Assembly (NCBI GenBank): GCA_002070105.1
Contig: MWCQ01000004.1
Span: 62,001-126,000 of the forward strand
Direction of reading: 5' to 3'
Origin: Firmicutes bacterium ADurb.Bin193
GTDB taxonomy: Bacteria > Bacillota > Clostridia > Monoglobales > Firm-18
DNA length: 64,000 nucleotides
Positions 1 through 64,000 of the stretch are shown piece by piece; the stretch's first letter is position 1; each line of letters opens with the position of its first letter. The notes beneath the pieces are model-generated. The model did no database searches. It was given only the letters and a program-made list of their open reading frames with translations, and was not told the DNA's origin. The translations under genes were made by a program, and so were the position numbers.

Positions 1-1475
1 GCCTGTGGTCGCAAAACGGAACCCTAATTTCAAGCCCGCTTGCCATGCTCATTCTGTCCTTGCGCTCTAAAAGCTGGGTCATAAACCAGGTTATATTAAG
101 GTAAAAAATCTCTCTGCGCCTTGCTTCGTGGCCGTTTTCTCCGGAAAGTCGGGGAGTTTTCTCAATCGTCTCAAAATATCGCCTTGCAACATAGCCGTCT
201 ATGTCGGCATAAAACGCCATATCGGAGTTTAGGATTTTGGAGCGTTCATCCGTTGAGTACTGCCAGGGGAACATCGGGGTCTCAAACGCCTTTTGCGAGT
301 GAAACCAGGGATAACCTCCGAAAATCTCGTCCGCACACTCGCCCGACAGAGCAACTGTGTGCCGCTTTTTAATCTGCTTACAATAGTAAAGAAGCGAAGA
401 ATCAATATCCGCCATTCCGGGAAGGTCGCGCGCACAAACGGAATCCTCCAAAGCGTTTATAATGATGTCGGTGTCCGCAACAAGGGTTCTGTGGCGCGAC
501 GAAATGTCGGCACACATTCTTTCAACCCACTTTTTATCCGAGTCGGGCTGAAAAATATTCTTTCTGAAAAACCTGTCGTCGTCCTTAAATTCGAATGAGT
601 ATGTATCTATCCGCTCTCCTCTCTCAAAGGCATATTGACCGGCGGCAATAGCGGTTATTGCGCTTGAGTCAAGTCCGCCCGACAAAAGCGTACAAAGCGG
701 AACATCCGACACAAGCTGTCTTGTAATGGAGTCCCTCACCAGATACCTTACCTTTTCCGCAGTATTCGCAAGGCTGTCCGTATGCTCCTCGCTTACAAAT
801 TCCCAGTATCGCTTTATCGAAAGCCCTTTTGCGTTAAAGCGCATATAGTGCGCGGGCTTAAGCTCGTATATATCCTTAAACACGCCCACTCCGGGTGTGC
901 GGCAGGGGCCGAGCCCAAAAACCTCGGCAATTCCGACATTGTCAACAGCGGCATCTACCGAGGGGTGTGCGAGGAGCGCCTTGATTTCGGAGCCGAAAAT
1001 CAGACAGCTACCCACTTGCGTATAAAACAGAGGCTTGACGCCGAAGCGGTCGCGGGCAAGGAATAAGGACTTATCCTTTTCACTCCACACACCAAAGGCG
1101 AATATGCCGTTAAGACGCGACAGGCAACCCTCCTTCCACTGTATATATGCCGCAAGAACAACCTCGGTGTCCGATTCGGTGGTGAAAACATGCCCTAAAT
1201 GCTCAAGCTCGTATTTCAGCTCTTTTGTATTATACAGTTCACCGTTGTAGGTAATGATGTATTTGTGCCTTCCCATGCTTCGTATCATTGGCTGAACACC
1301 GCCCACGGGGTCAATGACCGCAAGCCTTTTGTGGGCTATTGCCGCTTCCTTGCAAAGCCATATTCCCGAGGCATCGGGTCCTCTGTGCGCCAGAGCTTCG
1401 TTCATTGCGTTTAAAATTTCGTGCTCTTTTGAAACATTATTTTCGAAATCTGCGAATCCCGCAATTCCACACATA
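1..1475 (-). CDS. asnB: Asparagine synthase (glutamine-hydrolysing), 3' truncated and frameshifted
   Basis: Converts aspartate, glutamine and ATP to asparagine and glutamate in the cytosol. The product starts M-C-G-I-A-G-F, so Cys2 is the expected glutaminase nucleophile. The N-terminal class II amidotransferase domain shows HRGPD and the ITYNGELYN motif. The synthetase P-loop SGGLDSS is at about residue 265. About 490 of the usual ~610 codons lie inside the window and the rest runs off the left edge. The start is ATG at 1475 with GGAGGG just upstream. Codon 13 in this frame is a stop (TAA, 1439-1437). Removing one A from the AAAAA run at 1440-1444 restores an uninterrupted frame to base 1. 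Either the gene is a recent frameshift mutant or the base is an assembly error. The family call is secure. Confidence 0.85.
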
Positions 1476-1508
1476 TAATACCCTCCAATCAATCCGTATG
1501 TACAATAA

Positions 1509-1553
1509 TATATATTGATAAAATGGGGAAAATATTATATAATATCAATATAT
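1509..1553. repeat. AT-rich inverted repeat between asnB and the HMA-domain gene
   Basis: An ATATATTGATA arm is followed about 24 bases later by its complement TATCAATATAT, in the divergent intergenic region. The region is very AT-rich and several promoter-like hexamers overlap the arms. It could be an operator shared by the two divergent genes or simply a hairpin in the asnB leader. No protein can be assigned to it. Confidence 0.3.
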
Positions 1554-1658
1554 AATATCGCTTTGTGATATTATATTGAATTTATGCCCGTGCGAATTTC
1601 TGCCTTGCGGAAAAACGCACAGCAGTAATTAAATCATAAATCAATAAGGAATGATTAT

Positions 1659-1871
1659 ATGTCAATGGAAACGGCAAATTTAAAGGTTGAAGGGATGAGC
1701 TGTTCTCACTGTGTCGGGGCGGTAAAGAGCGCGCTTGATGCTTTGCCGGGAGTGTCCTTGGTAAGCGTAAGCCTTGACGACGGTACCGTTACGGTGGATT
1801 ACGACACTACGGGAACAGGCCTGGATGAAATCAAGGATGCAATAACCGAAGCGGGATATGAGGTTTTATAA
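1659..1871 (+). CDS. Heavy-metal-associated (HMA) domain protein, CopZ-like metallochaperone
   Basis: A 70-residue single HMA domain. The metal site GMSCSHC puts Cys15 and Cys18 at the end of the first strand, as in copper chaperones CopZ/Atx1. The typical ferredoxin-like fold signature follows, ending in KDAITEAGYEVL. Such proteins carry Cu(I) (sometimes other soft metals) to a P-type ATPase or a repressor. No CopA, CsoR or CopY is adjacent, so the partner is elsewhere in the genome. The start ATG at 1659 has TAAGGA about 11 bases upstream; the in-frame ATG two codons later is an alternative. The gene stands alone and is followed by a structured terminator-like region. Confidence 0.85.
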   Translation: MSMETANLKVEGMSCSHCVGAVKSALDALPGVSLVSVSLDDGTVTVDYDTTGTGLDEIKDAITEAGYEVL

Positions 1872-1941
1872 AAAAGCCTGTTTTATGCAGTAAGCTTTGC
1901 GGCGCCCCTCCGTAGGGAGGAGATTTGCCGCAGGCGTTTTT
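1871..1941 (+). terminator. Nested hairpin downstream of the HMA gene
   Basis: An AAAAAGCCTG arm pairs with CAGGCGTTTTT. Inside it TGCGGC pairs with GCCGCA, and CCCTCC pairs with GGGAGG around a GTA loop. The T-run after the outer stem makes this a plausible intrinsic terminator for the HMA gene. The extra inner stems are unusual, and the element abuts the palindromic repeat that follows. Confidence 0.55.
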
Positions 1942-1950
1942 GGCTTATAG

Positions 1951-2049
1951 GAAATTACGCAGACCTGCGTAATTTCACGCTTTGGCGGAAATGAATTCCG
2001 CCTTCGCTCACAGCGGATGCGTTCGGGAAGGTGCTACGCACCCGAACGC
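1951..2049. repeat. Palindromic intergenic repeat element, copy 1
   Basis: Three back-to-back hairpins. GAAATTACGCAG / CTGCGTAATTTC is perfect, with a 2-base loop (1951-1976). GGCGGAA / TTCCGCC spans 1984-2002. GCGTTCGGG / CCCGAACGC spans 2019-2049 and contains GGTGC-TAC-GCACC inside. A diverged copy with the same parts lies at 56899-56972. The element ends just before the ribosome binding site of the response regulator gene, so it would sit in that mRNA leader or separate the two transcripts. Confidence 0.7.
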
Positions 2050-2071
2050 TTTATTGAAAGGAGGGTTAGCA

Positions 2072-2758
2072 TTGGGGGGTACAAAGATACTGGCGGTTGA
2101 CGACGATGTTAATATTTGCGAACTTTTGCGGCTTTATCTTACAAAGGAAGGGTATGAGGTTTTAATCGCCCACAACGGTGTAAAGGCGATGGAGCTTTTT
2201 GCCGCCCACTCGCCCTCGGTAATCATACTTGACATAATGCTGCCGGGGAATGACGGGTGGCAGGTTTGCAGGAATATCCGGAATATATCCAATGTGCCTA
2301 TTATAATGCTTACGGCAAAGGGTGAAACCTATGACAAGGTCATGGGGCTTGAGCTTGGTGCGGACGACTATATGGTAAAGCCCTTTGAGATGAAGGAGCT
2401 TATTGCAAGAATAAAGGCGGTTTTAAGAAGGTACGATGCCGAAAGCGACCATCCGAGAAGCGTTGTTGAATACGAGAATCTTAAAATCGATGTAGTGAAT
2501 CATGAGCTTTTGGTAAACGGGAAGGGCGTTGAAATCCCGCCGAAGGAGCTTGAGCTTCTCCATTTTCTCGCATCCAATCCCAACAGGGCGTTTTCGCGCA
2601 ATCAGCTGCTAAATGAGGTCTGGGGCTTTGAGTTTTGCGGCGACACCAGAACGGTGGATGTGCATGTAAAGCGTATAAGGGAGAAAATCGAGGGCGCAAG
2701 CAGTATGTGGGAGCTTAAAACCGTATGGGGGATAGGCTATAAATTCGAGGTGATGTAG
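2072..2758 (+). CDS. OmpR/PhoB-family response regulator
   Basis: A 228-residue DNA-binding regulator. The N-terminal receiver domain (about residues 1-120) has the acidic pocket VDDD, the phospho-acceptor Asp54 in IILDIMLPG and the conserved Lys in MVKPF. The C-terminal winged-helix domain (about 130-228) has ELLHFLASNPNRAFSRNQLL and RTVDVHVKRIREKI. I chose the TTG at 2072 because AAAGGAGG lies 8 bases upstream. An ATG at 1982 is in frame but would translate the palindromic repeat and has no binding site. The kinase gene starts one base after the stop. Probably regulates the downstream htrA-type gene, by analogy with CssR of Bacillus. Confidence 0.93.
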   Translation: MGGTKILAVDDDVNICELLRLYLTKEGYEVLIAHNGVKAMELFAAHSPSVIILDIMLPGNDGWQVCRNIRNISNVPIIMLTAKGETYDKVMGLELGADDYMVKPFEMKELIARIKAVLRRYDAESDHPRSVVEYENLKIDVVNHELLVNGKGVEIPPKELELLHFLASNPNRAFSRNQLLNEVWGFEFCGDTRTVDVHVKRIREKIEGASSMWELKTVWGIGYKFEVM

Positions 2759-2759
2759 C

Positions 2760-4175
2760 GTGAAAAGAAGCATATTTGCTCCGCTAATGTGGCTTAGCCT
2801 TTCCATAATTCTTGTGTGCGCTTTTGTTATGGGCATTGTACATACGGTGCTTTTGGACCGTTATATTATCTCGACAAAAACCAACGCGCTGCTTCAAAGC
2901 GCAAGAAGGATAAGCGAGCTTACCCTTATGCTTTCGCGAAATTACGGCCCCCAGCTTGAAAATTTTTATGTATTTAATCTTGATCTTATTGCCCAAAGCT
3001 CACAGTCGTTTATTATCATTACGGATAAAAACGGTAAGATTATCAATTATTCCACTCATACAAGAAAGTATATAACGACCGACTCGCTTAGCCTAAAGGG
3101 CTTTGAGAGCGTAATGGAGGGCGATGAAACAGCTAAAATCGGCCCCTACAACAGTATTTTCGGCGAGAAAACCTTTACCGTTGCGGTACCCGTACAAACC
3201 GGCGGAAAGGTTTACGGCGCGGTATTTTTAAACTCACCCGTTCCCGATGTGTATAAAGACAGGCATACCCTTTTTACCATGCTGGCCGTATCGATACTGA
3301 TTTCGTCATTGCTGGCGTTTATTCTTTCGTTTTTCATGTCAAAGGGTATAACAAAGCCGATAAGGGCTTTGGGAAGAGCCGCCCACGACATTGCGCGGGG
3401 CAACTATAAAAGACGGGTGGAAATTAGCAATATAGCCGAGCTTGCAGAGCTTGGAGCTGCGTTTAATACAATGGCGGAATCGGTTGAAAACCACGAAAAG
3501 GTAAGGACGGCTTTTATCGGGAATGTGTCGCATGATCTTCGCACGCCGATGACTACGATAAGCGGATTTATAGAGGGAATTCTGGACGGAACCGTTCCGA
3601 AGGAAAGACAGGACGAATACCTTACGATAGTTTTAAATGAAACCAAACGCCTTTCAAGGCTTGTGAGCACCTTTTTGGACATTTCCAAATACGAGGAAAA
3701 CAAGGTTGAGCTTAAAAAGACCTCATTTGACATAATAGAGATGATAAGGGTTGTGATTTTGTCCTTTCAGTCGAGGACGGAGGCAAAGAAGGTTGGCGTA
3801 AACTTTGAGTTTGAGGGTGAAAGCGCCTTTGTCCATGCCGATGAAAACGAGATATACAGAGTTATAATGAATCTTATGGACAATGCGGTTAAGTTTGTTG
3901 AACCGGAAGGAAAAATCGATATATCGGTAGTAACAGACGGGGCAAAGACGCGGATTTCCGTAGGCAATACGGGCGAGGGAATAGCCGAAAGCGACAGTCC
4001 GTATGTATGGGACAGGTTTTATAAAGCCGATAAATCAAGGACGGAAGCTGGCAACGGAACGGGGCTTGGGCTTTTTATAGTTAAAAGCATTATAAACCAG
4101 CATGGTGAGGAGATAATCCTTGACAACAAGCCGAATTACACTAAATTTACCTTTACACTTCCGACCGTTAAATGA
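2760..4175 (+). CDS. Membrane sensor histidine kinase
   Basis: A 471-residue partner of the preceding regulator. A first membrane segment (about residues 8-28) is followed by a ~140-residue extracytoplasmic sensor with PAS/Cache-like strands. A second membrane segment (about 172-195) leads into a HAMP linker. The HisKA dimerisation motif NVSHDLRTPMTT carries the phosphorylated His258. The ATPase domain shows the N box NLMDNAVKF and the G box NGTGLGLFIVKSI. The start is GTG at 2760, one base after the regulator's stop, so the two are translationally linked. The stimulus is not evident; the htrA-type gene downstream suggests envelope or secretion stress. Confidence 0.93.
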   Translation: MKRSIFAPLMWLSLSIILVCAFVMGIVHTVLLDRYIISTKTNALLQSARRISELTLMLSRNYGPQLENFYVFNLDLIAQSSQSFIIITDKNGKIINYSTHTRKYITTDSLSLKGFESVMEGDETAKIGPYNSIFGEKTFTVAVPVQTGGKVYGAVFLNSPVPDVYKDRHTLFTMLAVSILISSLLAFILSFFMSKGITKPIRALGRAAHDIARGNYKRRVEISNIAELAELGAAFNTMAESVENHEKVRTAFIGNVSHDLRTPMTTISGFIEGILDGTVPKERQDEYLTIVLNETKRLSRLVSTFLDISKYEENKVELKKTSFDIIEMIRVVILSFQSRTEAKKVGVNFEFEGESAFVHADENEIYRVIMNLMDNAVKFVEPEGKIDISVVTDGAKTRISVGNTGEGIAESDSPYVWDRFYKADKSRTEAGNGTGLGLFIVKSIINQHGEEIILDNKPNYTKFTFTLPTVK

Positions 4176-4284
4176 GGGTGCGCCGTTTTTTTCAGAAATA
4201 ATTTACAATTTGTTCATAAAAAATAAATTTTTATGCGTTATTATAATTATATAAAACAGCAATGCAACAAAGGAGGTATGTACT

Positions 4285-5568
4285 ATGTTTGACGAATTTG
4301 AAGAAAAAAAAGAAAAGACAATTTACGAGGATGCCAAAATAGTCGATGATGAGCCTAATGCCACCCGCTATGAGTGGAACAAGGACGATTATGAAAGGAA
4401 TGTAGCCTATCCCGCGCTACAACCGCTTTATAAGGAAAAAAGGATGCTGACCCGAAAGAAAAGAGGAAATCTCTTCAGATATACTGCGGCGGTTGTTGCC
4501 GGAATGTTTGCGGGCACCATAATCTTCGGCGGCGCAACAGCATTTGTAGAATACAAACAAAGCGGGTTCGGTCAAACACCGTATATTTCTCAGTCGCCCA
4601 CACCGAGCGGCGCTTCGGCCGTCGGACTTTTCACAAGCGAGATGTCAATTGTGGACATTGCAAAAAAAGCAGGTCCGTCGGTTGTCGGTGTTGTAAGCAA
4701 AGTTCAAAGACCGACCTTTTTCGGCGCAATGCAGGAGCAGGAGGGCGGCGGTTCTGGCTTTATCATAAGGTCTGACGGATACATCATAACAAACCAGCAT
4801 GTAATAGAGAATGCCTCCTCCGTTAAGGTTGTTTTAAACAGCGGAAAGGAATATGACGCAAAGCTTATAGGCAAGGATGTCAAAACAGACCTTGCTGTCA
4901 TTAAGATAGAGGAAACCAACCTTCCCGTAGCAGAGCTCGGTCAGTCGTCCGCGCTTGAAGTGGGCGAGGTTGCCGTTGCAATAGGAAATCCCGGCGGGCT
5001 GGAGTTTGCAGGCTCGGTGACGGCGGGTGTTATAAGCGCACTTAACCGCACAATGAATGTAAACGGCAGGCAGTATACACTTATCCAAACCGATGCGGCG
5101 ATAAATCCGGGTAACAGCGGAGGTGCGCTTGTAAATAAGTACGGACAGGTTATCGGAATAAACACCATAAAGATAGGCGCGACCGGTTATGAGGGAATGG
5201 GCTTTGCGATTCCCATAGATATCGCTATGCCGATAGTAAATGAGCTGTTAGAAAACGGATATGTCAAGGGAAGACCGATTATTGGGCTTGGACTTCGTGA
5301 AATAAATGCACAAACCGCAAAGCGTTACAATCTTCCCGAAGGGCTTTATGTACTTGAGGTTTCGCCGTTTTCCGGTGCGGAAAGAGCGGGAATAAAGATT
5401 GCGGATATAATTACAAAGGCGGACGGCAAGGATGTAAGAACTGTCGACGAGATTAACAAAATAAGAGATACCCACAAAGCGGGGGAAACGATGGAGCTTA
5501 CGATAATCCGTGATGATAAGGTTATGACGGTTAAGGTCGTCCTCGGAGAAGAAACTCCCGAAGAATAA
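4285..5568 (+). CDS. htrA: HtrA/DegP-type membrane-anchored serine protease with PDZ domain
   Basis: A 427-residue envelope quality-control protease. A ~60-residue charged cytoplasmic tail precedes one membrane segment (about 66-88), so the protease domain faces outside. The trypsin-like triad is visible: His172 in ITNQHVIE, Asp202 in KTDLAVIKI and Ser278 in GNSGGALVN. A C-terminal PDZ domain (about 330-420) includes GLYVLEVSPFSGAERAGI. AAAGGAGGT lies upstream of the ATG. It follows a two-component pair by about 110 bases, including a TATAAT-like box at 4242, the arrangement seen for secretion-stress genes. A strong hairpin terminator follows. Confidence 0.93.
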   Translation: MFDEFEEKKEKTIYEDAKIVDDEPNATRYEWNKDDYERNVAYPALQPLYKEKRMLTRKKRGNLFRYTAAVVAGMFAGTIIFGGATAFVEYKQSGFGQTPYISQSPTPSGASAVGLFTSEMSIVDIAKKAGPSVVGVVSKVQRPTFFGAMQEQEGGGSGFIIRSDGYIITNQHVIENASSVKVVLNSGKEYDAKLIGKDVKTDLAVIKIEETNLPVAELGQSSALEVGEVAVAIGNPGGLEFAGSVTAGVISALNRTMNVNGRQYTLIQTDAAINPGNSGGALVNKYGQVIGINTIKIGATGYEGMGFAIPIDIAMPIVNELLENGYVKGRPIIGLGLREINAQTAKRYNLPEGLYVLEVSPFSGAERAGIKIADIITKADGKDVRTVDEINKIRDTHKAGETMELTIIRDDKVMTVKVVLGEETPEE

Positions 5569-5590
5569 GTCAAATTAAAAATCGTAACAA

Positions 5591-5633
5591 AAGCCCGACA
5601 ACAACGCTTTTGAGTGCGCTTGTCGGGCTTTTT
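5591..5633. terminator. Bidirectional terminator between htrA and the glycosylase gene
   Basis: The arms AAAAGCCCGACAA and TTGTCGGGCTTTTTT form a stem with A-run and T-run on opposite sides. It can therefore stop transcription arriving from both convergent genes. Confidence 0.85.
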
Positions 5634-6146
5634 TCATTCTGTAAAAAATCTCCATGGCGCGCTTTTATAGGGTTCTGTGGCATAGTCTATGCCGATTCTT
5701 TTTGAGGTCTTATACTGTGGAACAAAGCCGTCGTCCTCAATCCATAGGCTGTCCGAAACGGTAAGGTCAACGGCGTTAAGTTTTCTGTCGATATCCATTG
5801 CCTTTGTAAGTTTTCCCGGACCGTCAAAGCCCTCAACACCGCGGATTAAAACGGCCTGCGGGTCACCCTCCGCCCCCGTTACGACATTTAAGAGGCTGTG
5901 AATACCATAGCATAAATAGACATACGAAACCCCGCCTCTTTCGTACAAAACGCGGGTTCTCTCCGTCCTTCCCGCCCTTGCGTGACAGGCGGTGTCCTCC
6001 TCCCCGCAGTATGCCTCTGTTTCGGTTATTCTGTATTTTAGAACAGTGCCATCGTCAAGCCTTCTTACAAGAAGCTTCCCCAAAAGAAGCGGCGCAACCG
6101 AAAGGGCATGCTCGGCATAAAAATCGGGCATCAGTCTTTTTGCCAT
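5634..6146 (-). CDS. 3-methyladenine DNA glycosylase (AAG/MPG family)
   Basis: A 170-residue base-excision repair enzyme that removes alkylated purines such as 3-methyladenine. Family motifs are ITETEAYCGEEDTACHA, with the catalytic Glu, and YLCYGIHSLLNVV, the DNA-intercalation/active-site strand. Near the end GPGKLTKAMDI is the typical substrate-pocket motif. The ATG at 6146 is preferred because GGAGG lies 7 bases upstream. An in-frame ATG at 6161 would place that binding site inside the gene. The gene stands alone and converges with htrA. Confidence 0.9.
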   Translation of the reverse strand: MAKRLMPDFYAEHALSVAPLLLGKLLVRRLDDGTVLKYRITETEAYCGEEDTACHARAGRTERTRVLYERGGVSYVYLCYGIHSLLNVVTGAEGDPQAVLIRGVEGFDGPGKLTKAMDIDRKLNAVDLTVSDSLWIEDDGFVPQYKTSKRIGIDYATEPYKSAPWRFFTE

Positions 6147-6237
6147 TCGTCTTACCTCCATAGCGGTATTGTACGAAAAAGTCCGCGGCTTGTCAATAGA
6201 CCTTTTTCAGGATAATAATTTTTCAAAAATAAAATGC

Positions 6238-6268
6238 TTGACATTAACGCTGCGTTAAGGTTTATAAT
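6238..6268 (+). promoter_or_regulatory. MerR-type promoter with palindromic operator
   Basis: The -35 box TTGACA (6238-6243) and the -10 box TATAAT (6263-6268) are separated by 19 bases instead of 17. The spacer contains the perfect palindrome TTAACGC-T-GCGTTAA (6244-6258). Elongated spacers holding a dyad are the hallmark of promoters activated by MerR-family proteins, so this is probably the autoregulated promoter of the gene that follows. Confidence 0.8.
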
Positions 6269-6290
6269 AGACTTACGGGAGGCGGTGACA

Positions 6291-7046
6291 ATGGAATACA
6301 CAATAAAAAAGCTGGGGCAAATGGCGGGGATAAGCACAAGAACACTGCGTTATTATGATGAAACAGGTCTTTTAAAGCCGGCAAGGATAAACACATCGGG
6401 CTACCGAATATATGGTGCTCGGGAGGTTGACACCCTTCAGCAGATAATGTTTTACAGAGAGCTCGGAGTCGGCTTAAGTACCATAAAAGAGATTATAAGT
6501 TCGCCGGATTTTGATTCCGTTGCCGCACTTGAGGCGCACAGGAGGGAGCTTATAGGGCGCAGGGAAACTCTTGATACGCTTATCGCCAATGTTGAAAAAA
6601 CCATAAGTGCAAAGCGAGGAGGTAAAACAATGAATGACAGGGAGAAATTCGAGGGGTTTAAGCAAAAGTTAATTGACGACAACAACAAAAAGTACGGAAA
6701 AGAAATAAGGGAAAAATACGGCGCTGAAGCCGTAAAGGCCTCCGAAAAAAAGCTAAAAAGCCTTACACCCGAGCAATATGAGCGGCTGTCGGCACTTGAA
6801 AAAGAGGTTCTGAAAACGCTGAAAACGGCGATGGAAGAGGGGGATCCGTCCGACGAAACCGCACAAAAGGCGGCGGATTTGCACAGGCAATGGCTTTCGT
6901 TTTACTGGGACGGCTATACCAAGGAGGCGCACGCAGGTCTTGCGCAAATGTATGTATCGGACGAACGCTTTGCCGCCTATTACAACAGGGTCGGACCGGG
7001 CGCAGCGGAATTTTTAAGGGATGCTATACTCATTTATACCAAATAA
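6291..7046 (+). CDS. TipA-like MerR-family transcriptional regulator
   Basis: A 251-residue drug-sensing regulator. The N-terminal MerR winged helix-turn-helix (about residues 1-70) contains GISTRTLRYYDETGLLKP. A coiled-coil dimerisation helix follows (about 80-112). The C-terminal TipAS-type ligand domain (about 180-250) contains HRQWLSFYWDGYTKEAHAGL. In Streptomyces TipA this fold binds thiopeptides and other hydrophobic drugs. ATG at 6291 has GGGAGG upstream. A second AGGAGG with a properly spaced in-frame ATG (6630) lies inside the gene and could produce the ligand domain alone. No transporter gene is adjacent. Confidence 0.9.
   Translation: MEYTIKKLGQMAGISTRTLRYYDETGLLKPARINTSGYRIYGAREVDTLQQIMFYRELGVGLSTIKEIISSPDFDSVAALEAHRRELIGRRETLDTLIANVEKTISAKRGGKTMNDREKFEGFKQKLIDDNNKKYGKEIREKYGAEAVKASEKKLKSLTPEQYERLSALEKEVLKTLKTAMEEGDPSDETAQKAADLHRQWLSFYWDGYTKEAHAGLAQMYVSDERFAAYYNRVGPGAAEFLRDAILIYTK
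6617..6632 (+). promoter_or_regulatory. Internal ribosome binding site and start codon inside the TipA-like gene
   Basis: AGGAGG at 6617-6622 is followed 7 bases later by an in-frame ATG at 6630. Initiation here would give a 138-residue protein starting M-N-D-R-E-K-F that keeps only the ligand-binding domain, matching the TipAS short form known from Streptomyces. Confidence 0.6.
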
Positions 7047-7057
7047 AAAAGGCATTA

Positions 7058-7132
7058 AAAAAGGTGCTGTATCACAACAGCGGATTTCGGACGGGTCTTG
7101 ACCGTTCCGCCTTGTGATACAGCACCTTTTTA
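7058..7132. terminator. Bidirectional terminator between the TipA-like gene and rhaA
   Basis: AAAAAGGTGCTGTATCACAA pairs perfectly with TTGTGATACAGCACCTTTTT around a 34-base loop. That loop itself contains a weaker stem built from CGGA and TCCG. A-run and T-run flanks make it active in both directions for these convergent genes. Confidence 0.85.
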
Positions 7133-7139
7133 TTACACT

Positions 7140-8393
7140 TTATCTTTTTGAAAGCACATCGGCTTCATATTTTTTAACATCAATAAGCCATTTTTCCCGA
7201 ACGGGAACACTGCTTTTCTCGCAATAGTAATCCCATACCGCGGGATAAGGATAACCCTTAAGCTCCTCCAAAAGAGCAAGGCGCGTTGTAAGGTCACCAT
7301 CAAGCTCAGCCTTTTTAAGCTTTGCCGTTGGTTCCAAAAGCGCAGCCAAAAGCGCCTTCTGAGTATTTCTTGCGCCGATTACCCATGCGGCAATCCTGTT
7401 TATGCTTGCATCAAAATAATCAAGGGCGATAAAGGTTCTGTCCAAAAATCCGCCTCTTACAAGCTCCTGCGCGATTGACTGAAGCTCATCGTCAAATATC
7501 ACGACATGGTCGCTGTCCCAGCGCACGGGGCGGCTTACATGTAAAACCATATTATTAATATACAAAAAGAGCGAAGAAATCTTATTTGACACGGTTTCCG
7601 TCGGGTGGAAATGCCCCGTGTCGAAGGTAAGCGCCGTCTTATTCTTTACGGCATAGCCCATATAAAATTCATGGCTTCCGACAACATAGCTTTCGGAGCC
7701 TATTCCGAAAAGTTTGCTTTCAACCGAGTCAATATGATATTTTTTATCTATTTTGCGGGCTAATATTTTATCAAGACTGTCCGCAAGGCGCACTCTCGGT
7801 GCATACCTGTCCACGGGGATGTCCTTGTATCCGTCGGGAACCCAGATATTCATTGCGGAGGTTATGCCAAGCTCCTTCCCGAAATATTCGCTTATATTAC
7901 GACAGGCAATGCCGTGGTCAATCCAAAACTGCCTGATTTTTTCGTCGGAGTGGCTTAAGGTAAAACCGTCGTCACTTAAAGGGTGTGAAAAATATGTGGG
8001 ATTAAAGTCAAGCCCTATCCCCAAATCCTTTGCCCACGCAACCCATTTTTCAAAATGCTTCGGCAAAAGCTCGTCCCTGTCAACCTTCTTACCCTCTGTT
8101 TCCGCATATAACGCATGAATGTTTACCTTGTTTTTACCTGGAACGAGTGAAAAAACCTTTTCCATATCGGCGCGAAGCTCATCGCCGTTTGTTGCCTTTC
8201 CCGGATAGTTTCCGGTCGTCTGAATACCGCCCGTAAGCTCAGTGCCGCCTTCAAAGCCGCCGACATCGTCACCCTGCCAGCAGTGCAGTGAAATACTGAT
8301 TTTTTCAAGTTCTTCTATCGCCTTGTCGGTGTCAACACCGATGGACGCATACTGTTCCCTAGCCAGCTCATAGCTTTTTACTATCGATTCCAT
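7140..8393 (-). CDS. rhaA: L-rhamnose isomerase
   Basis: A 417-residue enzyme converting L-rhamnose to L-rhamnulose, the first step of the classical pathway. Its length matches the family (about 419). Recognisable stretches are the N-terminal [15 protein letters not shown], the metal-site region [12 protein letters not shown] and [16 protein letters not shown] at 8393 has GGAGG 7 bases upstream; an upstream in-frame ATG (8456) has none and overlaps the previous gene. It starts 16 bases after the stop of the aldolase gene, so the two form an operon. No rhamnulokinase is adjacent. Confidence 0.95.
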
Positions 8394-8409
8394 AATACAA
8401 CCTCCTTTT

Positions 8410-9495
8410 TTATTTACTCTGACTTTTTCTGTAACTTTCAGCTTCCCAGTTTGCAATAAAATCTATAAGCCAATCGGGCATAAACACGCCGCCGCCGAAG
8501 CTTTCGGAATATACCGCGATTTTGACCGTGTCTTTAAAAAGCATTAAATCCGTCAGGGCGGCTTTTTCGCTTTCGTCACACGCAAAAACCCCAAGCCCTT
8601 CAAACGCGACTATTTTAGGCTTAAACCCGTAACTGCTTGTAAAACTCTCAAGCGCTTCTTTTAAGTTTTCGTTTTTCCCGACAAACATTGCCTTGTGCTT
8701 ATAATATACCATGTGGTCGGGCGTAAAGGCGGAGTAAACCTTATTAAACCGCTCTCTGCTTTCGACATAGCTTTGTATCTCACGGTTACACTCAAACAAT
8801 ACGGACTGTGCGTCGATAATATTTTTAAGATTGCTCAAAACATCGGAAAAGTCCTTTGGAACAGGTGAAAAATCAGGCTTTCTTGATATTTTCGATATAA
8901 TTTTATCGAATATCATACACATAAGGCTTTTTATTTCATCGGGTGAATTACCAGCCGCAAAAACGCCGTGGTTAGCCAAAAACACAATATCCATACGCTT
9001 TCCCTTGCTTTTTTGTTCCTCAATTTTTTCCCTTACCGCACGCGCAAGAACATATCCCGGCATTGTCGGGGGTATCCATATCGCATCGCCGCCGAAAAGC
9101 TCCTCTGCCGCAGTCTCCCCCCGCACCGAACAGGTAAGCCCGTTAATAAGCGCGGGGTGGGTATGTACAACATAGCTTTGCGGGAACAGGTCGTGCAAAA
9201 GAGTCTCCACACTCGGCCTTTTGTCGTCATTCTCTCTTGCCGCCATAAGGTCCGCAAGAACAAGGCTCTCCCTCTCGTCCGAGGTTTCGGGATAGGTTTT
9301 ATCCCATATTTCGCTAAGCCTTTTCCTGTTCATTTTGACAAATCCGTCCTCGGTAATCGTCGCTAAGGATGTGCCCGACCCTTTTATATAAAGAAAATCC
9401 TTATCCTTATACGAGGTGTTGCCCCCGCCCGCAAGGACAAAGTCTTCGTTTCTACCGTAGAAATTTGAAATTTTCACAAGCTCGCCTAAACTCAT
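8410..9495 (-). CDS. Class II aldolase, probable rhamnulose-1-phosphate aldolase
   Basis: A 361-residue class II aldolase/adducin-family protein. The zinc ligands are visible: His111 and His113 in VHTHPAL and His176 in ANHGVFA. The usual catalytic Glu is Glu97 in [12 protein letters not shown] phosphate-binding N terminus GGGNTSYKD follows the start. The length and motifs resemble the aldolase half of the RhaE/YuxG bifunctional aldolase/lactaldehyde dehydrogenase, but the dehydrogenase half is absent. Being first in an operon with rhaA supports rhamnulose-1-phosphate as substrate; this is inference. ATG at 9495 with GGAGG upstream. Confidence 0.85.
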
Positions 9496-9529
9496 TGCCT
9501 CTACCTCCCCGGTTTTTTCCGCAGATTAC

Positions 9530-9558
9530 ATTGTACTATAAATAATATTTTTTTTCAA
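9530..9558 (-). promoter_or_regulatory. Sigma-A promoter of the aldolase-rhaA operon
   Basis: On the minus strand TTGAAA (9558-9553) and TACAAT (9535-9530) are separated by exactly 17 bases. They lie about 35 bases upstream of the aldolase start. Confidence 0.65.
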
Positions 9559-9659
9559 TAGCAAAATCAGTGTCTTTTTCGCTTGCGGATGAATACAATA
9601 ATAAAAATCGCTACGCACCGCTATGCAAATATTGCGTTTTTTAGGGGAGAAGGTATAGC

Positions 9660-10154
9660 TTGAGAATAAAGGATTATAACAGGAACAAGGCGGTTTCATA
9701 CGCTCACAGATGGGCTTTTGACAGGAACCCCGCCTATTACGATTTTACCGCAATAGGCGGGGACTGCACCAATTTTGCTTCCCAGGTCATATATGCGGGA
9801 AGCGGTGTAATGAACCCAACTCCCAACACAGGCTGGTATTATTACGGAATAAACAGAAGAAGCCCGTCATGGACGGGGGTTTTGTACATTTATAATTTTC
9901 TTGTGAAAAATGAGGGCATCGGCCCCTTCGGGGAGGAAACGGATGTAAGCAACATAGAACCGGGCGACATTGTCCAGATATCATTTGACGGTATTACCTT
10001 TGCGCATACGCCGGTAATCGTCCATACCGGCGAGGTTCCGACGGTGAATAACATCCTCATTGCCGCCCACACCTTCAACGCCGACAACAGACCGCTTTCA
10101 AGCTATCAGTATAAAAAATTGCGGTTTGTACATATAAAAGGCGTAAGGTATTGA
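9660..10154 (+). CDS. Amidase-domain (Amidase_6-like) protein
   Basis: A 164-residue protein with the motif GGDCTNFASQVIYAG, whose Cys is the likely nucleophile of a papain-like fold. HTPVIVHTG and an AAHTFN motif near the end supply likely catalytic His/Asn positions. This matches the putative amidase domain that usually forms the C-terminal part of larger secreted Clostridia proteins. Here it is free-standing, starts at TTG with GGGGAGAAGG upstream and has no signal peptide or membrane segment. Its substrate is unknown; cell-wall peptide cleavage is the usual guess. Monocistronic, with a hairpin terminator directly after it. Confidence 0.8.
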   Translation: MRIKDYNRNKAVSYAHRWAFDRNPAYYDFTAIGGDCTNFASQVIYAGSGVMNPTPNTGWYYYGINRRSPSWTGVLYIYNFLVKNEGIGPFGEETDVSNIEPGDIVQISFDGITFAHTPVIVHTGEVPTVNNILIAAHTFNADNRPLSSYQYKKLRFVHIKGVRY

Positions 10155-10161
10155 CAAAACA

Positions 10162-10191
10162 AAAAAGACTGTATCGATACAGCCTCTTTTT
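10162..10191. terminator. Bidirectional terminator
   Basis: AAAAAGA-CTGTAT-CG-ATACAG-CC-TCTTTTT is a compact stem with A-run and T-run. It sits between the convergent amidase-domain and cyclophilin genes and touches the latter's stop codon. Confidence 0.8.
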
Positions 10192-10879
10192 ACTGCTTTA
10201 TATTCGGACTTTGTTGTATTATTTCAGGTTCGGGGTATACATATCCAAAGGTCTCAACGGTAACCTTTTTCATAACCTGCGGATATACGGGCTTATAGCT
10301 ACTGTCTTTTTCGCACAATGAAATTTTATCAACCACATCCATACCGTCCCTTACAAATCCGAAGGCGGCATATCCGTTGTCAAGGTTCATAGCATCCTTT
10401 ACCACGATAAAAAACTGACTCCCCGCGCTGTTATAATTATCGGCGGTACGCGCCATTGAAATTACGCCTCTTACATGGTTTAGATTGTTTGTAATTCCGT
10501 TTGAGGCAAACTCACCCCTTATTGTGTATCCGGGTCCTCCCGTGCCGACCCCGTCGGGGTCTCCCCCCTGAATAATAAAGTTCGGTATGACACGGTGGAA
10601 GGTAAGACCGTTGAAAAAGCCTTTTTTTACAAGCGAGATAAAATTACAAACCGTATTAAAGGCGACATCGGGGAAAAGCTCCACCACGATTTTTTCGCCG
10701 TTTTCCATTTCTATGGTTACAACAGGATTAGGTCTTGTCACAGGGGTTTTCTCTTCCGTTTTGGTTGGTGTGGGTGACGGTGTGGGTATGGATATAAAGT
10801 CATCCGCACCCGGCCTGCTGCAGCCTGTAAGAATTAAGATTAAAGTTGCAAACAGCAATTTTGAAAAGATTGACTTCAT
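10190..10879 (-). CDS. Cyclophilin-type peptidyl-prolyl isomerase lipoprotein
   Basis: A 229-residue secreted foldase. The lipobox LILTGC puts the lipidated Cys at residue 20, so the enzyme is anchored on the outside of the membrane. A short Pro/Thr-rich linker (PTPSPTPTKTEEKTP) precedes the cyclophilin domain. Motifs of the domain are VCNFISLVKKGFFNGLTFHRVIPNFIIQGGDP and SQFFIV, given here as adjoining signature blocks. ATG at 10879 has GGAGGGG upstream; the in-frame ATG at 10954 overlaps argH and is not used. It lies just downstream of argH, 32 bases after its stop, and may be cotranscribed with argGH. Confidence 0.9.
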   Translation of the reverse strand: MKSIFSKLLFATLILILTGCSRPGADDFISIPTPSPTPTKTEEKTPVTRPNPVVTIEMENGEKIVVELFPDVAFNTVCNFISLVKKGFFNGLTFHRVIPNFIIQGGDPDGVGTGGPGYTIRGEFASNGITNNLNHVRGVISMARTADNYNSAGSQFFIVVKDAMNLDNGYAAFGFVRDGMDVVDKISLCEKDSSYKPVYPQVMKKVTVETFGYVYPEPEIIQQSPNIKQ

Positions 10880-10910
10880 ATTCTTCCCCTCCGAATAATT
10901 TTCTGTCATT

Positions 10911-12302
10911 TTATCGTATCGTCGGATATAACAAAGAGTTTCTTCGCTTTGCATTTTTTATAGCGGATTTAACCTGATTTAAAGAGGTCCCTCCGGGAAT
11001 ATCCCGAAGATTTACACAGTTTTCAAGCGAAACGGCATTATATATATCATCCCCAAAAAGCGGGCAAAATCCTTTAAATTCATCGAGGGAAAGGCTTTCG
11101 ATGGTTCTGTTTTCCGCCGTGCAAAATGCGACCATTTCGCCAATCACCTTATGCGCATCCCTAAACGGAAGACCTTTTTTAACAAGGTAATCCGCGGCAT
11201 CGGTTGCGTTGGTAAAGCCTTCGGCAGCGGCTTTTCGCATGTTGCTTTTGTTAACCTTCATTGTGGAGAGCATTTTCGCAAACACAGGAAGAGTAGCCGA
11301 AACTGTGTCAACAGCGTCAAAGACCTGCTCCTTGTCCTCTTGCATATCCTTGTTGTATGCGAGGGGAAGACCCTTCATAACAGTTAAGAGTGCAATCAAA
11401 TCTCCGTAAACACGGCCTGTTTTACCCCTTGCAAGCTCGGCAATATCGGGGTTTTTCTTTTGCGGCATAATACTGCTTCCGGTCGAGAAAGCGTCATCAA
11501 GCTCAACAAAACCGAACTCACCGCTCGACCAAAGAATAATTTCCTCCGCAAGCCTTGAAAGGTGCATCATAATCATACTCATTACAAAACAAACCTCAAT
11601 CGCAAAATCCCTGTCGGAAACACCGTCAAGGCTGTTTTGCGTAATACCCTTCATTCCGAGCGCCGCCGCCGCGAATTCCCTGTCAAGCGGATAGGTTGTC
11701 CCCGCAAGCGCGCCGCTCCCCAGCGGCGAAACATTCATTCTTTCAATACACTGCAAAAGACGCTCACTATCGCGGCAAAGCATCTCAAAATATGCCATAA
11801 GGTGATGCGAAAAAAGAATGGGCTGAGCCTTTTGAAGGTGTGTATAGCCCGGCATAACAACGCCGATATTCGCTTCGGCAAGCTCAATTAAAACATTGTT
11901 GAAATCCTTTATATGACTGCGAATCTTTTCACATTCGTCCCTAAGATAAAGCCTTAAATCGAGAGCGACCTGGTCATTTCGGCTTCTGCCTGTGTGAAGG
12001 CGTTTTCCGATATCGCCGATTCTTTCGATTAAAAGCTTTTCGATATTCATATGTATGTCCTCGGCCTCTATGGAAAACTCAATTAACCCGTCCTCGATGT
12101 CGGACAGAATCTCACCGAGCGTCTTTATAATAAGGTCGGCATCGGACTTCGGTATAATCCCCTGTTTGCCGAGCATTTCACAGTGGGCAATGCTTCCGTT
12201 TATGTCCTGTCGGTACATGCGCGCATCAAAGCCGATTGACGAATTAAAGCTGTCAACCGACTTGTCCGTGGATTTTGAAAACCTGCCGCCCCATAGCTTC
12301 AT
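10911..12302 (-). CDS. argH: Argininosuccinate lyase
   Basis: A 463-residue cytosolic enzyme splitting argininosuccinate into arginine and fumarate, the last step of arginine synthesis. Full length for the family. The N terminus [19 protein letters not shown], the [16 protein letters not shown] block and the fumarase-superfamily signature [12 protein letters not shown] are present. It follows argG by 7 bases, with AAAGGA before its ATG, so the two are cotranscribed from the promoter upstream of argG. Confidence 0.97.
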
Positions 12303-12309
12303 ATAAATA

Positions 12310-13527
12310 TCATTTTCCTTTCTTGTTCCTTTCGAGCATCATAGCCCTGACCTTCAGGGGAAGCCCGAAAAGATTGATAAAACCCTCCGAATCCTTTTGG
12401 TTGTAAACCTCGTCACGCCCGAATGTCGCAATCTCCTCGCTGTAAAGCGAATAAGGGGATTTTGCGCCCGCCGGAGTACAGCGCCCCTTGTAAAGCTTAA
12501 GCCTTACCGTGCCTGTAACGGTTTTCTGCGTTTCATCGACAAAGGCGGAAAGAGCCTCCCTAAGAGGTGTAAACCAGTTTCCGTCATAGACAAGCTCCGC
12601 AAATTTTATGGCAACCTGCTCTTTATAGTGAAGCGTCTGCCTGTCAAGGCAAAGATATTCAAGCTCTCTGTGTGCGGCGTATAAAACTGTTCCGGCCGGT
12701 GTTTCATAAACGCCGCGGCTTTTCATTCCTACAAGACGGTTTTCGACTATATCGTCAATGCCGATGCCGTTTGCGCCCGCAATTTCGTTAAGCTCCTCTA
12801 TAAGTTCGACGGGCGCCTTTTTAATGCCGTTTAACTTTATCGGAATTCCCGCCTCAAACTCAAGCTCGACATATGTCGGTGTATCGGGTGCTTTTTCGGG
12901 CGGTACTATAAGCTTTAATAGACTGTCAAGATTCGGCTCGTTCCAGGGATCCTCAAGGTCGCTTCCCTCATGCGAAAGGTGCCAGAGGTTCCTGTCCATG
13001 CTGTAATTATCTTTTTTGGTAACGGGAATCGGTATTCCCCTCGCCATCGCATAGTCTATTGCATCATCCCTTGACTTTATATCCCATATCCTCCAGGGTG
13101 CGATAATTTTAAGGTGCGGCGCAAGCGCCTTTACGGCAAGCTCAAAGCGAACCTGGTCGTTACCCTTCCCCGTCGCACCGTGGCATATAGCAACCGCACC
13201 CTCGCGCATGGCTATCTCAACAAGCTTTTTTGCTATAACCGGTCTTGCATGGGAGGTTCCCAAAAGGTACTTCCCCTCATAAACGGCATGGGCTTTTAGG
13301 GTCGGGAAGATAAAATCGGTTACATACTCCTCGCGAATATCCTCTATGTAAAGCTTTGATGCGCCTGTTTTTAACGCCTTTTCCTCAAGCCCCACAGTCT
13401 CCTTGCCCTGACCGACATTACCGCAAACAGCGATAACCTCGTAGTCATAGTTTTCCTTAAGCCACGGAATAATTATCGAAGTATCAAGCCCGCCCGAATA
13501 GGCGAGAACAACCTTTTCCTTTGCCAT
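12310..13527 (-). CDS. argG: Argininosuccinate synthase
   Basis: A 405-residue ATP-dependent ligase joining citrulline and aspartate. The P-loop AYSGGLDTS lies at the N terminus and is followed by [26 protein letters not shown] is the family active-site signature. ATG at 13527 has GGAGG upstream; an in-frame ATG at 13578 lies within the leader hairpin region and lacks a binding site. First gene of argGH, with a clear sigma-A promoter whose -35 box overlaps the end of coaX. Confidence 0.97.
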
Positions 13528-13554
13528 TTCACAACCTCCAAAATATGTTTTAAC

Positions 13555-13573
13555 TACGGCGCACATCGCCGTA
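13555..13573 (-). promoter_or_regulatory. Leader hairpin upstream of argG
   Basis: TACGGCG and CGCCGTA form a perfect 7-base stem with a 5-base loop in the argG mRNA leader, about 30 bases before the start codon. It has no T-run, so it is not a classical attenuator. It could stabilise the leader or affect initiation. I saw no convincing ArgR box. Confidence 0.35.
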
Positions 13574-13610
13574 ATCAAAACGGCGGCATACGCACAGTAT
13601 GTACCAAATA

Positions 13611-13639
13611 ATTATATCAAAAAAAATGGCGAAAATCAA
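13611..13639 (-). promoter_or_regulatory. Sigma-A promoter of argGH
   Basis: On the minus strand TTGATT (13639-13634) and TATAAT (13616-13611) are separated by 17 bases. The -35 box overlaps the coaX stop codon region. Confidence 0.65.
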
Positions 13640-14406
13640 TTGTTTCGGTTCATATAATAAATTATTTTAAGTCCCTCAAGCGTCAGCTTTTTGTTTATCT
13701 CGTCAATACACTTTGTTTCGCTCGCAATAAGCCGTGCAAGTCCGCCCGTTGCAACAACCTTCGCCGAGCCGCCCATTTCGGCTTTCATTTTTCCGACGAT
13801 ATAGTCAACCTGCCCCGCATATCCGTAAACAGCACCCGACTGCATGCTCTCAACGGTGTTTTTGCCGATTATTCTTTGCGGTCTGGCAATTTCAACCCTC
13901 GGAAGCTTTGCCGCCTTTGCGAAAAGCGCATCCATAGATATCTTTATGCCGGGGCATATAACCCCGCCCAAATATTCGCCCTTCTCATTTACTGCGCAGA
14001 ATGTTGTAGCGGTTCCGAAATCCACTATTATAACCGGACCGCCGTAAAGCGCAAGCGCCGCCACAGCGTTGACAATCCTGTCGGCGCCGACCTCAAGCGG
14101 GTTGTCATACAGTATTTTAATCCCTGTTTTTGTTTCGGCAGTTACGATTATCGGCTCTTTTGCGATATACTTTCTGATTGCAAGCTCCAAAGCATACATA
14201 ACGGGCGGCACAACGGAAGATATTATGACATCCTCGATATTCTCCTTGGAAATTCCGGCGCTTGAAAAAAACTGAAGGATTAAAAGCCCCGTCTCGTCGG
14301 AGGTTCGGTCGTTTATCGTAACCATGCGCCAGCTTGATACAAGTGTATCACCGTCATAGATACCCAGGCTTATATTTGTATTGCCCACATCAATTACAAG
14401 AATCAA
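13636..14406 (-). CDS. coaX: Type III pantothenate kinase
   Basis: A 256-residue kinase phosphorylating pantothenate, the first step of coenzyme A synthesis. The ASKHA-fold phosphate-binding motif [10 protein letters not shown] is at the N terminus. The [12 protein letters not shown] and [12 protein letters not shown] motifs define the CoaX family, as opposed to CoaA. The start is TTG at 14406, with GAGGTG upstream. It overlaps the stop of the preceding phosphoesterase gene in the sequence TTGA, so translation of the two is coupled. Confidence 0.95.
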
Positions 14407-14837
14407 TATTTATTCACCTCTGTTTGGTTATTGTCAATTACTATGTATCCCGACGAGGACGGATTAAGAAGTCTTACTCCGTTTATGCTTCCGTCAAACA
14501 GTCTGTGGGTATGCCCGAAAACCGCAATATCCGCCCCAAGCGCCTTCGCTCTTTCGGCAAGGCGGTAAAGCCCTGTTTTAACGCCATACTTATGACCGTG
14601 AGTGAAAAAATACAATAGCCCGTCAATCCTTGCGACAATATCGTCGGGAGCCTTTGAGAAAAAGTCGTTGTTCCCTTTTACGGCACATACCTCAATATCG
14701 GGGAAATACAAGCCGATTTCTCCGGCGTCGTCGGTCGTGTCGCCAAGATGATAAACACGCTCCGGGCGAACCCGACTTATGGCGCAAAGCGCATTTTGTA
14801 TTCTTCCGTGTGTGTCGGAAATAATTAATATTTTCAT
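14403..14837 (-). CDS. YfcE/MJ0936-type metallophosphoesterase
   Basis: A 144-residue calcineurin-like phosphodiesterase. All metal-binding motifs are present in order: [29 protein letters not shown] and FGHTHRLF. Members hydrolyse phosphodiester model substrates; the natural substrate is generally unknown. ATG at 14837 is preferred over an upstream ATG at 14879. A TATAAT box lies only about 12 bases before this ATG on the minus strand, which would imply a very short leader. It overlaps coaX by four bases. Confidence 0.92.
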
Positions 14838-14925
14838 AATTGTACCTATTATACCACGGGTTTTGCTTTTTGAAAACACCTATTTTATATAAGTTGCATA
14901 ATATGAAGCATAAGGAGGTGTTTTT

Positions 14926-15000
14926 ATGTGCAGGAACGACAAATGCAACAGCAACATATTATTCTTCATCATAATATTTCTGATACTGTTTTTCGAATAA
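14926..15000 (+). CDS. 24-residue hydrophobic membrane peptide
   Basis: Encodes a tiny protein starting M-C-R-N-D-K-C-N-S-N followed by one all-aliphatic/aromatic membrane helix (ILFFIIIFLILFFE). An ideal AAGGAGG lies 8 bases before the ATG, which is why I call it a gene despite the length. Two Cys flank the short charged head. I do not recognise a named family; it resembles the small single-helix peptides common in spore-forming Firmicutes. It precedes three other small genes of similar character, separated by an inverted repeat. Expression and function are unknown. Confidence 0.6.
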   Translation: MCRNDKCNSNILFFIIIFLILFFE

Positions 15001-15008
15001 GTCAAACA

Positions 15009-15038
15009 TTAACGCCATACAGTATAGTATGGCGTTAA
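15009..15038 (+). terminator. Perfect inverted repeat after the small peptide gene
   Basis: TTAACGCCATAC and GTATGGCGTTAA form a perfect 12-base stem around AGTATA. No T-run follows, so it may be a weak terminator, an mRNA stabiliser or an operator for the next gene. Confidence 0.5.
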
Positions 15039-15075
15039 AATTAGAAGGAATGTAATTTTTTAAGGGGGTATGACT

Positions 15076-15318
15076 TTGGATATTAATAGTTTTATCAGAA
15101 ATATGAGCAAGGACAACATTAAGCAAATCAGCAAAATAGTAAACACAAAAGAGGGACAGGAGCTTATGGAGAAGCTTAAAGGCATCGATAAAAGTCAGCT
15201 TATGAAACGGCTGTCATCAGTTGACGACAATGATCTGCCCCGTGAAGAGCTTATAGGTCAGATCACCAAAAACCCTGAGCTTATAAAAAAGCTTAATGAT
15301 TTTTTAGATAGGAAGTGA
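15076..15318 (+). CDS. Small helical protein of unknown function (80 aa)
   Basis: An 80-residue, soluble, lysine/leucine-rich protein with no signal peptide or membrane segment; the sequence suggests three or four short amphipathic helices (NMSKDNIKQISKIVNTKEG, then LMEKLKGIDKSQLMKRLSS). TTG at 15076 is preferred because GGGGG lies 7 bases upstream; the ATG at 15070 almost touches that site. The next gene starts 4 bases after its stop, so they are an operon. The TKEGQELMEKLK segment recalls the TEEGQKELENII segment of its neighbour, suggesting an ancient relationship. Function unknown. Confidence 0.7.
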   Translation: MDINSFIRNMSKDNIKQISKIVNTKEGQELMEKLKGIDKSQLMKRLSSVDDNDLPREELIGQITKNPELIKKLNDFLDRK

Positions 15319-15322
15319 GATT

Positions 15323-15679
15323 ATGTCGGAAAGCATTGATCGTGCGATAGGTCAGTTGAAGGATATGCTGTCAACCGAGGAGGGGCAAAAGGAACTTGAA
15401 AACATAATTCATAGCGCAGGGGGAGGTCAGTCCGACAACGGCGAAAGGCATCTTCCGTCGGCTTCCGGCGGTGCGGGCTCCAATCTTTTCAATTCACAGT
15501 CCATGATGAAGATTGCAAGAATTATGGACAGTATGCAGATGGATAACGACCCCCGCGTTAATCTGCTTACGGCGCTAAGACCGTATATCAGCAAAAACCG
15601 GGGCGCTCACCTTGACCATGCGATTAAAATTATGTCGCTCGGTAAGCTCCCCTACCTTCTTAAAAACATAAAAAAGTAA
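15323..15679 (+). CDS. Conserved small protein of unknown function (118 aa)
   Basis: A 118-residue soluble protein. The N-terminal helical part is like the preceding gene product. A low-complexity Gly/Ser linker (about 33-55) follows. The C-terminal half contains MDNDPRVNLLTALRPYISKNRGAHLDHAIKIM, shown as one block of the most conserved-looking positions. That RVNLLTALRPYI motif recurs in short uncharacterised Clostridia proteins, to my recollection. Second gene of a three-gene cluster, starting 4 bases after its neighbour. No function can be assigned. Confidence 0.7.
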   Translation: MSESIDRAIGQLKDMLSTEEGQKELENIIHSAGGGQSDNGERHLPSASGGAGSNLFNSQSMMKIARIMDSMQMDNDPRVNLLTALRPYISKNRGAHLDHAIKIMSLGKLPYLLKNIKK

Positions 15680-15724
15680 CCGCAAGGCTTATCGGTAAAA
15701 AACTGTCACTGGGAGGGATGCCCG

Positions 15725-16030
15725 ATGTATAAAAGATACTACAGTCCGTTTGAAGAAAATCCTATAAAAAAGGAATATGTAGCGGAGGAGATAAAGCCTC
15801 ATAAACTCGAACAAAAGAGGGAGAAGGAAGATAGATGCGATAAGTGCGGAAGCAGGTTTGACCGAAGGGATCGGCATGATGACTTTTTTGCGAATATCGG
15901 GATTGATGACATAATTCTTATCGGACTTTTAATTATTCTTCTGATGGAGGACAAGGAAAACAGAGATTTGCCCCTGCTTCTGGCGATAGGCTTTCTTTTG
16001 CTTATTGAGTTTATAGACAACGACGATTAA
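15725..16030 (+). CDS. Small membrane protein with Cys pair (101 aa)
   Basis: A 101-residue protein with a long charged N-terminal half containing a CDKCG pair (possible metal site). The C-terminal half is hydrophobic, with two membrane segments: DDIILIGLLIILLMED and LPLLLAIGFLLLIEF. The acidic-then-hydrophobic layout is typical of small spore-associated membrane proteins of Clostridia; I know no specific name. GGGAGGG lies upstream of the ATG. Last gene of the small-protein cluster, followed by a GC-rich terminator. Confidence 0.7.
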   Translation: MYKRYYSPFEENPIKKEYVAEEIKPHKLEQKREKEDRCDKCGSRFDRRDRHDDFFANIGIDDIILIGLLIILLMEDKENRDLPLLLAIGFLLLIEFIDNDD

Positions 16031-16070
16031 TCCGTCATACATAAAACTTTACGGACAGTATAAGTCGTGC

Positions 16071-16123
16071 GGCAAATAACCCCCCGAATTGTGCGGGCAA
16101 AACGGGGGGCTGTTGCCATACCT
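16071..16123 (+). terminator. Terminator after the small-protein cluster
   Basis: GGCAA plus CCCCCCG pair with CGGGGGG plus TTGCC, followed by a T-run (CCTTTTTT). A strong GC-rich intrinsic terminator, and the last GC-rich sequence before the AT-rich restriction-modification island. Confidence 0.8.
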
Positions 16124-16177
16124 TTTTTGCCTCCATATTAAATAAACATTTAATGAAATTTACAGTTAATTTAACTA

Positions 16178-16206
16178 TTGTAGATGAATGATATTCATGG
16201 TATAAT
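16178..16206 (+). promoter_or_regulatory. Methyltransferase promoter with inverted repeat in the spacer
   Basis: TTGTAG (16178-16183) and TATAAT (16201-16206) are 17 bases apart. The spacer contains ATGAAT-GAT-ATTCAT (16184-16198), a perfect dyad in the position where a repressor would block RNA polymerase. The methyltransferase itself or the XRE-type controller could bind it. Confidence 0.5.
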
Positions 16207-16265
16207 AAATGCAAATAAAGAAATAAAACCTTATGGGTTTTATATCTTTAATTGGAGTGTTTAAG

Positions 16266-17345
16266 ATGAGGGATAAAATTCGTGTGGTTGAACTTTTTTC
16301 AGGCGTTGGTGGACTTAGCTATGGTTTTTCAAAAAATATAGCTTTTGAAATATTAGCGGCTAATGAGATTGAAAAGGATATTGCAATAGCATATTCTTTA
16401 AACTATCCTAATGTAAAAATGATTAACAAAGATATTTGTGATGTAGAATTAGAAGACTTTTCAGACATTGTAAAAAGTGGAAATATTGATTTGGTAATCG
16501 GTGGTCCTCCCTGTCAGTCTTATTCTACTTTAGGTAAGAGGCGAATGGACGAAAGGGCAAATCTATTTAAACAATACAAACGCCTATTACATATGTTAAA
16601 TCCTAAAGCATTTATTTTTGAAAATGTTGTTGGAATTTTAAGTATGGATAACGGAATGTTATTTATAAAAATTAGGAAAGAATTTGAAGAATTAGGATAC
16701 AAATTGGAATATAAGGTTTTAAATGCTGTAGAATTTGGTGTGCCTCAAATGAGAGAACGAGTATTTTTAGTAGGAATAAAAGGTGATATGCGCTTCGAAT
16801 TTCCAGAAACAACACACGGTGAAGGGAAAACTCCCTTTGTTAATATGGAAGACGCCTTAAAAGACTTACCTGTTTTAAAAAGTGGTGAATCATCTTGCGA
16901 ATACGCAAGTTTACCAGATAATGATTTTTTGAAATTTGTAAGAAATTCTATTAGTCTTTCAGAACATAATGCTCCCAATAATGGGGCTCATCTCATTAAA
17001 ATCATGGAAACTTTAAAAGACGGGCAGAGCAAGAATGATTTGCCTGAAGAAATTCGACCCAAAAGCGGATATGGTAACACCTATGCAAAATTATGGTGGA
17101 AACGACCATCTACAACAATTACAAGAAATTTCGCATGTCCGTCTTCTTCAAGATGTATTCACCCAAGGGATTCAAGAGCAATGACAATCAGAGAAGGCGC
17201 AAGGCTTCAGAGTTTTCCTGATAATTATATTTTTTATGGTTCCGACAGCACCAAAAGGCTGGAAATTGGTAACGCAGTTCCCCCTTTGTTATCGATTCAT
17301 ATCGCAAATCAAGTGCAAAAAATGTTTGAATATAAACAGCAATAA
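16266..17345 (+). CDS. DNA (cytosine-5) methyltransferase
   Basis: A 359-residue modification enzyme that would protect host sites from the neighbouring nucleases. The m5C motifs appear in order: I (ELFSGVGGLSYGF), IV (GGPPCQSYSTLG) with catalytic Cys83, VI (FENV) with Glu119, VIII (RERVFLVGI) and X (IGNAVPPLLS). The target recognition region (about 185-290) is short, as for single-specificity enzymes; the recognised sequence cannot be read from it. ATG at 16266 has GGAGTG upstream; an ATG at 16233 has none. The gene is visibly AT-rich compared with its surroundings. Confidence 0.95.
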   Translation: MRDKIRVVELFSGVGGLSYGFSKNIAFEILAANEIEKDIAIAYSLNYPNVKMINKDICDVELEDFSDIVKSGNIDLVIGGPPCQSYSTLGKRRMDERANLFKQYKRLLHMLNPKAFIFENVVGILSMDNGMLFIKIRKEFEELGYKLEYKVLNAVEFGVPQMRERVFLVGIKGDMRFEFPETTHGEGKTPFVNMEDALKDLPVLKSGESSCEYASLPDNDFLKFVRNSISLSEHNAPNNGAHLIKIMETLKDGQSKNDLPEEIRPKSGYGNTYAKLWWKRPSTTITRNFACPSSSRCIHPRDSRAMTIREGARLQSFPDNYIFYGSDSTKRLEIGNAVPPLLSIHIANQVQKMFEYKQQ

Positions 17346-17375
17346 AGAGAAAGCAAAACTTGCTTTCTCTTTATT
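17341..17375. terminator. Bidirectional terminator inside the R-M island
   Basis: AATAAAGAGAAAGCAA and TTGCTTTCTCTTTATT form a perfect 16-base stem with a 3-base loop. It lies between the convergent methyltransferase and nuclease genes and contains the methyltransferase stop codon. Confidence 0.8.
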
Positions 17376-17378
17376 GGA

Positions 17379-18155
17379 TTAAAGAACAACGATTCTATCA
17401 TTTGTTGGATTTTCGTTAAGCCTATATCGAAAATACTCATCTGGAATTTCCATAATAAGTTGGCCTTCCATAGTAGACCTGGGTACAAAATTTATATTAT
17501 TAATGTTTGCTCTGCTTATATTGATTACTGAAACTTTACCATTAAAAACATCAAAGTGTATTACATAAGATATTATTTGTTCTTCAGAGAATTTTCTTAT
17601 TGCTTCTTCAAATTTATGCTTTTTTATATCATTGACTCCTGTAAACCCTGACTGTATTTCAAGATTAATTATTCCTTCTTCATTTTCAAACTGAATATCT
17701 GCAGTGGATGTTCTTGCAAACTGTGCTATATTGTTAAGATTATCATTCCCAATATCCAAAAGAAGATACTCATCTATATTGAATATTCTTGCGATATATC
17801 GTTTGAATATATTACATGCTAAATATCCTCTCATCCACGAAAAATATACTTCTTCTCTCGGACGACCATGATTATTAAATCGTGCAATAATATTTTCGTT
17901 TCTTATAATTTCGTAATTTCTATCAATGCCTTGCGCTAAAAATTCCTCAATATCAATTATTCTTACATTTTCATCAAGAATGTTATTAATTCTTACAAAA
18001 ATATCTCTTAATCTTGAGTTTAAAAAACTTATATGCTCCCAATTGATGTATACATCATCGGACTTTCCTTTAAAAAATTTTTTGCATTCTGTTTTATTTG
18101 TAAATCCTATATCTCTTCGATATTGTTGTTCATATGTAAGTAGCACAAATATCAC
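17379..18155 (-). CDS. Putative type II restriction endonuclease (candidate 1)
   Basis: A 258-residue protein. The segment STADIQF...INLEIQSGF looks like a PD-(D/E)xK core variant (Asp, then Glu-x-Gln), followed by NDIKKHKFEEAIRKF. Upstream is EVYFSWMRGYLACNIF. My recollection is that similar IEIQSGF blocks occur in some restriction enzymes of m5C systems, but I cannot name an isoschizomer. It ends four bases after the convergent terminator and begins four bases after the stop of the other nuclease candidate. AT-rich like the rest of the island. Assignment rests mainly on context. Confidence 0.6.
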   Translation of the reverse strand: MIFVLLTYEQQYRRDIGFTNKTECKKFFKGKSDDVYINWEHISFLNSRLRDIFVRINNILDENVRIIDIEEFLAQGIDRNYEIIRNENIIARFNNHGRPREEVYFSWMRGYLACNIFKRYIARIFNIDEYLLLDIGNDNLNNIAQFARTSTADIQFENEEGIINLEIQSGFTGVNDIKKHKFEEAIRKFSEEQIISYVIHFDVFNGKVSVINISRANINNINFVPRSTMEGQLIMEIPDEYFRYRLNENPTNDRIVVL

Positions 18156-18159
18156 CTTT

Positions 18160-18996
18160 TCATTTAATCAATGCTTTAATTTTCTCATAACTATGATGAA
18201 ATTGCATTTGTTCTTGATGCCATTGCACAAATCCAAAAGGAAGCTGAATTGTTGTTCCCCCACCAACTTTTCCGTATTCCGCTTGAGGCTTTTTTGCCTT
18301 AAATATTTCATTAATGGGAAATAATTCGTCCACATCATTTTCACCTAACTTATTGATATACCAAATTACATCTGCCCAATCATTTTCGTTTTTAGCCAAG
18401 CCCCGCGAAAAACAAAAATCGATTATTTCGCAAATATTTTCGTTAAACCAATCTATTAACCCGTCATACAAGTTTTTATCATATTTTTTAAGTGACTCAG
18501 CAACTAATCTATGTTTTCTAACCTCATATACCTTATGCTTACCGTCGATTTCATCTATTATTGACAAAACATCCGGGGCTGACCCCCAAAATAATTTTAT
18601 TGCCCTTTTAACCCTATCGGGTATTTTTTTGCTATATTGCAATTCAAAACCTCTAATAAAACGCATATCTCCAATAAGGTATACTTGACCACATAGGCTT
18701 TTTTTAATCGAAATATTTAATTTAGTTCCGTCACTAAGATTTATGTATATGTCGGTTTTCGATTTAGTTTTACAGTCGCTTAAAACGCCTTCAACATTTG
18801 TCTCTTTTAATCCGCCAAAGGAAATAGATGCTATTTGGCAATTTTCTTTGAATGTTCTTTTAAGCAAACGCTTTTGAAATCCCTTATTATCTTTTATTAA
18901 ATTTTCTATCAGCTTTTCATTTTCATGCCCCGAAAGCTTTGCATGTTTCCAACCCTGTGCTCTGTTTCTTTTCTCTATTTTACTCAACCCCTTCAA
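18160..18996 (-). CDS. Putative type II restriction endonuclease (candidate 2)
   Basis: A 278-residue protein. The segment KSKTDIYINLSDG...LNISIKKS fits a PD-(D/E)xK nuclease core, with Asp and a terminal Lys pair, followed by CGQVYLIGD. Basic N terminus (KIEKRNRAQGWKHAKLSGHE) likely contacts DNA. The start is uncertain: TTG at 18996 overlaps the controller gene by 17 bases and lacks a good binding site, and another TTG lies three codons later. With the 258-residue neighbour it may form a two-subunit enzyme, or the two may be independent nucleases. No experimental homologue can be named from sequence alone. Confidence 0.6.
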   Translation of the reverse strand: MKGLSKIEKRNRAQGWKHAKLSGHENEKLIENLIKDNKGFQKRLLKRTFKENCQIASISFGGLKETNVEGVLSDCKTKSKTDIYINLSDGTKLNISIKKSLCGQVYLIGDMRFIRGFELQYSKKIPDRVKRAIKLFWGSAPDVLSIIDEIDGKHKVYEVRKHRLVAESLKKYDKNLYDGLIDWFNENICEIIDFCFSRGLAKNENDWADVIWYINKLGENDVDELFPINEIFKAKKPQAEYGKVGGGTTIQLPFGFVQWHQEQMQFHHSYEKIKALIK

Positions 18997-19189
18997 ATAA
19001 TTGGGAAAGCGAGACTTCTAAACCCTTTGCTATCTTTTCAAGATTTATAATTGATACATTTCGCTTGCCAAGCTCCACACTTGCGAAGTAAGTTCTGTCC
19101 ATACCGATTTTAAGCGCGAACTTTTCCTGACTAAGTCCAGTTATTTTCCGAAGTTCACGAATCCGCTCACCTATTTTTACTGTAATCAT
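18980..19189 (-). CDS. XRE-family controller protein of the R-M system
   Basis: A 69-residue protein that is almost entirely one helix-turn-helix domain: LRKITGLSQEKFALKIGMDRTYFASVELG. Size and position match C (controller) proteins, which delay nuclease expression until methylation is complete. It starts at ATG 19189 and leads the nuclease operon, overlapping the next gene. A sigma-A promoter and an imperfect dyad lie upstream, consistent with autoregulation. Confidence 0.85.
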   Translation of the reverse strand: MITVKIGERIRELRKITGLSQEKFALKIGMDRTYFASVELGKRNVSIINLEKIAKGLEVSLSQLFEGVE

Positions 19190-19224
19190 AAACTATCACC
19201 ATTTTCTTTTTAGTATTATGCATT

Positions 19225-19253
19225 ATTATATAAGCATACGGGATATAAAACAA
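19225..19253 (-). promoter_or_regulatory. Promoter of the controller/nuclease operon
   Basis: On the minus strand TTGTTT (19253-19248) and TATAAT (19230-19225) are 17 bases apart. An imperfect dyad of GTATGC and GCATAATAC overlaps the -10 region and is a candidate controller operator. Confidence 0.5.
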
Positions 19254-19369
19254 CCGCATATAAGCAACACAAGAAAACTGGTCAACCCTTTTGTACTCTT
19301 AAAATATCCCTCTTTTCATTGACAAACCAAAAACAAAAATGTAGAATATCCGATAAGGAGATGAACAAA

Positions 19370-20659
19370 ATGAAACTTGAGCTGATGCACCCCGCCGACC
19401 AGCTTGTAACCATTATGGAGAGGATTTATTCCTGCGGAATGACGACAACATCGGGAGGGAATCTTTCCATACTTGACGACAACGGCGATATATGGATTAC
19501 TCCCGCGGGGGTGGACAAGGGTTCTCTTACCCGAAACGATATGGTAAGGGTGTCCGCAAACGGCAAAATAACGGGGAATCACCGCCCTTCAAGCGAGTGG
19601 CCCTTCCACAGTATCGTGTATAAAAGAAGGCCGGATATCAAGGCGGTTTTGCACGCCCACCCGCCCGCGCTGTTAAGCTTCAGCATTGTACGCAAAATAC
19701 CCCATACAAGGCTTATACCCAACGCCGATATTATTTGCGGTGATATAAAAATGGCGGAGTATGAGCTCCCCGGAAGCGCAGAGCTTGGGGAAAACATCGC
19801 AAAAATGTTTGATACCGGAAGCAATGTTGTTATGCTCGAAAACCACGGGGTTGTTGTGGGGGACAAGGATATTTTCAGTGCATTTCACGCATTTGAAACG
19901 CTTGACTTTTGCGCAAGGCTTGAAATAAACGCACTTCGGCTTGGGAACATAAAGCCGCTTACCGAAAAGTATGTCGAAATTTCGCGCAATAAAAACAACG
20001 CACTTTTAGAGGAATTTGAAGCAAAAAGCTATTCGAGCGAAGAGCGCGAGGCGCGTATGAAGATGTGTGAGCTTGTAAAGCGTTCATACAACCAAAGACT
20101 TTTTACAAGCACGCAGGGCACCTTCTCCGAACGCCTTTCGGACGGAGCGTTTATTATAACGCCCTACGGAATGGATAGAAAGTACATAACTCCTGACGAT
20201 ATCGTGCGTATAGAGGATGGAAAAAAAGAGCGCGGGAAAAACCCAAGCCGTTCTGTTATTCTTCACCGCGAAATATATGCCCGCCATCCGGAGGTCAATT
20301 CGATAATTATTGCCCACCCGCCCAACATTATGGCGTTTGCGGTAAGCGATACCGATTTTGATTCTAAAATAATTCCCGAAAGCTATATTATGCTTCGGGA
20401 TATCCCAAAGGTCCCGTTTGGCTCAAGCTTTTTACAGCCTGCCCTGTTTGCGAAGGAAATAAGCCCCCAAACCCCCGTTGTTCTTGTGGAAAACGACTGT
20501 GTAATCGTGGCGGGGGAGTCGCTTATAAACGCATTTGACAGGCTTGAGGTTGCGGAATTCAGCGCAAACGCAATTATATCCGCGCGTCAGGTCGGTGAGA
20601 TTGTTAAAATCAGCGAATACGAAACGGAAAGAATAAAAACCGCCTTTAACTTAAAGTAA
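19370..20659 (+). CDS. Tandem class II aldolase/adducin-domain protein
   Basis: A 429-residue protein made of two class II aldolase domains. The first (about 1-205) keeps the active site: Glu76 in SSEWPFH, His95 and His97 in LHAHPP, His159 in ENHGV. The second (about 225-420) aligns well (NPSRSVILH, IIAHPP, VENDCV), but the Glu is replaced by Ser, the first zinc His by Ile and the third by Asp. It is therefore probably structural or regulatory. The first domain resembles L-fuculose/ribulose-5-phosphate type enzymes. ATG at 19370 has AAGGAG at good distance. Substrate unknown. Confidence 0.85.
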   Translation: MKLELMHPADQLVTIMERIYSCGMTTTSGGNLSILDDNGDIWITPAGVDKGSLTRNDMVRVSANGKITGNHRPSSEWPFHSIVYKRRPDIKAVLHAHPPALLSFSIVRKIPHTRLIPNADIICGDIKMAEYELPGSAELGENIAKMFDTGSNVVMLENHGVVVGDKDIFSAFHAFETLDFCARLEINALRLGNIKPLTEKYVEISRNKNNALLEEFEAKSYSSEEREARMKMCELVKRSYNQRLFTSTQGTFSERLSDGAFIITPYGMDRKYITPDDIVRIEDGKKERGKNPSRSVILHREIYARHPEVNSIIIAHPPNIMAFAVSDTDFDSKIIPESYIMLRDIPKVPFGSSFLQPALFAKEISPQTPVVLVENDCVIVAGESLINAFDRLEVAEFSANAIISARQVGEIVKISEYETERIKTAFNLK

Positions 20660-20667
20660 AAGCGGTT
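20638..20667 (-). terminator. Terminator of pncB inside the aldolase 3' end
   Basis: On the minus strand AACCGC and GCGGTT close a stem containing CTTTAA/TTAAAG and are followed by a T-rich run. The element overlaps the last codons of the convergent aldolase gene. Confidence 0.5.
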
Positions 20668-20680
20668 GTTAAGCCTTGAA

Positions 20681-22126
20681 TTATTCGGTGTTTGCTTGGT
20701 TATGCTCTCTTAAAAGCTTCTGCTTTAGGTCCCAAAGCGGTTTGGACAAATCAACATAGTATTCATGGGGATTTTCAAAACGCAAAACCTCGTCCCAAAG
20801 CCTGCCGACCTTCTCACGGCAGGTTTTTTGTATCTCGGCAAGTGAGGGGAGTTTATACACACATTTACCCTTGTCGAATATACGCTTTAACAGAGGCTCG
20901 ACTGTAAACTCCTTCAAAATGCTTTTTTTCCAAGTATGTTCGGGGTGGAATATGGTATACGGCCTCGTTTCATCTATCACTTCGTCATGAAGCGTAATAA
21001 CATCGGCAAAGGCCTTGCCGTCCTTTGTAAAAAGGCGGAACAGGTTTTTGAAACCGGGGTTTGTAATTTTCGAAACATTTTCGCTAAGCTTTATTTTGGG
21101 TATTATCCCCCCGTTACTCTCAACGGCAACAAGCTTGTAAACACCGCCGAAAACGGGCTCACTCCTGGAGGTTATAAGCCGTTCTCCCACGCCGAAGGCG
21201 TCTACCTTTGCCCCCTGCATAATCGTTTCGCGGATTATATATTCGTCCAAGGCGTTTGACGCAGTTATTTTGCAGTCGGCAAGCCCCGCCTCATCAAGCA
21301 TTTTTCGCGCCTTCTTTGAAAGATATGTTATATCTCCGCTGTCTATTCTGATACCTTTAAGGCGCTTTCCCATGGGTTCAAGGACTTCCCTGTGTACCCT
21401 TATAGCATTGGGAACACCGCTTTTTAAGACATTATAGGTGTCTACCAAAAGCGTACAGCTGTCGGAATATACCGAGGCATACGCACAAAACGCCGAATAC
21501 TCATCGGGGAAAAGCTGAACCCAGCTGTGCGCCATCGTACCCATCGCGGGAATTTTGAATTTCTTTTCCGCAATGGTACACGCCGTTCCCACGCACCCGC
21601 CTATAAACGCCGCCCGTGCACCGTAAATTGCGCCGTCATAGCCCTGTGCCCTGCGCGAGCCAAACTCAATAACCGAGCGGCCGTCCGCCGCACGCACAAT
21701 CCTGTTTGCCTTTGTGGCGATAAGCGACTGGTGGTTTATAGTAAGCAGAATCATGGTTTCGATGAGTTGTGCCTGAATAATCGGGCCTCTCACAACAATA
21801 AGCGGCTCGTTGGGGAAAATCGGAGTCCCCTCCTCAATCGCCCACACATCGCACACAAACTTAAAATCCGCAAGATACTCTAAAAATGCCTCGCTGAAAC
21901 AGCCCTTTGACCGCAAAAAGGCAATGTCATCCTTTGTAAAACGAAGATTTTTAAGATAGCTTACAACCTGCTCTACCCCCGCCATAATGGCATAGCCGCC
22001 GCCGTCGGGAATCTGGCGGAAATACATATCAAAATATGCGATTTTGTCGCCTATTCCATGCTCAAGATACCCGTTAGCCATTGTAATTTCATAAAAATCG
22101 GTAAGCAGTGTAAGATTAGTTCTCAT
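20681..22126 (-). CDS. pncB: Nicotinate phosphoribosyltransferase
   Basis: A 481-residue enzyme of NAD salvage that joins nicotinate and phosphoribosyl pyrophosphate. The N terminus NLTLLTDFYEITMANGYLEHG, the EFGSRRAQGYDGAIYGARAAFIGG block and GIRIDSGDITYLSKKARKMLD are diagnostic; each is given as separate conserved blocks. The length fits the Firmicutes type. ATG at 22126; the GGAGGCG upstream is rather far (about 13 bases). It lies 60 bases downstream of the YcdB-like gene on the same strand and may be cotranscribed. Confidence 0.95.
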   Translation of the reverse strand: MRTNLTLLTDFYEITMANGYLEHGIGDKIAYFDMYFRQIPDGGGYAIMAGVEQVVSYLKNLRFTKDDIAFLRSKGCFSEAFLEYLADFKFVCDVWAIEEGTPIFPNEPLIVVRGPIIQAQLIETMILLTINHQSLIATKANRIVRAADGRSVIEFGSRRAQGYDGAIYGARAAFIGGCVGTACTIAEKKFKIPAMGTMAHSWVQLFPDEYSAFCAYASVYSDSCTLLVDTYNVLKSGVPNAIRVHREVLEPMGKRLKGIRIDSGDITYLSKKARKMLDEAGLADCKITASNALDEYIIRETIMQGAKVDAFGVGERLITSRSEPVFGGVYKLVAVESNGGIIPKIKLSENVSKITNPGFKNLFRLFTKDGKAFADVITLHDEVIDETRPYTIFHPEHTWKKSILKEFTVEPLLKRIFDKGKCVYKLPSLAEIQKTCREKVGRLWDEVLRFENPHEYYVDLSKPLWDLKQKLLREHNQANTE

Positions 22127-22185
22127 TATTTTTGTAACGCCTCCTGAAACCGTGTTTATCGGTAAGACAAAAGAGAATTATTCTA

Positions 22186-24282
22186 TTATTCCCTGATTAA
22201 ATTATAAATAATTTCGGCCGCCGTTGCGCGCGTCACAATCCTTTTGGGCGTAAACGCGTTTCCGTTGACTATTCGAAGTCCCTGTGCGATTGCGGCATAA
22301 CCTATAAGGTGAGGGTTTATCGCCAATTCGTCAACAAACCTTGTCTTGTAGGTATCACGAAGCTCTGCTATATCGGTATAGCCCAGATAGCGTATAAGGT
22401 ATTTTATCGCGTTTTCAAATGTAATTTCTCCGTCGTCATCTCTCTCCTGCTCACTTAAAACATTATAGCCGTATATAAGCTCGTTGTAAATATCCTCGGT
22501 ATTTTCGGGGGCATATTGGTTTTTCGCCTTTATTATCCATTTAAGATAATCGGCCTGGGTTATATTTTCGTCGGGGCGGAAAAACTCGCCTTCGTCAAGT
22601 ATTCTGCAGGATAAAAGCGTTTTTATCTGCATCTCGGAGGGATGACCGCCGATATCCGAATACTCTGCCCTTGTATTTCCCTTATACGGCTTTCCGTCAA
22701 TACCGCAAAGCTCTCCCGTCTTTGCGTTCGCAAAAAGCGGCCGCCCCGGCAAAAAGTCATATACAAGCCTGATTTCAATATCATTAGGATTTTTGGGGTT
22801 TGGTATTTTCGATTTGGAAACGGCAACATAAGAAAGCTCAAATCCGGAGGTGTTGAAAAGTGAATCATACACCGCCTCCTTTGATACCGTATCCGCTGCG
22901 GACGGGAATAAGCCACTGCTCCAGATCTGCGTATATGAAACAACCTTCCCCGTCATTCCGTCAACTCCGACGGATATGCCGTTGTCAGCATACTCTAGAC
23001 CGTTTACAAGCCTCGGAAAGAAAAAGAGGTGGATGTCGCCCGATGACTGAGTATTCATTAACCGATCCGGAATTTGAATACAGGATTCAAATTTTTTCGG
23101 TGCAATCCTCTGAACAAACGCTTTGGCCTTTAACAGTGCTTCGTCGCCGCTCGTAATGTTTAGCTCAGTGATTTCCTCACGGCTGTTATACTGGGTTATT
23201 TCCTTTGTTAAGGCGTTTATTTCAACGCTTATCTCAACCGAAGGACCTTTTTCCCCCGCCGTAACAAAAAGCATATTGCAAAAATAATTGCCGCCCTTGT
23301 CCCTGCTCATGCCAGCTCGCCCTATTGCGTATTTATCGCTTATTTTAAGCTGTTCCCTTACGCTCCGCTCAAGCTCCTCATACCCGAAAACACCTTGCGG
23401 CTCGTCGCTTATGTATTCTCTGTGGGGATAGCTTATGGGCTTTTTTTGTCCCTCGCTTTGCGGTGCGAACCTCCCGCCGCTTATTCCGGTTTCGGTTATC
23501 TCGCCCGTATATGCGTTAATATACCGTGTGCCTTCCCCTCCCGCGGCGTGCTGCAAAACAATTTCCCCCGCATAATTGTTATAGTACGAAAGTCTCATGC
23601 CTATCTTGTTTTTATACTCCTCTTTAGCGGTTTCGGGGGAAATCATCCCGTCGGGATAGGGGAACTTTTCAATATCGTCCCACTTAACCGTAAGCTCGAT
23701 AACTTTTTTACTTCTTGCGCTTACGGCGGCTAAAATATAGTTGTTGTAATAGGGAACCCCGTTTTCATAGCGGCTGTACCGTATGTAGTATGAGGCGAAA
23801 TTTCGCTCGATATAATTTTCGGCTCTGTGCGCCCTGACGCTCGGCGCAAATTCGGGGCATATCTTTTTAATGTAATTGTCGGCAACATCGACCGCCCCGT
23901 TGTAGTCAAGGCTCGACAGCTTATAGTCGCCCTCAAAGTTCCCGTACTCATAGTGGCTGTAATATATAATCCGTCCCTTGTCGTCAACCCTTACCGAAAC
24001 ATTGCCACCGTCCTTTTTGTTACTACTGTCGCCGCTCCACGAAAGGTAGTGCACTATTGAGCTGTCGTCCTGCGATGTGTTGGTATAAAAGTTCGTGTAA
24101 TATTCGGGTATGTCAAGTTTAGCCTTTACCGAGGCTATAATGTCCTCCTGAACCTTGGCGGCAGGCTTTTCATTTTCTGAAATGTCCTCGGTCGGGACAG
24201 TGATTTTTTCCTCCTGCGCATAGGCACAGAGGGAGAAGACTGCGCTTAAAACCAGTATCCATGCAACAAGCCTAATCTTCAT
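22186..24282 (-). CDS. YcdB/YcdC-domain surface protein with SLH-like C terminus
   Basis: A 698-residue secreted protein. A signal peptide (MKIRLVAWILVLSAVFSLCAYA) is followed by two YcdB/YcdC-type repeat modules (PepSY-like) covering about 40-540. These show repeated elements such as DKGRIIYYSHYEYG and VGVDGMTGKVVSYTQIW. The last ~150 residues resemble S-layer homology repeats (FRPDENITQADYLKWIIKA, then FTPKRIVTRATAAEIIYNL), which would anchor it to secondary cell-wall polymer. It begins 18 bases after the stop of the membrane protein gene, so both are in one operon. Function unknown. Confidence 0.85.
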   Translation of the reverse strand: MKIRLVAWILVLSAVFSLCAYAQEEKITVPTEDISENEKPAAKVQEDIIASVKAKLDIPEYYTNFYTNTSQDDSSIVHYLSWSGDSSNKKDGGNVSVRVDDKGRIIYYSHYEYGNFEGDYKLSSLDYNGAVDVADNYIKKICPEFAPSVRAHRAENYIERNFASYYIRYSRYENGVPYYNNYILAAVSARSKKVIELTVKWDDIEKFPYPDGMISPETAKEEYKNKIGMRLSYYNNYAGEIVLQHAAGGEGTRYINAYTGEITETGISGGRFAPQSEGQKKPISYPHREYISDEPQGVFGYEELERSVREQLKISDKYAIGRAGMSRDKGGNYFCNMLFVTAGEKGPSVEISVEINALTKEITQYNSREEITELNITSGDEALLKAKAFVQRIAPKKFESCIQIPDRLMNTQSSGDIHLFFFPRLVNGLEYADNGISVGVDGMTGKVVSYTQIWSSGLFPSAADTVSKEAVYDSLFNTSGFELSYVAVSKSKIPNPKNPNDIEIRLVYDFLPGRPLFANAKTGELCGIDGKPYKGNTRAEYSDIGGHPSEMQIKTLLSCRILDEGEFFRPDENITQADYLKWIIKAKNQYAPENTEDIYNELIYGYNVLSEQERDDDGEITFENAIKYLIRYLGYTDIAELRDTYKTRFVDELAINPHLIGYAAIAQGLRIVNGNAFTPKRIVTRATAAEIIYNLIRE

Positions 24283-24300
24283 AGCTTTTCCGACCCTTCG

Positions 24301-25995
24301 TTATTTGACCTTTAACAAAAGCGTAAAATCACCGTATTCATACGGATTTTCCCTGTTATCAGTGTCTAAAGATATATTTCCGAAAGCAAGCCTTATTTTA
24401 ATGCGCTCATTTTCATAATCATATGTCATGCTTTCGGCGCTTTGTTTTTCATTCTCTGTATCAATCTTTTTCAAAATTTCTCTGCCGATTTCCTGCCTCG
24501 ATATGTCGCACACCGTTTCATTTCCGATTTTAATTATAATATTTTCGTCCTTAGTCATTTTGGGTATGTTTAAATCAAGTTCAGGTATTGATACGCTGTT
24601 GTAAAGGTCTTCAATAATATAATCATAGCCCGAAACCTTTACAGCCCGTTCATTGGTATAAAAATACTTCGTCCTGCTCTTGTAGGAATCTATGTCAAAG
24701 CCGAAAGCCTCCTTGCGCGCGGTATTATCCTTCGGCACATATTCCTTCATTTCAAGATCGTTGCGGTCGCAATACCGTACAAGCTCTTTTATCTCCTCTT
24801 TATCATCGGAGGAGATATTGCTGCTCGGAACAACCTTTCCGTCCTTTAACATATCGTTTTTAACAAGCAACCGCTCAAACCGCATATTCTGACTTGCCTC
24901 GGTCATTTCATATGCACTCTGCGGCCCGTAAGCGGATATAATAAGCGCCGCCGCGGTTATAACAAGCGCAATGCGCTGGAACCTTCCGCCCCTGATTTTT
25001 ATAAGCGCCGTGCTTACAAGCGCCACAAAACCGCCGACAATAACAAGGTAGCGGGGAGGGGTTACCCCGAACAGTACAATCTGCCTTATTGCCGTAAAGA
25101 ACAGCAAGGCGATAACGGGGATAAGAACATAGGGTATTACATTCCTTAAAACCCTTGAAAAGCGGTTTTCAAAAGGCGTTATAAGTATAAGCGTCGGAAT
25201 ACACGCCCCGAGGAAGGCAAGCGAAACACCCCCAAGCTCGCCGATGGGGAAGGAGCGCGTAACCGCAAGCTTTATGTAATAAGCGTAAAGCACAACGGTA
25301 AATATCATAATGACGGGAAGAATAACATATGTAAGAAGCGCCGAAACAGGCTTGGGATACGAAACGCCGTCATCCCTTTCAGGCAGACCCATTAAAAGCA
25401 TGGTAGGCATAAACAGGATAAAGCATATCTGAACCATTTCTATAAACCACTTCTCGTCCATTTCCGTAAGAAGCAGGTCGATTGCGCCGACCACCGCAAC
25501 AAGCCCCAAAAGCAAAACACCCGCGAAAAAGCCCGAGGATGCAACCCTTGTTATAATTCTTGCGGCGTTTTTTTCAAAATCCGAATGGGTTTTTGTGTTA
25601 AGCGCGAACAATCCGATTAAAATAACCGCACCCGCAATCATCGCAAACTGCGCGCCATCTCTGCTGCCCTCAAATCCCTGAAAAACAAAATAATATCCCT
25701 GCAAAACCACATAAATCACCGCGCCGGTTATAATACGGAATTTAAGTCGTTTTGCTCCCAGGCTTTCAAGCAAAAGCTCGCCCGCTGCAAAAAGCACAAT
25801 CCCGATGCCTAAAACCACCGCAAGCCTTTGAAATATCGTATTACTGAAAAGGTCAAAATGCTCCTCAAGGTCAGAAACCGCGAAAAGCGCCACCGCGCAA
25901 AGAATACTTAAAGGGAAACGCAAAAATGTATCCATAATCCGTTTGGGAAATGCCGTAAACCTTTGTGAAATCTTCTTAAAAAAGCCTTCCTTCAC
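24301..25995 (-). CDS. DUF4153-like multi-pass membrane protein
   Basis: A 564-residue protein. The first ~350 residues hold about eleven hydrophobic membrane segments (for example FPLSILCAVALFAV and VASSGFFAGVLLLGLVAVVG). The C-terminal ~200 residues are a soluble domain predicted outside or inside without clear catalytic motifs. The layout and GISYPKPVSALLTYVILPV-type segment fit DUF4153, a family of unknown function. GTG at 25995 has AAAGGAGG upstream. It is the promoter-proximal gene of an operon with the YcdB-like surface protein, suggesting they act together at the envelope. Confidence 0.8.
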   Translation of the reverse strand: MKEGFFKKISQRFTAFPKRIMDTFLRFPLSILCAVALFAVSDLEEHFDLFSNTIFQRLAVVLGIGIVLFAAGELLLESLGAKRLKFRIITGAVIYVVLQGYYFVFQGFEGSRDGAQFAMIAGAVILIGLFALNTKTHSDFEKNAARIITRVASSGFFAGVLLLGLVAVVGAIDLLLTEMDEKWFIEMVQICFILFMPTMLLMGLPERDDGVSYPKPVSALLTYVILPVIMIFTVVLYAYYIKLAVTRSFPIGELGGVSLAFLGACIPTLILITPFENRFSRVLRNVIPYVLIPVIALLFFTAIRQIVLFGVTPPRYLVIVGGFVALVSTALIKIRGGRFQRIALVITAAALIISAYGPQSAYEMTEASQNMRFERLLVKNDMLKDGKVVPSSNISSDDKEEIKELVRYCDRNDLEMKEYVPKDNTARKEAFGFDIDSYKSRTKYFYTNERAVKVSGYDYIIEDLYNSVSIPELDLNIPKMTKDENIIIKIGNETVCDISRQEIGREILKKIDTENEKQSAESMTYDYENERIKIRLAFGNISLDTDNRENPYEYGDFTLLLKVK

Positions 25996-26104
25996 TTAAA
26001 TATACCTCCTTTAACACGCCGCAAGCGGTAAGCGGAAATATGTCCGCTAAAGCGCACTTTGCGGGTTTTCGGTATGGGTAAATATACTTTCCCCATCCTA
26101 TAAA

Positions 26105-26133
26105 ATTATATCACCTCGGAATGGTTATATCAA
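26105..26133 (-). promoter_or_regulatory. Sigma-A promoter of the DUF4153/YcdB operon
   Basis: On the minus strand TTGATA (26133-26128) and TATAAT (26110-26105) are separated by 17 bases. They leave a leader of about 100 bases before the GTG start. Confidence 0.65.
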
Positions 26134-26225
26134 GCATTGTTACAAAATCGTATTAATAAGAAAAAATAACCTCTCCGTATTGCTGTAAAAGGCTCTTTTG
26201 CGACATAAAACAACACATATTTATA

Positions 26226-26254
26226 TTGACAAAGCAATAAAGACAGGCTATAAT
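26226..26254 (+). promoter_or_regulatory. Consensus sigma-A promoter of the Fur-family gene
   Basis: TTGACA (26226-26231) and TATAAT (26249-26254) with a 17-base spacer, a perfect match. Just downstream AATAATTAATAAATATTATT is an AT-rich dyad resembling a Per/Fur box, consistent with autoregulation. Confidence 0.8.
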
Positions 26255-26311
26255 AATAGTACGGATTCCTAATAATTAATAAATATTATTATATGCAAGG
26301 ATTGATAAACG

Positions 26312-26689
26312 ATGAACAGAAGGCACAGTATTCAAAAACAGATGATTAAAAATGCGCTGTCAAGGCTTGACCACCCGACTGCGCTGGATATACTTGAGGA
26401 AATAAGAAGGAGTTATCCCCGCATAAGCCTCGGAACGGTTTACAGGAACTTAAAACTCCTGTCGGATGACGGAGCCCTGAAAAAAATATCCTTTAACGAC
26501 TCGCCCGACAGGTTTGACATCGGGCTTCACCCCCACCACCATATACAGTGTATTCGCTGCGGTTTGGTTTTGGATATAAATGACGATTATCCGGGGGAAC
26601 TTGCAAAAAGGATTGAGAAAGACACAAACTTTGTCGTTTCCGATTACAACATAGCATTTAAAGGAATTTGCCCCGATTGCAACAAATAG
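26312..26689 (+). CDS. Fur/PerR-family metalloregulator
   Basis: A 125-residue repressor. An N-terminal winged helix (about 1-75) contains SLGTVYRNLKLLSDDGALKK, the recognition helix. The dimer/metal domain has the regulatory HPHHHIQC cluster and two CxxC pairs (CIRC and CPDC) for structural zinc. The short N terminus and the HHHIQCIRCG motif are most like PerR-type peroxide sensors, but I cannot separate PerR from Fur or Zur here. No catalase, ferritin or uptake gene is adjacent. The leader carries a Per/Fur-like dyad. Confidence 0.9.
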   Translation: MNRRHSIQKQMIKNALSRLDHPTALDILEEIRRSYPRISLGTVYRNLKLLSDDGALKKISFNDSPDRFDIGLHPHHHIQCIRCGLVLDINDDYPGELAKRIEKDTNFVVSDYNIAFKGICPDCNK

Positions 26690-26701
26690 ACAAATAAAAG
26701 T

Positions 26702-26745
26702 AAAAGGCATTGTGTGAAAAATTTATTTTTCGCGCAATGCCTTTT
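26702..26745 (+). terminator. Terminator after the Fur-family gene
   Basis: AAAAGGCATTG pairs with CAATGCCTTTT, and an inner TGAAAAA/TTTTTCG stem extends the hairpin. It precedes the ruvC leader. Confidence 0.75.
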
Positions 26746-26802
26746 CAAAAGCCGTGCGATGTGATAGAATAATGAAAATAAACAAAAGCGGGGTGAGGAA
26801 TA

Positions 26803-27291
26803 ATGCGAATTATGGGGATTGACCCGGGGCTTGCAATCGTCGGCTTCGGGATAATCGAGCACGATGGACAAAGGTTTAAAACAATTGAATACGGTTCGAT
26901 TAACTCTCCTGCGCATACCGATATTCCCGCCCGTCTTAAAGCAGTGTATGACGATATTTCATTTATAATTGAGAAATACAAGCCCGACGAGGTCGCCGTG
27001 GAGGAGCTTTTTTTCAATACAAACATCAAAACGGCAATCATGGTCGGACAGGCGAGGGGAACGCTGATTCTTGCCGCCGCAAACCGCGGCATACCCGTCT
27101 TTGAATACACGCCGCTTCAGGTAAAACAGGCGGTTACAGGCTATGGAAGGGCGGAAAAAATACAGATTCAGCAGATGGTGAAATCAATCCTTGCCCTTCG
27201 CGAGATTCCCACACCCGACGATACCGCCGACGCTCTTGCAGTGGCGATTTGCCACGCCCACTCAAGAACTTTAAGGGCGATAACGACATAG
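26803..27291 (+). CDS. ruvC: Crossover junction endodeoxyribonuclease RuvC
   Basis: A 162-residue Holliday junction resolvase. The RNase H-fold catalytic acids are visible: Asp7 in MGIDPGL, Glu67 in VAVEELFF and the C-terminal pair in [17 protein letters not shown]. Length is normal. Only ruvC is present; ruvA and ruvB, often downstream, are not in this window. Its ATG follows GGGGTGAGG. The his operon promoter begins about 25 bases after its stop. Confidence 0.95.
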
Positions 27292-27317
27292 CCTGAAAAT
27301 ACGCTTGTTTAATATGG

Positions 27318-27346
27318 TTGACATAACAAAATAATTGTGTTACAAT
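27318..27346 (+). promoter_or_regulatory. Sigma-A promoter of the his operon
   Basis: TTGACA (27318-27323) and TACAAT (27341-27346) are 17 bases apart. The dyad GTGG-TTTA-CCAC (27353-27364) sits at the expected transcription start and may be an operator. There is no room for a long leader, so a T-box is excluded. Confidence 0.7.
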
Positions 27347-27384
27347 ACTTTAGTGGTTTACCACAGTAAAGTGAGGTTTTATAT

Positions 27385-28641
27385 ATGAGAAGATGGAAAA
27401 CTCAAACGCCCGAAGGTGCGCTTGATGTTCTTGAGAATGAGTGTGCCCGCAAAAGAAGCGTTGAAGGCTGTATTATGCAAACATATAAAGCAAGCGGATA
27501 TTTTGAGGTTCAGACCCCGACCTTTGAGTTTTACGATGTCTTTGCCGATGAATTCGGCGATTTTGACCAAAGCTCGATGATGAAATTTTTTGACAGGCAG
27601 GGAAGGATTTTGGTTCTGCGTCCCGATCTTACCACTCCGATTGCGAGGGTTTTCGCCACAAGGTATGCCGATGTTCCCCTTCCGAAAAGGGTTAGCTATG
27701 TCGGAAGCGCATTCCGTGACGGGGGCTCGGTTGCCGGCGCCGTTCAGAAGGAGTTTACACAGGCGGGGATTGAGCTTATCGGACAAAGCTCGCCCGAAGC
27801 TGATGCGGAGGTTATTGCGACAACCATCCGCGCTCTTTTGTCCTGCGGGCTCGAAAAGTTTCAGATAGACATCGGTCAGGCGGAGTTTTTCAAAGGTATT
27901 ATGGAGCAGACGGGGCTTTGCGAGGAAACGACTGAGCATATTCGCCAGCTTATAGACCAGAAAAGCTTTGTCGCCGTGGGTGAGCTTGCGGACAGCTATA
28001 AAATAAAAAGCGAGCTTAAAGAACTCATTTTAGAGCTTCCCAGTCTTTTCGGCGGGATAGAGGTAATAGACAAAATAAAGACCAAAAGCCTCGGCGCAAG
28101 GGCAAAGGCGGCATTGGACAACATAATAGAAATATACGGAATTCTTGTCGATTACGGCTTTGAAAAATACATATCGGTTGACCTTGGGATGGTCAAGGGG
28201 CTTAACTATTATACCGGCGTTATCGTAAAGGGATTTACGCACGGCGTGGGCTTCCCCGTTTGCGGCGGCGGAAGGTATGACAACCTTATAGGCGAGTTCG
28301 GCAGGAGCATTCCCGCAACCGGCGTAGCCATAGGGATTGAACGGGTTATATCCGCCCTTAATTATCAGAAAGCGGAATTTGAACTCCCTGTTGTGCATAC
28401 CCTTGTATGCTATGACACCGACAGAAGCGATGCGTTTAAGATAGCCGAGGGGCTTCGGTCAAACGGACTTTGCGTTGAGGTCTGGACGGGCGGCGGCGAC
28501 ATCGAGGATTATGCAAACCGAAGGGGAATAGGCGGAATTGTACGAATTCGCGGAAACGGTGTGATAGATATAAAAAATCTTGTGGACGGGACGACTACTG
28601 CCACGACCGTTTCGGAACTGTTGGGCGGTGAGGGGAAATGA
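27385..28641 (+). CDS. hisZ: ATP phosphoribosyltransferase regulatory subunit
   Basis: A 418-residue HisRS-like protein without tRNA-charging function. It complexes with the short HisG and confers histidine feedback control. Class II synthetase-like motifs are present: [17 protein letters not shown] (motif 2 region) and the [13 protein letters not shown] loop. [13 protein letters not shown] precedes them. The short partner hisG follows directly, overlapping by four bases (ATGA), which settles HisZ over HisS. First gene of the his operon. Confidence 0.93.
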
Positions 28642-29279
28642 AATATCTGACGATTGCGCTTGCCAAGGGCAGGCTTGCCGAGCTTTCGACAGAGCTTTTC
28701 GGTAAAATCGGGCTTGACTGCCCGGTAATAAAAGAAAAATCAAGAAAGCTGATATTCACCGACGAAAAAAACAGGCTTAAATTTATGCTTGTAAAGGCTA
28801 CGGATGTTCCCACCTATGTCGAATACGGCGCGGCTGACATCGGAATTGTGGGTAAGGACACTATTTTGGAGGAGGGTAAAAATCTTTACGAGGTTTTGGA
28901 CCTTAAATTCGGCGCATGCAAAATGTGCGTCTGCGGTTGGGCGGACAAGGCGCTTCCGACCGGCTTTATAAAGGTTGCCTCCAAATACCCCAACATTACA
29001 AGGGACTATTTTTCATCCAAAAAAAATCAGACGATTGAAATAATAAAATTAAGCGGAAGTGTCGAGCTTGCCCCGCTTTGCGGTCTTTCGGAGGTTATCG
29101 TCGACATAGTCGAAAGCGGAAAAACCTTGAAGGAAAACGGTCTTGCCGTTATCGAAGAGATATGCGATATCTCCGCAAGGCTTGTTGTAAACAGGGTTAG
29201 CCTTAAAATGGAGAAGGAAAGAATAATGGGTATTGTCGACAGGGCAAGGGAGATAATAAAAAATGATAACAATAATTGA
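28638..29279 (+). CDS. hisG: ATP phosphoribosyltransferase, short form
   Basis: A 213-residue catalytic subunit for the first step of histidine synthesis, ATP plus PRPP to phosphoribosyl-ATP. It lacks the C-terminal regulatory domain of long HisG and therefore needs HisZ. Motifs are [11 protein letters not shown] at the N terminus, [12 protein letters not shown] and the PRPP loop [20 protein letters not shown]. Start overlaps the hisZ stop; its end overlaps hisH by 17 bases. Confidence 0.96.
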
Positions 29280-29850
29280 CTACGGCGCGGGGAATCTTAA
29301 AAGTGTCGAAAAGGCGTTGAATTTTTTGGGATATAAAACGGAGGTTACCGACAATCCCGACAAAATAAAAAATGCCGAAAAATTGATACTGCCCGGAGTC
29401 GGCTCCTTCAAAAACTCAATGGACAAGCTTCACGAAAGAGGGCTTGCAGAGGCTATAAAGGGCGTTTCTGCGCCGCTTTTGGGTATTTGCCTCGGGCTTC
29501 AGCTTCTTTTTGAATACAGCGAAGAGGGCGACTGCGAGGGGCTTGGAATGCTTGAAGGGAGAATCAAAAAAATCCCCGACTGCGGGCTGAAAATCCCGCA
29601 AATAGGCTGGAACAGCCTCAATATAAGGGGAGGCAGGCTTTTTGAGGGCGTGAAGAACAAAAGCTATGTCTATTTCGTCCACTCCTATTGCCTTGATGCG
29701 CGGGACAAGGGTGTTGTCAGCGCAACGGTCAGCTATGGGGCGGAGCTTGAAATTGCCGTAGAGTACAAAAACCTTTTCGCAACCCAGTTTCACCCCGAAA
29801 AAAGCGGGGGCGTCGGGCTTAGGATACTTGAGAATTTTGCGAAGATATAA
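29263..29850 (+). CDS. hisH: Imidazole glycerol phosphate synthase, glutaminase subunit
   Basis: A 195-residue class I amidotransferase that supplies ammonia to HisF. The nucleophile Cys lies in [12 protein letters not shown] and the His/Glu pair in TQFHPEKSG. The N terminus [12 protein letters not shown] is typical. It overlaps hisG upstream and is followed by hisA 28 bases later, in the usual his order. Confidence 0.97.
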
Positions 29851-29878
29851 TCAAATCAAGGAACGGAGACCAAAAATT

Positions 29879-30595
29879 ATGACGATTTATCCTGCGATTG
29901 ACATATTGGGCGGAAAGTGCGTGCGCCTTACACAGGGGCGGTACGACCAAAGCACCGTATACGGCGAATCTCCCGCCGAAACGGCAAAAAGATGGGAGGC
30001 TAGCGGGGCTAAATGGCTTCACATAGTCGACCTTGACGGCGCAAGGGCGGGAAAACCGGTAAACCTTAAAGCTGTTGAAGAAATTGTTAAATCGGTCAAA
30101 ATCCCCATTCAGCTCGGAGGAGGAGTAAGAACGCAATCCGACATTGAAAACCTTATTTCAACAGGTATAAGCCGTGTCATACTCGGAACGGGCGCCGTAA
30201 AAAGCAGAAAGCTGGTTTTGGATGCAACCGCAAAATACGGCGATAAAATAGCCGTCGGAATCGATGCGAAGGACGGCTTTGTGGCAATTAGCGGCTGGGA
30301 GGAGGTAAGTGGCTTTAGGTCGGTGGAATTTGCGAAAATTATGGAGGACTGCGGGGTTAAAACCATAATATATACCGATATTGCCACCGACGGAATGCTT
30401 ACGGGCCCCAATTTTGCGGCAATGGAGGAAATGGCGAAAAGCGTTAATATAATCGTAATCGCTTCGGGCGGAGTGGGAAGCGCCGATGATGTAAAAAGGC
30501 TTATTCCCACGGGTGTCGCGGGCGTTATAATCGGGCGCGCCCTGTATACGGGAAGCGTCAGGCTGGAGGATGTAATATGCTTGCAAAGCGAATAA
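29879..30595 (+). CDS. hisA: Phosphoribosylformimino-5-aminoimidazole carboxamide ribotide isomerase
   Basis: A 238-residue TIM barrel catalysing the fourth step of histidine synthesis. [15 protein letters not shown] carries the first catalytic Asp and [16 protein letters not shown] the second. Phosphate-binding Gly motifs QLGGGVRT and IASGGVGS are present. ATG at 29879 is chosen; an in-frame start at 29828 would overlap hisH and has no binding site. Overlaps hisF by 19 bases. Confidence 0.95.
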
Positions 30596-31338
30596 TACCC
30601 TGCCTTGATGTAAAGGACGGGCGCGTTGTAAAGGGAGTTAAATTTGTTAATCTTAAAGACGCTGGTGACCCGGTTGAAATCGCCGCACAGTATGACAAGG
30701 CAGGCGCCGATGAGCTTGTATTCCTCGACATAACTGCCTCAAGCGATTCAAGAAGCATAGTACTTGATATGGTGCGGAGGGTAGCCGAGCAGGTTTTTAT
30801 CCCCTTTACCGTAGGCGGAGGAATAAGAACCGTAGAGGATTTTCGCGATATCCTGCGTGAGGGCGCGGACAAAATCTCCGTTAACTCGGCGGCAATAAGG
30901 CGGCCGGAGCTTATTTCGGAGGCGGCGGATATATTCGGAAGCCAGTGTGTCGTTTTGGCGGTTGATGCCAAAAGGAGAAGCAACGGCAGCGGCTGGACGG
31001 TATATCTCAACGGCGGGCGTGTGGATACGGGAATAGACTGTGAGCAATGGGTTTATGACGGTGTCCGCCGCGGCGCGGGCGAGATTCTGCTTACCAGCAT
31101 GGACTGCGACGGGGTTAAAAAAGGCTATGATAACGAGCTTAACAAGGCAATATCGGGCATTGTGAATGTTCCCGTTATCGCATCGGGCGGTGCGGGTAAG
31201 CCGGAGCATTTTTTCGATGCCATAGAATACGGCGGCGTCGACGCTGTTTTGGCGGCATCGCTGTTTCATTACGGAGAGCTTGAAATTTCAGAGTTGAAAA
31301 AATATCTTGCATCGCGCAATATTCCGGTGCGAATGTAA
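30577..31338 (+). CDS. hisF: Imidazole glycerol phosphate synthase, cyclase subunit
   Basis: A 253-residue TIM barrel forming IGP and AICAR with His[19 protein letters not shown] holds the first catalytic Asp and [15 protein letters not shown] the second. [13 protein letters not shown] and [13 protein letters not shown] bind phosphate. GGAGG lies upstream of the ATG inside hisA. HisA and HisF are related half-barrel duplicates, as usual. Confidence 0.97.
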
Positions 31339-31392
31339 ATTTCTATAAATTGTAAAAAATGTGCCATCAAGGCGGCAAAACGGAGGGTTATT

Positions 31393-32007
31393 ATGATTGA
31401 TCCAAAATATGACGAAAACGGACTTATTCCCGTAATTGTGCAGGACTGGCGTACAAAAACCGTGCTTATGCAGGCATATATGAATGAGGAAAGCCTGCGG
31501 CTTACGAAGGAAACGGGAAAGGCTACATATTACAGCCGAAGCAGGGGGAAGCTATGGGTAAAGGGCGAGGAAAGCGGACATTTTCAATATGTTAAGGAAA
31601 TTTTTACCGATTGTGACAACGACTGTCTTTTGTTAAAAGTAGAACAGGTAGGCTCCGCATGCCACACAAACAATTTTTCGTGTTTTTACCGCGATTTAGA
31701 AGGCGAAGAGGTAAAATCAAGCCTTCCCGATCCCGCAGTATTATATGAAATTTTTGATGTTATATGCGACAGAGCGCTACACCCCAAGGAAGGAAGCTAT
31801 ACCAACTATCTTTTTGACAAAGGTGTAGACAAAATATGCAAAAAAGTGGGCGAGGAGGCGGCCGAGGTAATTATTGCCGCAAAAAACCGCTCGAAAGAGG
31901 AAATAAGCTATGAGGCTGCGGACCTTATTTTTCATCTTCTCGTTGCGCTGAAGGAAACTGGTGCAACGCCGGAGGATGTATTCCTTCAGCTTCAAAGCAG
32001 ACGATAA
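31393..32007 (+). CDS. hisIE: Bifunctional phosphoribosyl-AMP cyclohydrolase/phosphoribosyl-ATP pyrophosphatase
   Basis: A 204-residue fusion. The HisI domain (about 1-115) shows [21 protein letters not shown] and the metal-binding [20 protein letters not shown], listed as separate blocks. The HisE domain (about 118-204) shows [24 protein letters not shown], of the MazG-like fold, with its EExxE acidic site. It catalyses steps two and three of the pathway. Last gene of this operon. hisB, hisC, hisD and a histidinol phosphatase are missing here and must lie elsewhere. Confidence 0.95.
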
Positions 32008-32051
32008 GAAATGCTTAATTTAAAAATTTGAAATTAGACAAATTATTTCTT

Positions 32052-32081
32052 GCTATATTCTTTTGCCTTCTGCAAATATTA
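32052..32081 (+). promoter_or_regulatory. Candidate sigma-G promoter of the SASP gene
   Basis: GCTATA (32052-32057) and AATATTA (32075-32081) are 17 bases apart. They resemble the forespore sigma-G consensus (GHATR and CATNHTA), with one or two mismatches each. Position and gene type support it; the sequence match alone is modest. Confidence 0.4.
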
Positions 32082-32111
32082 TTAGTGTAACAAACAGGAG
32101 GTGAAACAAAG

Positions 32112-32315
32112 ATGGCAAACAACAATCAATCATTGGTAGCTGAAGCGAGAAACGGACTCGATAAATTTAAGTTCGAGGTTGCTAACGAAGTGGGCGTAAC
32201 ATTAAAGCCCGGATACAACGGCGATATCACTTCCCGTGATGCCGGTCGTATAGGCGGCAACATGGTAAAGAAAATGATTCAGTCGTATGAGCAGAGCCTT
32301 ATAGGCAGGTTCTAA
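32112..32315 (+). CDS. Alpha/beta-type small acid-soluble spore protein
   Basis: A 67-residue SASP that coats DNA in the dormant spore and protects it from UV and heat. The two family signatures are present: KFEVANEVGV, which includes the germination-protease cleavage region, and GDITSRDAGRIGGNMVKKMI, the DNA-binding helix. An ideal AGGAGGTGA precedes the ATG. Direct evidence that the organism forms endospores. Monocistronic with a terminator at 32396. Confidence 0.97.
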   Translation: MANNNQSLVAEARNGLDKFKFEVANEVGVTLKPGYNGDITSRDAGRIGGNMVKKMIQSYEQSLIGRF

Positions 32316-32710
32316 GGATTTTAACGATAACAAATAAATTTAAAAGCTGTCCCATAAGTTTAATTTATTCTGATTAAAAACGGATGGCATTAGGATAAGC
32401 CCGCCGCAAAGGCGGGCTTACCTTTTAAAAGACCTGTACCCGTAACAAAAATACCGTATTCGTCATAGTATATCAATGCACTTGGAAATTCACAGAAATA
32501 TTGTTAATTTTATATATTGAATTTTTTTATCCGCAAGTATATTATATTTATGCTGCTTTAGTATATCATGGGTAAATTTGTGGTTTTATTCCGGAATCGG
32601 AGAAAAACGGACAAATTAAGGGCTGTATAACGGCAGCTGCAAATACTCATATATGTCATTATGCCGATTTTGACTTCTATGGGTAAATCTATTAATTAGG
32701 GGCGATTAAA
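32316..32710 (+). other. Long intergenic region before hppA
   Basis: No gene is visible in these 395 bases. It holds the SASP terminator and then about 290 AT-rich bases with a possible hppA promoter near 32517 (TTGAAT with a poor -10). The phrase ATGGGTAAAT occurs twice (near 32569 and 32679). No known riboswitch motif was recognised. Confidence 0.5.
32396..32426 (+). terminator. Terminator after the SASP gene
   Basis: TAAGCCCGCC and GGCGGGCTTA form a perfect 10-base stem with loop GCAAA, followed by CCTTTT. Confidence 0.85.
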
Positions 32711-34813
32711 ATGAGAATCAGTGAAAACGGTATTTTTCTCCTGTCAATTGCGGTATCCTTGTTATCCTTCGGCGTTGCTCTTTTTTTCTATCAATGGGTT
32801 AAAAAGCAACAGGCCGACAACAAGCGTATTGCCGAGGTAGGAGGCTTTATAAGAAAGGGATCTAATATATTTTTAAAGCGCGAATATGCTATCCTTGCCC
32901 GTTTCGCGGGCGTAATCGCGATTTTGATATTCCTTTTTCTTCCCGAACCTATATGGTCGGGTGATATGAAGAAAAACATTACAATGGCAGTAGCCTATAT
33001 TTTAGGTACGGCTCTTTCCGCACTTGCGGGTAAGGTCGGCATTGAGGTTGCTACCATTGCTAACATGAAGGCGGCGGAGGCCGCGCAAAAGGGAATAAGA
33101 CCTTCCTTTTTAGTCGGCTTCAGAGGTGGGGCGGTAATGGGTATGGCGGTTGTAGGAACAAGCCTTTTGGGTGTAACTGTCGTATACGCTCTTACAGGCG
33201 ATGCAACTGCCGTTTTGGGCTTCAGCTTCGGAGCAAGCTCGCTTGCGCTGTTTGCAAAGGCGGGCGGCGGTATTTTTACAAAAACGGCTGATGTAAGCGC
33301 AGACCTTGTTGGTAAGGTTGAGCTTGGGATACCTGAGGATGACCCGAGAAATCCCGCCGTTATCGCAGACAATGTCGGCGACAATGTCGGTGATGTTGCC
33401 GGAATGGGCGCGGATTTATTTGATTCTAATGTTGCGGCTATGGCGGCGGCGCTTGTAATGGCTATGAATCTGGGCACAACAACAGCCGACAAATCCTCAA
33501 ATATCATAATGGTTTTCTGTTATGCGGCGCTCGGTTTGTTATCCTCCGCTATCGGGGTTCTTTCCGCACGCATGGGTAAAAAGGGTGATCCCACAAAGGC
33601 GCTTAACGGAAGCACATATATAACAACTGTGATTTTTGCGGTACTTACTGCGGCGGCTACATGGCTGTTCGGATTTGAGTGGCGTATATGGGGCGCAACT
33701 GCAATCGGTCTTTTAGTCGGCGTAATAATCGGAATCGCAAGCGACTATTTTACAAACGACAACAAAAAGCCGGTGCAGTTTGTTGCAAAGGCATCAAAAT
33801 CAGGTCCCGCATTTACTGTTTTGTCGGGCGTTTCCTACGGTCTTTTAAGCGTTCTTCCCTCAATGGCGGGAATAGCTTTGTCGGCGCTTTTGGCATACAA
33901 TATCTGCGCTCCCATCGGAGAGGGATATGCAATGTTCGGTATTTCAATGGCGGCGATGGGAATGCTTTCAATCGTCGGGATGATTATTTCAAACGATGCT
34001 TACGGCCCGATTGTTGACAACGCAAGAGGTCTTGCTGAAATGGGCGGCCTCGGCGATAAGGTTTTGGAAATAACAGATGAGCTTGACAGCGCGGGAAATA
34101 CGGTTAAAGCGGTTACAAAGGGCTTTGCGATCGGCGCGGCGGGACTTACGATTATTGCTCTTTTGGGTGCGTTTATGAGTGAGGTTAACTCGGCCGCCGG
34201 TCTAAAAGGTCTTGAAAAGATAACCGGCTTTGACATTATGAACCCCCTTGTATTCTTCGGTCTGCTTGTTGGTGCGGCAATACCCGCGGTTTTCTCCGCA
34301 ATGCTTATGCTTGGCGTTGACAAAAACGCACAGCGGATGGTTGCCGAAATTCACAGGCAGTTTAATGAGATTTTGGGGCTTAAAGAAGGCAAAAAGGGCG
34401 TTGTTCCCGAATACGAAAAGTGCATTGACATCGCCACGACCGGTGCGCTTAAAGAGCTTATACCCGCGGGGCTTATGTCAATTATCGTAACGCTTTTGGT
34501 CGGCTTTATCGGCGGAGTTCATGCGATAGGCGGATTTTTAACGGGTAACATCGTAAGCGGATTGCTTCTGGCACTGTTTATGTCCAACTCGGGCGGACTC
34601 TGGGACAATGCCAAAAAATTCGTTGAAGCGGGGAATGAAGGAGGAAAAGGCTCCGACGCGCACAAGGCGGCAGTTGTAGGTGACACCGTGGGCGACCCCT
34701 TCAAGGATACCGCAGGACCGTCAATTAACACACAGGTTACGGTAGTATCGCTTGTTTCGTCAATAATGGCAACTCTGTTTTTGTCATTCAACCTTTTCAG
34801 ATTTTTCGGATAA
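32711..34813 (+). CDS. hppA: Membrane-bound ion-translocating pyrophosphatase
   Basis: A 700-residue integral membrane pump with about 16 membrane segments that couples pyrophosphate hydrolysis to ion export. The substrate site DNVGDNVGDVAGMGADLFDS and the second acidic motif VVGDTVGDPFKDTAGPS are intact. The subfamily determinant reads AGNTVKAVTKGFAIG, with Lys466 where potassium-dependent enzymes have Ala. It is therefore predicted to be potassium-independent and proton-pumping. This agrees with an energy-limited anaerobe. Monocistronic, with a dedicated long leader. Confidence 0.96.
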   Translation: MRISENGIFLLSIAVSLLSFGVALFFYQWVKKQQADNKRIAEVGGFIRKGSNIFLKREYAILARFAGVIAILIFLFLPEPIWSGDMKKNITMAVAYILGTALSALAGKVGIEVATIANMKAAEAAQKGIRPSFLVGFRGGAVMGMAVVGTSLLGVTVVYALTGDATAVLGFSFGASSLALFAKAGGGIFTKTADVSADLVGKVELGIPEDDPRNPAVIADNVGDNVGDVAGMGADLFDSNVAAMAAALVMAMNLGTTTADKSSNIIMVFCYAALGLLSSAIGVLSARMGKKGDPTKALNGSTYITTVIFAVLTAAATWLFGFEWRIWGATAIGLLVGVIIGIASDYFTNDNKKPVQFVAKASKSGPAFTVLSGVSYGLLSVLPSMAGIALSALLAYNICAPIGEGYAMFGISMAAMGMLSIVGMIISNDAYGPIVDNARGLAEMGGLGDKVLEITDELDSAGNTVKAVTKGFAIGAAGLTIIALLGAFMSEVNSAAGLKGLEKITGFDIMNPLVFFGLLVGAAIPAVFSAMLMLGVDKNAQRMVAEIHRQFNEILGLKEGKKGVVPEYEKCIDIATTGALKELIPAGLMSIIVTLLVGFIGGVHAIGGFLTGNIVSGLLLALFMSNSGGLWDNAKKFVEAGNEGGKGSDAHKAAVVGDTVGDPFKDTAGPSINTQVTVVSLVSSIMATLFLSFNLFRFFG

Positions 34814-34842
34814 TATGATTCGATAAATATAACAAACACATA

Positions 34843-34870
34843 AAACGGGCGGTAATACTACCGTCCGTTT
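34843..34870 (+). terminator. Terminator after hppA
   Basis: AAACGGGCGGTA pairs with TACCGTCCGTTT around ATAC, with one G-T pair. It directly follows the hppA stop. Confidence 0.75.
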
Positions 34871-34890
34871 AAGTTTATATGAGGATATGT

Positions 34891-34930
34891 AAAGGCAGGC
34901 TGTAAAGTACCCCTGACTGCCTGCCTTTTA
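34891..34930 (-). terminator. Terminator between hppA and the hsp20 gene
   Basis: AAAGGCAGGC and GCCTGCCTTTT form a 10-base stem around an 18-base loop. It lies right at the 3' end of the convergent hsp20 gene and can work for it on the minus strand. Confidence 0.75.
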
Positions 34931-34931
34931 C

Positions 34932-35357
34932 CTATTGAATATCAATTTTTCTGCTCCTTGATTTTGAAGGCTCTGCCTTCGGCACCGTGATAGAAAGCAC
35001 ACCATCCTTATATTCAGCCTTTGCCTGCTCGGATTTTACTTCGACAGGCAGCGGAATTGTCCTTGAAAAGCTGCCGTAATACCGTTCCGTTTTATAAGCG
35101 TTTTCATCTTTTAATTCTTTTTCCCTTTTTGTCTGACCCGTTAATCTTACGGTATTATCATCAATATATAAGTTTAGATCCTCCTTTGAAACTCCGGGTA
35201 TTTCGGCTTTTACTATCATATCGTTTTCCGTTTGGTACACATCGACACGGGGAGATGAAAACCCTCCAAACATTTTTGAGGGAAAGTCAAAAAAATTATT
35301 CGTATCCCTGAAGATATTATCCATATCCCTGAAAGGATTCCAAGGTATTAAAGACAT
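34932..35357 (-). CDS. Hsp20/alpha-crystallin small heat shock protein
   Basis: A 141-residue holdase chaperone. After a short N-terminal arm (MSLIPWNPFRDMDNIF) comes the alpha-crystallin domain (about 38-130): PRVDVYQTENDMIVKAEIPGV as its first strands and YKDGVLSITVPK as the conserved terminal motif. AGGAGG lies upstream of the ATG. Monocistronic. No CIRCE or CtsR box was noticed in the short upstream region. Confidence 0.95.
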   Translation of the reverse strand: MSLIPWNPFRDMDNIFRDTNNFFDFPSKMFGGFSSPRVDVYQTENDMIVKAEIPGVSKEDLNLYIDDNTVRLTGQTKREKELKDENAYKTERYYGSFSRTIPLPVEVKSEQAKAEYKDGVLSITVPKAEPSKSRSRKIDIQ

Positions 35358-35529
35358 TTTGATTCCTCCTCCATATTTTTATCAGCAATAGTTTTTCCCT
35401 ATAAAAAATTTTTATGACAATGACTTTTTTTATTTCCATGTATTTTTTATTCTATTATATGAAATATTAACTAAATAGTATAAGTTCATGCACACTGTCT
35501 TTATAATGCAAATGTGGGGTGTAGTATAA

Positions 35530-37047
35530 TTGTTTAAAAAACTAATGAAGCAAAAAAGAACCTTGCCGGAAAATACGGAAAACAAATCTGCTTGTCCGTT
35601 GAATTCCGAAAATATTAAAGCCGAGCTTTTGGTAAGCAAGGATTTTATAACAAAAGACATTACAATCAACAACAAATCGGGTACAAAAGCAGTTCTTTTT
35701 TATTTCGAAGGCATGGTTGATCTGAAAATGATTGACGATGACATTTTAAGGCCGTTGTTGCAGGAAAGGTCTATTACCGATGCAAATAACAGTGAGGATA
35801 TAATAGATAGTATTTTAAGCGGCTCAATCTACCATACCGAAATAACGGTATCGGAAGATTTGAATGAATGTATAAGCAAGATTATTGGCGGTAATGCGGC
35901 AATCGTGTTTGACGATGTATGTAAAGCTGTTTTGTTCAAGGTGAAGGGATATGAAACGCGTTCCGTCGGCGAGCCGTCAAGTGAAAATGTTGTAAAAGGC
36001 TCAAAAGAATCCTTTGTGGAATCACTGACTGTCAACACAACATTGGTACGCAGACGAATAAGAACACCCAAGCTCAGAATCGAACAGATAACAGTAGGCA
36101 GACAGACGGTTACTCCCGTATCCATTATTTATATTGACGGGCTTACAAATAATAATATCGTAAATGAGCTTCGAAAGAGACTTCAGAGTATAAATGTTGA
36201 CGGAGTAATTTTTGCGCAAGCGATAGAGGAGAACATTATTGACAACAAACTCACTCCCTTTCCGCAGACAACTTATATGGAAAGAGTTGATACATTCTGC
36301 CTTAACATACTGGAAGGCAGGGCGGGAATTCTGATTGACGGACTTCCGATAGCATACACCGTTCCTATTACAATGGAGATGTTTTATAGGGCAACGGAGG
36401 ACTATGCACAGAATTATTTAGTAGCTTCCGCCATCAGGATTCTACGCTATTTTACCGCAACCATAACCGTGTTTTTGCCTTCATTGTATATTTCGATAAC
36501 AACCTTTCATCAGGAGATGATACCGTCAACGCTTGCAACATCAATAATCAGCAGTAAGGAAGGCGTGCCCTTCCCTACCTTTATAGAGGTTTTGATAATG
36601 CTGGGTTCATTCGAAGTTTTGCTGGAGGCAGGATTAAGGCTTCCGAGATCAATAGGTCAGGCACTTTCCATAGTGGGCGCACTCATAGTGGGCGATGCCG
36701 CCGTAAATGCAAGGGCAGTATCACCCGTTGTGGTAATTGTTGTTGCTCTTACCGCAATATGCGGATTTGTTGTGCCGAATCAGGATTTATCAAACGCACT
36801 CAGGCTTTGCAGGTTTTTTTTGGTATTGCTGTCCTCGGTATTAGGGCTTTTGGGAATGGCACTGGGAACCTTGCTTATTTTCATACACGAAAGCACGCTT
36901 TATTCATTCGGAGTACCCTATTTGGCGCCGTTTTCGTCAACGGAGGGTAAAGGCTTATTCGGTGATGCTGTTATAAGACCGCCGCTTTTTGTTAACAAAA
37001 CAAGACCGGAAAACTTAAAAACCACCAATAAAAAGCGAAACGGATAA
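35530..37047 (+). CDS. gerAA: Spore germinant receptor A subunit (GerA family)
   Basis: A 505-residue protein of the spore inner membrane. The N-terminal soluble half (about 20-300) has the family pattern including GRAGILIDGLPIAYTVP. The C-terminal half has four or five membrane segments with FLPSLYISITTFHQEMIP and LEVLLEAGLRLPRSIGQ-type motifs (here EVLLEAGLRLPRSIGQA). The start is TTG at 35530 with GGGGTG upstream; the ATG five codons later is possible. First gene of an A-C-D-B receptor operon that senses nutrients to trigger germination. Symbol denotes the family, not the exact germinant. Confidence 0.93.
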   Translation: MFKKLMKQKRTLPENTENKSACPLNSENIKAELLVSKDFITKDITINNKSGTKAVLFYFEGMVDLKMIDDDILRPLLQERSITDANNSEDIIDSILSGSIYHTEITVSEDLNECISKIIGGNAAIVFDDVCKAVLFKVKGYETRSVGEPSSENVVKGSKESFVESLTVNTTLVRRRIRTPKLRIEQITVGRQTVTPVSIIYIDGLTNNNIVNELRKRLQSINVDGVIFAQAIEENIIDNKLTPFPQTTYMERVDTFCLNILEGRAGILIDGLPIAYTVPITMEMFYRATEDYAQNYLVASAIRILRYFTATITVFLPSLYISITTFHQEMIPSTLATSIISSKEGVPFPTFIEVLIMLGSFEVLLEAGLRLPRSIGQALSIVGALIVGDAAVNARAVSPVVVIVVALTAICGFVVPNQDLSNALRLCRFFLVLLSSVLGLLGMALGTLLIFIHESTLYSFGVPYLAPFSSTEGKGLFGDAVIRPPLFVNKTRPENLKTTNKKRNG

Positions 37048-37062
37048 AGGGGTTGTTTTTAA

Positions 37063-38277
37063 TTGACACTGATATATAAAATTCTTGTTCCCGCTATACT
37101 GGCTTTTGGCCTGACAGGTTGTAATATTTTACCCGTTAGGTCGGAAATAGCCGACCTTGAGCTTGTAAAAGTTGTCGGTATAGATAAATGCGAGGTTCAT
37201 TCCGATAACAATGTTACCATGACAGTGGCAAGTATTAAGCAGCAGACAGGCGTCTCGGGCGGCGGAGGCGGGGAGGGACAATCAAAGTCCATCGTTCTTA
37301 CGGGTGAAGCGCTGACCTTAACCGATGCAATGAGAAAATTACAGACTCACTATAATAAAATAATTTTTTTGGGTCATGCGGACTATTTTTTGTTAGGTGA
37401 AGAAGCAATTAAAGATGACTTTTATAAATACTATGACTTTCTGGAGAGAACATATGAGATAAGGCTTAACGCCAAGGTTTTTATAACCAAAGGGTGCAGT
37501 GCGAATGATATTTTATCTCAGGGCAGCAAGGGAGAGCTTCCTATCTCGGAACGCCTGGATAATTTGAGCAACGAAGGGTTTATTAACAGTCATTTAATAA
37601 AGGAAATGTCGGTAATTCAGCTTGAAAAGCATCTTGACAATCCGTATTCGGCGGTAGCAATACCTGCACTTAGTAAAGCTGATAATGAGTTTGATTTAAT
37701 CGAACAGGAAAAAAAGCTTCAAACCGATGTTGAGGTTTACGGCTATGCGATTGTAAAGGATTTTAAACTTGTAGGTTATATTGACTGGGAGTTGGCGAAC
37801 GGATACAATTTTATTAAAAATCAGGCCGACTATACGGTTTTTAATGTAACGGACCCCTCAGGGCTTTATGTGGCTTTAATTGTGGAAAACGCAAAAACTA
37901 AAATTAAGCCGAAGTTTTACGGCGATACTCTGGAGAGTGTAGATATAGAAATAAAGGTAAAAAGCAGTATTAATGAGCAGCAATCAAGACTTGATATAAC
38001 AAAGGAACAAATAACAGAAGAAATGGCAGCCAAGCAATCAGAGATAATAAAACAGGAAATAACGAATGTTATCAAAACAGCCCAGGAGATGAATGCGGAT
38101 TTTTTGGGTATCAGCGATGTTGTAAAAAGGAAAAACCCTTTAAAGTGGAACAGTATAAAAGACAATTGGGATGAAATCTTTCCTTTGATTAAATTTAATG
38201 TTGAGGTTGATTCACTGATTTATCATACTTTTGATGTTCGCTACCCCAGCGGCTATAAGGAGGAAAAGCAAAATTGA
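37063..38277 (+). CDS. gerAC: Spore germinant receptor C subunit, Ger(x)C lipoprotein
   Basis: A 404-residue lipoprotein. The lipobox GLTGC puts the lipidated Cys at residue 20. Three-domain Ger(x)C fold follows, with ADLELVKVVGIDK near the N terminus and the C-terminal NADFLGISDVVKRKNPLKWNS, typical of the family. TTG start with AAGGGG upstream, 15 bases after gerAA. Its stop overlaps the start of the small gene that follows. Confidence 0.93.
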   Translation: MTLIYKILVPAILAFGLTGCNILPVRSEIADLELVKVVGIDKCEVHSDNNVTMTVASIKQQTGVSGGGGGEGQSKSIVLTGEALTLTDAMRKLQTHYNKIIFLGHADYFLLGEEAIKDDFYKYYDFLERTYEIRLNAKVFITKGCSANDILSQGSKGELPISERLDNLSNEGFINSHLIKEMSVIQLEKHLDNPYSAVAIPALSKADNEFDLIEQEKKLQTDVEVYGYAIVKDFKLVGYIDWELANGYNFIKNQADYTVFNVTDPSGLYVALIVENAKTKIKPKFYGDTLESVDIEIKVKSSINEQQSRLDITKEQITEEMAAKQSEIIKQEITNVIKTAQEMNADFLGISDVVKRKNPLKWNSIKDNWDEIFPLIKFNVEVDSLIYHTFDVRYPSGYKEEKQN

Positions 38278-38474
38278 CAGGTTTTTTCTTTGTTATAATT
38301 GCATTGGGAATATATGATTTATGGGCGATGCGCAAACGAAATATGAAAAAAGAAATTATTATATATTCTGTGCTCTCCGTAATGGTTGCGGCAATCGGTT
38401 TTTATTATTATCAAGACCCGCTGTCAAGAAGCTTTGCGGGCTTACTGCTTAATTTATTAGGTTTTAAGGAGTGA
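38274..38474 (+). CDS. Small two-helix germinant receptor D subunit candidate
   Basis: A 66-residue protein with two hydrophobic helices (FFFVIIALGIYDLWAM and IIYSVLSVMVAAIGFYYY). It starts at TTG in the overlap TTGA with the gerAC stop, has AAGGAGG upstream and is followed by the B subunit gene 4 bases later. Size, topology and position match the short D proteins known from several GerA-type operons, which modulate receptor activity. Translation coupling on both sides supports a real gene. Confidence 0.75.
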   Translation: MTGFFFVIIALGIYDLWAMRKRNMKKEIIIYSVLSVMVAAIGFYYYQDPLSRSFAGLLLNLLGFKE

Positions 38475-38478
38475 TTGT

Positions 38479-39567
38479 ATGCTGTCGGCAAGAGGAAAAA
38501 TCTCTACAAGGCAATTATTCATAATATGTATTGTCGCAATCTATTCGCCGATAGTGCGCCTGTCGCCTTCGCTTGCAGCAAAATACGCAGCTCATGCGGG
38601 TTGGATAAGTTATTTGGTTTCCGCACTGATTTTCATACCGATGTTATATCTTCTTCAATCCGCATTTAATAAGGGAAATTGCAGTAACCTTTCCGAATTG
38701 TTTGAAAAGTCGGTGGGGAAAATTACAACTAAATGTATAATGATAATTTATCTGATCTGGCTTATGATTTTGCTTGCACTGTATACAAGGTATTACGCGT
38801 CAAGATTGATTGTTTCCATTAAGCCCGGTGCTAATCTTTCCCTTATTTCATCTCTCCTGCTTATTGTTGTATTTTTCGGGATTAAGGCAGGATTTGAAGC
38901 ATTCGCAAGGTTAGCGGAGGTTTTTTTCAGCGTTTTTTTAATTATATTTGTTGTACTGTTTGCACTTTTGTTTAATTCTATCGATTATAATAATCTATAC
39001 CCTGTAACGCATCATGATTTTATTCCGATTCTGAAGGGTACCTACCCCGTATTGGGGATATGGGGGTATATTATCTATGCGTTTTTTCTCGGTGACTATG
39101 TGAATGATAAAGAAAACATTAAATATATAGGCCTGCAGGCTACCGCATTTTCGACCGTTATCGGTCTTATGCTGGTTTTACTTACTATAGGTGTATTCAA
39201 TGCAAGCGTTATAGAACGGTCAACCCTTCCGTTTTTTTCGGCGGTAAAAAGCGCGTCCGTTCTTAAAACAATTGAGAGAATGGAATCTGTCCTTGTCGCA
39301 ATGTGGGTTTTTTCCGATTATTATATAATTTCGCTTTTTGTATTTATTATTCAGAATGTTTTAAAGTCGGTTTTTTCTTTGACCGATACCAAATCGCTGA
39401 CCTCACCTTTACTTCTCTTCGCTTTTGTATTCTCTTTGTACTTTGCTCTCGGTTATTTTGAGCTGTCTGCATTTTCCGAAAAAATCGGGATTGCCATGAA
39501 TATTTTAACTTGTTTTATTATACCGGCCATACTGATAGGAATCGGAAAGATAAGAAAGACGATCTAA
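38479..39567 (+). CDS. gerAB: Spore germinant receptor B subunit (GerAB, APC superfamily)
   Basis: A 362-residue, about ten-helix protein related to amino-acid transporters; it is the likely germinant-binding subunit. The N terminus KISTRQLFIICIVAIYSPIV and the LPVTHHDF-like region (here YPVTHHDFIPILKGTYPV) fit the spore permease family. AAGGAG lies before the ATG. Last gene of the receptor operon, followed by a short gap before an unrelated reductase. Confidence 0.92.
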   Translation: MLSARGKISTRQLFIICIVAIYSPIVRLSPSLAAKYAAHAGWISYLVSALIFIPMLYLLQSAFNKGNCSNLSELFEKSVGKITTKCIMIIYLIWLMILLALYTRYYASRLIVSIKPGANLSLISSLLLIVVFFGIKAGFEAFARLAEVFFSVFLIIFVVLFALLFNSIDYNNLYPVTHHDFIPILKGTYPVLGIWGYIIYAFFLGDYVNDKENIKYIGLQATAFSTVIGLMLVLLTIGVFNASVIERSTLPFFSAVKSASVLKTIERMESVLVAMWVFSDYYIISLFVFIIQNVLKSVFSLTDTKSLTSPLLLFAFVFSLYFALGYFELSAFSEKIGIAMNILTCFIIPAILIGIGKIRKTI

Positions 39568-39669
39568 AGACTGTTGAAAGTATTATCCGTTTATGTTATT
39601 ATGAATATATGAAATAACAAAATCAAGCTATATGACTGCACCGAAAAGCCAATAGAACAGAGGGTGTAT

Positions 39670-40674
39670 ATGAAAAAATGCTTGCTTTATAATACGGATT
39701 TGAAGGTTTCAAATATTTGTCTCGGCACAACCGCCTTCGGTATTACAAAAAGTGTAGAGGAATCGTTTGAAATTTTAGACCTTTTTTTAGAGGGCGGCGG
39801 GAATTTTATTGATACTGCGAATGTGTACGGACGCTGGGGCAGTGACCGCGACAATAAAAGCGAACAGGTTATCGGCGCATGGCTTAAAGCGAGAAATGCT
39901 TATAAAGAAGTGGTTGTTGCCACAAAGGGCGGGCATTTTGACTTTGAAGCGCCTTCGGTATCGCGTGTTACCGAAGCCGATATACGCCGCGATCTTGACG
40001 AGAGCCTTGCGACACTCGGGCTTTCACGGATTGACTTTTACTGGCTCCACAGGGACAACCCCGACCTGCCTGTTGAGTATATTATAGACCTGATGGAAGC
40101 TCTGGTAAGTGAGGGCAAAATTCGCTTTTACGGTGCATCAAATTACCCTGCCCAAAGACTTTTTGCAGCGAAGGAATACTCCCGCCGAAAGGGATATGCG
40201 GGATTTTCCGCTGTGTCCAATCAGTGGAGCCTTGCGGGCGCAAATGTTAATTCCGACCCCGATCCTTCGACAGTAAGAACGGGTGCAGAGGAGTATCGTT
40301 TTCACCTTGAAACCAAAACGCCTTTGATACCCTATACCGCTACCGCAAGGGGATTCTTTGACAAACTATCCCGCGCTAAGCCCGAAATAACGGACGGAAA
40401 GATTTTGTCCGCTGACCTTCCCAGTCTAAGCGACAGGCTTAAAAATACATATCTGAATGAACGCAATCTGCGGATATATGAGGAGCTTGCCGTGATAAGT
40501 AAAAAGACCGGCTTTTCCGTTCAGGCTTTGTCGCTTGCATATCTTTTATGCCAGCCTTTTCAGGTTATCCCCATTACCTCCGTAAGCAATACGGCACAGT
40601 TTAAGGATATTTTTCATGCAAGCGATATTATACTCGAAAGCGGGATAATAGAGAAATATAAACCTCAGGAGTAA
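39670..40674 (+). CDS. Aldo/keto reductase
   Basis: A 334-residue NAD(P)H-dependent oxidoreductase of the TIM-barrel AKR superfamily. The catalytic tetrad is visible: Asp/Tyr in DTANVYGRW, Lys in VVVATKGG and His in DFYWLHRDN. It resembles the YajO/YccK-like general oxidoreductases; the substrate cannot be predicted. ATG at 39670 has AGAGGG upstream; a GTG two codons before is in frame. It lies downstream of the germination operon but is not obviously related to it. The DUF503 gene follows after 27 bases. Confidence 0.88.
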   Translation: MKKCLLYNTDLKVSNICLGTTAFGITKSVEESFEILDLFLEGGGNFIDTANVYGRWGSDRDNKSEQVIGAWLKARNAYKEVVVATKGGHFDFEAPSVSRVTEADIRRDLDESLATLGLSRIDFYWLHRDNPDLPVEYIIDLMEALVSEGKIRFYGASNYPAQRLFAAKEYSRRKGYAGFSAVSNQWSLAGANVNSDPDPSTVRTGAEEYRFHLETKTPLIPYTATARGFFDKLSRAKPEITDGKILSADLPSLSDRLKNTYLNERNLRIYEELAVISKKTGFSVQALSLAYLLCQPFQVIPITSVSNTAQFKDIFHASDIILESGIIEKYKPQE

Positions 40675-40701
40675 CCGCATAGACCAAAGGGGTGAGGCGA
40701 T

Positions 40702-40983
40702 ATGATCGTTGGCGTAATGAGGGTAAAACTGTATGCGCCGTACATTCATTCACTTAAGGAAAAACGCATGGAGGTCAAAAGCCTGACCGCGAAGGTCGGC
40801 AACAAATTTAATGTTTCCGTCGCCGAGGTTGATGCACAGAACCTTCATCAGACAATTATTATTGCAATTGCCCTTGTATTTTCTGACGGAATGACGCCCG
40901 ACAGCGTATGGGATTGTATCCTGAATTTTATCGAGGCAAACACCGAAGCGGAAATAACCGAGGTAAGCCGTGAAATCAGATAG
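40702..40983 (+). CDS. DUF503 (YlxP-like) protein
   Basis: A 93-residue protein with the DUF503 pattern: MIVGVMRVKLYAPYIHSLKEKR at the N terminus (MRVKL plus SLKEKR are the key blocks) and VSVAEVDAQNLHQTIIIAIA in the middle. In Bacillus the homologue YlxP sits in the nusA-infB-rbfA cluster and is linked to translation. Here it is away from that cluster, downstream of the aldo/keto reductase. GGTGAGG precedes the ATG. Function unknown. Confidence 0.88.
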   Translation: MIVGVMRVKLYAPYIHSLKEKRMEVKSLTAKVGNKFNVSVAEVDAQNLHQTIIIAIALVFSDGMTPDSVWDCILNFIEANTEAEITEVSREIR

Positions 40984-40999
40984 CACATAAAGTTTTTAA

Positions 41000-41034
41000 G
41001 GCCGCGCCGACAAAAAGGGTGCGGTTTTTTGCTT
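41000..41034 (+). terminator. Terminator after the DUF503 gene
   Basis: CCGCGCC and GGTGCGG pair around GACAAAAAG with one G-T pair and are followed by TTTTTTG. Confidence 0.7.
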
Positions 41035-41119
41035 TTGGAGGTGAAACATCATGCCGCCCCGAATATAAGTTTATTTCTTTACATATATTTCATTATAACA
41101 ATTATTATCGGAGAAATAT

Positions 41120-42484
41120 ATGAACAGTGCTGTCGGGTTTATCGAAAAAATCATTGCCCTGATTAACGGGCTTGTGTGGAGTCCGTTTATGCTGACCGTC
41201 CTTTTGGGAACAGGTCTTTATTTTTCTGCACGGTCGGGGTTTATGCAAATCTTTAAGCTTAAGGCGATAATAAAAGAAATTGTTTCAAAATGCTTTAAAA
41301 AAACTCCGGGTGATGCGGACAGGGGGGCAATAACCCCGTTTCAGGCTTTGTCGACCGCGCTTGCCGGAACAATCGGCACGGGTAATATCGCGGGCGTTGC
41401 AACCGCCCTTACCATCGCGGGGCCGGGGGCAATTTTCTGGATGTGGGTTTCGGCATTGGTGGGAATGATGACAAAATATGCCGAAATCGTCCTTGCAATT
41501 AAATTCAGAAGGAAGAACCCTAAAGGGGAATGGATAGGAGGTCCGATGTTTTATATCGGAGAAGGGCTTAAAATGAAACATCTCGCTTTTATCTATGCTT
41601 TTTTAGGTGTTGTGGCTTCCTTCGGAGCGGGGAATATGGCGCAGTCGAACTCGGTATCCTCCGCTATGGAGGAGGCGTTCGGTATCCCGCCGCTACTGAC
41701 CGGTATGTTTTTAGCGGTTTTTGTAGGAATTACGGTAGCGGGCGGAGTTAAAAAAATTGCCGCCGTTGCGGGAACGGTTGTACCTTTAATGTCCCTTTTT
41801 TATATGTTCAGTGCTGTTGTCGTACTGCTTATCAATATAATAAAAATCCCTGCCGCCGTCGCATTGATAATGAAAAGCGCCTTTACGGCCTCGGCGCCGG
41901 CAGGCGGATTTATGGGAGCTACGGTTGCGGCGGCGATAAGGAAGGGAACGGCACGCGGGATTTTTACAAACGAAGCGGGGCTCGGAAGCGCATCCATAGC
42001 GCACGCCTCGGCAGATACCGATCATCCATTCCGCCAGGGGCTTTGGGGAATTTTTGAGGTGTTTTTCGATACTATCGTAATGTGTTCAATAACGGCCTTT
42101 GCGATTCTTGTCACGGATAAATGGACGGAGGGGCTTACAGGAACCGCGCTGACGGTCAGCGCGTTTAATTCGGTTATTGACGGTTTGGGAAGCTATACAA
42201 TCCCCGTATCGCTTTTGTTTTTTGCGTTCTCGTCTGTTTTGGCATGGGCGTTTTACGGCAGAAAATGCCTTGAATATATCGGCGGCGAACGATACGCCCG
42301 AATTTATTTGTTTGTTTTTATATCGGCAATAATAGCGGGCGCAACGGCAAAACTTGAGCTTGTGTGGGAACTGTCGGACGCCCTTAACGGGCTTATGCTT
42401 ATACCCAACATAATCGGGCTGATCGGCCTTAGCGGAATCGTCGTAAGGGAAACAAGGGACGGACAAAAGCGAATAAGACTATAA
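41120..42484 (+). CDS. Sodium:alanine/glycine symporter (AGCS family)
   Basis: A 454-residue secondary transporter with about eleven membrane segments. Family signatures are present: TPFQALSTALAGTIGTGNIAG, GPGAIFWMWVSALVGM and FTNEAGLGSASIAHA, each a separate block. It imports alanine, glycine or a related small amino acid with sodium. ATG at 41120 has GGAG upstream. Monocistronic. No glycine riboswitch is seen in the short leader. Confidence 0.94.
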   Translation: MNSAVGFIEKIIALINGLVWSPFMLTVLLGTGLYFSARSGFMQIFKLKAIIKEIVSKCFKKTPGDADRGAITPFQALSTALAGTIGTGNIAGVATALTIAGPGAIFWMWVSALVGMMTKYAEIVLAIKFRRKNPKGEWIGGPMFYIGEGLKMKHLAFIYAFLGVVASFGAGNMAQSNSVSSAMEEAFGIPPLLTGMFLAVFVGITVAGGVKKIAAVAGTVVPLMSLFYMFSAVVVLLINIIKIPAAVALIMKSAFTASAPAGGFMGATVAAAIRKGTARGIFTNEAGLGSASIAHASADTDHPFRQGLWGIFEVFFDTIVMCSITAFAILVTDKWTEGLTGTALTVSAFNSVIDGLGSYTIPVSLLFFAFSSVLAWAFYGRKCLEYIGGERYARIYLFVFISAIIAGATAKLELVWELSDALNGLMLIPNIIGLIGLSGIVVRETRDGQKRIRL

Positions 42485-42539
42485 AAAGGATAAGGCTTTT
42501 TTAAGCCTTACCCTATCTGTGCGATATTCAATAGTTTAT

Positions 42540-42610
42540 CGAACTTTGATTGCTTACCGTATCATAAACTGTCAAGATTTTTTTGTCTTTGTGCGGTCTG
42601 TGCGTTTTTC
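42540..42610. repeat. Direct repeat, copy 1 (71 bp)
   Basis: Starts CGAACTTTGATTGCTTACCG and ends TTTGTGCGGTCTGTGCGTTTTTC. It matches the copy at 42794 nearly base for base except for a small insertion and a few substitutions. Confidence 0.85.
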
Positions 42611-42753
42611 TAATCGGCAGGGGCTGCTGAAAAACAGTGCAGAATGGACAAACTGAAGTAAAAGGCGGCATAGTCCGCCTTTTACCTTGCCCGAAGGCGT
42701 ACAGAGGTACGCCGAGAGGTGAAGTTTGTTCATAGCACAAAGACAAATAAAAA

Positions 42754-42780
42754 GGAAAATTCGTTTATAACGAATTTTCC
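42754..42780. repeat. Perfect palindrome inside the repeat region
   Basis: GGAAAATTCGTT-TATA-ACGAATTTTCC is a near-perfect hairpin of 11 to 12 bases. It lies between the two direct repeats. Confidence 0.7.
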
Positions 42781-42793
42781 AACCTAAGCATAG

Positions 42794-42870
42794 CGAACTT
42801 TGATTATTTACCGTATCATAAATATAAATTGTCAAGATTTTTTTGTCTTTGTGCGGTCTGTGCGTTTTTC
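42794..42870. repeat. Direct repeat, copy 2 (77 bp)
   Basis: Same sequence as the copy at 42540, with about six extra bases in the middle (CATAAATATAAATTGTC against CATAAACTGTC). It ends eight bases before the ktrA stop codon. The block GCACAAAGACAAA in inverse orientation also occurs between the copies (42735-42747). Confidence 0.85.
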
Positions 42871-42878
42871 AGAAGCAC

Positions 42879-43529
42879 CTATTTAATGCTGAGCATACGG
42901 GAGCTTGCTTTCGCATTTCCCGCAACGATTAAATGCTCATCCTTCTTGAAAACATATTCAACATTGGTAATCGGTATAATTTCTTCATTCTTTTTTATTG
43001 CAATAATATTAACATTATATTTTGACCGAACACCTATTTGTTTAATGCTTCTACCCACCCAGCTTTCCGGCGCCGCTATTTCAAAAATGGAAAAATCGCT
43101 TGTAAGCTGAATATAATCGAATACATTGCGGGCGGAATATTTGTTTGCAGCCCTTAGCGCAGCGTCCCGTTCGGGGTGAATGACCTCGTCAGCCCCGTTT
43201 CGGAGCAAAAACTTTTCGTGAATCGCCCTGTCGGCCTTTGCTACCACATACTTCGCACCCATATCCTTCAGTAGGGAGGTAATTTCGAGTGATGCCTGAA
43301 AATCATCGCCGATACACACAAAGCATGTGTCAAAATTACCTACCCCCAATGAGGCAAGCATTTTTTCATCCGTACAGTCCCCGATTTGAGCGCGCGTAAC
43401 AATGGGGAGCAAATCCTGTATTTTGTCCTCTTCTTTGTCGACAATCATAACCTCGCTTCCAAACTCCGTCAGTCTGGTAGCAAGGTGTCTTCCGAAACGG
43501 CCCATACCGATAACCAAAATCGTTTTCAT
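42879..43529 (-). CDS. ktrA: Potassium uptake regulatory subunit (KtrA/TrkA-N type)
   Basis: A 216-residue cytoplasmic gating subunit. The RCK/TrkA-N domain (about 1-135) has the nucleotide motif IGMGRFGRHLATRL with acidic MIVDKEED. The TrkA-C domain (about 135-216) includes SWVGRSIKQIGVRSKYNVNI and LIVAGNAKASSRML. It binds ATP/ADP or NAD(H) and probably c-di-AMP. The channel subunit gene lies 11 bases upstream in the same operon, so the two form a Ktr system. Symbol is a family-level call. Confidence 0.92.
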   Translation of the reverse strand: MKTILVIGMGRFGRHLATRLTEFGSEVMIVDKEEDKIQDLLPIVTRAQIGDCTDEKMLASLGVGNFDTCFVCIGDDFQASLEITSLLKDMGAKYVVAKADRAIHEKFLLRNGADEVIHPERDAALRAANKYSARNVFDYIQLTSDFSIFEIAAPESWVGRSIKQIGVRSKYNVNIIAIKKNEEIIPITNVEYVFKKDEHLIVAGNAKASSRMLSIK

Positions 43530-43540
43530 ACTCTTCCTCC

Positions 43541-44884
43541 CTAACCGATAATAATCTTTTCCTCCGGATTTCTTGTATTCGATTTGCTGACGCGTGCCAT
43601 TATCGCCATTGCGAGTGTCAGGCTTCCCACACGCCCGCTATACATCAACAGTATTATGATTATCCGTGACATTGTATTTAATTCGCGTGTTATACCCGTA
43701 GATAAACCGACCGTACCTATTGCCGAAAGAACCTCAAAGGCCGCATCCTTAATGGGCAGTCCCTGGGTAGTGATAAGCAAAAACACGCCTAAAATCGTCA
43801 GAAAAATGTATATGGTCGCACTGCAGTAAGACCGCTTTAATATGCTGGCATCCAATCTTCTGTGAAAAATATTTATGTCATCATTATTTCTGATGTAGGA
43901 TATGGTTGCAAGCAGTATAACCATTACGGTAGTCGTTTTAATTCCGCCGCCGGTGGAACCGGGGGATGCGCCGATTAGCATCAGAAGCATTGACAAAACC
44001 GAACCGCCCTCGGAAAGCGAGGCGGTATCCACCGTGTTAAAGCCGGCTGTTCTCGGCGTAATCGACCCGAAGAGCGACACCATTACCTTGTCCGTAAAAC
44101 TCATTCCCGCAAGAGTATTGCCGGACTCCATTATATAAAACAGTATTGCGCCGGCAAAAATTAAAGCCGCTGTCGACAGCAGTACAATCTTGGTATGAAG
44201 CTTATAGTAGGCATAACGGAGCCTGTGCTCCATAACATCATTCCAGACCACAAAACCAAGACCGCCGATTACAATCAGCGCCATTATCGTCAGATTGACC
44301 AATATATCGCTTCGATAGGGTATAAGCGAGGTATATGGGGCATATCTTCCCATCAGGTCAATCCCCGCATTGCAAAAGGCGGATATCGAATGAAATATCC
44401 CATAGTAAATACCTGTCAATACGCCCATCTGCGCACTAAAGCGAATCGCCAGCAGTATTGCGCCGATGCCTTCGAATATCACGGTACAAATTATTACCCG
44501 CCGAACAAGCCGCACGATGCCTCCTATTTGAAAGGCATTGACCGAATCAGCCAAAAGCCCGCGCTCCGCAAGACCGATTTTTCTTCGCGCCATCATTAAA
44601 AAGAGGGTCGCAACTGTCATAAAACCCAGGCCTCCGAGCTGTATAAGACATATAATTACAATCTGACCGAACAGACTGAATTGGGTGTAGGTATCAACCA
44701 CAACAAGCCCTGTTACACAGGTAGCGGTAGTGGAAGTAAACAAAGCATCGATAAATGAAAGCGAATTTCCGTCCTTGCTTGCAATGGGCAACGCTAAAAA
44801 AATCGCGCCCAACAGTATAATGCCCGCAAAGCATATTGCAATTATTTGTATAAAGTTAATTCTTATTCTTTTAAGCAGCAACAT
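43541..44884 (-). CDS. ktrB: Potassium transporter KtrB/TrkH-type channel subunit
   Basis: A 447-residue membrane protein with the four-fold M1-P-M2 architecture. Selectivity-filter loops include TSTTATCVTGLVVVD, SISAFCNAGIDL, SITPRTAGFNTVD and SAIGTVGLSTGIT, each with the central Gly. It takes up potassium (sodium-assisted in Ktr systems) and partners with the RCK protein encoded 11 bases downstream. ATG at 44884. This explains potassium supply in an organism whose pyrophosphatase is predicted not to need potassium. Confidence 0.93.
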   Translation of the reverse strand: MLLLKRIRINFIQIIAICFAGIILLGAIFLALPIASKDGNSLSFIDALFTSTTATCVTGLVVVDTYTQFSLFGQIVIICLIQLGGLGFMTVATLFLMMARRKIGLAERGLLADSVNAFQIGGIVRLVRRVIICTVIFEGIGAILLAIRFSAQMGVLTGIYYGIFHSISAFCNAGIDLMGRYAPYTSLIPYRSDILVNLTIMALIVIGGLGFVVWNDVMEHRLRYAYYKLHTKIVLLSTAALIFAGAILFYIMESGNTLAGMSFTDKVMVSLFGSITPRTAGFNTVDTASLSEGGSVLSMLLMLIGASPGSTGGGIKTTTVMVILLATISYIRNNDDINIFHRRLDASILKRSYCSATIYIFLTILGVFLLITTQGLPIKDAAFEVLSAIGTVGLSTGITRELNTMSRIIIILLMYSGRVGSLTLAMAIMARVSKSNTRNPEEKIIIG

Positions 44885-44949
44885 ATAAAAATCGTCCTCT
44901 CAAACACACATGAATCCGATTGTTATGCAAAAATATATTCCAAAAAGCG

Positions 44950-44976
44950 AAAAAGGCTTAAAATCAAGCCTTTTTA
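44950..44976 (-). terminator. Terminator downstream of tRNA-Gln
   Basis: AAAAAGGCTT and AAGCCTTTTT form a stem with A-run and T-run. A second small stem ATCAAC/GTTGAT (44979-44994) sits between it and the tRNA 3' end. Confidence 0.8.
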
Positions 44977-44999
44977 GTATCAACATAGCGTTGATGTTG

Positions 45000-45073
45000 T
45001 GGTTGCCGGACTAGGATTTGAACCCAGACAAACAGAGTCAGAGTCTGTCGTGCTACCCTTACACAATCCGGCA
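45000..45073 (-). tRNA. tRNA-Gln (anticodon CUG)
   Basis: On the minus strand the acceptor stem TGCCGGA/TCCGGCA is perfect and is followed by discriminator A and an encoded CCA (45002-45000). The anticodon stem ACAGA/TCTGT holds the loop CTCTGAC, giving anticodon CTG, which reads CAG. The T arm CTGGG-TTCAAAT-CCTAG and a short D arm GTG/CAC are present. A consensus promoter lies upstream and a terminator downstream, so it is a single-gene transcript. Confidence 0.95.
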
Positions 45074-45155
45074 GTATTGAATTTTTCTTTTGTTTCTAAG
45101 GCAATTAAACCTCCAACTCAATTATTAAAGTATTATTCCCACCCACTGCGAAAAG

Positions 45156-45184
45156 ATTATAACTCTTTTTTTCCGAAATGTCAA
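45156..45184 (-). promoter_or_regulatory. Consensus sigma-A promoter of tRNA-Gln
   Basis: On the minus strand TTGACA (45184-45179) and TATAAT (45161-45156) are 17 bases apart, a perfect match, about 75 bases upstream of the mature tRNA. Confidence 0.8.
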
Positions 45185-45220
45185 CTGTTTATTATAAGTT
45201 TTCGTATTTTTTAATTCCAA

Positions 45221-45249
45221 TTGAATTTTGGTATAAAATCATATATAAT
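45221..45249 (+). promoter_or_regulatory. Sigma-A promoter of the M24 peptidase gene
   Basis: TTGAAT (45221-45226) and TATAAT (45244-45249) are separated by 17 bases, about 60 bases before the ATG. Confidence 0.65.
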
Positions 45250-45315
45250 ATGTCCATATTATAAACCTCTTGCGAAATCAATCTCAAAAGGTTTAACAAG
45301 ATTCGGAGGTATGAA

Positions 45316-46491
45316 ATGGTAACAAAGCAGGAACTTGAAAACAGGCTAAGCGCGCTTTGCTCCGCACTCGGCAACGATTGGGACACCGCCTTTATAATCA
45401 ATAAAATTAACCAGTACTATCTTACGGGGACCATGCAGGACGGGCTTTTGGTGATAAAAAAGGACGGCACCGCAGCGTATTTCGTCCGAAGAAGTTTTGA
45501 GCGGGCAAGGGATGAAAGCCCCTTAGACAGCATCTACCCGATGTCGAGCTACAAGGATGCGGCGGCGATTATAGGCGGGGACTGCAAAACTACATATATT
45601 GAAGCAGAAACCATGACAATAGGTGCTCAAAAGAGGCTTGAAAAATACTTCTCATTCGATCGGCTGCTCCCGATTGAAAAAAGCATTATGAGCGTGCGCT
45701 CCGTAAAAAGCCCGTATGAAACAGAGCTTTTGGAGCACACGGGAAGACTTCACAACGACTTTCTTGTTAACATAGTACCCTCGTATTTAGAGGAGGGTAT
45801 AAGCGAGGCGGAGCTTACGGGAAGGCTTTATCGAGCCCTGTTAACCCACGGGCATCAGGGGGTTGTGCGTTTCGGGATGTTTCAGACCGAGATGCCCTTC
45901 GGGCAGATAGGTTTCGGCGAAAACTCGCTTTACCCCACAAGCTTTGACGGTCCGGGGGGTATGAAGGGAATGAGCGCCGCCGTGCCCACAGTCGGAAGTC
46001 GCGAGCGTTTATTGAGAAAAGGGGATTTGGTTTTTATCGACTTTGCCTACGGCGTTGAGGGCTATCACACCGACAAGTCGCAGGTGTATATGTTCGGCGC
46101 AAAGCCGTCCGCCGAAGTTGAGACCGCACACCGAAGGTGTATTAATGTGCAAAAACAAACCGCATCTTTTTTGAAGGCGGGGAGTATTCCTTCGGACATA
46201 TACAACAAGGTTATGGAAGGGCTTGACGATAATTTCAAAGAAAATTTTATGGGCTTCAAAAACAGACAGGCTAAATTTTTAGGTCACGGAGTGGGGCTTC
46301 AGGTTGACGAAACGCCTGTAATCGCAAACGGCTTTAACGAACCTCTTACCGAAAACACCGTAATAGCGTTGGAGCCGAAAAAGGGCATTGAGGGAATAGG
46401 TATGGTGGGCGTTGAGGATACATATATCGTAACAAAGGACGGCGGAAGGTGCATAACGGGCGGCGGTTGCGACATAATAGTGAAGCTGTGA
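45316..46491 (+). CDS. M24-family metallopeptidase (Xaa-Pro aminopeptidase-like)
   Basis: A 391-residue peptidase. An N-terminal creatinase-like domain (about 1-145) is followed by the pita-bread catalytic domain. Likely metal ligands are the Asp pair in FIDFAYGVEGYHTDKSQ, His in LGHGVGLQVDE, Glu in VIALEPK and Glu in VGVEDTYIV, so the dimetal site is complete. It probably removes N-terminal residues preceding proline; the exact substrate is unknown. CGGAGG precedes the ATG. The uroporphyrinogen-decarboxylase-like gene follows after 50 bases. Confidence 0.9.
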   Translation: MVTKQELENRLSALCSALGNDWDTAFIINKINQYYLTGTMQDGLLVIKKDGTAAYFVRRSFERARDESPLDSIYPMSSYKDAAAIIGGDCKTTYIEAETMTIGAQKRLEKYFSFDRLLPIEKSIMSVRSVKSPYETELLEHTGRLHNDFLVNIVPSYLEEGISEAELTGRLYRALLTHGHQGVVRFGMFQTEMPFGQIGFGENSLYPTSFDGPGGMKGMSAAVPTVGSRERLLRKGDLVFIDFAYGVEGYHTDKSQVYMFGAKPSAEVETAHRRCINVQKQTASFLKAGSIPSDIYNKVMEGLDDNFKENFMGFKNRQAKFLGHGVGLQVDETPVIANGFNEPLTENTVIALEPKKGIEGIGMVGVEDTYIVTKDGGRCITGGGCDIIVKL

Positions 46492-46541
46492 CCTTGGGCA
46501 TTATCTGCCTTAACAAATCTTTACAAAAGGAAGTATCTTAA

Positions 46542-47636
46542 ATGTATGAAATGGATGTAAAAGCTTTTTGGGAAGAAAACAGCAAGTGTTTTGAGCCGTT
46601 TTCGACAAACAAGCCCAGAGTTCCCATGAATTTTTGGCTTGACGACCATTTTTTGCTGGAGTACATGAAGCTGCCGTCCACACTTAAATATTACAATGAC
46701 GCGGCCTATCGCAGAGAGGTTAATACCCGTTTCAACGACGAGATGGAAAGGCTTTTGGGCAGGCGTTTTATAAACGAGGAAATCTATCCCGAAAAAGACC
46801 CCGTGCGTTTTGAGTGCATTATGGGGGCACATTGGGAGCTTTCGGAGGGCGGTACGCCGTGGCTTGAGACCGATGTGAAGGATATTGAGGATGTTAAGGC
46901 GCTTATTTATAAGTATAAAAAGCTGGATATGAAAAAAGCGGCTTTCCCCGAAGGGTGGCAGGAATCAAGAGAGCAGTATGAGAAGACAACGGGTAAAAAA
47001 CTGCGTTTAGGCGGGGGCGGCTCCAGAGGACCGGCAACAATGGCAACCAGTATTCTCGGCACGGAAAACACCTGTATTTTTATTATGGAAGAGCCGGAGA
47101 TAATGGACGAATTTTTTGCGTATTTGGCGCACAAGCTTATAGAATACCATAATGTGCTTATGGAAGCTACGGATAATACGGATAACAGAAATGGCTATAA
47201 CATAGCGGATGACAACTGTTATCTTTTCCCGCCCAAGCATTACGAAAGATTTTGCGCGCCTGTTTTGGAAAAACTGTTTAAGGAATTTTCTCCGAAGCCA
47301 TGTCACAAAAGGCGTCAGCATTCCGACAGCGATATGGGCCATTTAATGGGTATACTGAACGACCTTGGCGTAAACACCGTTAATTTCGGCCCCAATATTC
47401 ATCCGGGCGACATAAGAAAAGCAATGCCAAAGGCGGTAATCGAGGGCCAGATGCCCCCGTTTACTTTAAGAAACAGCGGGCCTGATGAAATCATAAATAT
47501 TGTAAAGCGTGATATTGAAGCCGTGGGCGGTGACGGCGGCCTTGTGGAGTGTACCGCCGGAAGTGTTGCGGGCGGAACGCCGATAGAAAACATCTTGGTA
47601 TATATGTGGGCGGTAGAACAATACGGAAGGTATTAA
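46542..47636 (+). CDS. Uroporphyrinogen decarboxylase-superfamily protein (not classical HemE)
   Basis: A 364-residue TIM-barrel protein of the URO-D superfamily. The barrel end HPGDIRKAMPKAVIEGQMPP and the C-terminal GGLVECTAGSVAGGTPIENI are recognisable. It lacks the N-terminal Arg motif of true HemE. Cys254/His255 (KPCHKRR) and Cys337 (VECTAG) could form a zinc site like that of corrinoid methyltransferases such as MtaA. It is 12 bases upstream of the GH78 rhamnosidase gene and clearly cotranscribed. A methyltransfer role on a glycoside-derived compound is speculation. Confidence 0.75.
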   Translation: MYEMDVKAFWEENSKCFEPFSTNKPRVPMNFWLDDHFLLEYMKLPSTLKYYNDAAYRREVNTRFNDEMERLLGRRFINEEIYPEKDPVRFECIMGAHWELSEGGTPWLETDVKDIEDVKALIYKYKKLDMKKAAFPEGWQESREQYEKTTGKKLRLGGGGSRGPATMATSILGTENTCIFIMEEPEIMDEFFAYLAHKLIEYHNVLMEATDNTDNRNGYNIADDNCYLFPPKHYERFCAPVLEKLFKEFSPKPCHKRRQHSDSDMGHLMGILNDLGVNTVNFGPNIHPGDIRKAMPKAVIEGQMPPFTLRNSGPDEIINIVKRDIEAVGGDGGLVECTAGSVAGGTPIENILVYMWAVEQYGRY

Positions 47637-47648
47637 GGAGAAATTACT

Positions 47649-50492
47649 ATGGATTGGCATGCAAAATGGATATGGGACAGCGGTGAGGAAAAGCCGAGAA
47701 ACAAATGGCTGTGCTTCAGGAGGAATGTAACGATTAACGAAAAGCCGCAAAGCGCCTGCCTGCATATTACGGCGGACAGCCGCTATGAATTGTATGTCAA
47801 CGGGGCAAGAATCGGCAACGGCCCTGTAAGAAGCTGGCCTTTTGAGCTTTCATACGATACATATAACCTTACGGATATGTTGACAACGGGCGTTAACTGT
47901 ATTGCTGTTTTCGTAACGCATTACGGAACCTCGACAATGCAGTACTGCCTCGGAAGAGGCGGCATGATAGCGCAGCTTGATTTGGTTTACGGTAGCGGAA
48001 GCAAACAGACGATCGGTACCGACCGAAGCTGGAAATGCAAGGAGCACGACGGATATCAAAGAAACTCGTTGCGCATCAGTCCGACGCAAGCGTGGATGGA
48101 GATTTTTAATGCGAATAACTCTTTGTGGGATTGGACTTTACCCTGCTATGACGATACGGCGTGGGAAAACAGCCGGGAAATCGGAGCGTGCGGTATTAAG
48201 CTGTGGGGTATGCCTGTTCCGAGGGATATTCCTTTTTTGAGGGACGAGCCCGTTTATCCGAAAATGGTTGAGGGAATGCGCATTGTAAAGCCTGTGGGCC
48301 AGGTCGTTTCCGTGGATATGCAGGAGATTTTCACCGGAGAGGTTGACGACAGGGTAAAAAAGAATATACTCGGATATTTTTGCACAGTTATCCGGTCGCC
48401 TGAGGATATGCGGGCTAAAATTCATTTCCCCATATTCAAATGGATGGGGATATTCGGGCGGTTCAAGCTGAACGGACAAGTGTACGAGCCCGATTCCGAG
48501 CCTTGCACGGTGGAGGTTTCGCTTCAAAAAGGCGATAATCTTTTTATAATGGATATAAGCGGCATTTACCGCGATATTCTTGTGCATATGTGTATCGAAG
48601 CCGAGGCGCCCGTAAGCTTTCGCTCGCCTCTCGGCGGAAACGGCGGGTTTATCTGTGTCGGGCCTTTTGAATGCAAACCGATTTTGCAGATCGGTGAAAA
48701 TATTGATTTTTCCGTTGATAAGGAAAACGCCGATTATAAAAAATTTTGGGATATAGAAAGCGAATACGAACTGAAAGATTTTGCCGATTACATAAAATAT
48801 GTACCCTCCGACCATGTATGCAGTGAAAATATTATGACAATTATGATCTGTCAAAATGTTATTTCCGCAAGCCCCGTATCTTATGATATGCAAAATATGA
48901 TTATCCCCAACGACAGCTTTAGCTTAATAGAGCCGCGTAGTGGCGGCGATACGGAAATAATCGTTGACATGGGCAGGGAGGTTTCGGGCTATATTGAATT
49001 TGATATAGATGCGCCAAAGGGGACGATTATAGATTTTTGCTTTACAGAGGCAATGCAGGGCGGCGAGCCCGAATATATGAATAAAATGTTTAACACCATG
49101 CGGTATGTAGCGCGTGAGGGCAGGCAAAGCTACCGCTCGGTGATAAGAAGGGGGTTTAGATATATAGTCATCGCCCTGCGCAATTATAACAGGGCTGTGC
49201 GCTTTTACCGCCTGCACACAAATCTCAATACATATCCCGTAGCCGAATTAGGAAGTTTCAAATGCTCAAACGGCAGGATGAACGAACTGTGGGAGATGTC
49301 CAAGCACACCACACGCCTATGTATGGAGGACACCTTTGTAGACTGCCCCTCATACGAGCAGAATTTCTGGCTTGGGGACACAAGAACGGAATCCCTGGCT
49401 AATTATTACGCCTTCGGCGCTTATGATATTGTCAAACGCTGTTTAAAGCTTGCGCCAAAATCCCTTTTCAGGAGCAAATTGCCCGAATCACAGGGACCGG
49501 GGGCTTTCAGAAATATTTTACCCGCATGGTCATTCTTATGGATAATGGCGTGCAGGGAATATTATGAATATACAGGCGACAAGGAATTGTTGGCGGAAGT
49601 GTTCCCGCACCTTATGGTTACTGCCGAAAACTGCCGCAATTATTATATTAATGAACAGGGCTTATTCCAAATCAATGCATGGAACCTTCTTGAGTGGGCA
49701 AAAATGGACACCCCCGGAGCGGGTGTGATATCACATCAGAATATGGAGCTGTATAAGGCTTTGACGGATATTGCGTACATAGCCGAACAGCTTAATAAGA
49801 ATACCGAAAAAATATGGCTTACGGATTTTGCAAACAAGCTCAAAAAGGCAATAAACAAATACTTGTGGGATGAAGATAAGGGCCTGTACTTTGACTGCAT
49901 TCATTCAAACGGAGAAAAATCAAAAATATACAGTATTCAGACCAATATCATGGCGTATTTGTGCGATTGTATCGATGAAACACGGACAGAGCGCGTTGAA
50001 AAATACATCACTGATTTATCCGAGGGGAAAGCATGGATAGGAAGCCCTTTTATGACATTCTTTCATTTGGAAGCCTTATTTAAGGCGGGTGTTGCGGGTG
50101 AGGCCATATTAAATTATATGGATGACTGCTGGGATGAAATGCTGCGCGAGGATGCGACCACCTGTTGGGAAACATTTAAAAATACGAGAAGCCGCTGCCA
50201 TGCATGGTCAGCCGCACCGGCATATATTCTGAGCGCATTCGTATTGGGCATAAGGCCAGCCAAACCGGGTTGCAGCGAAGTAATGGTTGATTTTGATACA
50301 AGCGGTCTTAGTTGGGCAAGAGGCTCAATTCCGACGCCTTTGGGAAGAATCGATATTAACTGGGAGGTAAAGAATCAAAGCATAACCGTAAATATCCGCG
50401 GACCCGAAAATATCCGTTACATAATCGGGAATAAAGTGAAAATACATAACAACACAAAAATATTGATAAACGGGCAGGAGATAGCCGTCTAA
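47649..50492 (+). CDS. Alpha-L-rhamnosidase, glycoside hydrolase family 78
   Basis: A 947-residue enzyme releasing terminal L-rhamnose. N-terminal beta domains (WHAKWIW, SRYELYVNGARIGNGPVRSWP) precede the (alpha/alpha)6 catalytic barrel from about residue 540. The catalytic motif VDCPSYEQNFWLGDTRTES has Asp565 and Glu570, the latter the likely general acid. Glu841 in TTCWETFK is the likely base. No signal peptide, so substrates are probably imported short oligosaccharides or glycosides. Supplies rhamnose for the rhaA pathway elsewhere in the window. Cotranscribed with the URO-D-like gene. Confidence 0.92.
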   Translation: MDWHAKWIWDSGEEKPRNKWLCFRRNVTINEKPQSACLHITADSRYELYVNGARIGNGPVRSWPFELSYDTYNLTDMLTTGVNCIAVFVTHYGTSTMQYCLGRGGMIAQLDLVYGSGSKQTIGTDRSWKCKEHDGYQRNSLRISPTQAWMEIFNANNSLWDWTLPCYDDTAWENSREIGACGIKLWGMPVPRDIPFLRDEPVYPKMVEGMRIVKPVGQVVSVDMQEIFTGEVDDRVKKNILGYFCTVIRSPEDMRAKIHFPIFKWMGIFGRFKLNGQVYEPDSEPCTVEVSLQKGDNLFIMDISGIYRDILVHMCIEAEAPVSFRSPLGGNGGFICVGPFECKPILQIGENIDFSVDKENADYKKFWDIESEYELKDFADYIKYVPSDHVCSENIMTIMICQNVISASPVSYDMQNMIIPNDSFSLIEPRSGGDTEIIVDMGREVSGYIEFDIDAPKGTIIDFCFTEAMQGGEPEYMNKMFNTMRYVAREGRQSYRSVIRRGFRYIVIALRNYNRAVRFYRLHTNLNTYPVAELGSFKCSNGRMNELWEMSKHTTRLCMEDTFVDCPSYEQNFWLGDTRTESLANYYAFGAYDIVKRCLKLAPKSLFRSKLPESQGPGAFRNILPAWSFLWIMACREYYEYTGDKELLAEVFPHLMVTAENCRNYYINEQGLFQINAWNLLEWAKMDTPGAGVISHQNMELYKALTDIAYIAEQLNKNTEKIWLTDFANKLKKAINKYLWDEDKGLYFDCIHSNGEKSKIYSIQTNIMAYLCDCIDETRTERVEKYITDLSEGKAWIGSPFMTFFHLEALFKAGVAGEAILNYMDDCWDEMLREDATTCWETFKNTRSRCHAWSAAPAYILSAFVLGIRPAKPGCSEVMVDFDTSGLSWARGSIPTPLGRIDINWEVKNQSITVNIRGPENIRYIIGNKVKIHNNTKILINGQEIAV

Positions 50493-50496
50493 ACAA

Positions 50497-50531
50497 ACGC
50501 CGTACAATCTAAAAGTCAGGTTGTATGGCGT
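50497..50531 (+). terminator. Hairpin after the rhamnosidase gene
   Basis: ACGCCGTACAA and TTGTATGGCGT pair around a 13-base loop with one G-T pair. No strong T-run follows, so termination efficiency is uncertain. Confidence 0.6.
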
Positions 50532-50664
50532 ATACTATTTTAGCCTGTTGTTGACAGCTTAGACGGTTTTTTCATCCCTTACTGCCGCGAAGGTTCGGAT
50601 TTTACCCCGTGTTACTACCATACCAATACTGTATAAAGCTTCCGTGAATGGTAAGAATCGTGCT

Positions 50665-50693
50665 TTGACATAGGTTGTCGGCTGTTGTATAAT
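50665..50693 (+). promoter_or_regulatory. Consensus sigma-A promoter of the cell-wall hydrolase gene
   Basis: TTGACA (50665-50670) and TATAAT (50688-50693) with a 17-base spacer, a perfect match, about 38 bases before the ATG. Confidence 0.8.
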
Positions 50694-50730
50694 CTACGCA
50701 GGAGGTTGTTTTTCTCAAGGGGGAGAAAGT

Positions 50731-51612
50731 ATGAGAAAGATAATCAGAATGCTAACAGCCGCATTAACCGCTTTAGCGCTTATAGCAGCGCCGTCCGCGG
50801 TTTTCGCGGCAGAGTACCCGATTGTAAAGCTGGGTAGCACGGGACCGGATGCGGCGGCGGTACAGAGCCTGCTCAACGACCATGGCTTTAACCTTACGGT
50901 TGACGGGAAAATCGGTTCGGCAAGCGTAGCCGCCATACGGGCGTTCCAAAGCGCAGCCGGCATTACACCCGACGGAATTGCGGGCGGAGCTACTCTTGAA
51001 AGGCTTACACTGACATTAAGGTACGGCTCAAGGGGGAGGGGTGTCCCCGCGCTTCAATACCTGCTTAAACAGAAGTGGGGATTTGGAGTAAGCATTGACG
51101 GTATTTTCGGTTACGGCACCGAGACGGCGGTTAAAAGCTTTCAGAGCAATGCGGGGATTGCAAGCGACGGAATAGTCGGACAGACGACATGGAAAAACCT
51201 GTTTTCATCCGCAACTCCGAAGCCGACACCGAAACCGACAGACAAGCCGTCACAAAAGGCCTCCGACATTGCAATAGCGAAAGCGAAATCCCTGTTAGGC
51301 TCAACCGCATACTATGGATATTGCCAAAGATTTGTCCGCATATCCTTTGAAGCGGCCGGAATAATGGGGTACGCATCAACAGCCAATGAGGCATGGAGCA
51401 AGTGGGGTGTATCCACCTCATCCAATAACATTCCCAAGGGCGCAATAGTGTATTTTAATACCTCGTCAAGCGGCCATGCGGGAATTTATATGGGAGACGG
51501 AAATGTAATACATGCGGTTCAAACCGTAAAAATTGAATCCTTTGAGGCGCTAAAGGCGAAATACGGCTATAAAGGCTGGGGATATCAGGGCGGTGTAAAT
51601 CCGAACCTGTAA
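50731..51612 (+). CDS. Secreted cell-wall hydrolase with two peptidoglycan-binding domains
   Basis: A 293-residue exported protein. A signal peptide (about 1-27, ending SAVFA-A) is followed by two PG_binding_1 domains: LGSTGPDAAAVQSLLNDHG and YGSRGRGVPALQYLLKQKWG begin each. A Pro/Thr/Lys linker (TPKPTPKPTDKPSQK) leads to an NlpC/P60- or CHAP-like cysteine peptidase domain with Cys in YYGYCQRFVR and His in SSGHAGIYMGDG. It likely cleaves peptide stems in peptidoglycan. GGGGGAG precedes the ATG. In a spore former it could act in vegetative growth or cortex lysis; not resolvable here. Confidence 0.9.
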   Translation: MRKIIRMLTAALTALALIAAPSAVFAAEYPIVKLGSTGPDAAAVQSLLNDHGFNLTVDGKIGSASVAAIRAFQSAAGITPDGIAGGATLERLTLTLRYGSRGRGVPALQYLLKQKWGFGVSIDGIFGYGTETAVKSFQSNAGIASDGIVGQTTWKNLFSSATPKPTPKPTDKPSQKASDIAIAKAKSLLGSTAYYGYCQRFVRISFEAAGIMGYASTANEAWSKWGVSTSSNNIPKGAIVYFNTSSSGHAGIYMGDGNVIHAVQTVKIESFEALKAKYGYKGWGYQGGVNPNL

Positions 51613-51633
51613 GAAAAGCACTTAAAATAGTTT

Positions 51634-51672
51634 AAAAAACCGCTTCGGGCAATAGTGTCCGAAGCGGTTTTT
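51634..51672 (+). terminator. Terminator after the cell-wall hydrolase gene
   Basis: AAAAAACCGCTTCGG and CCGAAGCGGTTTTTT form a perfect 15-base stem around a 9-base loop. Functional in both directions. Confidence 0.9.
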
Positions 51673-51991
51673 TCCTTTCTGAACTTAAGGTTTAAATTTA
51701 ACAAACAGCACGCCGAGGTCGTCGTGCCCTACAATCCTGTTCGGCTTGGCTTATCCGGTCCAATCAATATTTTCGCTGTATTTTAATATAAAATATATGT
51801 AAATTTTTATAGACATTAAAAAATTTTTATGATAAAATAAATGCAAATTAAGGAAATAAAATCCAATAGGCTTTATAGAGTTATATTTATTGAATTGATT
51901 GAAGAAAATTATAATAATCTCGTAAATTGTATAGCGACAGTGTTGTTTCGGTGAAAATAAAAACTTTAAAAACAGAGGATGTGGATGCCGT
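51673..51991. other. Intergenic region with a possible gene remnant
   Basis: No intact gene in about 320 bases. The first ~100 bases hold a minus-strand coding-like fragment; the rest is AT-rich sequence upstream of the LRR gene with no clear consensus promoter. Confidence 0.5.
51685..51786 (-). pseudogene. Possible 3' remnant of a lost gene
   Basis: The minus-strand frame ending at the TAA 51687-51685 reads KPNRIVGHDDLGVLFVKFKP before the stop. Upstream in the same frame, interrupted by one stop at 51753-51751, it reads KYSENIDWTG. The composition is GC-rich and protein-like, unlike the AT-rich flank. I do not recognise the family. Confidence 0.3.
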
Positions 51992-54900
51992 ATGAAAAGG
52001 TATGTTTATTCACTATTGGGTTTATCTCTAATCGCCGTATTGCTTTTATTCCATCAGAATTCGGTAAGAGCCGCGCCGGGGGGCGACATCTTTGCTTATA
52101 CCATAGATAAAGGCGCGGCAACCATAACCGCTTGTTCCCCGGCGGCAAACCGGATCAATCACTATCCCTGAAAATTTAGAAGGCTATACCGTTATAGCCA
52201 TAGCCGGCGGCGCTTTTTCGGGTTGCTCCGGCTTGACAAACATAACCGTACCGAGCAGTGTGACAAAAATAGAAAGCGGCGCTTTTTCGGGTTGCAGCGG
52301 TCTTGTCAGCATAACCCTGCCGTTTGTCGGTTCGGCCGCATATCTGGACGGAACACCCGATGCGCTGTTTGGTTATATATTCGGAAGCAATGAATATACC
52401 GGCTCGGTATCGGTATATCAGTATTACTCAATTATACAAAATGCACGCTACTATTTACCCGCAAATCTCAAAAATGTCACTATAACCAACGCAACTCAAA
52501 TTCCCTTCGGTGCATTTTACAACTGTAATATGTTAACGGGCATCAATATACCCGATACCGTTACAAGTATCGGTGGCGATGCATTCTTTTGCTGCAGCGG
52601 TCTAACCGGTATTACTATTCCGAGCACAGTTACAAGCATTGGTGATAGTGCTTTTTGGGGTTGCAGCGGTCTAACCGGCAGCATTACCATTCCAAACGGT
52701 GTTACAAGCATTGGTCGTGAAACTTTTATGGACTGCAGAGGTCTCACTCAAATCAATATACCCAACACGGTTACAAGCATTAGTGATAGCGCTTTTTGGG
52801 GTTGCAGCGGTCTAACCGGCAATATTACTATCCCAAACAGTGTTACAAGCATTAGTGATTTCGCTTTTTGGGGTTGTAGCGGTCTAACCGACATCACTGT
52901 TCCGAACAGCGTTGTCAGTATCGGAAGCAAGGCTTTTGGAGGTTGTAGCGGTCTGACTGAAATAACTCTGCCGTTTGTCGGCTCGGCCGCAAATAAGGAC
53001 GGAACGGCCGATGCGGTGTTTGGTTATATATTCGGAGGCATTGAATATACCGGCTCGGCACAGGTACTTCAGTATTACGGCTCCTCACAATATGCGTACT
53101 ATTATATTCCCGCAAATCTCAAAAATGTCACTATAGTAAGCGCAACTCAAATTCCCTACGGTGCATTTTCCAGATGTAATATGTTAAAGGAAATCACTAT
53201 ACACAACACAGTTTCAGGCATTGGCGGCTATGCTTTCTATGAATGTAGCGGCCTTACCGGTATAACTATTCCAACCACAGTAACAAGCATTGGCGGTCGT
53301 GCTTTTCAAGATTGCAGCGGTCTAACCGGTAGCATTACCATACCAAACGGTGTTACAAGCATTGATAATAACACTTTTACAAACTGTACAGGCCTAACCC
53401 AAATCACAATACCAAACAGCGTTACATATATAGGAGAAGAAGCTTTTCGGAACTGTAGCGGCCTTACGGGTATCACTATACCGGACAGCGTTACCGGTAT
53501 TGGCTACGGCGCTTTTTTGGGTTGCAGCGGTCTAATCGGCAACATTACCATTCCAAACGGTGTTACAAGCATTTTAGATTACACTTTTGCGGATTGCAGC
53601 AGTCTAACCGGCATCACAATACCAAACAGCGTTACCAAGATTAGCTATAAAGCTTTTGCGGGTTGCAGCGGTCTAACCGACATCACTGTACCGGACAGCG
53701 TTTCCAGTATTGGCATGAGTGCTTTTTCTGGTTGTAGTGGTCTGACCGAAATAACGCTCCCGTTTGTCGGCGCGGCCGTAAATAAGGACGAAACGCCCGA
53801 TGCGCTGTTTGGATATATCTTTGGAAGCCAATACTATGACGGTTCAGCATTGTCATATCAGTATTATTGTTTGGGCGATTATTCAACCTATTACATTCCT
53901 GCTAATCTTAAAAAGGTTACAATAACCAACACCACAAATATTCCCTACGGTGCATTCTCCGATTGCCGATTATTAACAAGCATATCAATTCCGGAAGGTG
54001 TGACAACAATACGACAGTCAGCGTTTGACACTTGTTTCGGTCTCACCGAATTTACAGTACCCGACAGCGTCACTCAAATAGAACCCGCTGCGTTTAATGG
54101 TTGTAAAGAGTTAAAAACTATAACAGTTCCCGACAGTGTCACGATCGGAATTAATGCCTTTAGCCGATCCACCACCGGAACGCTGATTATTTCAAATAAT
54201 AGCGGGGCGATAGCTGATAATTATTTAAGCGGCAATAATTATTTTGATAAAGTATTTATCTCGGACGGTATTTACTATATCGGAAAGGAAGCTTTCTATA
54301 ATTTAGATAAGCTAACCACAGTAATAATCCCACAAACCGTCTCAAAAATCGGTGATAACGCTTTTACGGGCACCGCGTGGCTTACCAACCACCCGTCAAC
54401 TTTTGTTGCGGTCGGCAAAGGTGTTTTGGTAAAATATAAAGGAAGCGCGAATGAAGTTTTAATCCCCGATACCATCGGATTTATTGCGGGGCATGCTTTT
54501 TCAGGGAATAGTGTTTTAAGTATTATTGTTTCAAACTCAACAACCGAGATCGGGCAGTGCGCATTTTCGGGCTGTGCCCAGTTAACTGAAATAACAATCC
54601 CGCTAACCGTCGCGAAAATCGGTGAAAATGCGTTTTTTGATTCACCCTATGTGGTTATTAAGGGATATACAAATTCGGTTGCGCACAAATACGCTTTGGA
54701 TAATTTGTTATACTTTTCATCCATCGGAAATGCCGATAATGTTGCGCTTGAAATAAACAGCACGGTTCAAGCCTTGGAAGGTTTGTTGGTTATAAGCTGT
54801 AGGATGAATAAGGCGGTTTCGGGTTGTTTCATTCTGTGCGCCTTATATAACGCCGACAATAAATTGATAGCCTGGAAAGTCATACCGTCGGATGAGACTC

Positions 54901-55022
54901 TGTCATATTTTGAAACGGTTTTTCAGCAAACCGATGATACACATTCAGTGAAAATAATGGTTTGGGACAGCATAGACAATTGTAAAGCCATTACAAATAC
55001 CGAAGCTAAAACGATACAGTAA
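51992..55022 (+). CDS. BspA-type leucine-rich-repeat surface protein with one frameshift
   Basis: A signal peptide starting MKRYVYSLLGLSLIAVLL begins at ATG 51992 and reads FAYTIDKGAATITACSP, then the frame stops at 52169. The following LRR frame (GSITIPENLEGYTVIAIAGG) is offset by one. Deleting one base from the CCCCGGCGGC tract (52137-52146) joins them into a 1009-residue protein. About 30 LRR_5 repeats of the type SVTSIGDSAFWGCSGLTGIT follow. Three larger non-LRR inserts (GYIFGSNEYTGS..., near residues 120, 340 and 600) interrupt them. A C-terminal ~100-residue beta domain ends in KIMVWDSIDN. Likely a secreted adhesin-like protein. Confidence 0.8.
52310..53970 (+). repeat. Three-fold module repeat inside the LRR gene
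   Basis: A module beginning ITLPFVG(S/A)A and continuing GYIFG, QYY, YIPANLKNVTI and IPYGAF occurs at about 52310-52530, 52965-53185 and 53750-53970. The modules are separated by blocks of near-identical LRR units sharing the DNA phrase GGTTGCAGCGGTCTAACCGG. This points to expansion by recombination. Confidence 0.75.
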
Positions 55023-55065
55023 TGCTTTTTGCGCAGGAGAATTGACAGCTTTATAAACCTCATAA

Positions 55066-55098
55066 AAAATGCAGACGGATTTAATCTGTCTGCATTTT
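55066..55098. terminator. Bidirectional terminator between the LRR gene and rny
   Basis: AAAATGCAGACGGAT pairs with ATCTGTCTGCATTTT around TTA with one G-T pair. It lies between convergent genes. Confidence 0.85.
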
Positions 55099-55141
55099 AA
55101 ACATATTCATATTTTGCTAAACACGGATGATTCCCGCTGTT

Positions 55142-56710
55142 TTATTTTGCATATTCGATTGAACGAAGCTCTCGGATTACATTAACCTTAATCTGTCCGG
55201 GATACTCCATTTCGCTCTCGATTTTCTTTACTATATCCCTTGCGAGAAGAACCGTTTCTTCATCAGTAACGCTTTCCGGCTTAACCATTATGCGAATCTC
55301 ACGCCCTGCCTGAATAGCAAAGGATTTCTCAACCCCTGTAAAGGAGCTAGCAATTTCCTCAAGCTTTTCAAGGCGCTTGATGTATGTTTCGATATTTTCA
55401 CGCCTTGCGCCGGGTCTTGCGGCGGAGATTGAATCTGCCGCCTGAACCAGACAGGCAACAAGCGTAGTAGGCTGAACATCGCCGTGGTGTGCCATAATGG
55501 TATGAATAATTTCATCATTTTCTTTGTACTTTTTCGCAAGGTCGGCGCCAATCGTAACATGGGAGCCCTCGACCTCATGGTCGACCGCCTTACCCAGGTC
55601 GTGCAAAAGGCCCGCTCTTTTTGCGAGGGCGATATCCGCACCAAGCTCTCCTGCCATAATTCCCGCAAGATGCGAAACTTCGATAGAGTGATTTAACACA
55701 TTCTGACCATAGCTTGTCCTGTATTTAAGCTTTCCGAGAAGTCGCACAATTTCAGGATGAAGCCCGTGAACTCCTGTTTCAAAGGTTGTATGTTCACCCT
55801 CCTGCTTTATGATGTTTTCGACTTCCTTGCGGCTTCTTTCAACCGTTTCCTCAATTCGGGCGGGATGAATTCTTCCGTCCGTGATAAGTTTTTCAAGGGT
55901 AAGCCTTGCAACCTCTCTTCTTATCGGGTCAAAGCCGGACAGAATAACCGCCTCAGGTGTATCGTCGATAATAAGGTCAATGCCCGTAAGTGTTTCAAGC
56001 GCACGAATATTCCTTCCCTCACGCCCGATAATTCTACCCTTCATCTCGTCGTTGGGAAGAGGAACGACCGAAACGGTAACCTCGGCGGAGTGGTCGGCGG
56101 CACAGCGCTGTATAGCGCCGGCAACGATTTCCTTTGAGCGTTTTTCCGCATCTTCCTTCGCCTTATCCTCAATATCCTTAATCATAATTGCGGCTTCGTG
56201 GCGAACCTCGTTTTCGATTTTTTTAAGCAAATAATCCTTTGCCTCTTCGGCGGTAAACCCCGAAATTTTTTCAAGAAGCTCAATTTGCTTGCGGTGCGTA
56301 CCCGCAATGTCTTCAAGCTTTGCATCAAGCTCCCTGCTCTTTTTTGCAAGATTTTCTTCTTTTTTCTCGATATTTTCGATTTTACGGTCAATAGCTTCTT
56401 CTTTTTGCTGAACTCTGCGTTCCTGTCTTTGCATTTCGATTCGACGCTCTTTTATTTCCTTTTCTATCTCCGCTCTTTGCCGGATAGCGTCTTCTTTTGC
56501 CTCAAGCAACACTTCACGCCTTTTGTTTTCGGCCGCTTTTTCGGCATCGCTTATTATTTTTTTAGCTTGTTCTTCAGCCCCGCCGATTTCTGCTTCTGCA
56601 ATTTTTGTTCTATATGCAATTCCTAAACGGAATGAAACAGCCGCAGCAACAATAATAAGAACAACAGCAACAATAAGGATTATGACTTCAATAGTGTCGA
56701 TATGTAACAC
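55142..56710 (-). CDS. rny: Ribonuclease Y
   Basis: A 522-residue membrane-anchored endoribonuclease that initiates mRNA decay. An N-terminal membrane segment (about 7-28) is followed by a long charged coiled coil (about 35-190). The KH domain has [19 protein letters not shown] and the HD domain [17 protein letters not shown]. Full length for the family. The start is uncertain: the GTG at 56710 overlaps the AGGAGG ribosome binding site (56715-56710), leaving no spacing. The nearest in-frame codon at normal distance is ATC (56701). Monocistronic. Confidence 0.95.
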
Positions 56711-56898
56711 CTCCTGAATATATTTTAAGTCATGTTATAGTACTTTAATCTGCGTAATTTTACGCACTACAAAAAATAAATCCCGCCCTTATTTATTTTT
56801 TCGCATAAATCCCCGCCGTATGCGGAGATACTATTACAAATAAAGAACTTTAGCCGCCGTATTCGGATGAGTATTCGACAGCCCTTTTTTAACTTACG

Positions 56899-56972
56899 GA
56901 AAATTACGCGCTCCGCCGAACTTAACCCGCGGCGGAAGGATGCGTTTCGGGAAATGCTACGCGCCGAAACGC
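56899..56972. repeat. Palindromic intergenic repeat element, copy 2
   Basis: The arrangement is as at 1951-2049: AAATTACGC, then TCCGCC/GGCGGA (56912-56936), then GGATGCGTTTCGG with arm CCGAAACGC (56942-56972) and the shared inner GCTACGC. In the last stem the change TTC to TTTC is matched by GAA to GAAA on the other arm, so pairing is conserved. Confidence 0.7.
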
Positions 56973-57040
56973 ATTTTAATTATAACATAACACATTATTA
57001 TTTTAATATTTTTTGTCGATATTGTCAAGTTTATTTTTTC

Positions 57041-57069
57041 TTGACTTTTAAAGGTGTAATTGTTATAAT
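57041..57069 (+). promoter_or_regulatory. Sigma-A promoter of the por operon
   Basis: TTGACT (57041-57046) and TATAAT (57064-57069) with a 17-base spacer, about 55 bases before the porC start. Confidence 0.75.
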
Positions 57070-57127
57070 TATTTGGGTTTGAATAAAGTTTGGCAATTTA
57101 TTTGCAAATTAAGGAGGTAAAGCAAAG

Positions 57128-57706
57128 ATGTCTAATGCAGTAGAAATCAGATGGCACGGTCGCGGCGGACAGGGCGCCAAAACGGCTTCGCTGCTGCTTG
57201 CCGACGCTGCTTTTAACACCGGCAAGTATGTTCAGGGGTTTCCCGAATACGGACCGGAGAGAATGGGGGCTCCCATAACGGCATACAACAGAATTTCGGA
57301 CGAAAAAATTACCGTTCACAGTAATATATATAATCCGCAATTTGTAGTGGTTGTCGATGACTCGCTTCTTGAATCCGTTGATGTTACAAAGGGTCTAAAA
57401 GAGGACGGAGCGATTATTATCAATACAACGAAGTCGCCTGAGGAGATTAAGTCCTTGTTGAAGGGATACAGCGGAAGGATTTTCACCATTGACGCAAGGA
57501 AAATCTCCATGGAATGTCTCGGCAAATATTTTCCCAATACGCCCATGCTTGCGGCGGTCGTGGTTGTAAGCAAAGTTATGCCCGTTGAGGATTTTATAAA
57601 GGACATGGAAGAATCCTATGCCCATAAATTCGCCTCAAAGCCCCAGGTTATCGAGGGGAATATGGCTGCTTTAAGAAGAAGCGTAACGGAGGTGCGGTCG
57701 ATATGA
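57128..57706 (+). CDS. porC: Pyruvate:ferredoxin oxidoreductase, gamma subunit
   Basis: A 192-residue subunit of the four-subunit 2-oxoacid:ferredoxin oxidoreductase. EIRWHGRGGQGAKTASLLLA and YGPERMGAPITAYNRIS are typical of domain III. The complex decarboxylates pyruvate to acetyl-CoA and reduces ferredoxin, central to anaerobic metabolism. GGAGG precedes the ATG. Overlaps porD by four bases. The order gamma-delta-alpha-beta fits the pyruvate enzyme, but a 2-oxoisovalerate specificity cannot be excluded. Confidence 0.92.
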   Translation: MSNAVEIRWHGRGGQGAKTASLLLADAAFNTGKYVQGFPEYGPERMGAPITAYNRISDEKITVHSNIYNPQFVVVVDDSLLESVDVTKGLKEDGAIIINTTKSPEEIKSLLKGYSGRIFTIDARKISMECLGKYFPNTPMLAAVVVVSKVMPVEDFIKDMEESYAHKFASKPQVIEGNMAALRRSVTEVRSI

Positions 57707-58008
57707 GAAGAAAATTAAAATTAAGCCTTGACAGCGATGTTACATGGAAGGAAATTTCACCCGGCGGAGTAATTTCCGAGGCGGGCAACGCCGAAAAGTT
57801 TAAAACCGGCGACTGGCGCTCGATAAGGCCGGTGTGGATTGTTGAAAAATGTACTCAGTGCATGCTCTGCTTCCCCGTATGTCCGGATTCGTCAATTCCG
57901 GTTGATGCGGAGGGCAAGCGTACGGAGTTTGACTTTGACCACTGCAAGGGCTGTGGCGTATGCGCACAGGTTTGCCCGTTCGATGCGATAGAGATGACCG
58001 AAAACTAA
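57703..58008 (+). CDS. porD: Pyruvate:ferredoxin oxidoreductase, delta subunit
   Basis: A 101-residue ferredoxin-like subunit with two [4Fe-4S] motifs: CTQCMLCFPVCP and CKGCGVCAQVCP. It relays electrons from the catalytic subunits to external ferredoxin. Starts inside the porC stop; porA follows 13 bases after its stop. Confidence 0.94.
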   Translation: MRRKLKLSLDSDVTWKEISPGGVISEAGNAEKFKTGDWRSIRPVWIVEKCTQCMLCFPVCPDSSIPVDAEGKRTEFDFDHCKGCGVCAQVCPFDAIEMTEN

Positions 58009-58021
58009 AGGAGGAGAAACA

Positions 58022-59203
58022 ATGGCTAAAAGAGACAGATTAAGCGGTAATGAAGCGGTTGCGGTTGCAATGCGGCAGATTAACCCCGATGTTGTTGCCG
58101 CTTTTCCCATAACGCCTTCCACAGAGGTTCCGCAGTATTTTGCGTCCTTTGTCGCAGACGGAAAGGTTGACACCGAATTTATACCCGTAGAATCGGAACA
58201 TTCGGCAATGAGCGCATGTATCGGCGCACAGGCGGCGGGTGCAAGAACGATAACCGCAACCTCGGCAAACGGTCTTGCGCTTATGTGGGAGATGCTTTAC
58301 ATTGCGGCGTCCTCGCGCCTTCCCGTCACGCTTGCGGCTGTAAACAGGGCGCTATCAGGGCCGATTAACATTAACAATGACCACTCGGATACAATGGGTG
58401 CGCGGGACTCCGGCTGGATTCAGCTTTACGGCGAAAACAATCAGGAAGCTTATGACAACCTTATTCAGGCGGTGAAAATAGGCGAGCACCCCGATGTAAT
58501 GCTTCCCGTTATGGATTGCTATGACGGGTTTATAACATCACACGCGGTTGAAAATATTGAGCTTTTGGAGGATGACGAGGTTAAGGCTTTCGTCGGCGAG
58601 TACAATCCCGACTTTTATCTTAACGACCGTGAAAACCCGATTTCGGTGGGACCGCTTGACAGCGTTTCCCACTATTTCGAGCATAAGAGGCTTCAGGCCG
58701 AGGCAATGAAAAACGCAAAAAAGGTTATTTTGGAGGTTGCCGCAGAGTTTGAAAAGCTTACGGGCAGAAAATACGGCCTTTTCGAGGAATATATGATGGA
58801 GGATGCCGAAATTGCGATTGTTGTTATAAACTCCACCGCTGGAACGGCAAAGGAGGTTGTAAAAAGCCTTCGTGCAAAGGGTGTCAAGGCAGGGCTTATT
58901 AAAATAAGGGTGTACCGCCCCTTCCCGGTTGACGAGATTGTAAAGGCTCTGAAAAAGGTTAAGGCTCTTGCGGTTTTGGACAAGTGTGACAGCTTTAACG
59001 CGGCGGGCGGTCCGCTTTTCACCGATGTGACAAGTGCATTGTACGGCAGGGCGGACGGAATTAAGGTAATAAATTATATATACGGGCTTGGCGGACGGGA
59101 TGTTAAAACTGATGATATCGAAAAGGTTTACGAGCGCCTTGCGGACATAGCAAAGACCGGTAGCGTCGGAGAGATTTACAACTACTTCGGCGTAAGAGAA
59201 TAG
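58022..59203 (+). CDS. porA: Pyruvate:ferredoxin oxidoreductase, alpha subunit
   Basis: A 393-residue catalytic subunit (pyrimidine-binding domain). SGNEAVAVAMRQINPDVVAAFPITPSTE at the N terminus, split here as the GNEAVA and FPITPSTEVPQ blocks, and ATSANGLALMWEMLYIAASSRLP are diagnostic. GAGAAAC after GGAGG precedes the ATG. With porB it binds thiamine pyrophosphate at the interface. Confidence 0.95.
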   Translation: MAKRDRLSGNEAVAVAMRQINPDVVAAFPITPSTEVPQYFASFVADGKVDTEFIPVESEHSAMSACIGAQAAGARTITATSANGLALMWEMLYIAASSRLPVTLAAVNRALSGPININNDHSDTMGARDSGWIQLYGENNQEAYDNLIQAVKIGEHPDVMLPVMDCYDGFITSHAVENIELLEDDEVKAFVGEYNPDFYLNDRENPISVGPLDSVSHYFEHKRLQAEAMKNAKKVILEVAAEFEKLTGRKYGLFEEYMMEDAEIAIVVINSTAGTAKEVVKSLRAKGVKAGLIKIRVYRPFPVDEIVKALKKVKALAVLDKCDSFNAAGGPLFTDVTSALYGRADGIKVINYIYGLGGRDVKTDDIEKVYERLADIAKTGSVGEIYNYFGVRE

Positions 59204-59215
59204 GGGGAGGATATT

Positions 59216-60145
59216 ATGGCTTATAATTTAAAGGAAGCGGTTAAACGCCCTGAAAGGCTTACGGGCGGTCACAGAATGTGCGCAGGTTGCGGAGCTCCCG
59301 TTGTTGTGCGCACGATTTTGCGCGCGATAAAACCTGAGGACCATGCGGTTATCGGAAGCGCGACCGGATGTCTTGAGGTTTCGACATGTCTTTACCCCTA
59401 TACGGCGTGGAAGGACAGCTTTATTCACTCGGCATTCGAGAATGCGGGTGCGACGATTTCCGGCGCAGAGGCTGCATACAATGTAATGAAGAAAAAGGGT
59501 AAAATAAAGGGTGATATAAAATTTATCGCCTTCGGCGGCGACGGCGGAACCTATGATATAGGGCTTCAGTCATTGTCCGGCGCAATGGAAAGAGGGCATG
59601 ACATGGTTTATGTATGCTATGACAACGGTGCATACATGAACACGGGTATTCAGCGTTCGTCCGCAACGCCGACCTTTGCCGACACGACGACCTCACCTGC
59701 GGGGAGCGTTATCCCCGGCAAGACCCAGCTTAAAAAAGACCTTACGCTTATTATGGCTAATCATAACATTCCCTATGTTGCACAGTCGGCACCGATCGGC
59801 AATTTCAAGGACCTTCATGAGAAGGCCGAAAAGGCAATATACACCCCCGGCGCCGCATTCTTAAATGTTATGGCTCCCTGCCCGAGGGGCTGGAGGTATG
59901 ACACTCCGATGCTTATGCAGATTTGCAAGCTTGCTGTTGACACATGTATATGGCCGCTTTTCGAGGTTGAAAATGGTAAGTATAAGGTTAATTACAAGCC
60001 TAAGAACAAACTTCCCGTTGAGGAATTTTTGAAGGTTCAGGGAAGGTTCAGGCACATGTTCAAAAAGGGCAACGAGTGGATGATTGAAAAGTTCCAAAAG
60101 GATATTGATGAGAAGTGGGAAATGCTTCTTAAACTTGAAGGCTGA
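59216..60145 (+). CDS. porB: Pyruvate:ferredoxin oxidoreductase, beta subunit
   Basis: A 309-residue thiamine pyrophosphate-binding subunit. HRMCAGCGAPVVVRTI carries cluster Cys residues. GDGGTYDIGLQSLSGAMERG is the TPP/Mg motif and ends in YVCYDNGAYMNTGIQRS. FKDLHEKAEKAI and MAPCPRGWRYD are typical of pyruvate enzymes. Last gene of porCDAB, followed by a terminator. Confidence 0.95.
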   Translation: MAYNLKEAVKRPERLTGGHRMCAGCGAPVVVRTILRAIKPEDHAVIGSATGCLEVSTCLYPYTAWKDSFIHSAFENAGATISGAEAAYNVMKKKGKIKGDIKFIAFGGDGGTYDIGLQSLSGAMERGHDMVYVCYDNGAYMNTGIQRSSATPTFADTTTSPAGSVIPGKTQLKKDLTLIMANHNIPYVAQSAPIGNFKDLHEKAEKAIYTPGAAFLNVMAPCPRGWRYDTPMLMQICKLAVDTCIWPLFEVENGKYKVNYKPKNKLPVEEFLKVQGRFRHMFKKGNEWMIEKFQKDIDEKWEMLLKLEG

Positions 60146-60156
60146 TATAAAAACCG

Positions 60157-60185
60157 GGGTGCGAAATACTTTCGCACCCTGTTTT
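60157..60185 (+). terminator. Terminator of the por operon
   Basis: GGGTGCGAAA and TTTCGCACCC form a perfect 10-base stem with loop TAC, followed by TGTTTTC. Confidence 0.8.
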
Positions 60186-60225
60186 CGTATTGTGCTGACA
60201 AATTCCATCTAAATAAAAAACTAAA

Positions 60226-60262
60226 ACCTTCTATCACGGATTTTAACTCTGCAATAGAAGGT
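60226..60262 (-). terminator. Terminator of the rpsF-ssb-rpsR operon
   Basis: On the minus strand ACCTTCTAT and ATAGAAGGT pair and are followed by TTTTAGTTTTTT. Confidence 0.75.
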
Positions 60263-60293
60263 AAATGTTTATTTATTCGCTTATTTCTAATCC

Positions 60294-60536
60294 TTATTCG
60301 GTGGTAAACGGAAGCAGGGCAACATGCCTTGCACGCTTTATCGCAAGCGTCATCTGCCTTTGATGCTTTGCGCAGTTTCCGCTCATTCGCCTCGGAACGA
60401 TTTTTGCGCGTTCGGTTAAAAATCGGCGAAGCTTGGCAACATCTTTGTAATCGATGTGCTCAACCTTGTCAATGCAGAATTGGCAGCTTTTTTTGCGCGC
60501 CTTTCTGCGCATAGGCCTGTCGCTTTTTTCAGCCAT
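60294..60536 (-). CDS. rpsR: 30S ribosomal protein S18
   Basis: An 80-residue ribosomal protein that pairs with S6 in the small subunit platform. [19 protein letters not shown] and [20 protein letters not shown] are family blocks. The Cys pair CQFC with the later C-A-K-H indicates the zinc-binding (C+) form. Last gene of the rpsF-ssb-rpsR operon. Confidence 0.97.
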
Positions 60537-60607
60537 TATATAATTACCTCCTTGAATTGTTGATTAAAAGTTGCCGAATCTATTTCGGCGTTTTTGGAAC
60601 TAAACGA

Positions 60608-61036
60608 TTAAAACGGAAGGTCGTCGTCGGTATCGACCGTTTCAAAGCCGCTGCCCATAAGCTGGGCGGAGCTTTCGATATCATCCCGTGGTATTTGCGG
60701 ATTTACACCGCCTCCGGGCCTGTCACCGCAGAAATTAACCTCGTCCACAACAACCTCGGTTGCATAGTGCTTGACGCCGTTGTTGTCGTCCCAGGTTCTC
60801 GTCTGAAGACTTCCGACCACATTCATCATTTGACCCTTAACGAAGTATTTAGAGATAAACTCTGCGGATTGCCGCCAGGCGACAACATTGATAAAATCCG
60901 TCTGCTTTTCACCTTCCGCATTCTTAAACCGTCTGTCCACAGCCAGTGAAAACGAGCATACCGGAACATTTGAAGTGGTATATTTAAGATCCGGCGATTT
61001 TGTTAAGCGCCCCATTAAAATAACCTTGTTAAGCAT
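60608..61036 (-). CDS. ssb: Single-stranded DNA-binding protein
   Basis: A 142-residue OB-fold protein. NKVILMGRLTKSPDLKYT and FINVVAWRQSAEFISKYF are typical, and the acidic tail DTDDDLPF is the interaction motif for replication and repair proteins. It lies between rpsF and rpsR, the standard Firmicutes arrangement. Confidence 0.97.
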   Translation of the reverse strand: MLNKVILMGRLTKSPDLKYTTSNVPVCSFSLAVDRRFKNAEGEKQTDFINVVAWRQSAEFISKYFVKGQMMNVVGSLQTRTWDDNNGVKHYATEVVVDEVNFCGDRPGGGVNPQIPRDDIESSAQLMGSGFETVDTDDDLPF

Positions 61037-61047
61037 AACGACACCCC

Positions 61048-61347
61048 TTATTCCTCGTCTTTCCTGACAATAATCGAACGAATGATACCGTCGGTAATTC
61101 CGTAAACCCTGTCAAGCTCTTTCGGAAAATCGGGTTTAGCTGTGAAATTAACAAGAACATAAAAGCCTTCGTTTTTATCATCTATCGGATAGGCAAGACG
61201 GCGTTTACCCCAGACATCAACGCTTTCGACCTCTCCTGCCGATGCGATGAGTGATTTAAACTTTTCAACAATCTCGTTTGTCTCTTCCTCGCTTTTGTCT
61301 TTGTCGATGACGAAAATCGTTTCGTACTTGTTGATATGTTCAACCAT
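61048..61347 (-). CDS. rpsF: 30S ribosomal protein S6
   Basis: A 99-residue ribosomal protein. YETIFVIDKDKSEEETNEIV and VWGKRRLAYPIDDKNEGFYVL are the family motifs. AGGAGG lies upstream of the ATG. First gene of the operon with a consensus promoter; the leader contains a GCGCATA/TATGCGC hairpin that may take part in S6:S18 autoregulation. Confidence 0.97.
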   Translation of the reverse strand: MVEHINKYETIFVIDKDKSEEETNEIVEKFKSLIASAGEVESVDVWGKRRLAYPIDDKNEGFYVLVNFTAKPDFPKELDRVYGITDGIIRSIIVRKDEE

Positions 61348-61370
61348 TTTTTACACCTCCTTTTGGACTT

Positions 61371-61391
61371 TGGCGCATACTTTATATATGC
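61371..61391 (-). promoter_or_regulatory. Hairpin in the rpsF leader
   Basis: GCGCATA and TATGCGC pair around TATAAAG in the rpsF mRNA leader. In other bacteria an S6:S18 binding structure with an exposed CCG sits here; I do not see that CCG, so the regulatory reading is tentative. Confidence 0.35.
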
Positions 61392-61409
61392 GCAAGGAAT
61401 CAGAACTTA

Positions 61410-61438
61410 ATTATACTGTATAGTGTGGGAAATGTCAA
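61410..61438 (-). promoter_or_regulatory. Consensus sigma-A promoter of rpsF-ssb-rpsR
   Basis: On the minus strand TTGACA (61438-61433) and TATAAT (61415-61410) with a 17-base spacer, a perfect match. Confidence 0.85.
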
Positions 61439-61480
61439 CATTTTTGTTAAAAGTAAGTTCAAAACTTTTTTATTAGGTAA

Positions 61481-61522
61481 AACACAGGCTGACGACACCT
61501 GTTAATGTCGTCAGCCTGTGTT
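61481..61522 (-). terminator. Terminator of the large surface protein gene
   Basis: AACACAGGCTGACGAC and GTCGTCAGCCTGTGTT form a perfect 16-base stem with a 10-base loop, followed by a T stretch on the minus strand. Confidence 0.8.
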
Positions 61523-61537
61523 CAATTTATATTATCT

Positions 61538-64000
61538 CTATTTGCGACCAATCTGAATCTCTGAAATATTGGTCCATGTGTTTTTAGTGTTCTTATAGCC
61601 GGTAACCCTCAGATAACGCGCGGTTTTCGCCGGGAACTCATACCTTTCGAGACCTGAATTGAAGCCACTTGACTGGAAGCCGGCGATCGGAGTGAATGTC
61701 TTGCCGTCCGTTGAGGCCGACAGTGAGAAAATCATAATACGCTGGTCTCCGCCGCCCCAGGCGATTGCAACACAGTCAATCGTCTTTTCGCTTCCAAGGT
61801 CAAAGTCAATATTGCAGGGAGCTTCACCGGTACTCCAGTTAGTCGAGGGGTCATTGTCAAACATACTCGTTACCACCAAGGATTTCTGCCCCGGTTTATC
61901 AGCTTTTGCGCTTACTATCGGATATACCTCCGAAAGCGGTTTTTCATCAACCGTAACATATTCTTCGATTATTATGTCGCCTTCCTTATATTCCGGTCTG
62001 GGCATGGGCGTTGCGGCGGGAATTTTATCGTCCGGCTTGTTGGATGCCAGTATAACCGTATTTGTTGTTCCCGACCACTGCACAGCCGCACCCAATGATT
62101 CCGAAATAAAGCGTAAAGGCACCATTGTGCGGTCATTATGCGTAAACGGAGCCACATCAAGTGTAAGAGGCTGACCGTTTAGCTTTGCCTCCGTGCTTCC
62201 GATTGTAAGGGTTATTGTGGTATTGCCCTTGGTTGCGGTTACCGTGCTTGTTGCTTCATCCCAGTCAACTGTTGCGCCCATAATCTCAAATATCGCACGC
62301 ATAGGCACCATTGTACGGTCGTTTCTAATCATTGCCGGCGGGTCAAATGCCTGCAACTTTCCGTCAATGGTGATGTTTATCTTGTCATCCTTGGCATACC
62401 CGTCCCAACCATTCGGGATAGGCAGAGCCATGTTTTTCCAAAGAGCTCTTTTGTACTCGCGCATTTCGGGATTTGTGTGCTGCCAGTCGTCGGGAGCCGG
62501 GAAGACGAAATTACCGTTACCGCTTCCGAAAATCAGGTCACCCGTTATGGGGTTGATGAACAGTGCACCGGACATATAAATGCGCGGTGCGTTCATGGTA
62601 ATATCCTCCCACGCACAGGCTGTAAAATCCTTGTTAAGCCGTCCCCGGTAAATCATGGGAGCTCCGCCGTGTGCCATAAGCACATAAACGAGATACGGAT
62701 CGTGGTAATCCGCAACAAGCTTTTTAACGCCCCATGCCGGAGGGAATACGGTTGAGTATGGCTTCAGGCTTAAACTTGTGCCGGTCCACACACCGTCATC
62801 GCCTTCTTTGATAATTATTAAATCCTTGTTTCCGTCAACCGTAAAGATATGTTTATCGCTGGTCGGGCTGAAGAAGAAGGGAGGTTCGGCTTTACCTGCG
62901 TCATCAATGGTAATAACAACCCTATAAATCTCCTTCCATGTCTGACCTCGGTCGGTGGATTTTTCAAGCGCAAACTCGGTCTTCGAGGGCTGAGAATAGG
63001 AATATACAATATCGCCGTTCAGATGAGACATCCCGATAACCGTTTTTCTCTTTGGATTAATTGTCCATGTATTGCCGCCGTCCATCGAGATGTTGGGACC
63101 CGCGTATACGATGTTGGGGTTCTGACGGCTGTAAAATGTCATTCTGTTTGTAATTCCGCCGCCCACATCAACCTTCTGCTCGATCCAGTCCCTCCAATCG
63201 GACCTGCCCTTGTCGCGGGTTAATATAAAGTCCGCTCCTCCGCTAGGTCCTATGCCTACGATATATCTGCCGGGGGCGTTCGGGTCAACGGGCGGAGGCA
63301 CATTAGCCGGCCACGGGTCGGGCAGGCATATCATGCTGTGTACGGTAACGCCACCGGTCCAGGTTGTGTGAATCTGTTTCATCCGCGGAACCAAATGGTC
63401 GGGGTTATTCTGTTCAAACCATTCGCCGCCGTTTTCGGTAAAGTAGTTGCCCGCGTCCTGAAGCGATACGCCGAAAACTTTCCAGTTTGACTCGTTAAAT
63501 CCCATATCGAAAAAGCGCGGTGCAATAAAGCCTGTCGAACTGCTTTTCCACACCCTGCCCTCGGTGCTCTCACTGCGCCAGAAATAAGCATTGCCGACAG
63601 CCAGCGCAAGGTCGGGAATTGTCGGGTGAGGAAGGAAAAATGCCTGTTGACGACCGGTAATATTGGTCTGCGTCCAGGGTTCGGGATTGTCGGGCTGAAT
63701 TTCATGGTCCATCCATTGACCGGAGAAATTTCGGATTTTCGCCTTGGTTCCTCCGGCAACCGAATTGTGGACATATATAATGCGCTTACCCTCTGCGTTT
63801 TTTGCGCCGACGCCCATCTGGGCGGGGTTAATTTCATTCATTATGTTAGTCCATGTCTCGCCGCCGTCGTTGGACTCATATACGCCGCGCTTTGCGGCAT
63901 CGTTGTGCGTAAAGCTGAGCAGCAAATGAAGGGCATTGTCCGGGTCAACCCAGACAGTGTTAACCTTACCGTTAAACATATCGGGCCTAACCTTGTTCCA
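61538..64000 (-). CDS. Large surface/secreted protein with BNR repeats, stalk domain and F5/8C domain (5' truncated)
   Basis: About 820 residues are visible; the reading frame is open to the right edge, so the N terminus is outside the window. The first ~490 visible residues are a sialidase/GH74-like beta-propeller with Asp-box motifs such as SNDGGETWTNI, SMDGGNTWTI and STDRGQTWKEI. Next is a copper amine oxidase N-terminal-like stalk domain (about 540-655) with MVPMRAIFEIMGATVDWDEA and MVPLRFISESLGAAVQW. The last ~140 residues are a discoidin/F5-8C carbohydrate-binding domain. Probably binds or hydrolyses plant or host glycans; catalytic residues cannot be assigned. Confidence 0.85.
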   Translation of the reverse strand, partial: WNKVRPDMFNGKVNTVWVDPDNALHLLLSFTHNDAAKRGVYESNDGGETWTNIMNEINPAQMGVGAKNAEGKRIIYVHNSVAGGTKAKIRNFSGQWMDHEIQPDNPEPWTQTNITGRQQAFFLPHPTIPDLALAVGNAYFWRSESTEGRVWKSSSTGFIAPRFFDMGFNESNWKVFGVSLQDAGNYFTENGGEWFEQNNPDHLVPRMKQIHTTWTGGVTVHSMICLPDPWPANVPPPVDPNAPGRYIVGIGPSGGADFILTRDKGRSDWRDWIEQKVDVGGGITNRMTFYSRQNPNIVYAGPNISMDGGNTWTINPKRKTVIGMSHLNGDIVYSYSQPSKTEFALEKSTDRGQTWKEIYRVVITIDDAGKAEPPFFFSPTSDKHIFTVDGNKDLIIIKEGDDGVWTGTSLSLKPYSTVFPPAWGVKKLVADYHDPYLVYVLMAHGGAPMIYRGRLNKDFTACAWEDITMNAPRIYMSGALFINPITGDLIFGSGNGNFVFPAPDDWQHTNPEMREYKRALWKNMALPIPNGWDGYAKDDKINITIDGKLQAFDPPAMIRNDRTMVPMRAIFEIMGATVDWDEATSTVTATKGNTTITLTIGSTEAKLNGQPLTLDVAPFTHNDRTMVPLRFISESLGAAVQWSGTTNTVILASNKPDDKIPAATPMPRPEYKEGDIIIEEYVTVDEKPLSEVYPIVSAKADKPGQKSLVVTSMFDNDPSTNWSTGEAPCNIDFDLGSEKTIDCVAIAWGGGDQRIMIFSLSASTDGKTFTPIAGFQSSGFNSGLERYEFPAKTARYLRVTGYKNTKNTWTNISEIQIGRK

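What the first reader, a model, noticed from the sequence alone, without database searches (positions are those of the whole stretch)
19370..20659. Fused class II aldolase with a degenerate second domain
Aligning the halves shows domain 1 keeps Glu76, His95, His97 and His159. In domain 2 the matching positions are Ser, Ile, His and Asp (NPSRSV, IIAHPP, VENDCV). The fold appears retained but zinc binding and catalysis lost, so domain 2 may serve as an oligomer half-site or regulatory module, like adducin-type inactive domains.
Basis: seen in the sequence. Interest (0 to 1): 0.5.

Follow-up and report, generated by a model that had tools for sequence, protein, structure and literature searches.

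The report
Tandem aldolase with split active site
This bacterial enzyme is two copies of a sugar-splitting aldolase joined end to end, in which the first copy keeps the metal site and the second, seemingly dead copy appears to be kept because it supplies the missing catalytic residue to the first.

Summary
The gene (window 19370-20659, +, 429 aa) encodes two class II aldolase (PF00596) domains; domain 1 (D1) has Glu/His/His/His and domain 2 (D2) Ser/Ile/His/Asp at the matching positions.

It is not recent decay. In 126 distinct two-domain proteins (this one included), D1 keeps all four residues in 126 of 126, while D2 never has the Glu or the first and third His (0 of 126 each).

FucA-type aldolases borrow a catalytic Tyr (Tyr113') from the neighbouring subunit. 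D2 keeps that segment as an invariant P-E-x-Y (E and Y 126 of 126); D1 has lost it (E 4, Y 6 of 126). Profile alignment places D2 Tyr342 on the FucA-type Tyr. The degeneration is complementary, so the likely unit is a dimer that mimics the FucA tetramer, with two active sites, each a D1 metal half plus a D2 donor half. The geometry is inferred; no coordinates or multimer model were available.

Context in some genomes suggests a 6-deoxyhexose-phosphate aldolase. I found no published description in the open library searched.

The parts
19355..19360 (+). Shine-Dalgarno-like AAGGAG, 9 nt before the ATG at 19370
   Evidence: read in the sequence
19370..20659 (+). Two-domain class II aldolase gene, 429 aa plus stop (an in-frame ATG also at 19361)
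   Evidence: PF00596 twice; 75-77% identical full-length relatives in two other genera of the same family
19400..19924 (+). Domain 1 (PF00596 match): metal/phosphate/base half of the active site
   Evidence: 156.4 bits; best structural matches DrdA and FucA
19595..19597 (+). Glu79 (finding's Glu76; FucA Glu73 position), 126 of 126
19652..19660 (+). His98-Ala-His100, metal ligands 1 and 2, 126 of 126 each
19718..19729 (+). D1 counterpart of the trans segment (P-N-A-D): Glu position E in 4 of 126, Tyr position Y in 6 of 126
19844..19846 (+). His162, metal ligand 3, 126 of 126
20060..20569 (+). Domain 2 (PF00596 match): no metal site, keeps the trans-donor segment
   Evidence: (93.5 bits)
20252..20254 (+). 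Ser298 in place of the catalytic Glu (S 110, A 14, F 2; Glu 0 of 126)
20309..20317 (+). Ile317-Ala-His319 in place of His-x-His (first position His 0 of 126; second His 117 of 126)
20375..20386 (+). Pro339-Glu340-Ser341-Tyr342, proposed trans-donor segment; P, E and Y each 126 of 126
   Evidence: Tyr342 paired with the Tyr of the FucA/DrdA-type profile and P-E with P-E of the nearest single-domain aldolases
20495..20497 (+). Asp379 in place of metal ligand His 3 (His 0 of 126)

Best explanation
The protein is a pseudo-symmetric class II aldolase. An ancestral FucA-like domain was duplicated in tandem and the two copies then divided the composite active site. D1 kept the metal ligands, the base Glu and the phosphate-binding residues; D2 lost the metal ligands but kept the segment (Pro-Glu-x-Tyr) that in a homotetrameric class II aldolase reaches into the neighbouring subunit's site and carries the catalytic acid/base (Tyr113' in FucA). 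Two chains would assemble as an alternating D1-D2-D1-D2 ring like the FucA C4 tetramer, giving two working sites (D1 metal half + D2 donor half) and two dead D2-D1 interfaces. Shown here: the residue pattern and its universality in the sample, the mapping of the segment, the fold of both domains. Inferred: the dimeric ring, that Tyr342 (or Glu340) acts chemically in D1's site, whether this happens within a chain or between chains, and the substrate, most likely a 1-phosphorylated 6-deoxyketose such as L-rhamnulose- or L-fuculose-1-phosphate cleaved to DHAP and L-lactaldehyde.
For: D1 Glu/His/His/His 126 of 126 each against D2 0/0/117/0 of 126. The trans segment shows the mirror image: D2 P339, E340 and Y342 126 of 126; D1 counterparts E 4 and Y 6 of 126. 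HMM-HMM alignment puts D2 Tyr342 on the Tyr of the FucA/DrdA-type profile and D2 Pro-Glu on the Pro-Glu of the nearest single-domain aldolases. In FucA the residues are Glu73 (own subunit) and Tyr113' (neighbour), with Asn29, Thr43, Gly44, Ser71 and Ser72 binding phosphate (passages of PMC11841055); D1 keeps the Asn (126 of 126), Thr 118 of 126 (Ser 8), first Ser 126 and second Ser 81 of 126. D2 is not drifting: mean column entropy 1.23 bits against 1.10 in D1. Both domains model well (pLDDT 91.8, pTM 0.90). D1 and D2 are each one group, joined to each other in the tree, the join weakly supported (82/79). A second tandem family, about 370-400 aa, shows the same pattern in 7 of 7 distinct sequences: intact metal site in D1, lost in D2, and an invariant P-x-LDDFAQ at the trans segment only in D2. 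Substrate: a RhaE-like aldolase gene follows directly on the same strand in 10 of 10 genomes of one genus that carry the gene; L-rhamnose isomerase, rhamnulokinase, lactaldehyde reductase or RhaE-like genes lie in 6 of 80 named loci and in 5 of 12 loci chosen partly for that reason.
Against: No multimer prediction or coordinates: the ring and the distance from Tyr342 to the D1 metal were not measured. Invariance of E340 and Y342 could serve folding or an unrelated D2 function. The register differs by profile: against FucA-type sequences Tyr342 aligns with the Tyr, against the nearest single-domain proteins (Pro-Glu-Ala) Glu340 is the shared residue, so which one acts is open; in the first mixed MAFFT alignment the 4c24 Tyr column fell on Ile in D2. 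A fold of D1 alone, meant to show which face is buried by D2, gave no informative change (111-130: 95/93 in the full model, 93/92 alone). The neighbourhood is not conserved in most loci (74 of 80 without any of the four deoxyhexose genes). No curated NCBIfam cut-off is reached.
Confidence: 0.72

Rival explanations
1. D2 is a regulatory (allosteric) pocket: a metal-free aldolase fold that still binds a sugar phosphate or other anion and modulates D1.
For: D2 keeps part of the phosphate site (T267 120 of 126, S296 124 of 126) and has gained an Arg at the second phosphate-Ser position (R297: R 111, K 11 of 126) and an invariant R273 (126 of 126), which would suit anion binding.
Against: The phosphate-site Asn is replaced by Thr (124 of 126). 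Regulation alone does not explain why the trans segment is invariant in D2 and lost in D1. The same Arg could simply fill the dead pocket.
Confidence: 0.13
2. D2 is only a structural filler that keeps the ring closed (adducin-like inactive domain), with no part in chemistry.
For: Metal site lost in all 126. Adducin's aldolase domain is likewise a tetrameric form without catalysis (passages of PMC12599920).
Against: A filler would not need an invariant Glu and Tyr in exactly the segment that reaches the neighbour's site, nor explain their loss from D1.
Confidence: 0.1
3. The second domain of this copy is merely decaying.
For: None beyond the lost residues themselves.
Against: The same replacements hold in 126 of 126 distinct homologues down to 45% identity to the query; D2 entropy is close to D1's; no stop or frameshift in this gene.
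Confidence: 0.01
4. Same split-site architecture, but the reaction is not an aldol cleavage of a deoxyhexose phosphate: for example decarboxylation of 3-oxo-tetronate 4-phosphate (OtnC-like) or 5-deoxyribulose-1-phosphate cleavage (DrdA-like).
For: Best NCBIfam score for the whole protein is OtnC (165.5 bits, cut-off 250), then FucA PRK06833 (157.7, cut-off 264). YgbL in the PDB carries a similar T-P-Y-x-x-M-R segment. DrdA is the top structural match of D1, though tied with FucA (Z 27.1 against 26.8).
Against: The gene neighbours that recur are rhamnose and lactaldehyde genes where any recur. I did not search the loci for otnK, drdK or mtnA homologues.
Confidence: 0.35

Closest known systems
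[quoted passage not shown] coli 1fua, S. pneumoniae 4c24) and DrdA (6btd/6btg)
   Same: Fold and metal-site residues of D1 (Z 25.8-27.1, 25-31% identity); composite site at the subunit interface with Glu73 and Tyr113' (PMC11841055 passages).
   Different: FucA and DrdA are single-domain subunits, each carrying both halves of the site; here the halves are divided between two fused domains and each domain has lost the half the other keeps.
RhaE / RhaEW rhamnulose-1-phosphate aldolase (PMC3870299, passages)
   Same: Class II aldolase fold; genes lie next to or near this gene in several genomes, including this window.
   Different: RhaE-like proteins have one recognisable PF00596 domain and belong to another branch; RhaEW carries a C-terminal dehydrogenase that is absent here.
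Single-domain aldolases of about 272 aa (L007-L009, L165, L167 and others)
   Same: Closest single-domain sequences by profile (D1 E 5.6e-45, 38% identity; D2 E 1.4e-29); share the Pro-Glu of the trans segment with D2.
   Different: One domain with an intact metal site and the Pro-Glu together; a Cys/Gly-rich tail and a C-terminal helix that I recall, without a test, as typical of microcompartment cargo.
Adducin head domain (8iah)
   Same: Aldolase fold without catalytic metal, tetramer (PMC12599920 passages).
   Different: One aldolase domain followed by neck and tail (recalled); here an active and an inactive domain are fused.
Second tandem class II aldolase family of about 370-400 aa (L177-L180, L189-L194)
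   Same: Intact N-terminal metal site; degenerate C-terminal domain with an invariant trans segment (P-x-LDDFAQ, 7 of 7).
   Different: C-terminal domain truncated, different segment chemistry (Asp-Asp), much rarer (6 of 291 genomes, against 55 of 391 for the main family).

Membership tests
Class II aldolase/adducin superfamily (PF00596) | PF00596 profile over the curated cut-off | tested here: met
   Both domains: 156.4 and 93.5 bits against 22.2; D2 alone E 2.3e-26
Class II aldolase, catalytically complete subunit | Metal ligands His-x-His + His and base Glu/Asp in each domain | tested here: not met
   Met in D1 (126 of 126), not met in D2 (0 of 126 for Glu, His1 and His3)
Class II aldolase, composite interface site | A trans-acting residue segment supplied by the neighbouring subunit or domain | tested here: inconclusive
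   Sequence part met: segment invariant in D2 and aligned with the FucA-type Tyr; its position in space not measured
Class II aldolase, C4 homotetramer | Oligomeric state | not testable with these tools
   Monomer model only; pseudo-tetramer of two chains inferred
L-fuculose-phosphate aldolase (NCBIfam PRK06833, TIGR01086, FucA_Meth) | Curated equivalog cut-off | tested here: not met
   157.7/264, 113.3/400.25 and 137.4/250 bits for the whole protein
3-oxo-tetronate 4-phosphate decarboxylase OtnC (NF043034) | Curated equivalog cut-off | tested here: not met
   165.5 of 250 bits
Methylthioribulose-1-phosphate dehydratase MtnB (TIGR03328) | Curated equivalog cut-off | tested here: not met
   122.5 of 137.05 bits, summed over two domains; 80.0 for D1 alone
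[quoted passage not shown]
   Only PF00596 found
Adducin | Neck and tail region after a single aldolase domain (recalled) | tested here: not met
   429 aa filled by two PF00596 domains

The most novel reading that the evidence does not exclude
Tandem class II aldolases follow a general rule: whenever the domain is duplicated in one chain, the N-terminal copy keeps the metal half and the C-terminal copy keeps only the trans-donor half. Besides the main family (126 proteins) the rule fits a second tandem family (7 of 7, invariant P-x-LDDFAQ in D2 only), and possibly RhaE itself, whose unassigned C-terminal half has an invariant Pro-Asp followed by His/Gln (23 of 23 rows) that aligns, with weak statistics (HHalign probability 16-22%), to the same segment. 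RhaE would then be a hidden third case and would have been taken for a single-domain enzyme.
Probability: 0.4. Interest if true: 0.62.

Novelty: new variant of a known kind. Interest (0 to 1): 0.5.

Why it matters
A composite active site that is normally repeated four times in a ring has here apparently been divided between two fused domains, so that a domain annotators would call a dead pseudoenzyme is needed for catalysis. It is a clean natural example of complementary degeneration after duplication, it is testable with a few point mutants, and it warns against reading loss of metal ligands in a second domain as loss of function. It also gives a mechanism-based name to a widespread Clostridia/Paenibacillaceae protein that meets no curated NCBIfam cut-off among those listed.

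Tried and rejected
Fold of D1 alone as a test of which D1 face D2 covers: no drop in confidence of the D1 segment, so the lower confidence of the D2 segment (331-350: 79 and 75) cannot be read as 'exposed because the partner chain is missing'. Whether the donor acts within or between chains stays open.

Structural search: only single-domain chains were listed, mostly aligned to D1; D2 was hardly tested there. No coordinates are handed out by the tool, so no distances were measured.

First mixed alignment of D1, D2 and 43 single domains: the trans segment was misaligned by gaps, so the 'Y113' column tally of that call (Ile in D2) is not used; profile alignments replaced it.

Conserved neighbourhood as a route to function: mostly negative. 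In 66 of the 80 named loci (those where the gene was picked up) 30 upstream and 29 downstream same-strand neighbours lie within 120 bp, of many kinds. The adjacent nicotinate phosphoribosyltransferase recurs in 1 of 92 loci only.

HHalign of the RhaE C-terminal half with D2 or with single-domain aldolases: probability 16 and 22%; kept as a lead only.

Literature: no paper describing tandem class II aldolase domains with a split site in searches (open-licence PMC only); some served other points. APIP Glu139' was looked for and not found; I do not rely on it. Asp120 of AraD at a site formed by two subunits: passages of PMC5434028.

Sampling limits: the 80 named loci are the best 80 of 581, found with two motifs (G[ML]TTTSGGN and A[FY]D[RK]LEVxE), so they are biased to close relatives; the genome searches were not motif-limited but used E thresholds of 1e-10 or 1e-40. 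In one search, 141 of 188 ORFs matching the profile counted as two-domain (47 did not); with P0001 added there were 142 rows, of which 126 distinct remained after dropping identical ones.

Full report
WHAT IS THERE. The gene runs from 19370 to 20659 on the + strand (429 aa, AAGGAG nine bases upstream) and consists of two PF00596 domains and little else. The two domains align over 190 columns at 28% identity, HHalign probability 99.8.

IS IT A FAMILY OR A DECAYED COPY. Full-length relatives occur in 6 of 8 genomes of the same family only if single-domain matches are counted; two-domain matches are in 3 of 8, 4 of 51 in the order, 55 of 391 in the class and 9 of 398 in the phylum draw (all four counts include this genome). 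A scan of named genomes gave 80 loci, mostly Clostridia MAGs, plus Paenibacillus and Cohnella. From these and the genome loci I kept 141 ORFs with both domains (47 further ORFs matched only in part), 126 distinct with this one. D1: Glu, His, His, His each 126 of 126. D2: Glu 0 (Ser 110, Ala 14, Phe 2), first His 0 (Ile 111), second His 117, third His 0 (Asp 95, Gln 13, Asn 9, Glu 5, others). As control, 43 of 43 single-domain relatives keep all the ligands, 25 with Glu and 18 with Asp at the base position. D2 is nearly as conserved as D1 (mean entropy 1.23 against 1.10 bits). So D2 lost its metal site once, long ago, and has been kept under selection since.

WHAT D2 IS KEPT FOR. In FucA the active site lies between subunits: Glu73 and the phosphate ligands come from one subunit, Tyr113' from the next (passages of PMC11841055); in AraD the site is likewise formed by two subunits and Asp120 is a catalytic acid (passages of PMC5434028). 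In the D1/D2 alignment this region reads IPNADIICG in D1 and IPESYIMLR in D2. D2's Pro339, Glu340 and Tyr342 are each invariant (126 of 126). D1's counterparts are mainly Asn at the Glu position (E 4 of 126) and anything at the Tyr position (Y 6 of 126). HMM-HMM alignment with a small FucA/DrdA-type profile (three sequences) puts Tyr342 on its conserved Tyr; the same profile puts D1's Leu118 there, so D1 has no Tyr in either register. Against the nearest single-domain group the shared residues are Pro-Glu. So the donor may be Tyr342, Glu340 or both; in any case D2 has it and D1 does not. Each domain has lost the half that the other keeps. This is what one expects if the domains alternate in a FucA-like ring of two chains, where every D1 metal site faces a D2 donor face and the other two interfaces are dead.

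STRUCTURE. AlphaFold2 with 42 relatives gave pLDDT 91.8 and pTM 0.90 for the whole chain; D1 matches 6btg (Z 27.1, 200 residues, 2.2 A), FucA 1dzz (Z 26.8) and YgbL 6vop (Z 26.2), which are ties. A D1-only model did not help to decide which faces meet.

ORIGIN. In a maximum-likelihood tree of 24 D1, 24 D2, 43 single domains and 3 PDB sequences, D1 and D2 are each one group (96/95 and 100/99) and lie next to each other (82/79, weak; long branches, including L187 and L188, meet there). An internal duplication is likely but not proven.

REACTION. No curated NCBIfam cut-off is reached among the families listed (best OtnC 165.5 of 250 bits, FucA 157.7 of 264). D1 has the FucA-type phosphate and metal residues. 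Neighbours: in one genus 10 of 10 genomes carrying the gene have a RhaE-like aldolase gene directly downstream on the same strand; in two Paenibacillus loci (L100, L108) the gene stands directly before an aldolase/dehydrogenase fusion with a rhamnulokinase further on, and L100 also has L-rhamnose isomerase; in L210 L-rhamnose isomerase and a RhaE-like gene follow 2 kb away, and in L213 it lies beside lactaldehyde reductase (over the equivalog cut-off) and small tandem ORFs that look like microcompartment shell genes (my reading, no search). Across the 80 named loci 6 have at least one of RhaA, RhaB, FucO or RhaE; the other 12 loci (5 of 12) were chosen partly because such genes had been seen nearby. 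This window itself has rhaA (7140-8456, -) and a RhaE-like gene (8410-9495, -) 10 kb away. I therefore favour a 6-deoxyketose-1-phosphate aldolase, with moderate confidence.

A SECOND CASE. The search turned up another, rarer tandem family (6 of 291 genomes; 7 distinct sequences with L178). There too D1 has PSSE, HTH and NHG in 7 of 7, D2 has lost them, and P-x-LDDFAQ at the trans segment is the most conserved stretch of D2 but absent from D1. HHalign joins its D2 to ours (93.9%) and to single-domain aldolases (95.3%). RhaE's C-terminal half, with an invariant Pro-Asp in 23 of 23 rows, may be a third case, on weak statistics.

PRIOR WORK. I found no description of such a split-site tandem class II aldolase in three searches aimed at it of an open-licence library; subscription journals are not held, so this does not show that it is unpublished. 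The RhaE paper (PMC3870299, passages) treats RhaE as a class II aldolase domain homologous to RhaD and FucA; the passages I saw mention no second domain.

VERDICT. Observation confirmed; interpretation partly supported and sharpened: not a dead or regulatory appendix but, most likely, the donor half of the site. New variant of a known kind; interest 0.5.

Noticed in passing
window 8410-9495 (-): RhaE-like aldolase (361 aa, no dehydrogenase) overlapping or adjoining rhaA (7140-8456, -). Its C-terminal half, not matched by Pfam, has an invariant Pro-Asp-His/Gln and could be a truncated second aldolase domain.
   Followed up: partly
L177-L180, L189-L194: A second tandem class II aldolase family of about 370-400 aa with an intact D1 and a truncated D2 that keeps only P-x-LDDFAQ at the trans segment.
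   Followed up: partly
L208, L216, L219, L081, L211 (and L122 in part): Recurring genes near the two-domain aldolase in several lineages: sorbitol-6-phosphate-dehydrogenase-like SDR, a zinc alcohol dehydrogenase and (not L211) a PHP-domain protein, sometimes with a RhaE-like aldolase. Pathway unknown to me.
   Followed up: partly
G381 (L053, L054, L055): One genome carries three two-domain paralogues; two of them (45% identical to the query) are the most divergent members found.
   Followed up: no
window 16233-19190: A DNA cytosine methyltransferase-like gene, two genes on the opposite strand that look like restriction-related ones and the end of a helix-turn-helix-like ORF lie directly upstream; it looks like an inserted restriction-modification island (reading of the ORFs, no search).
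   Followed up: no
D2 residues R273 and R297 (window 20177-20179, 20249-20251): The dead D2 pocket has an invariant Arg and a near-invariant Arg/Lys where D1 has Lys and a phosphate-binding Ser; it may fill the pocket or bind an anion.
   Followed up: no
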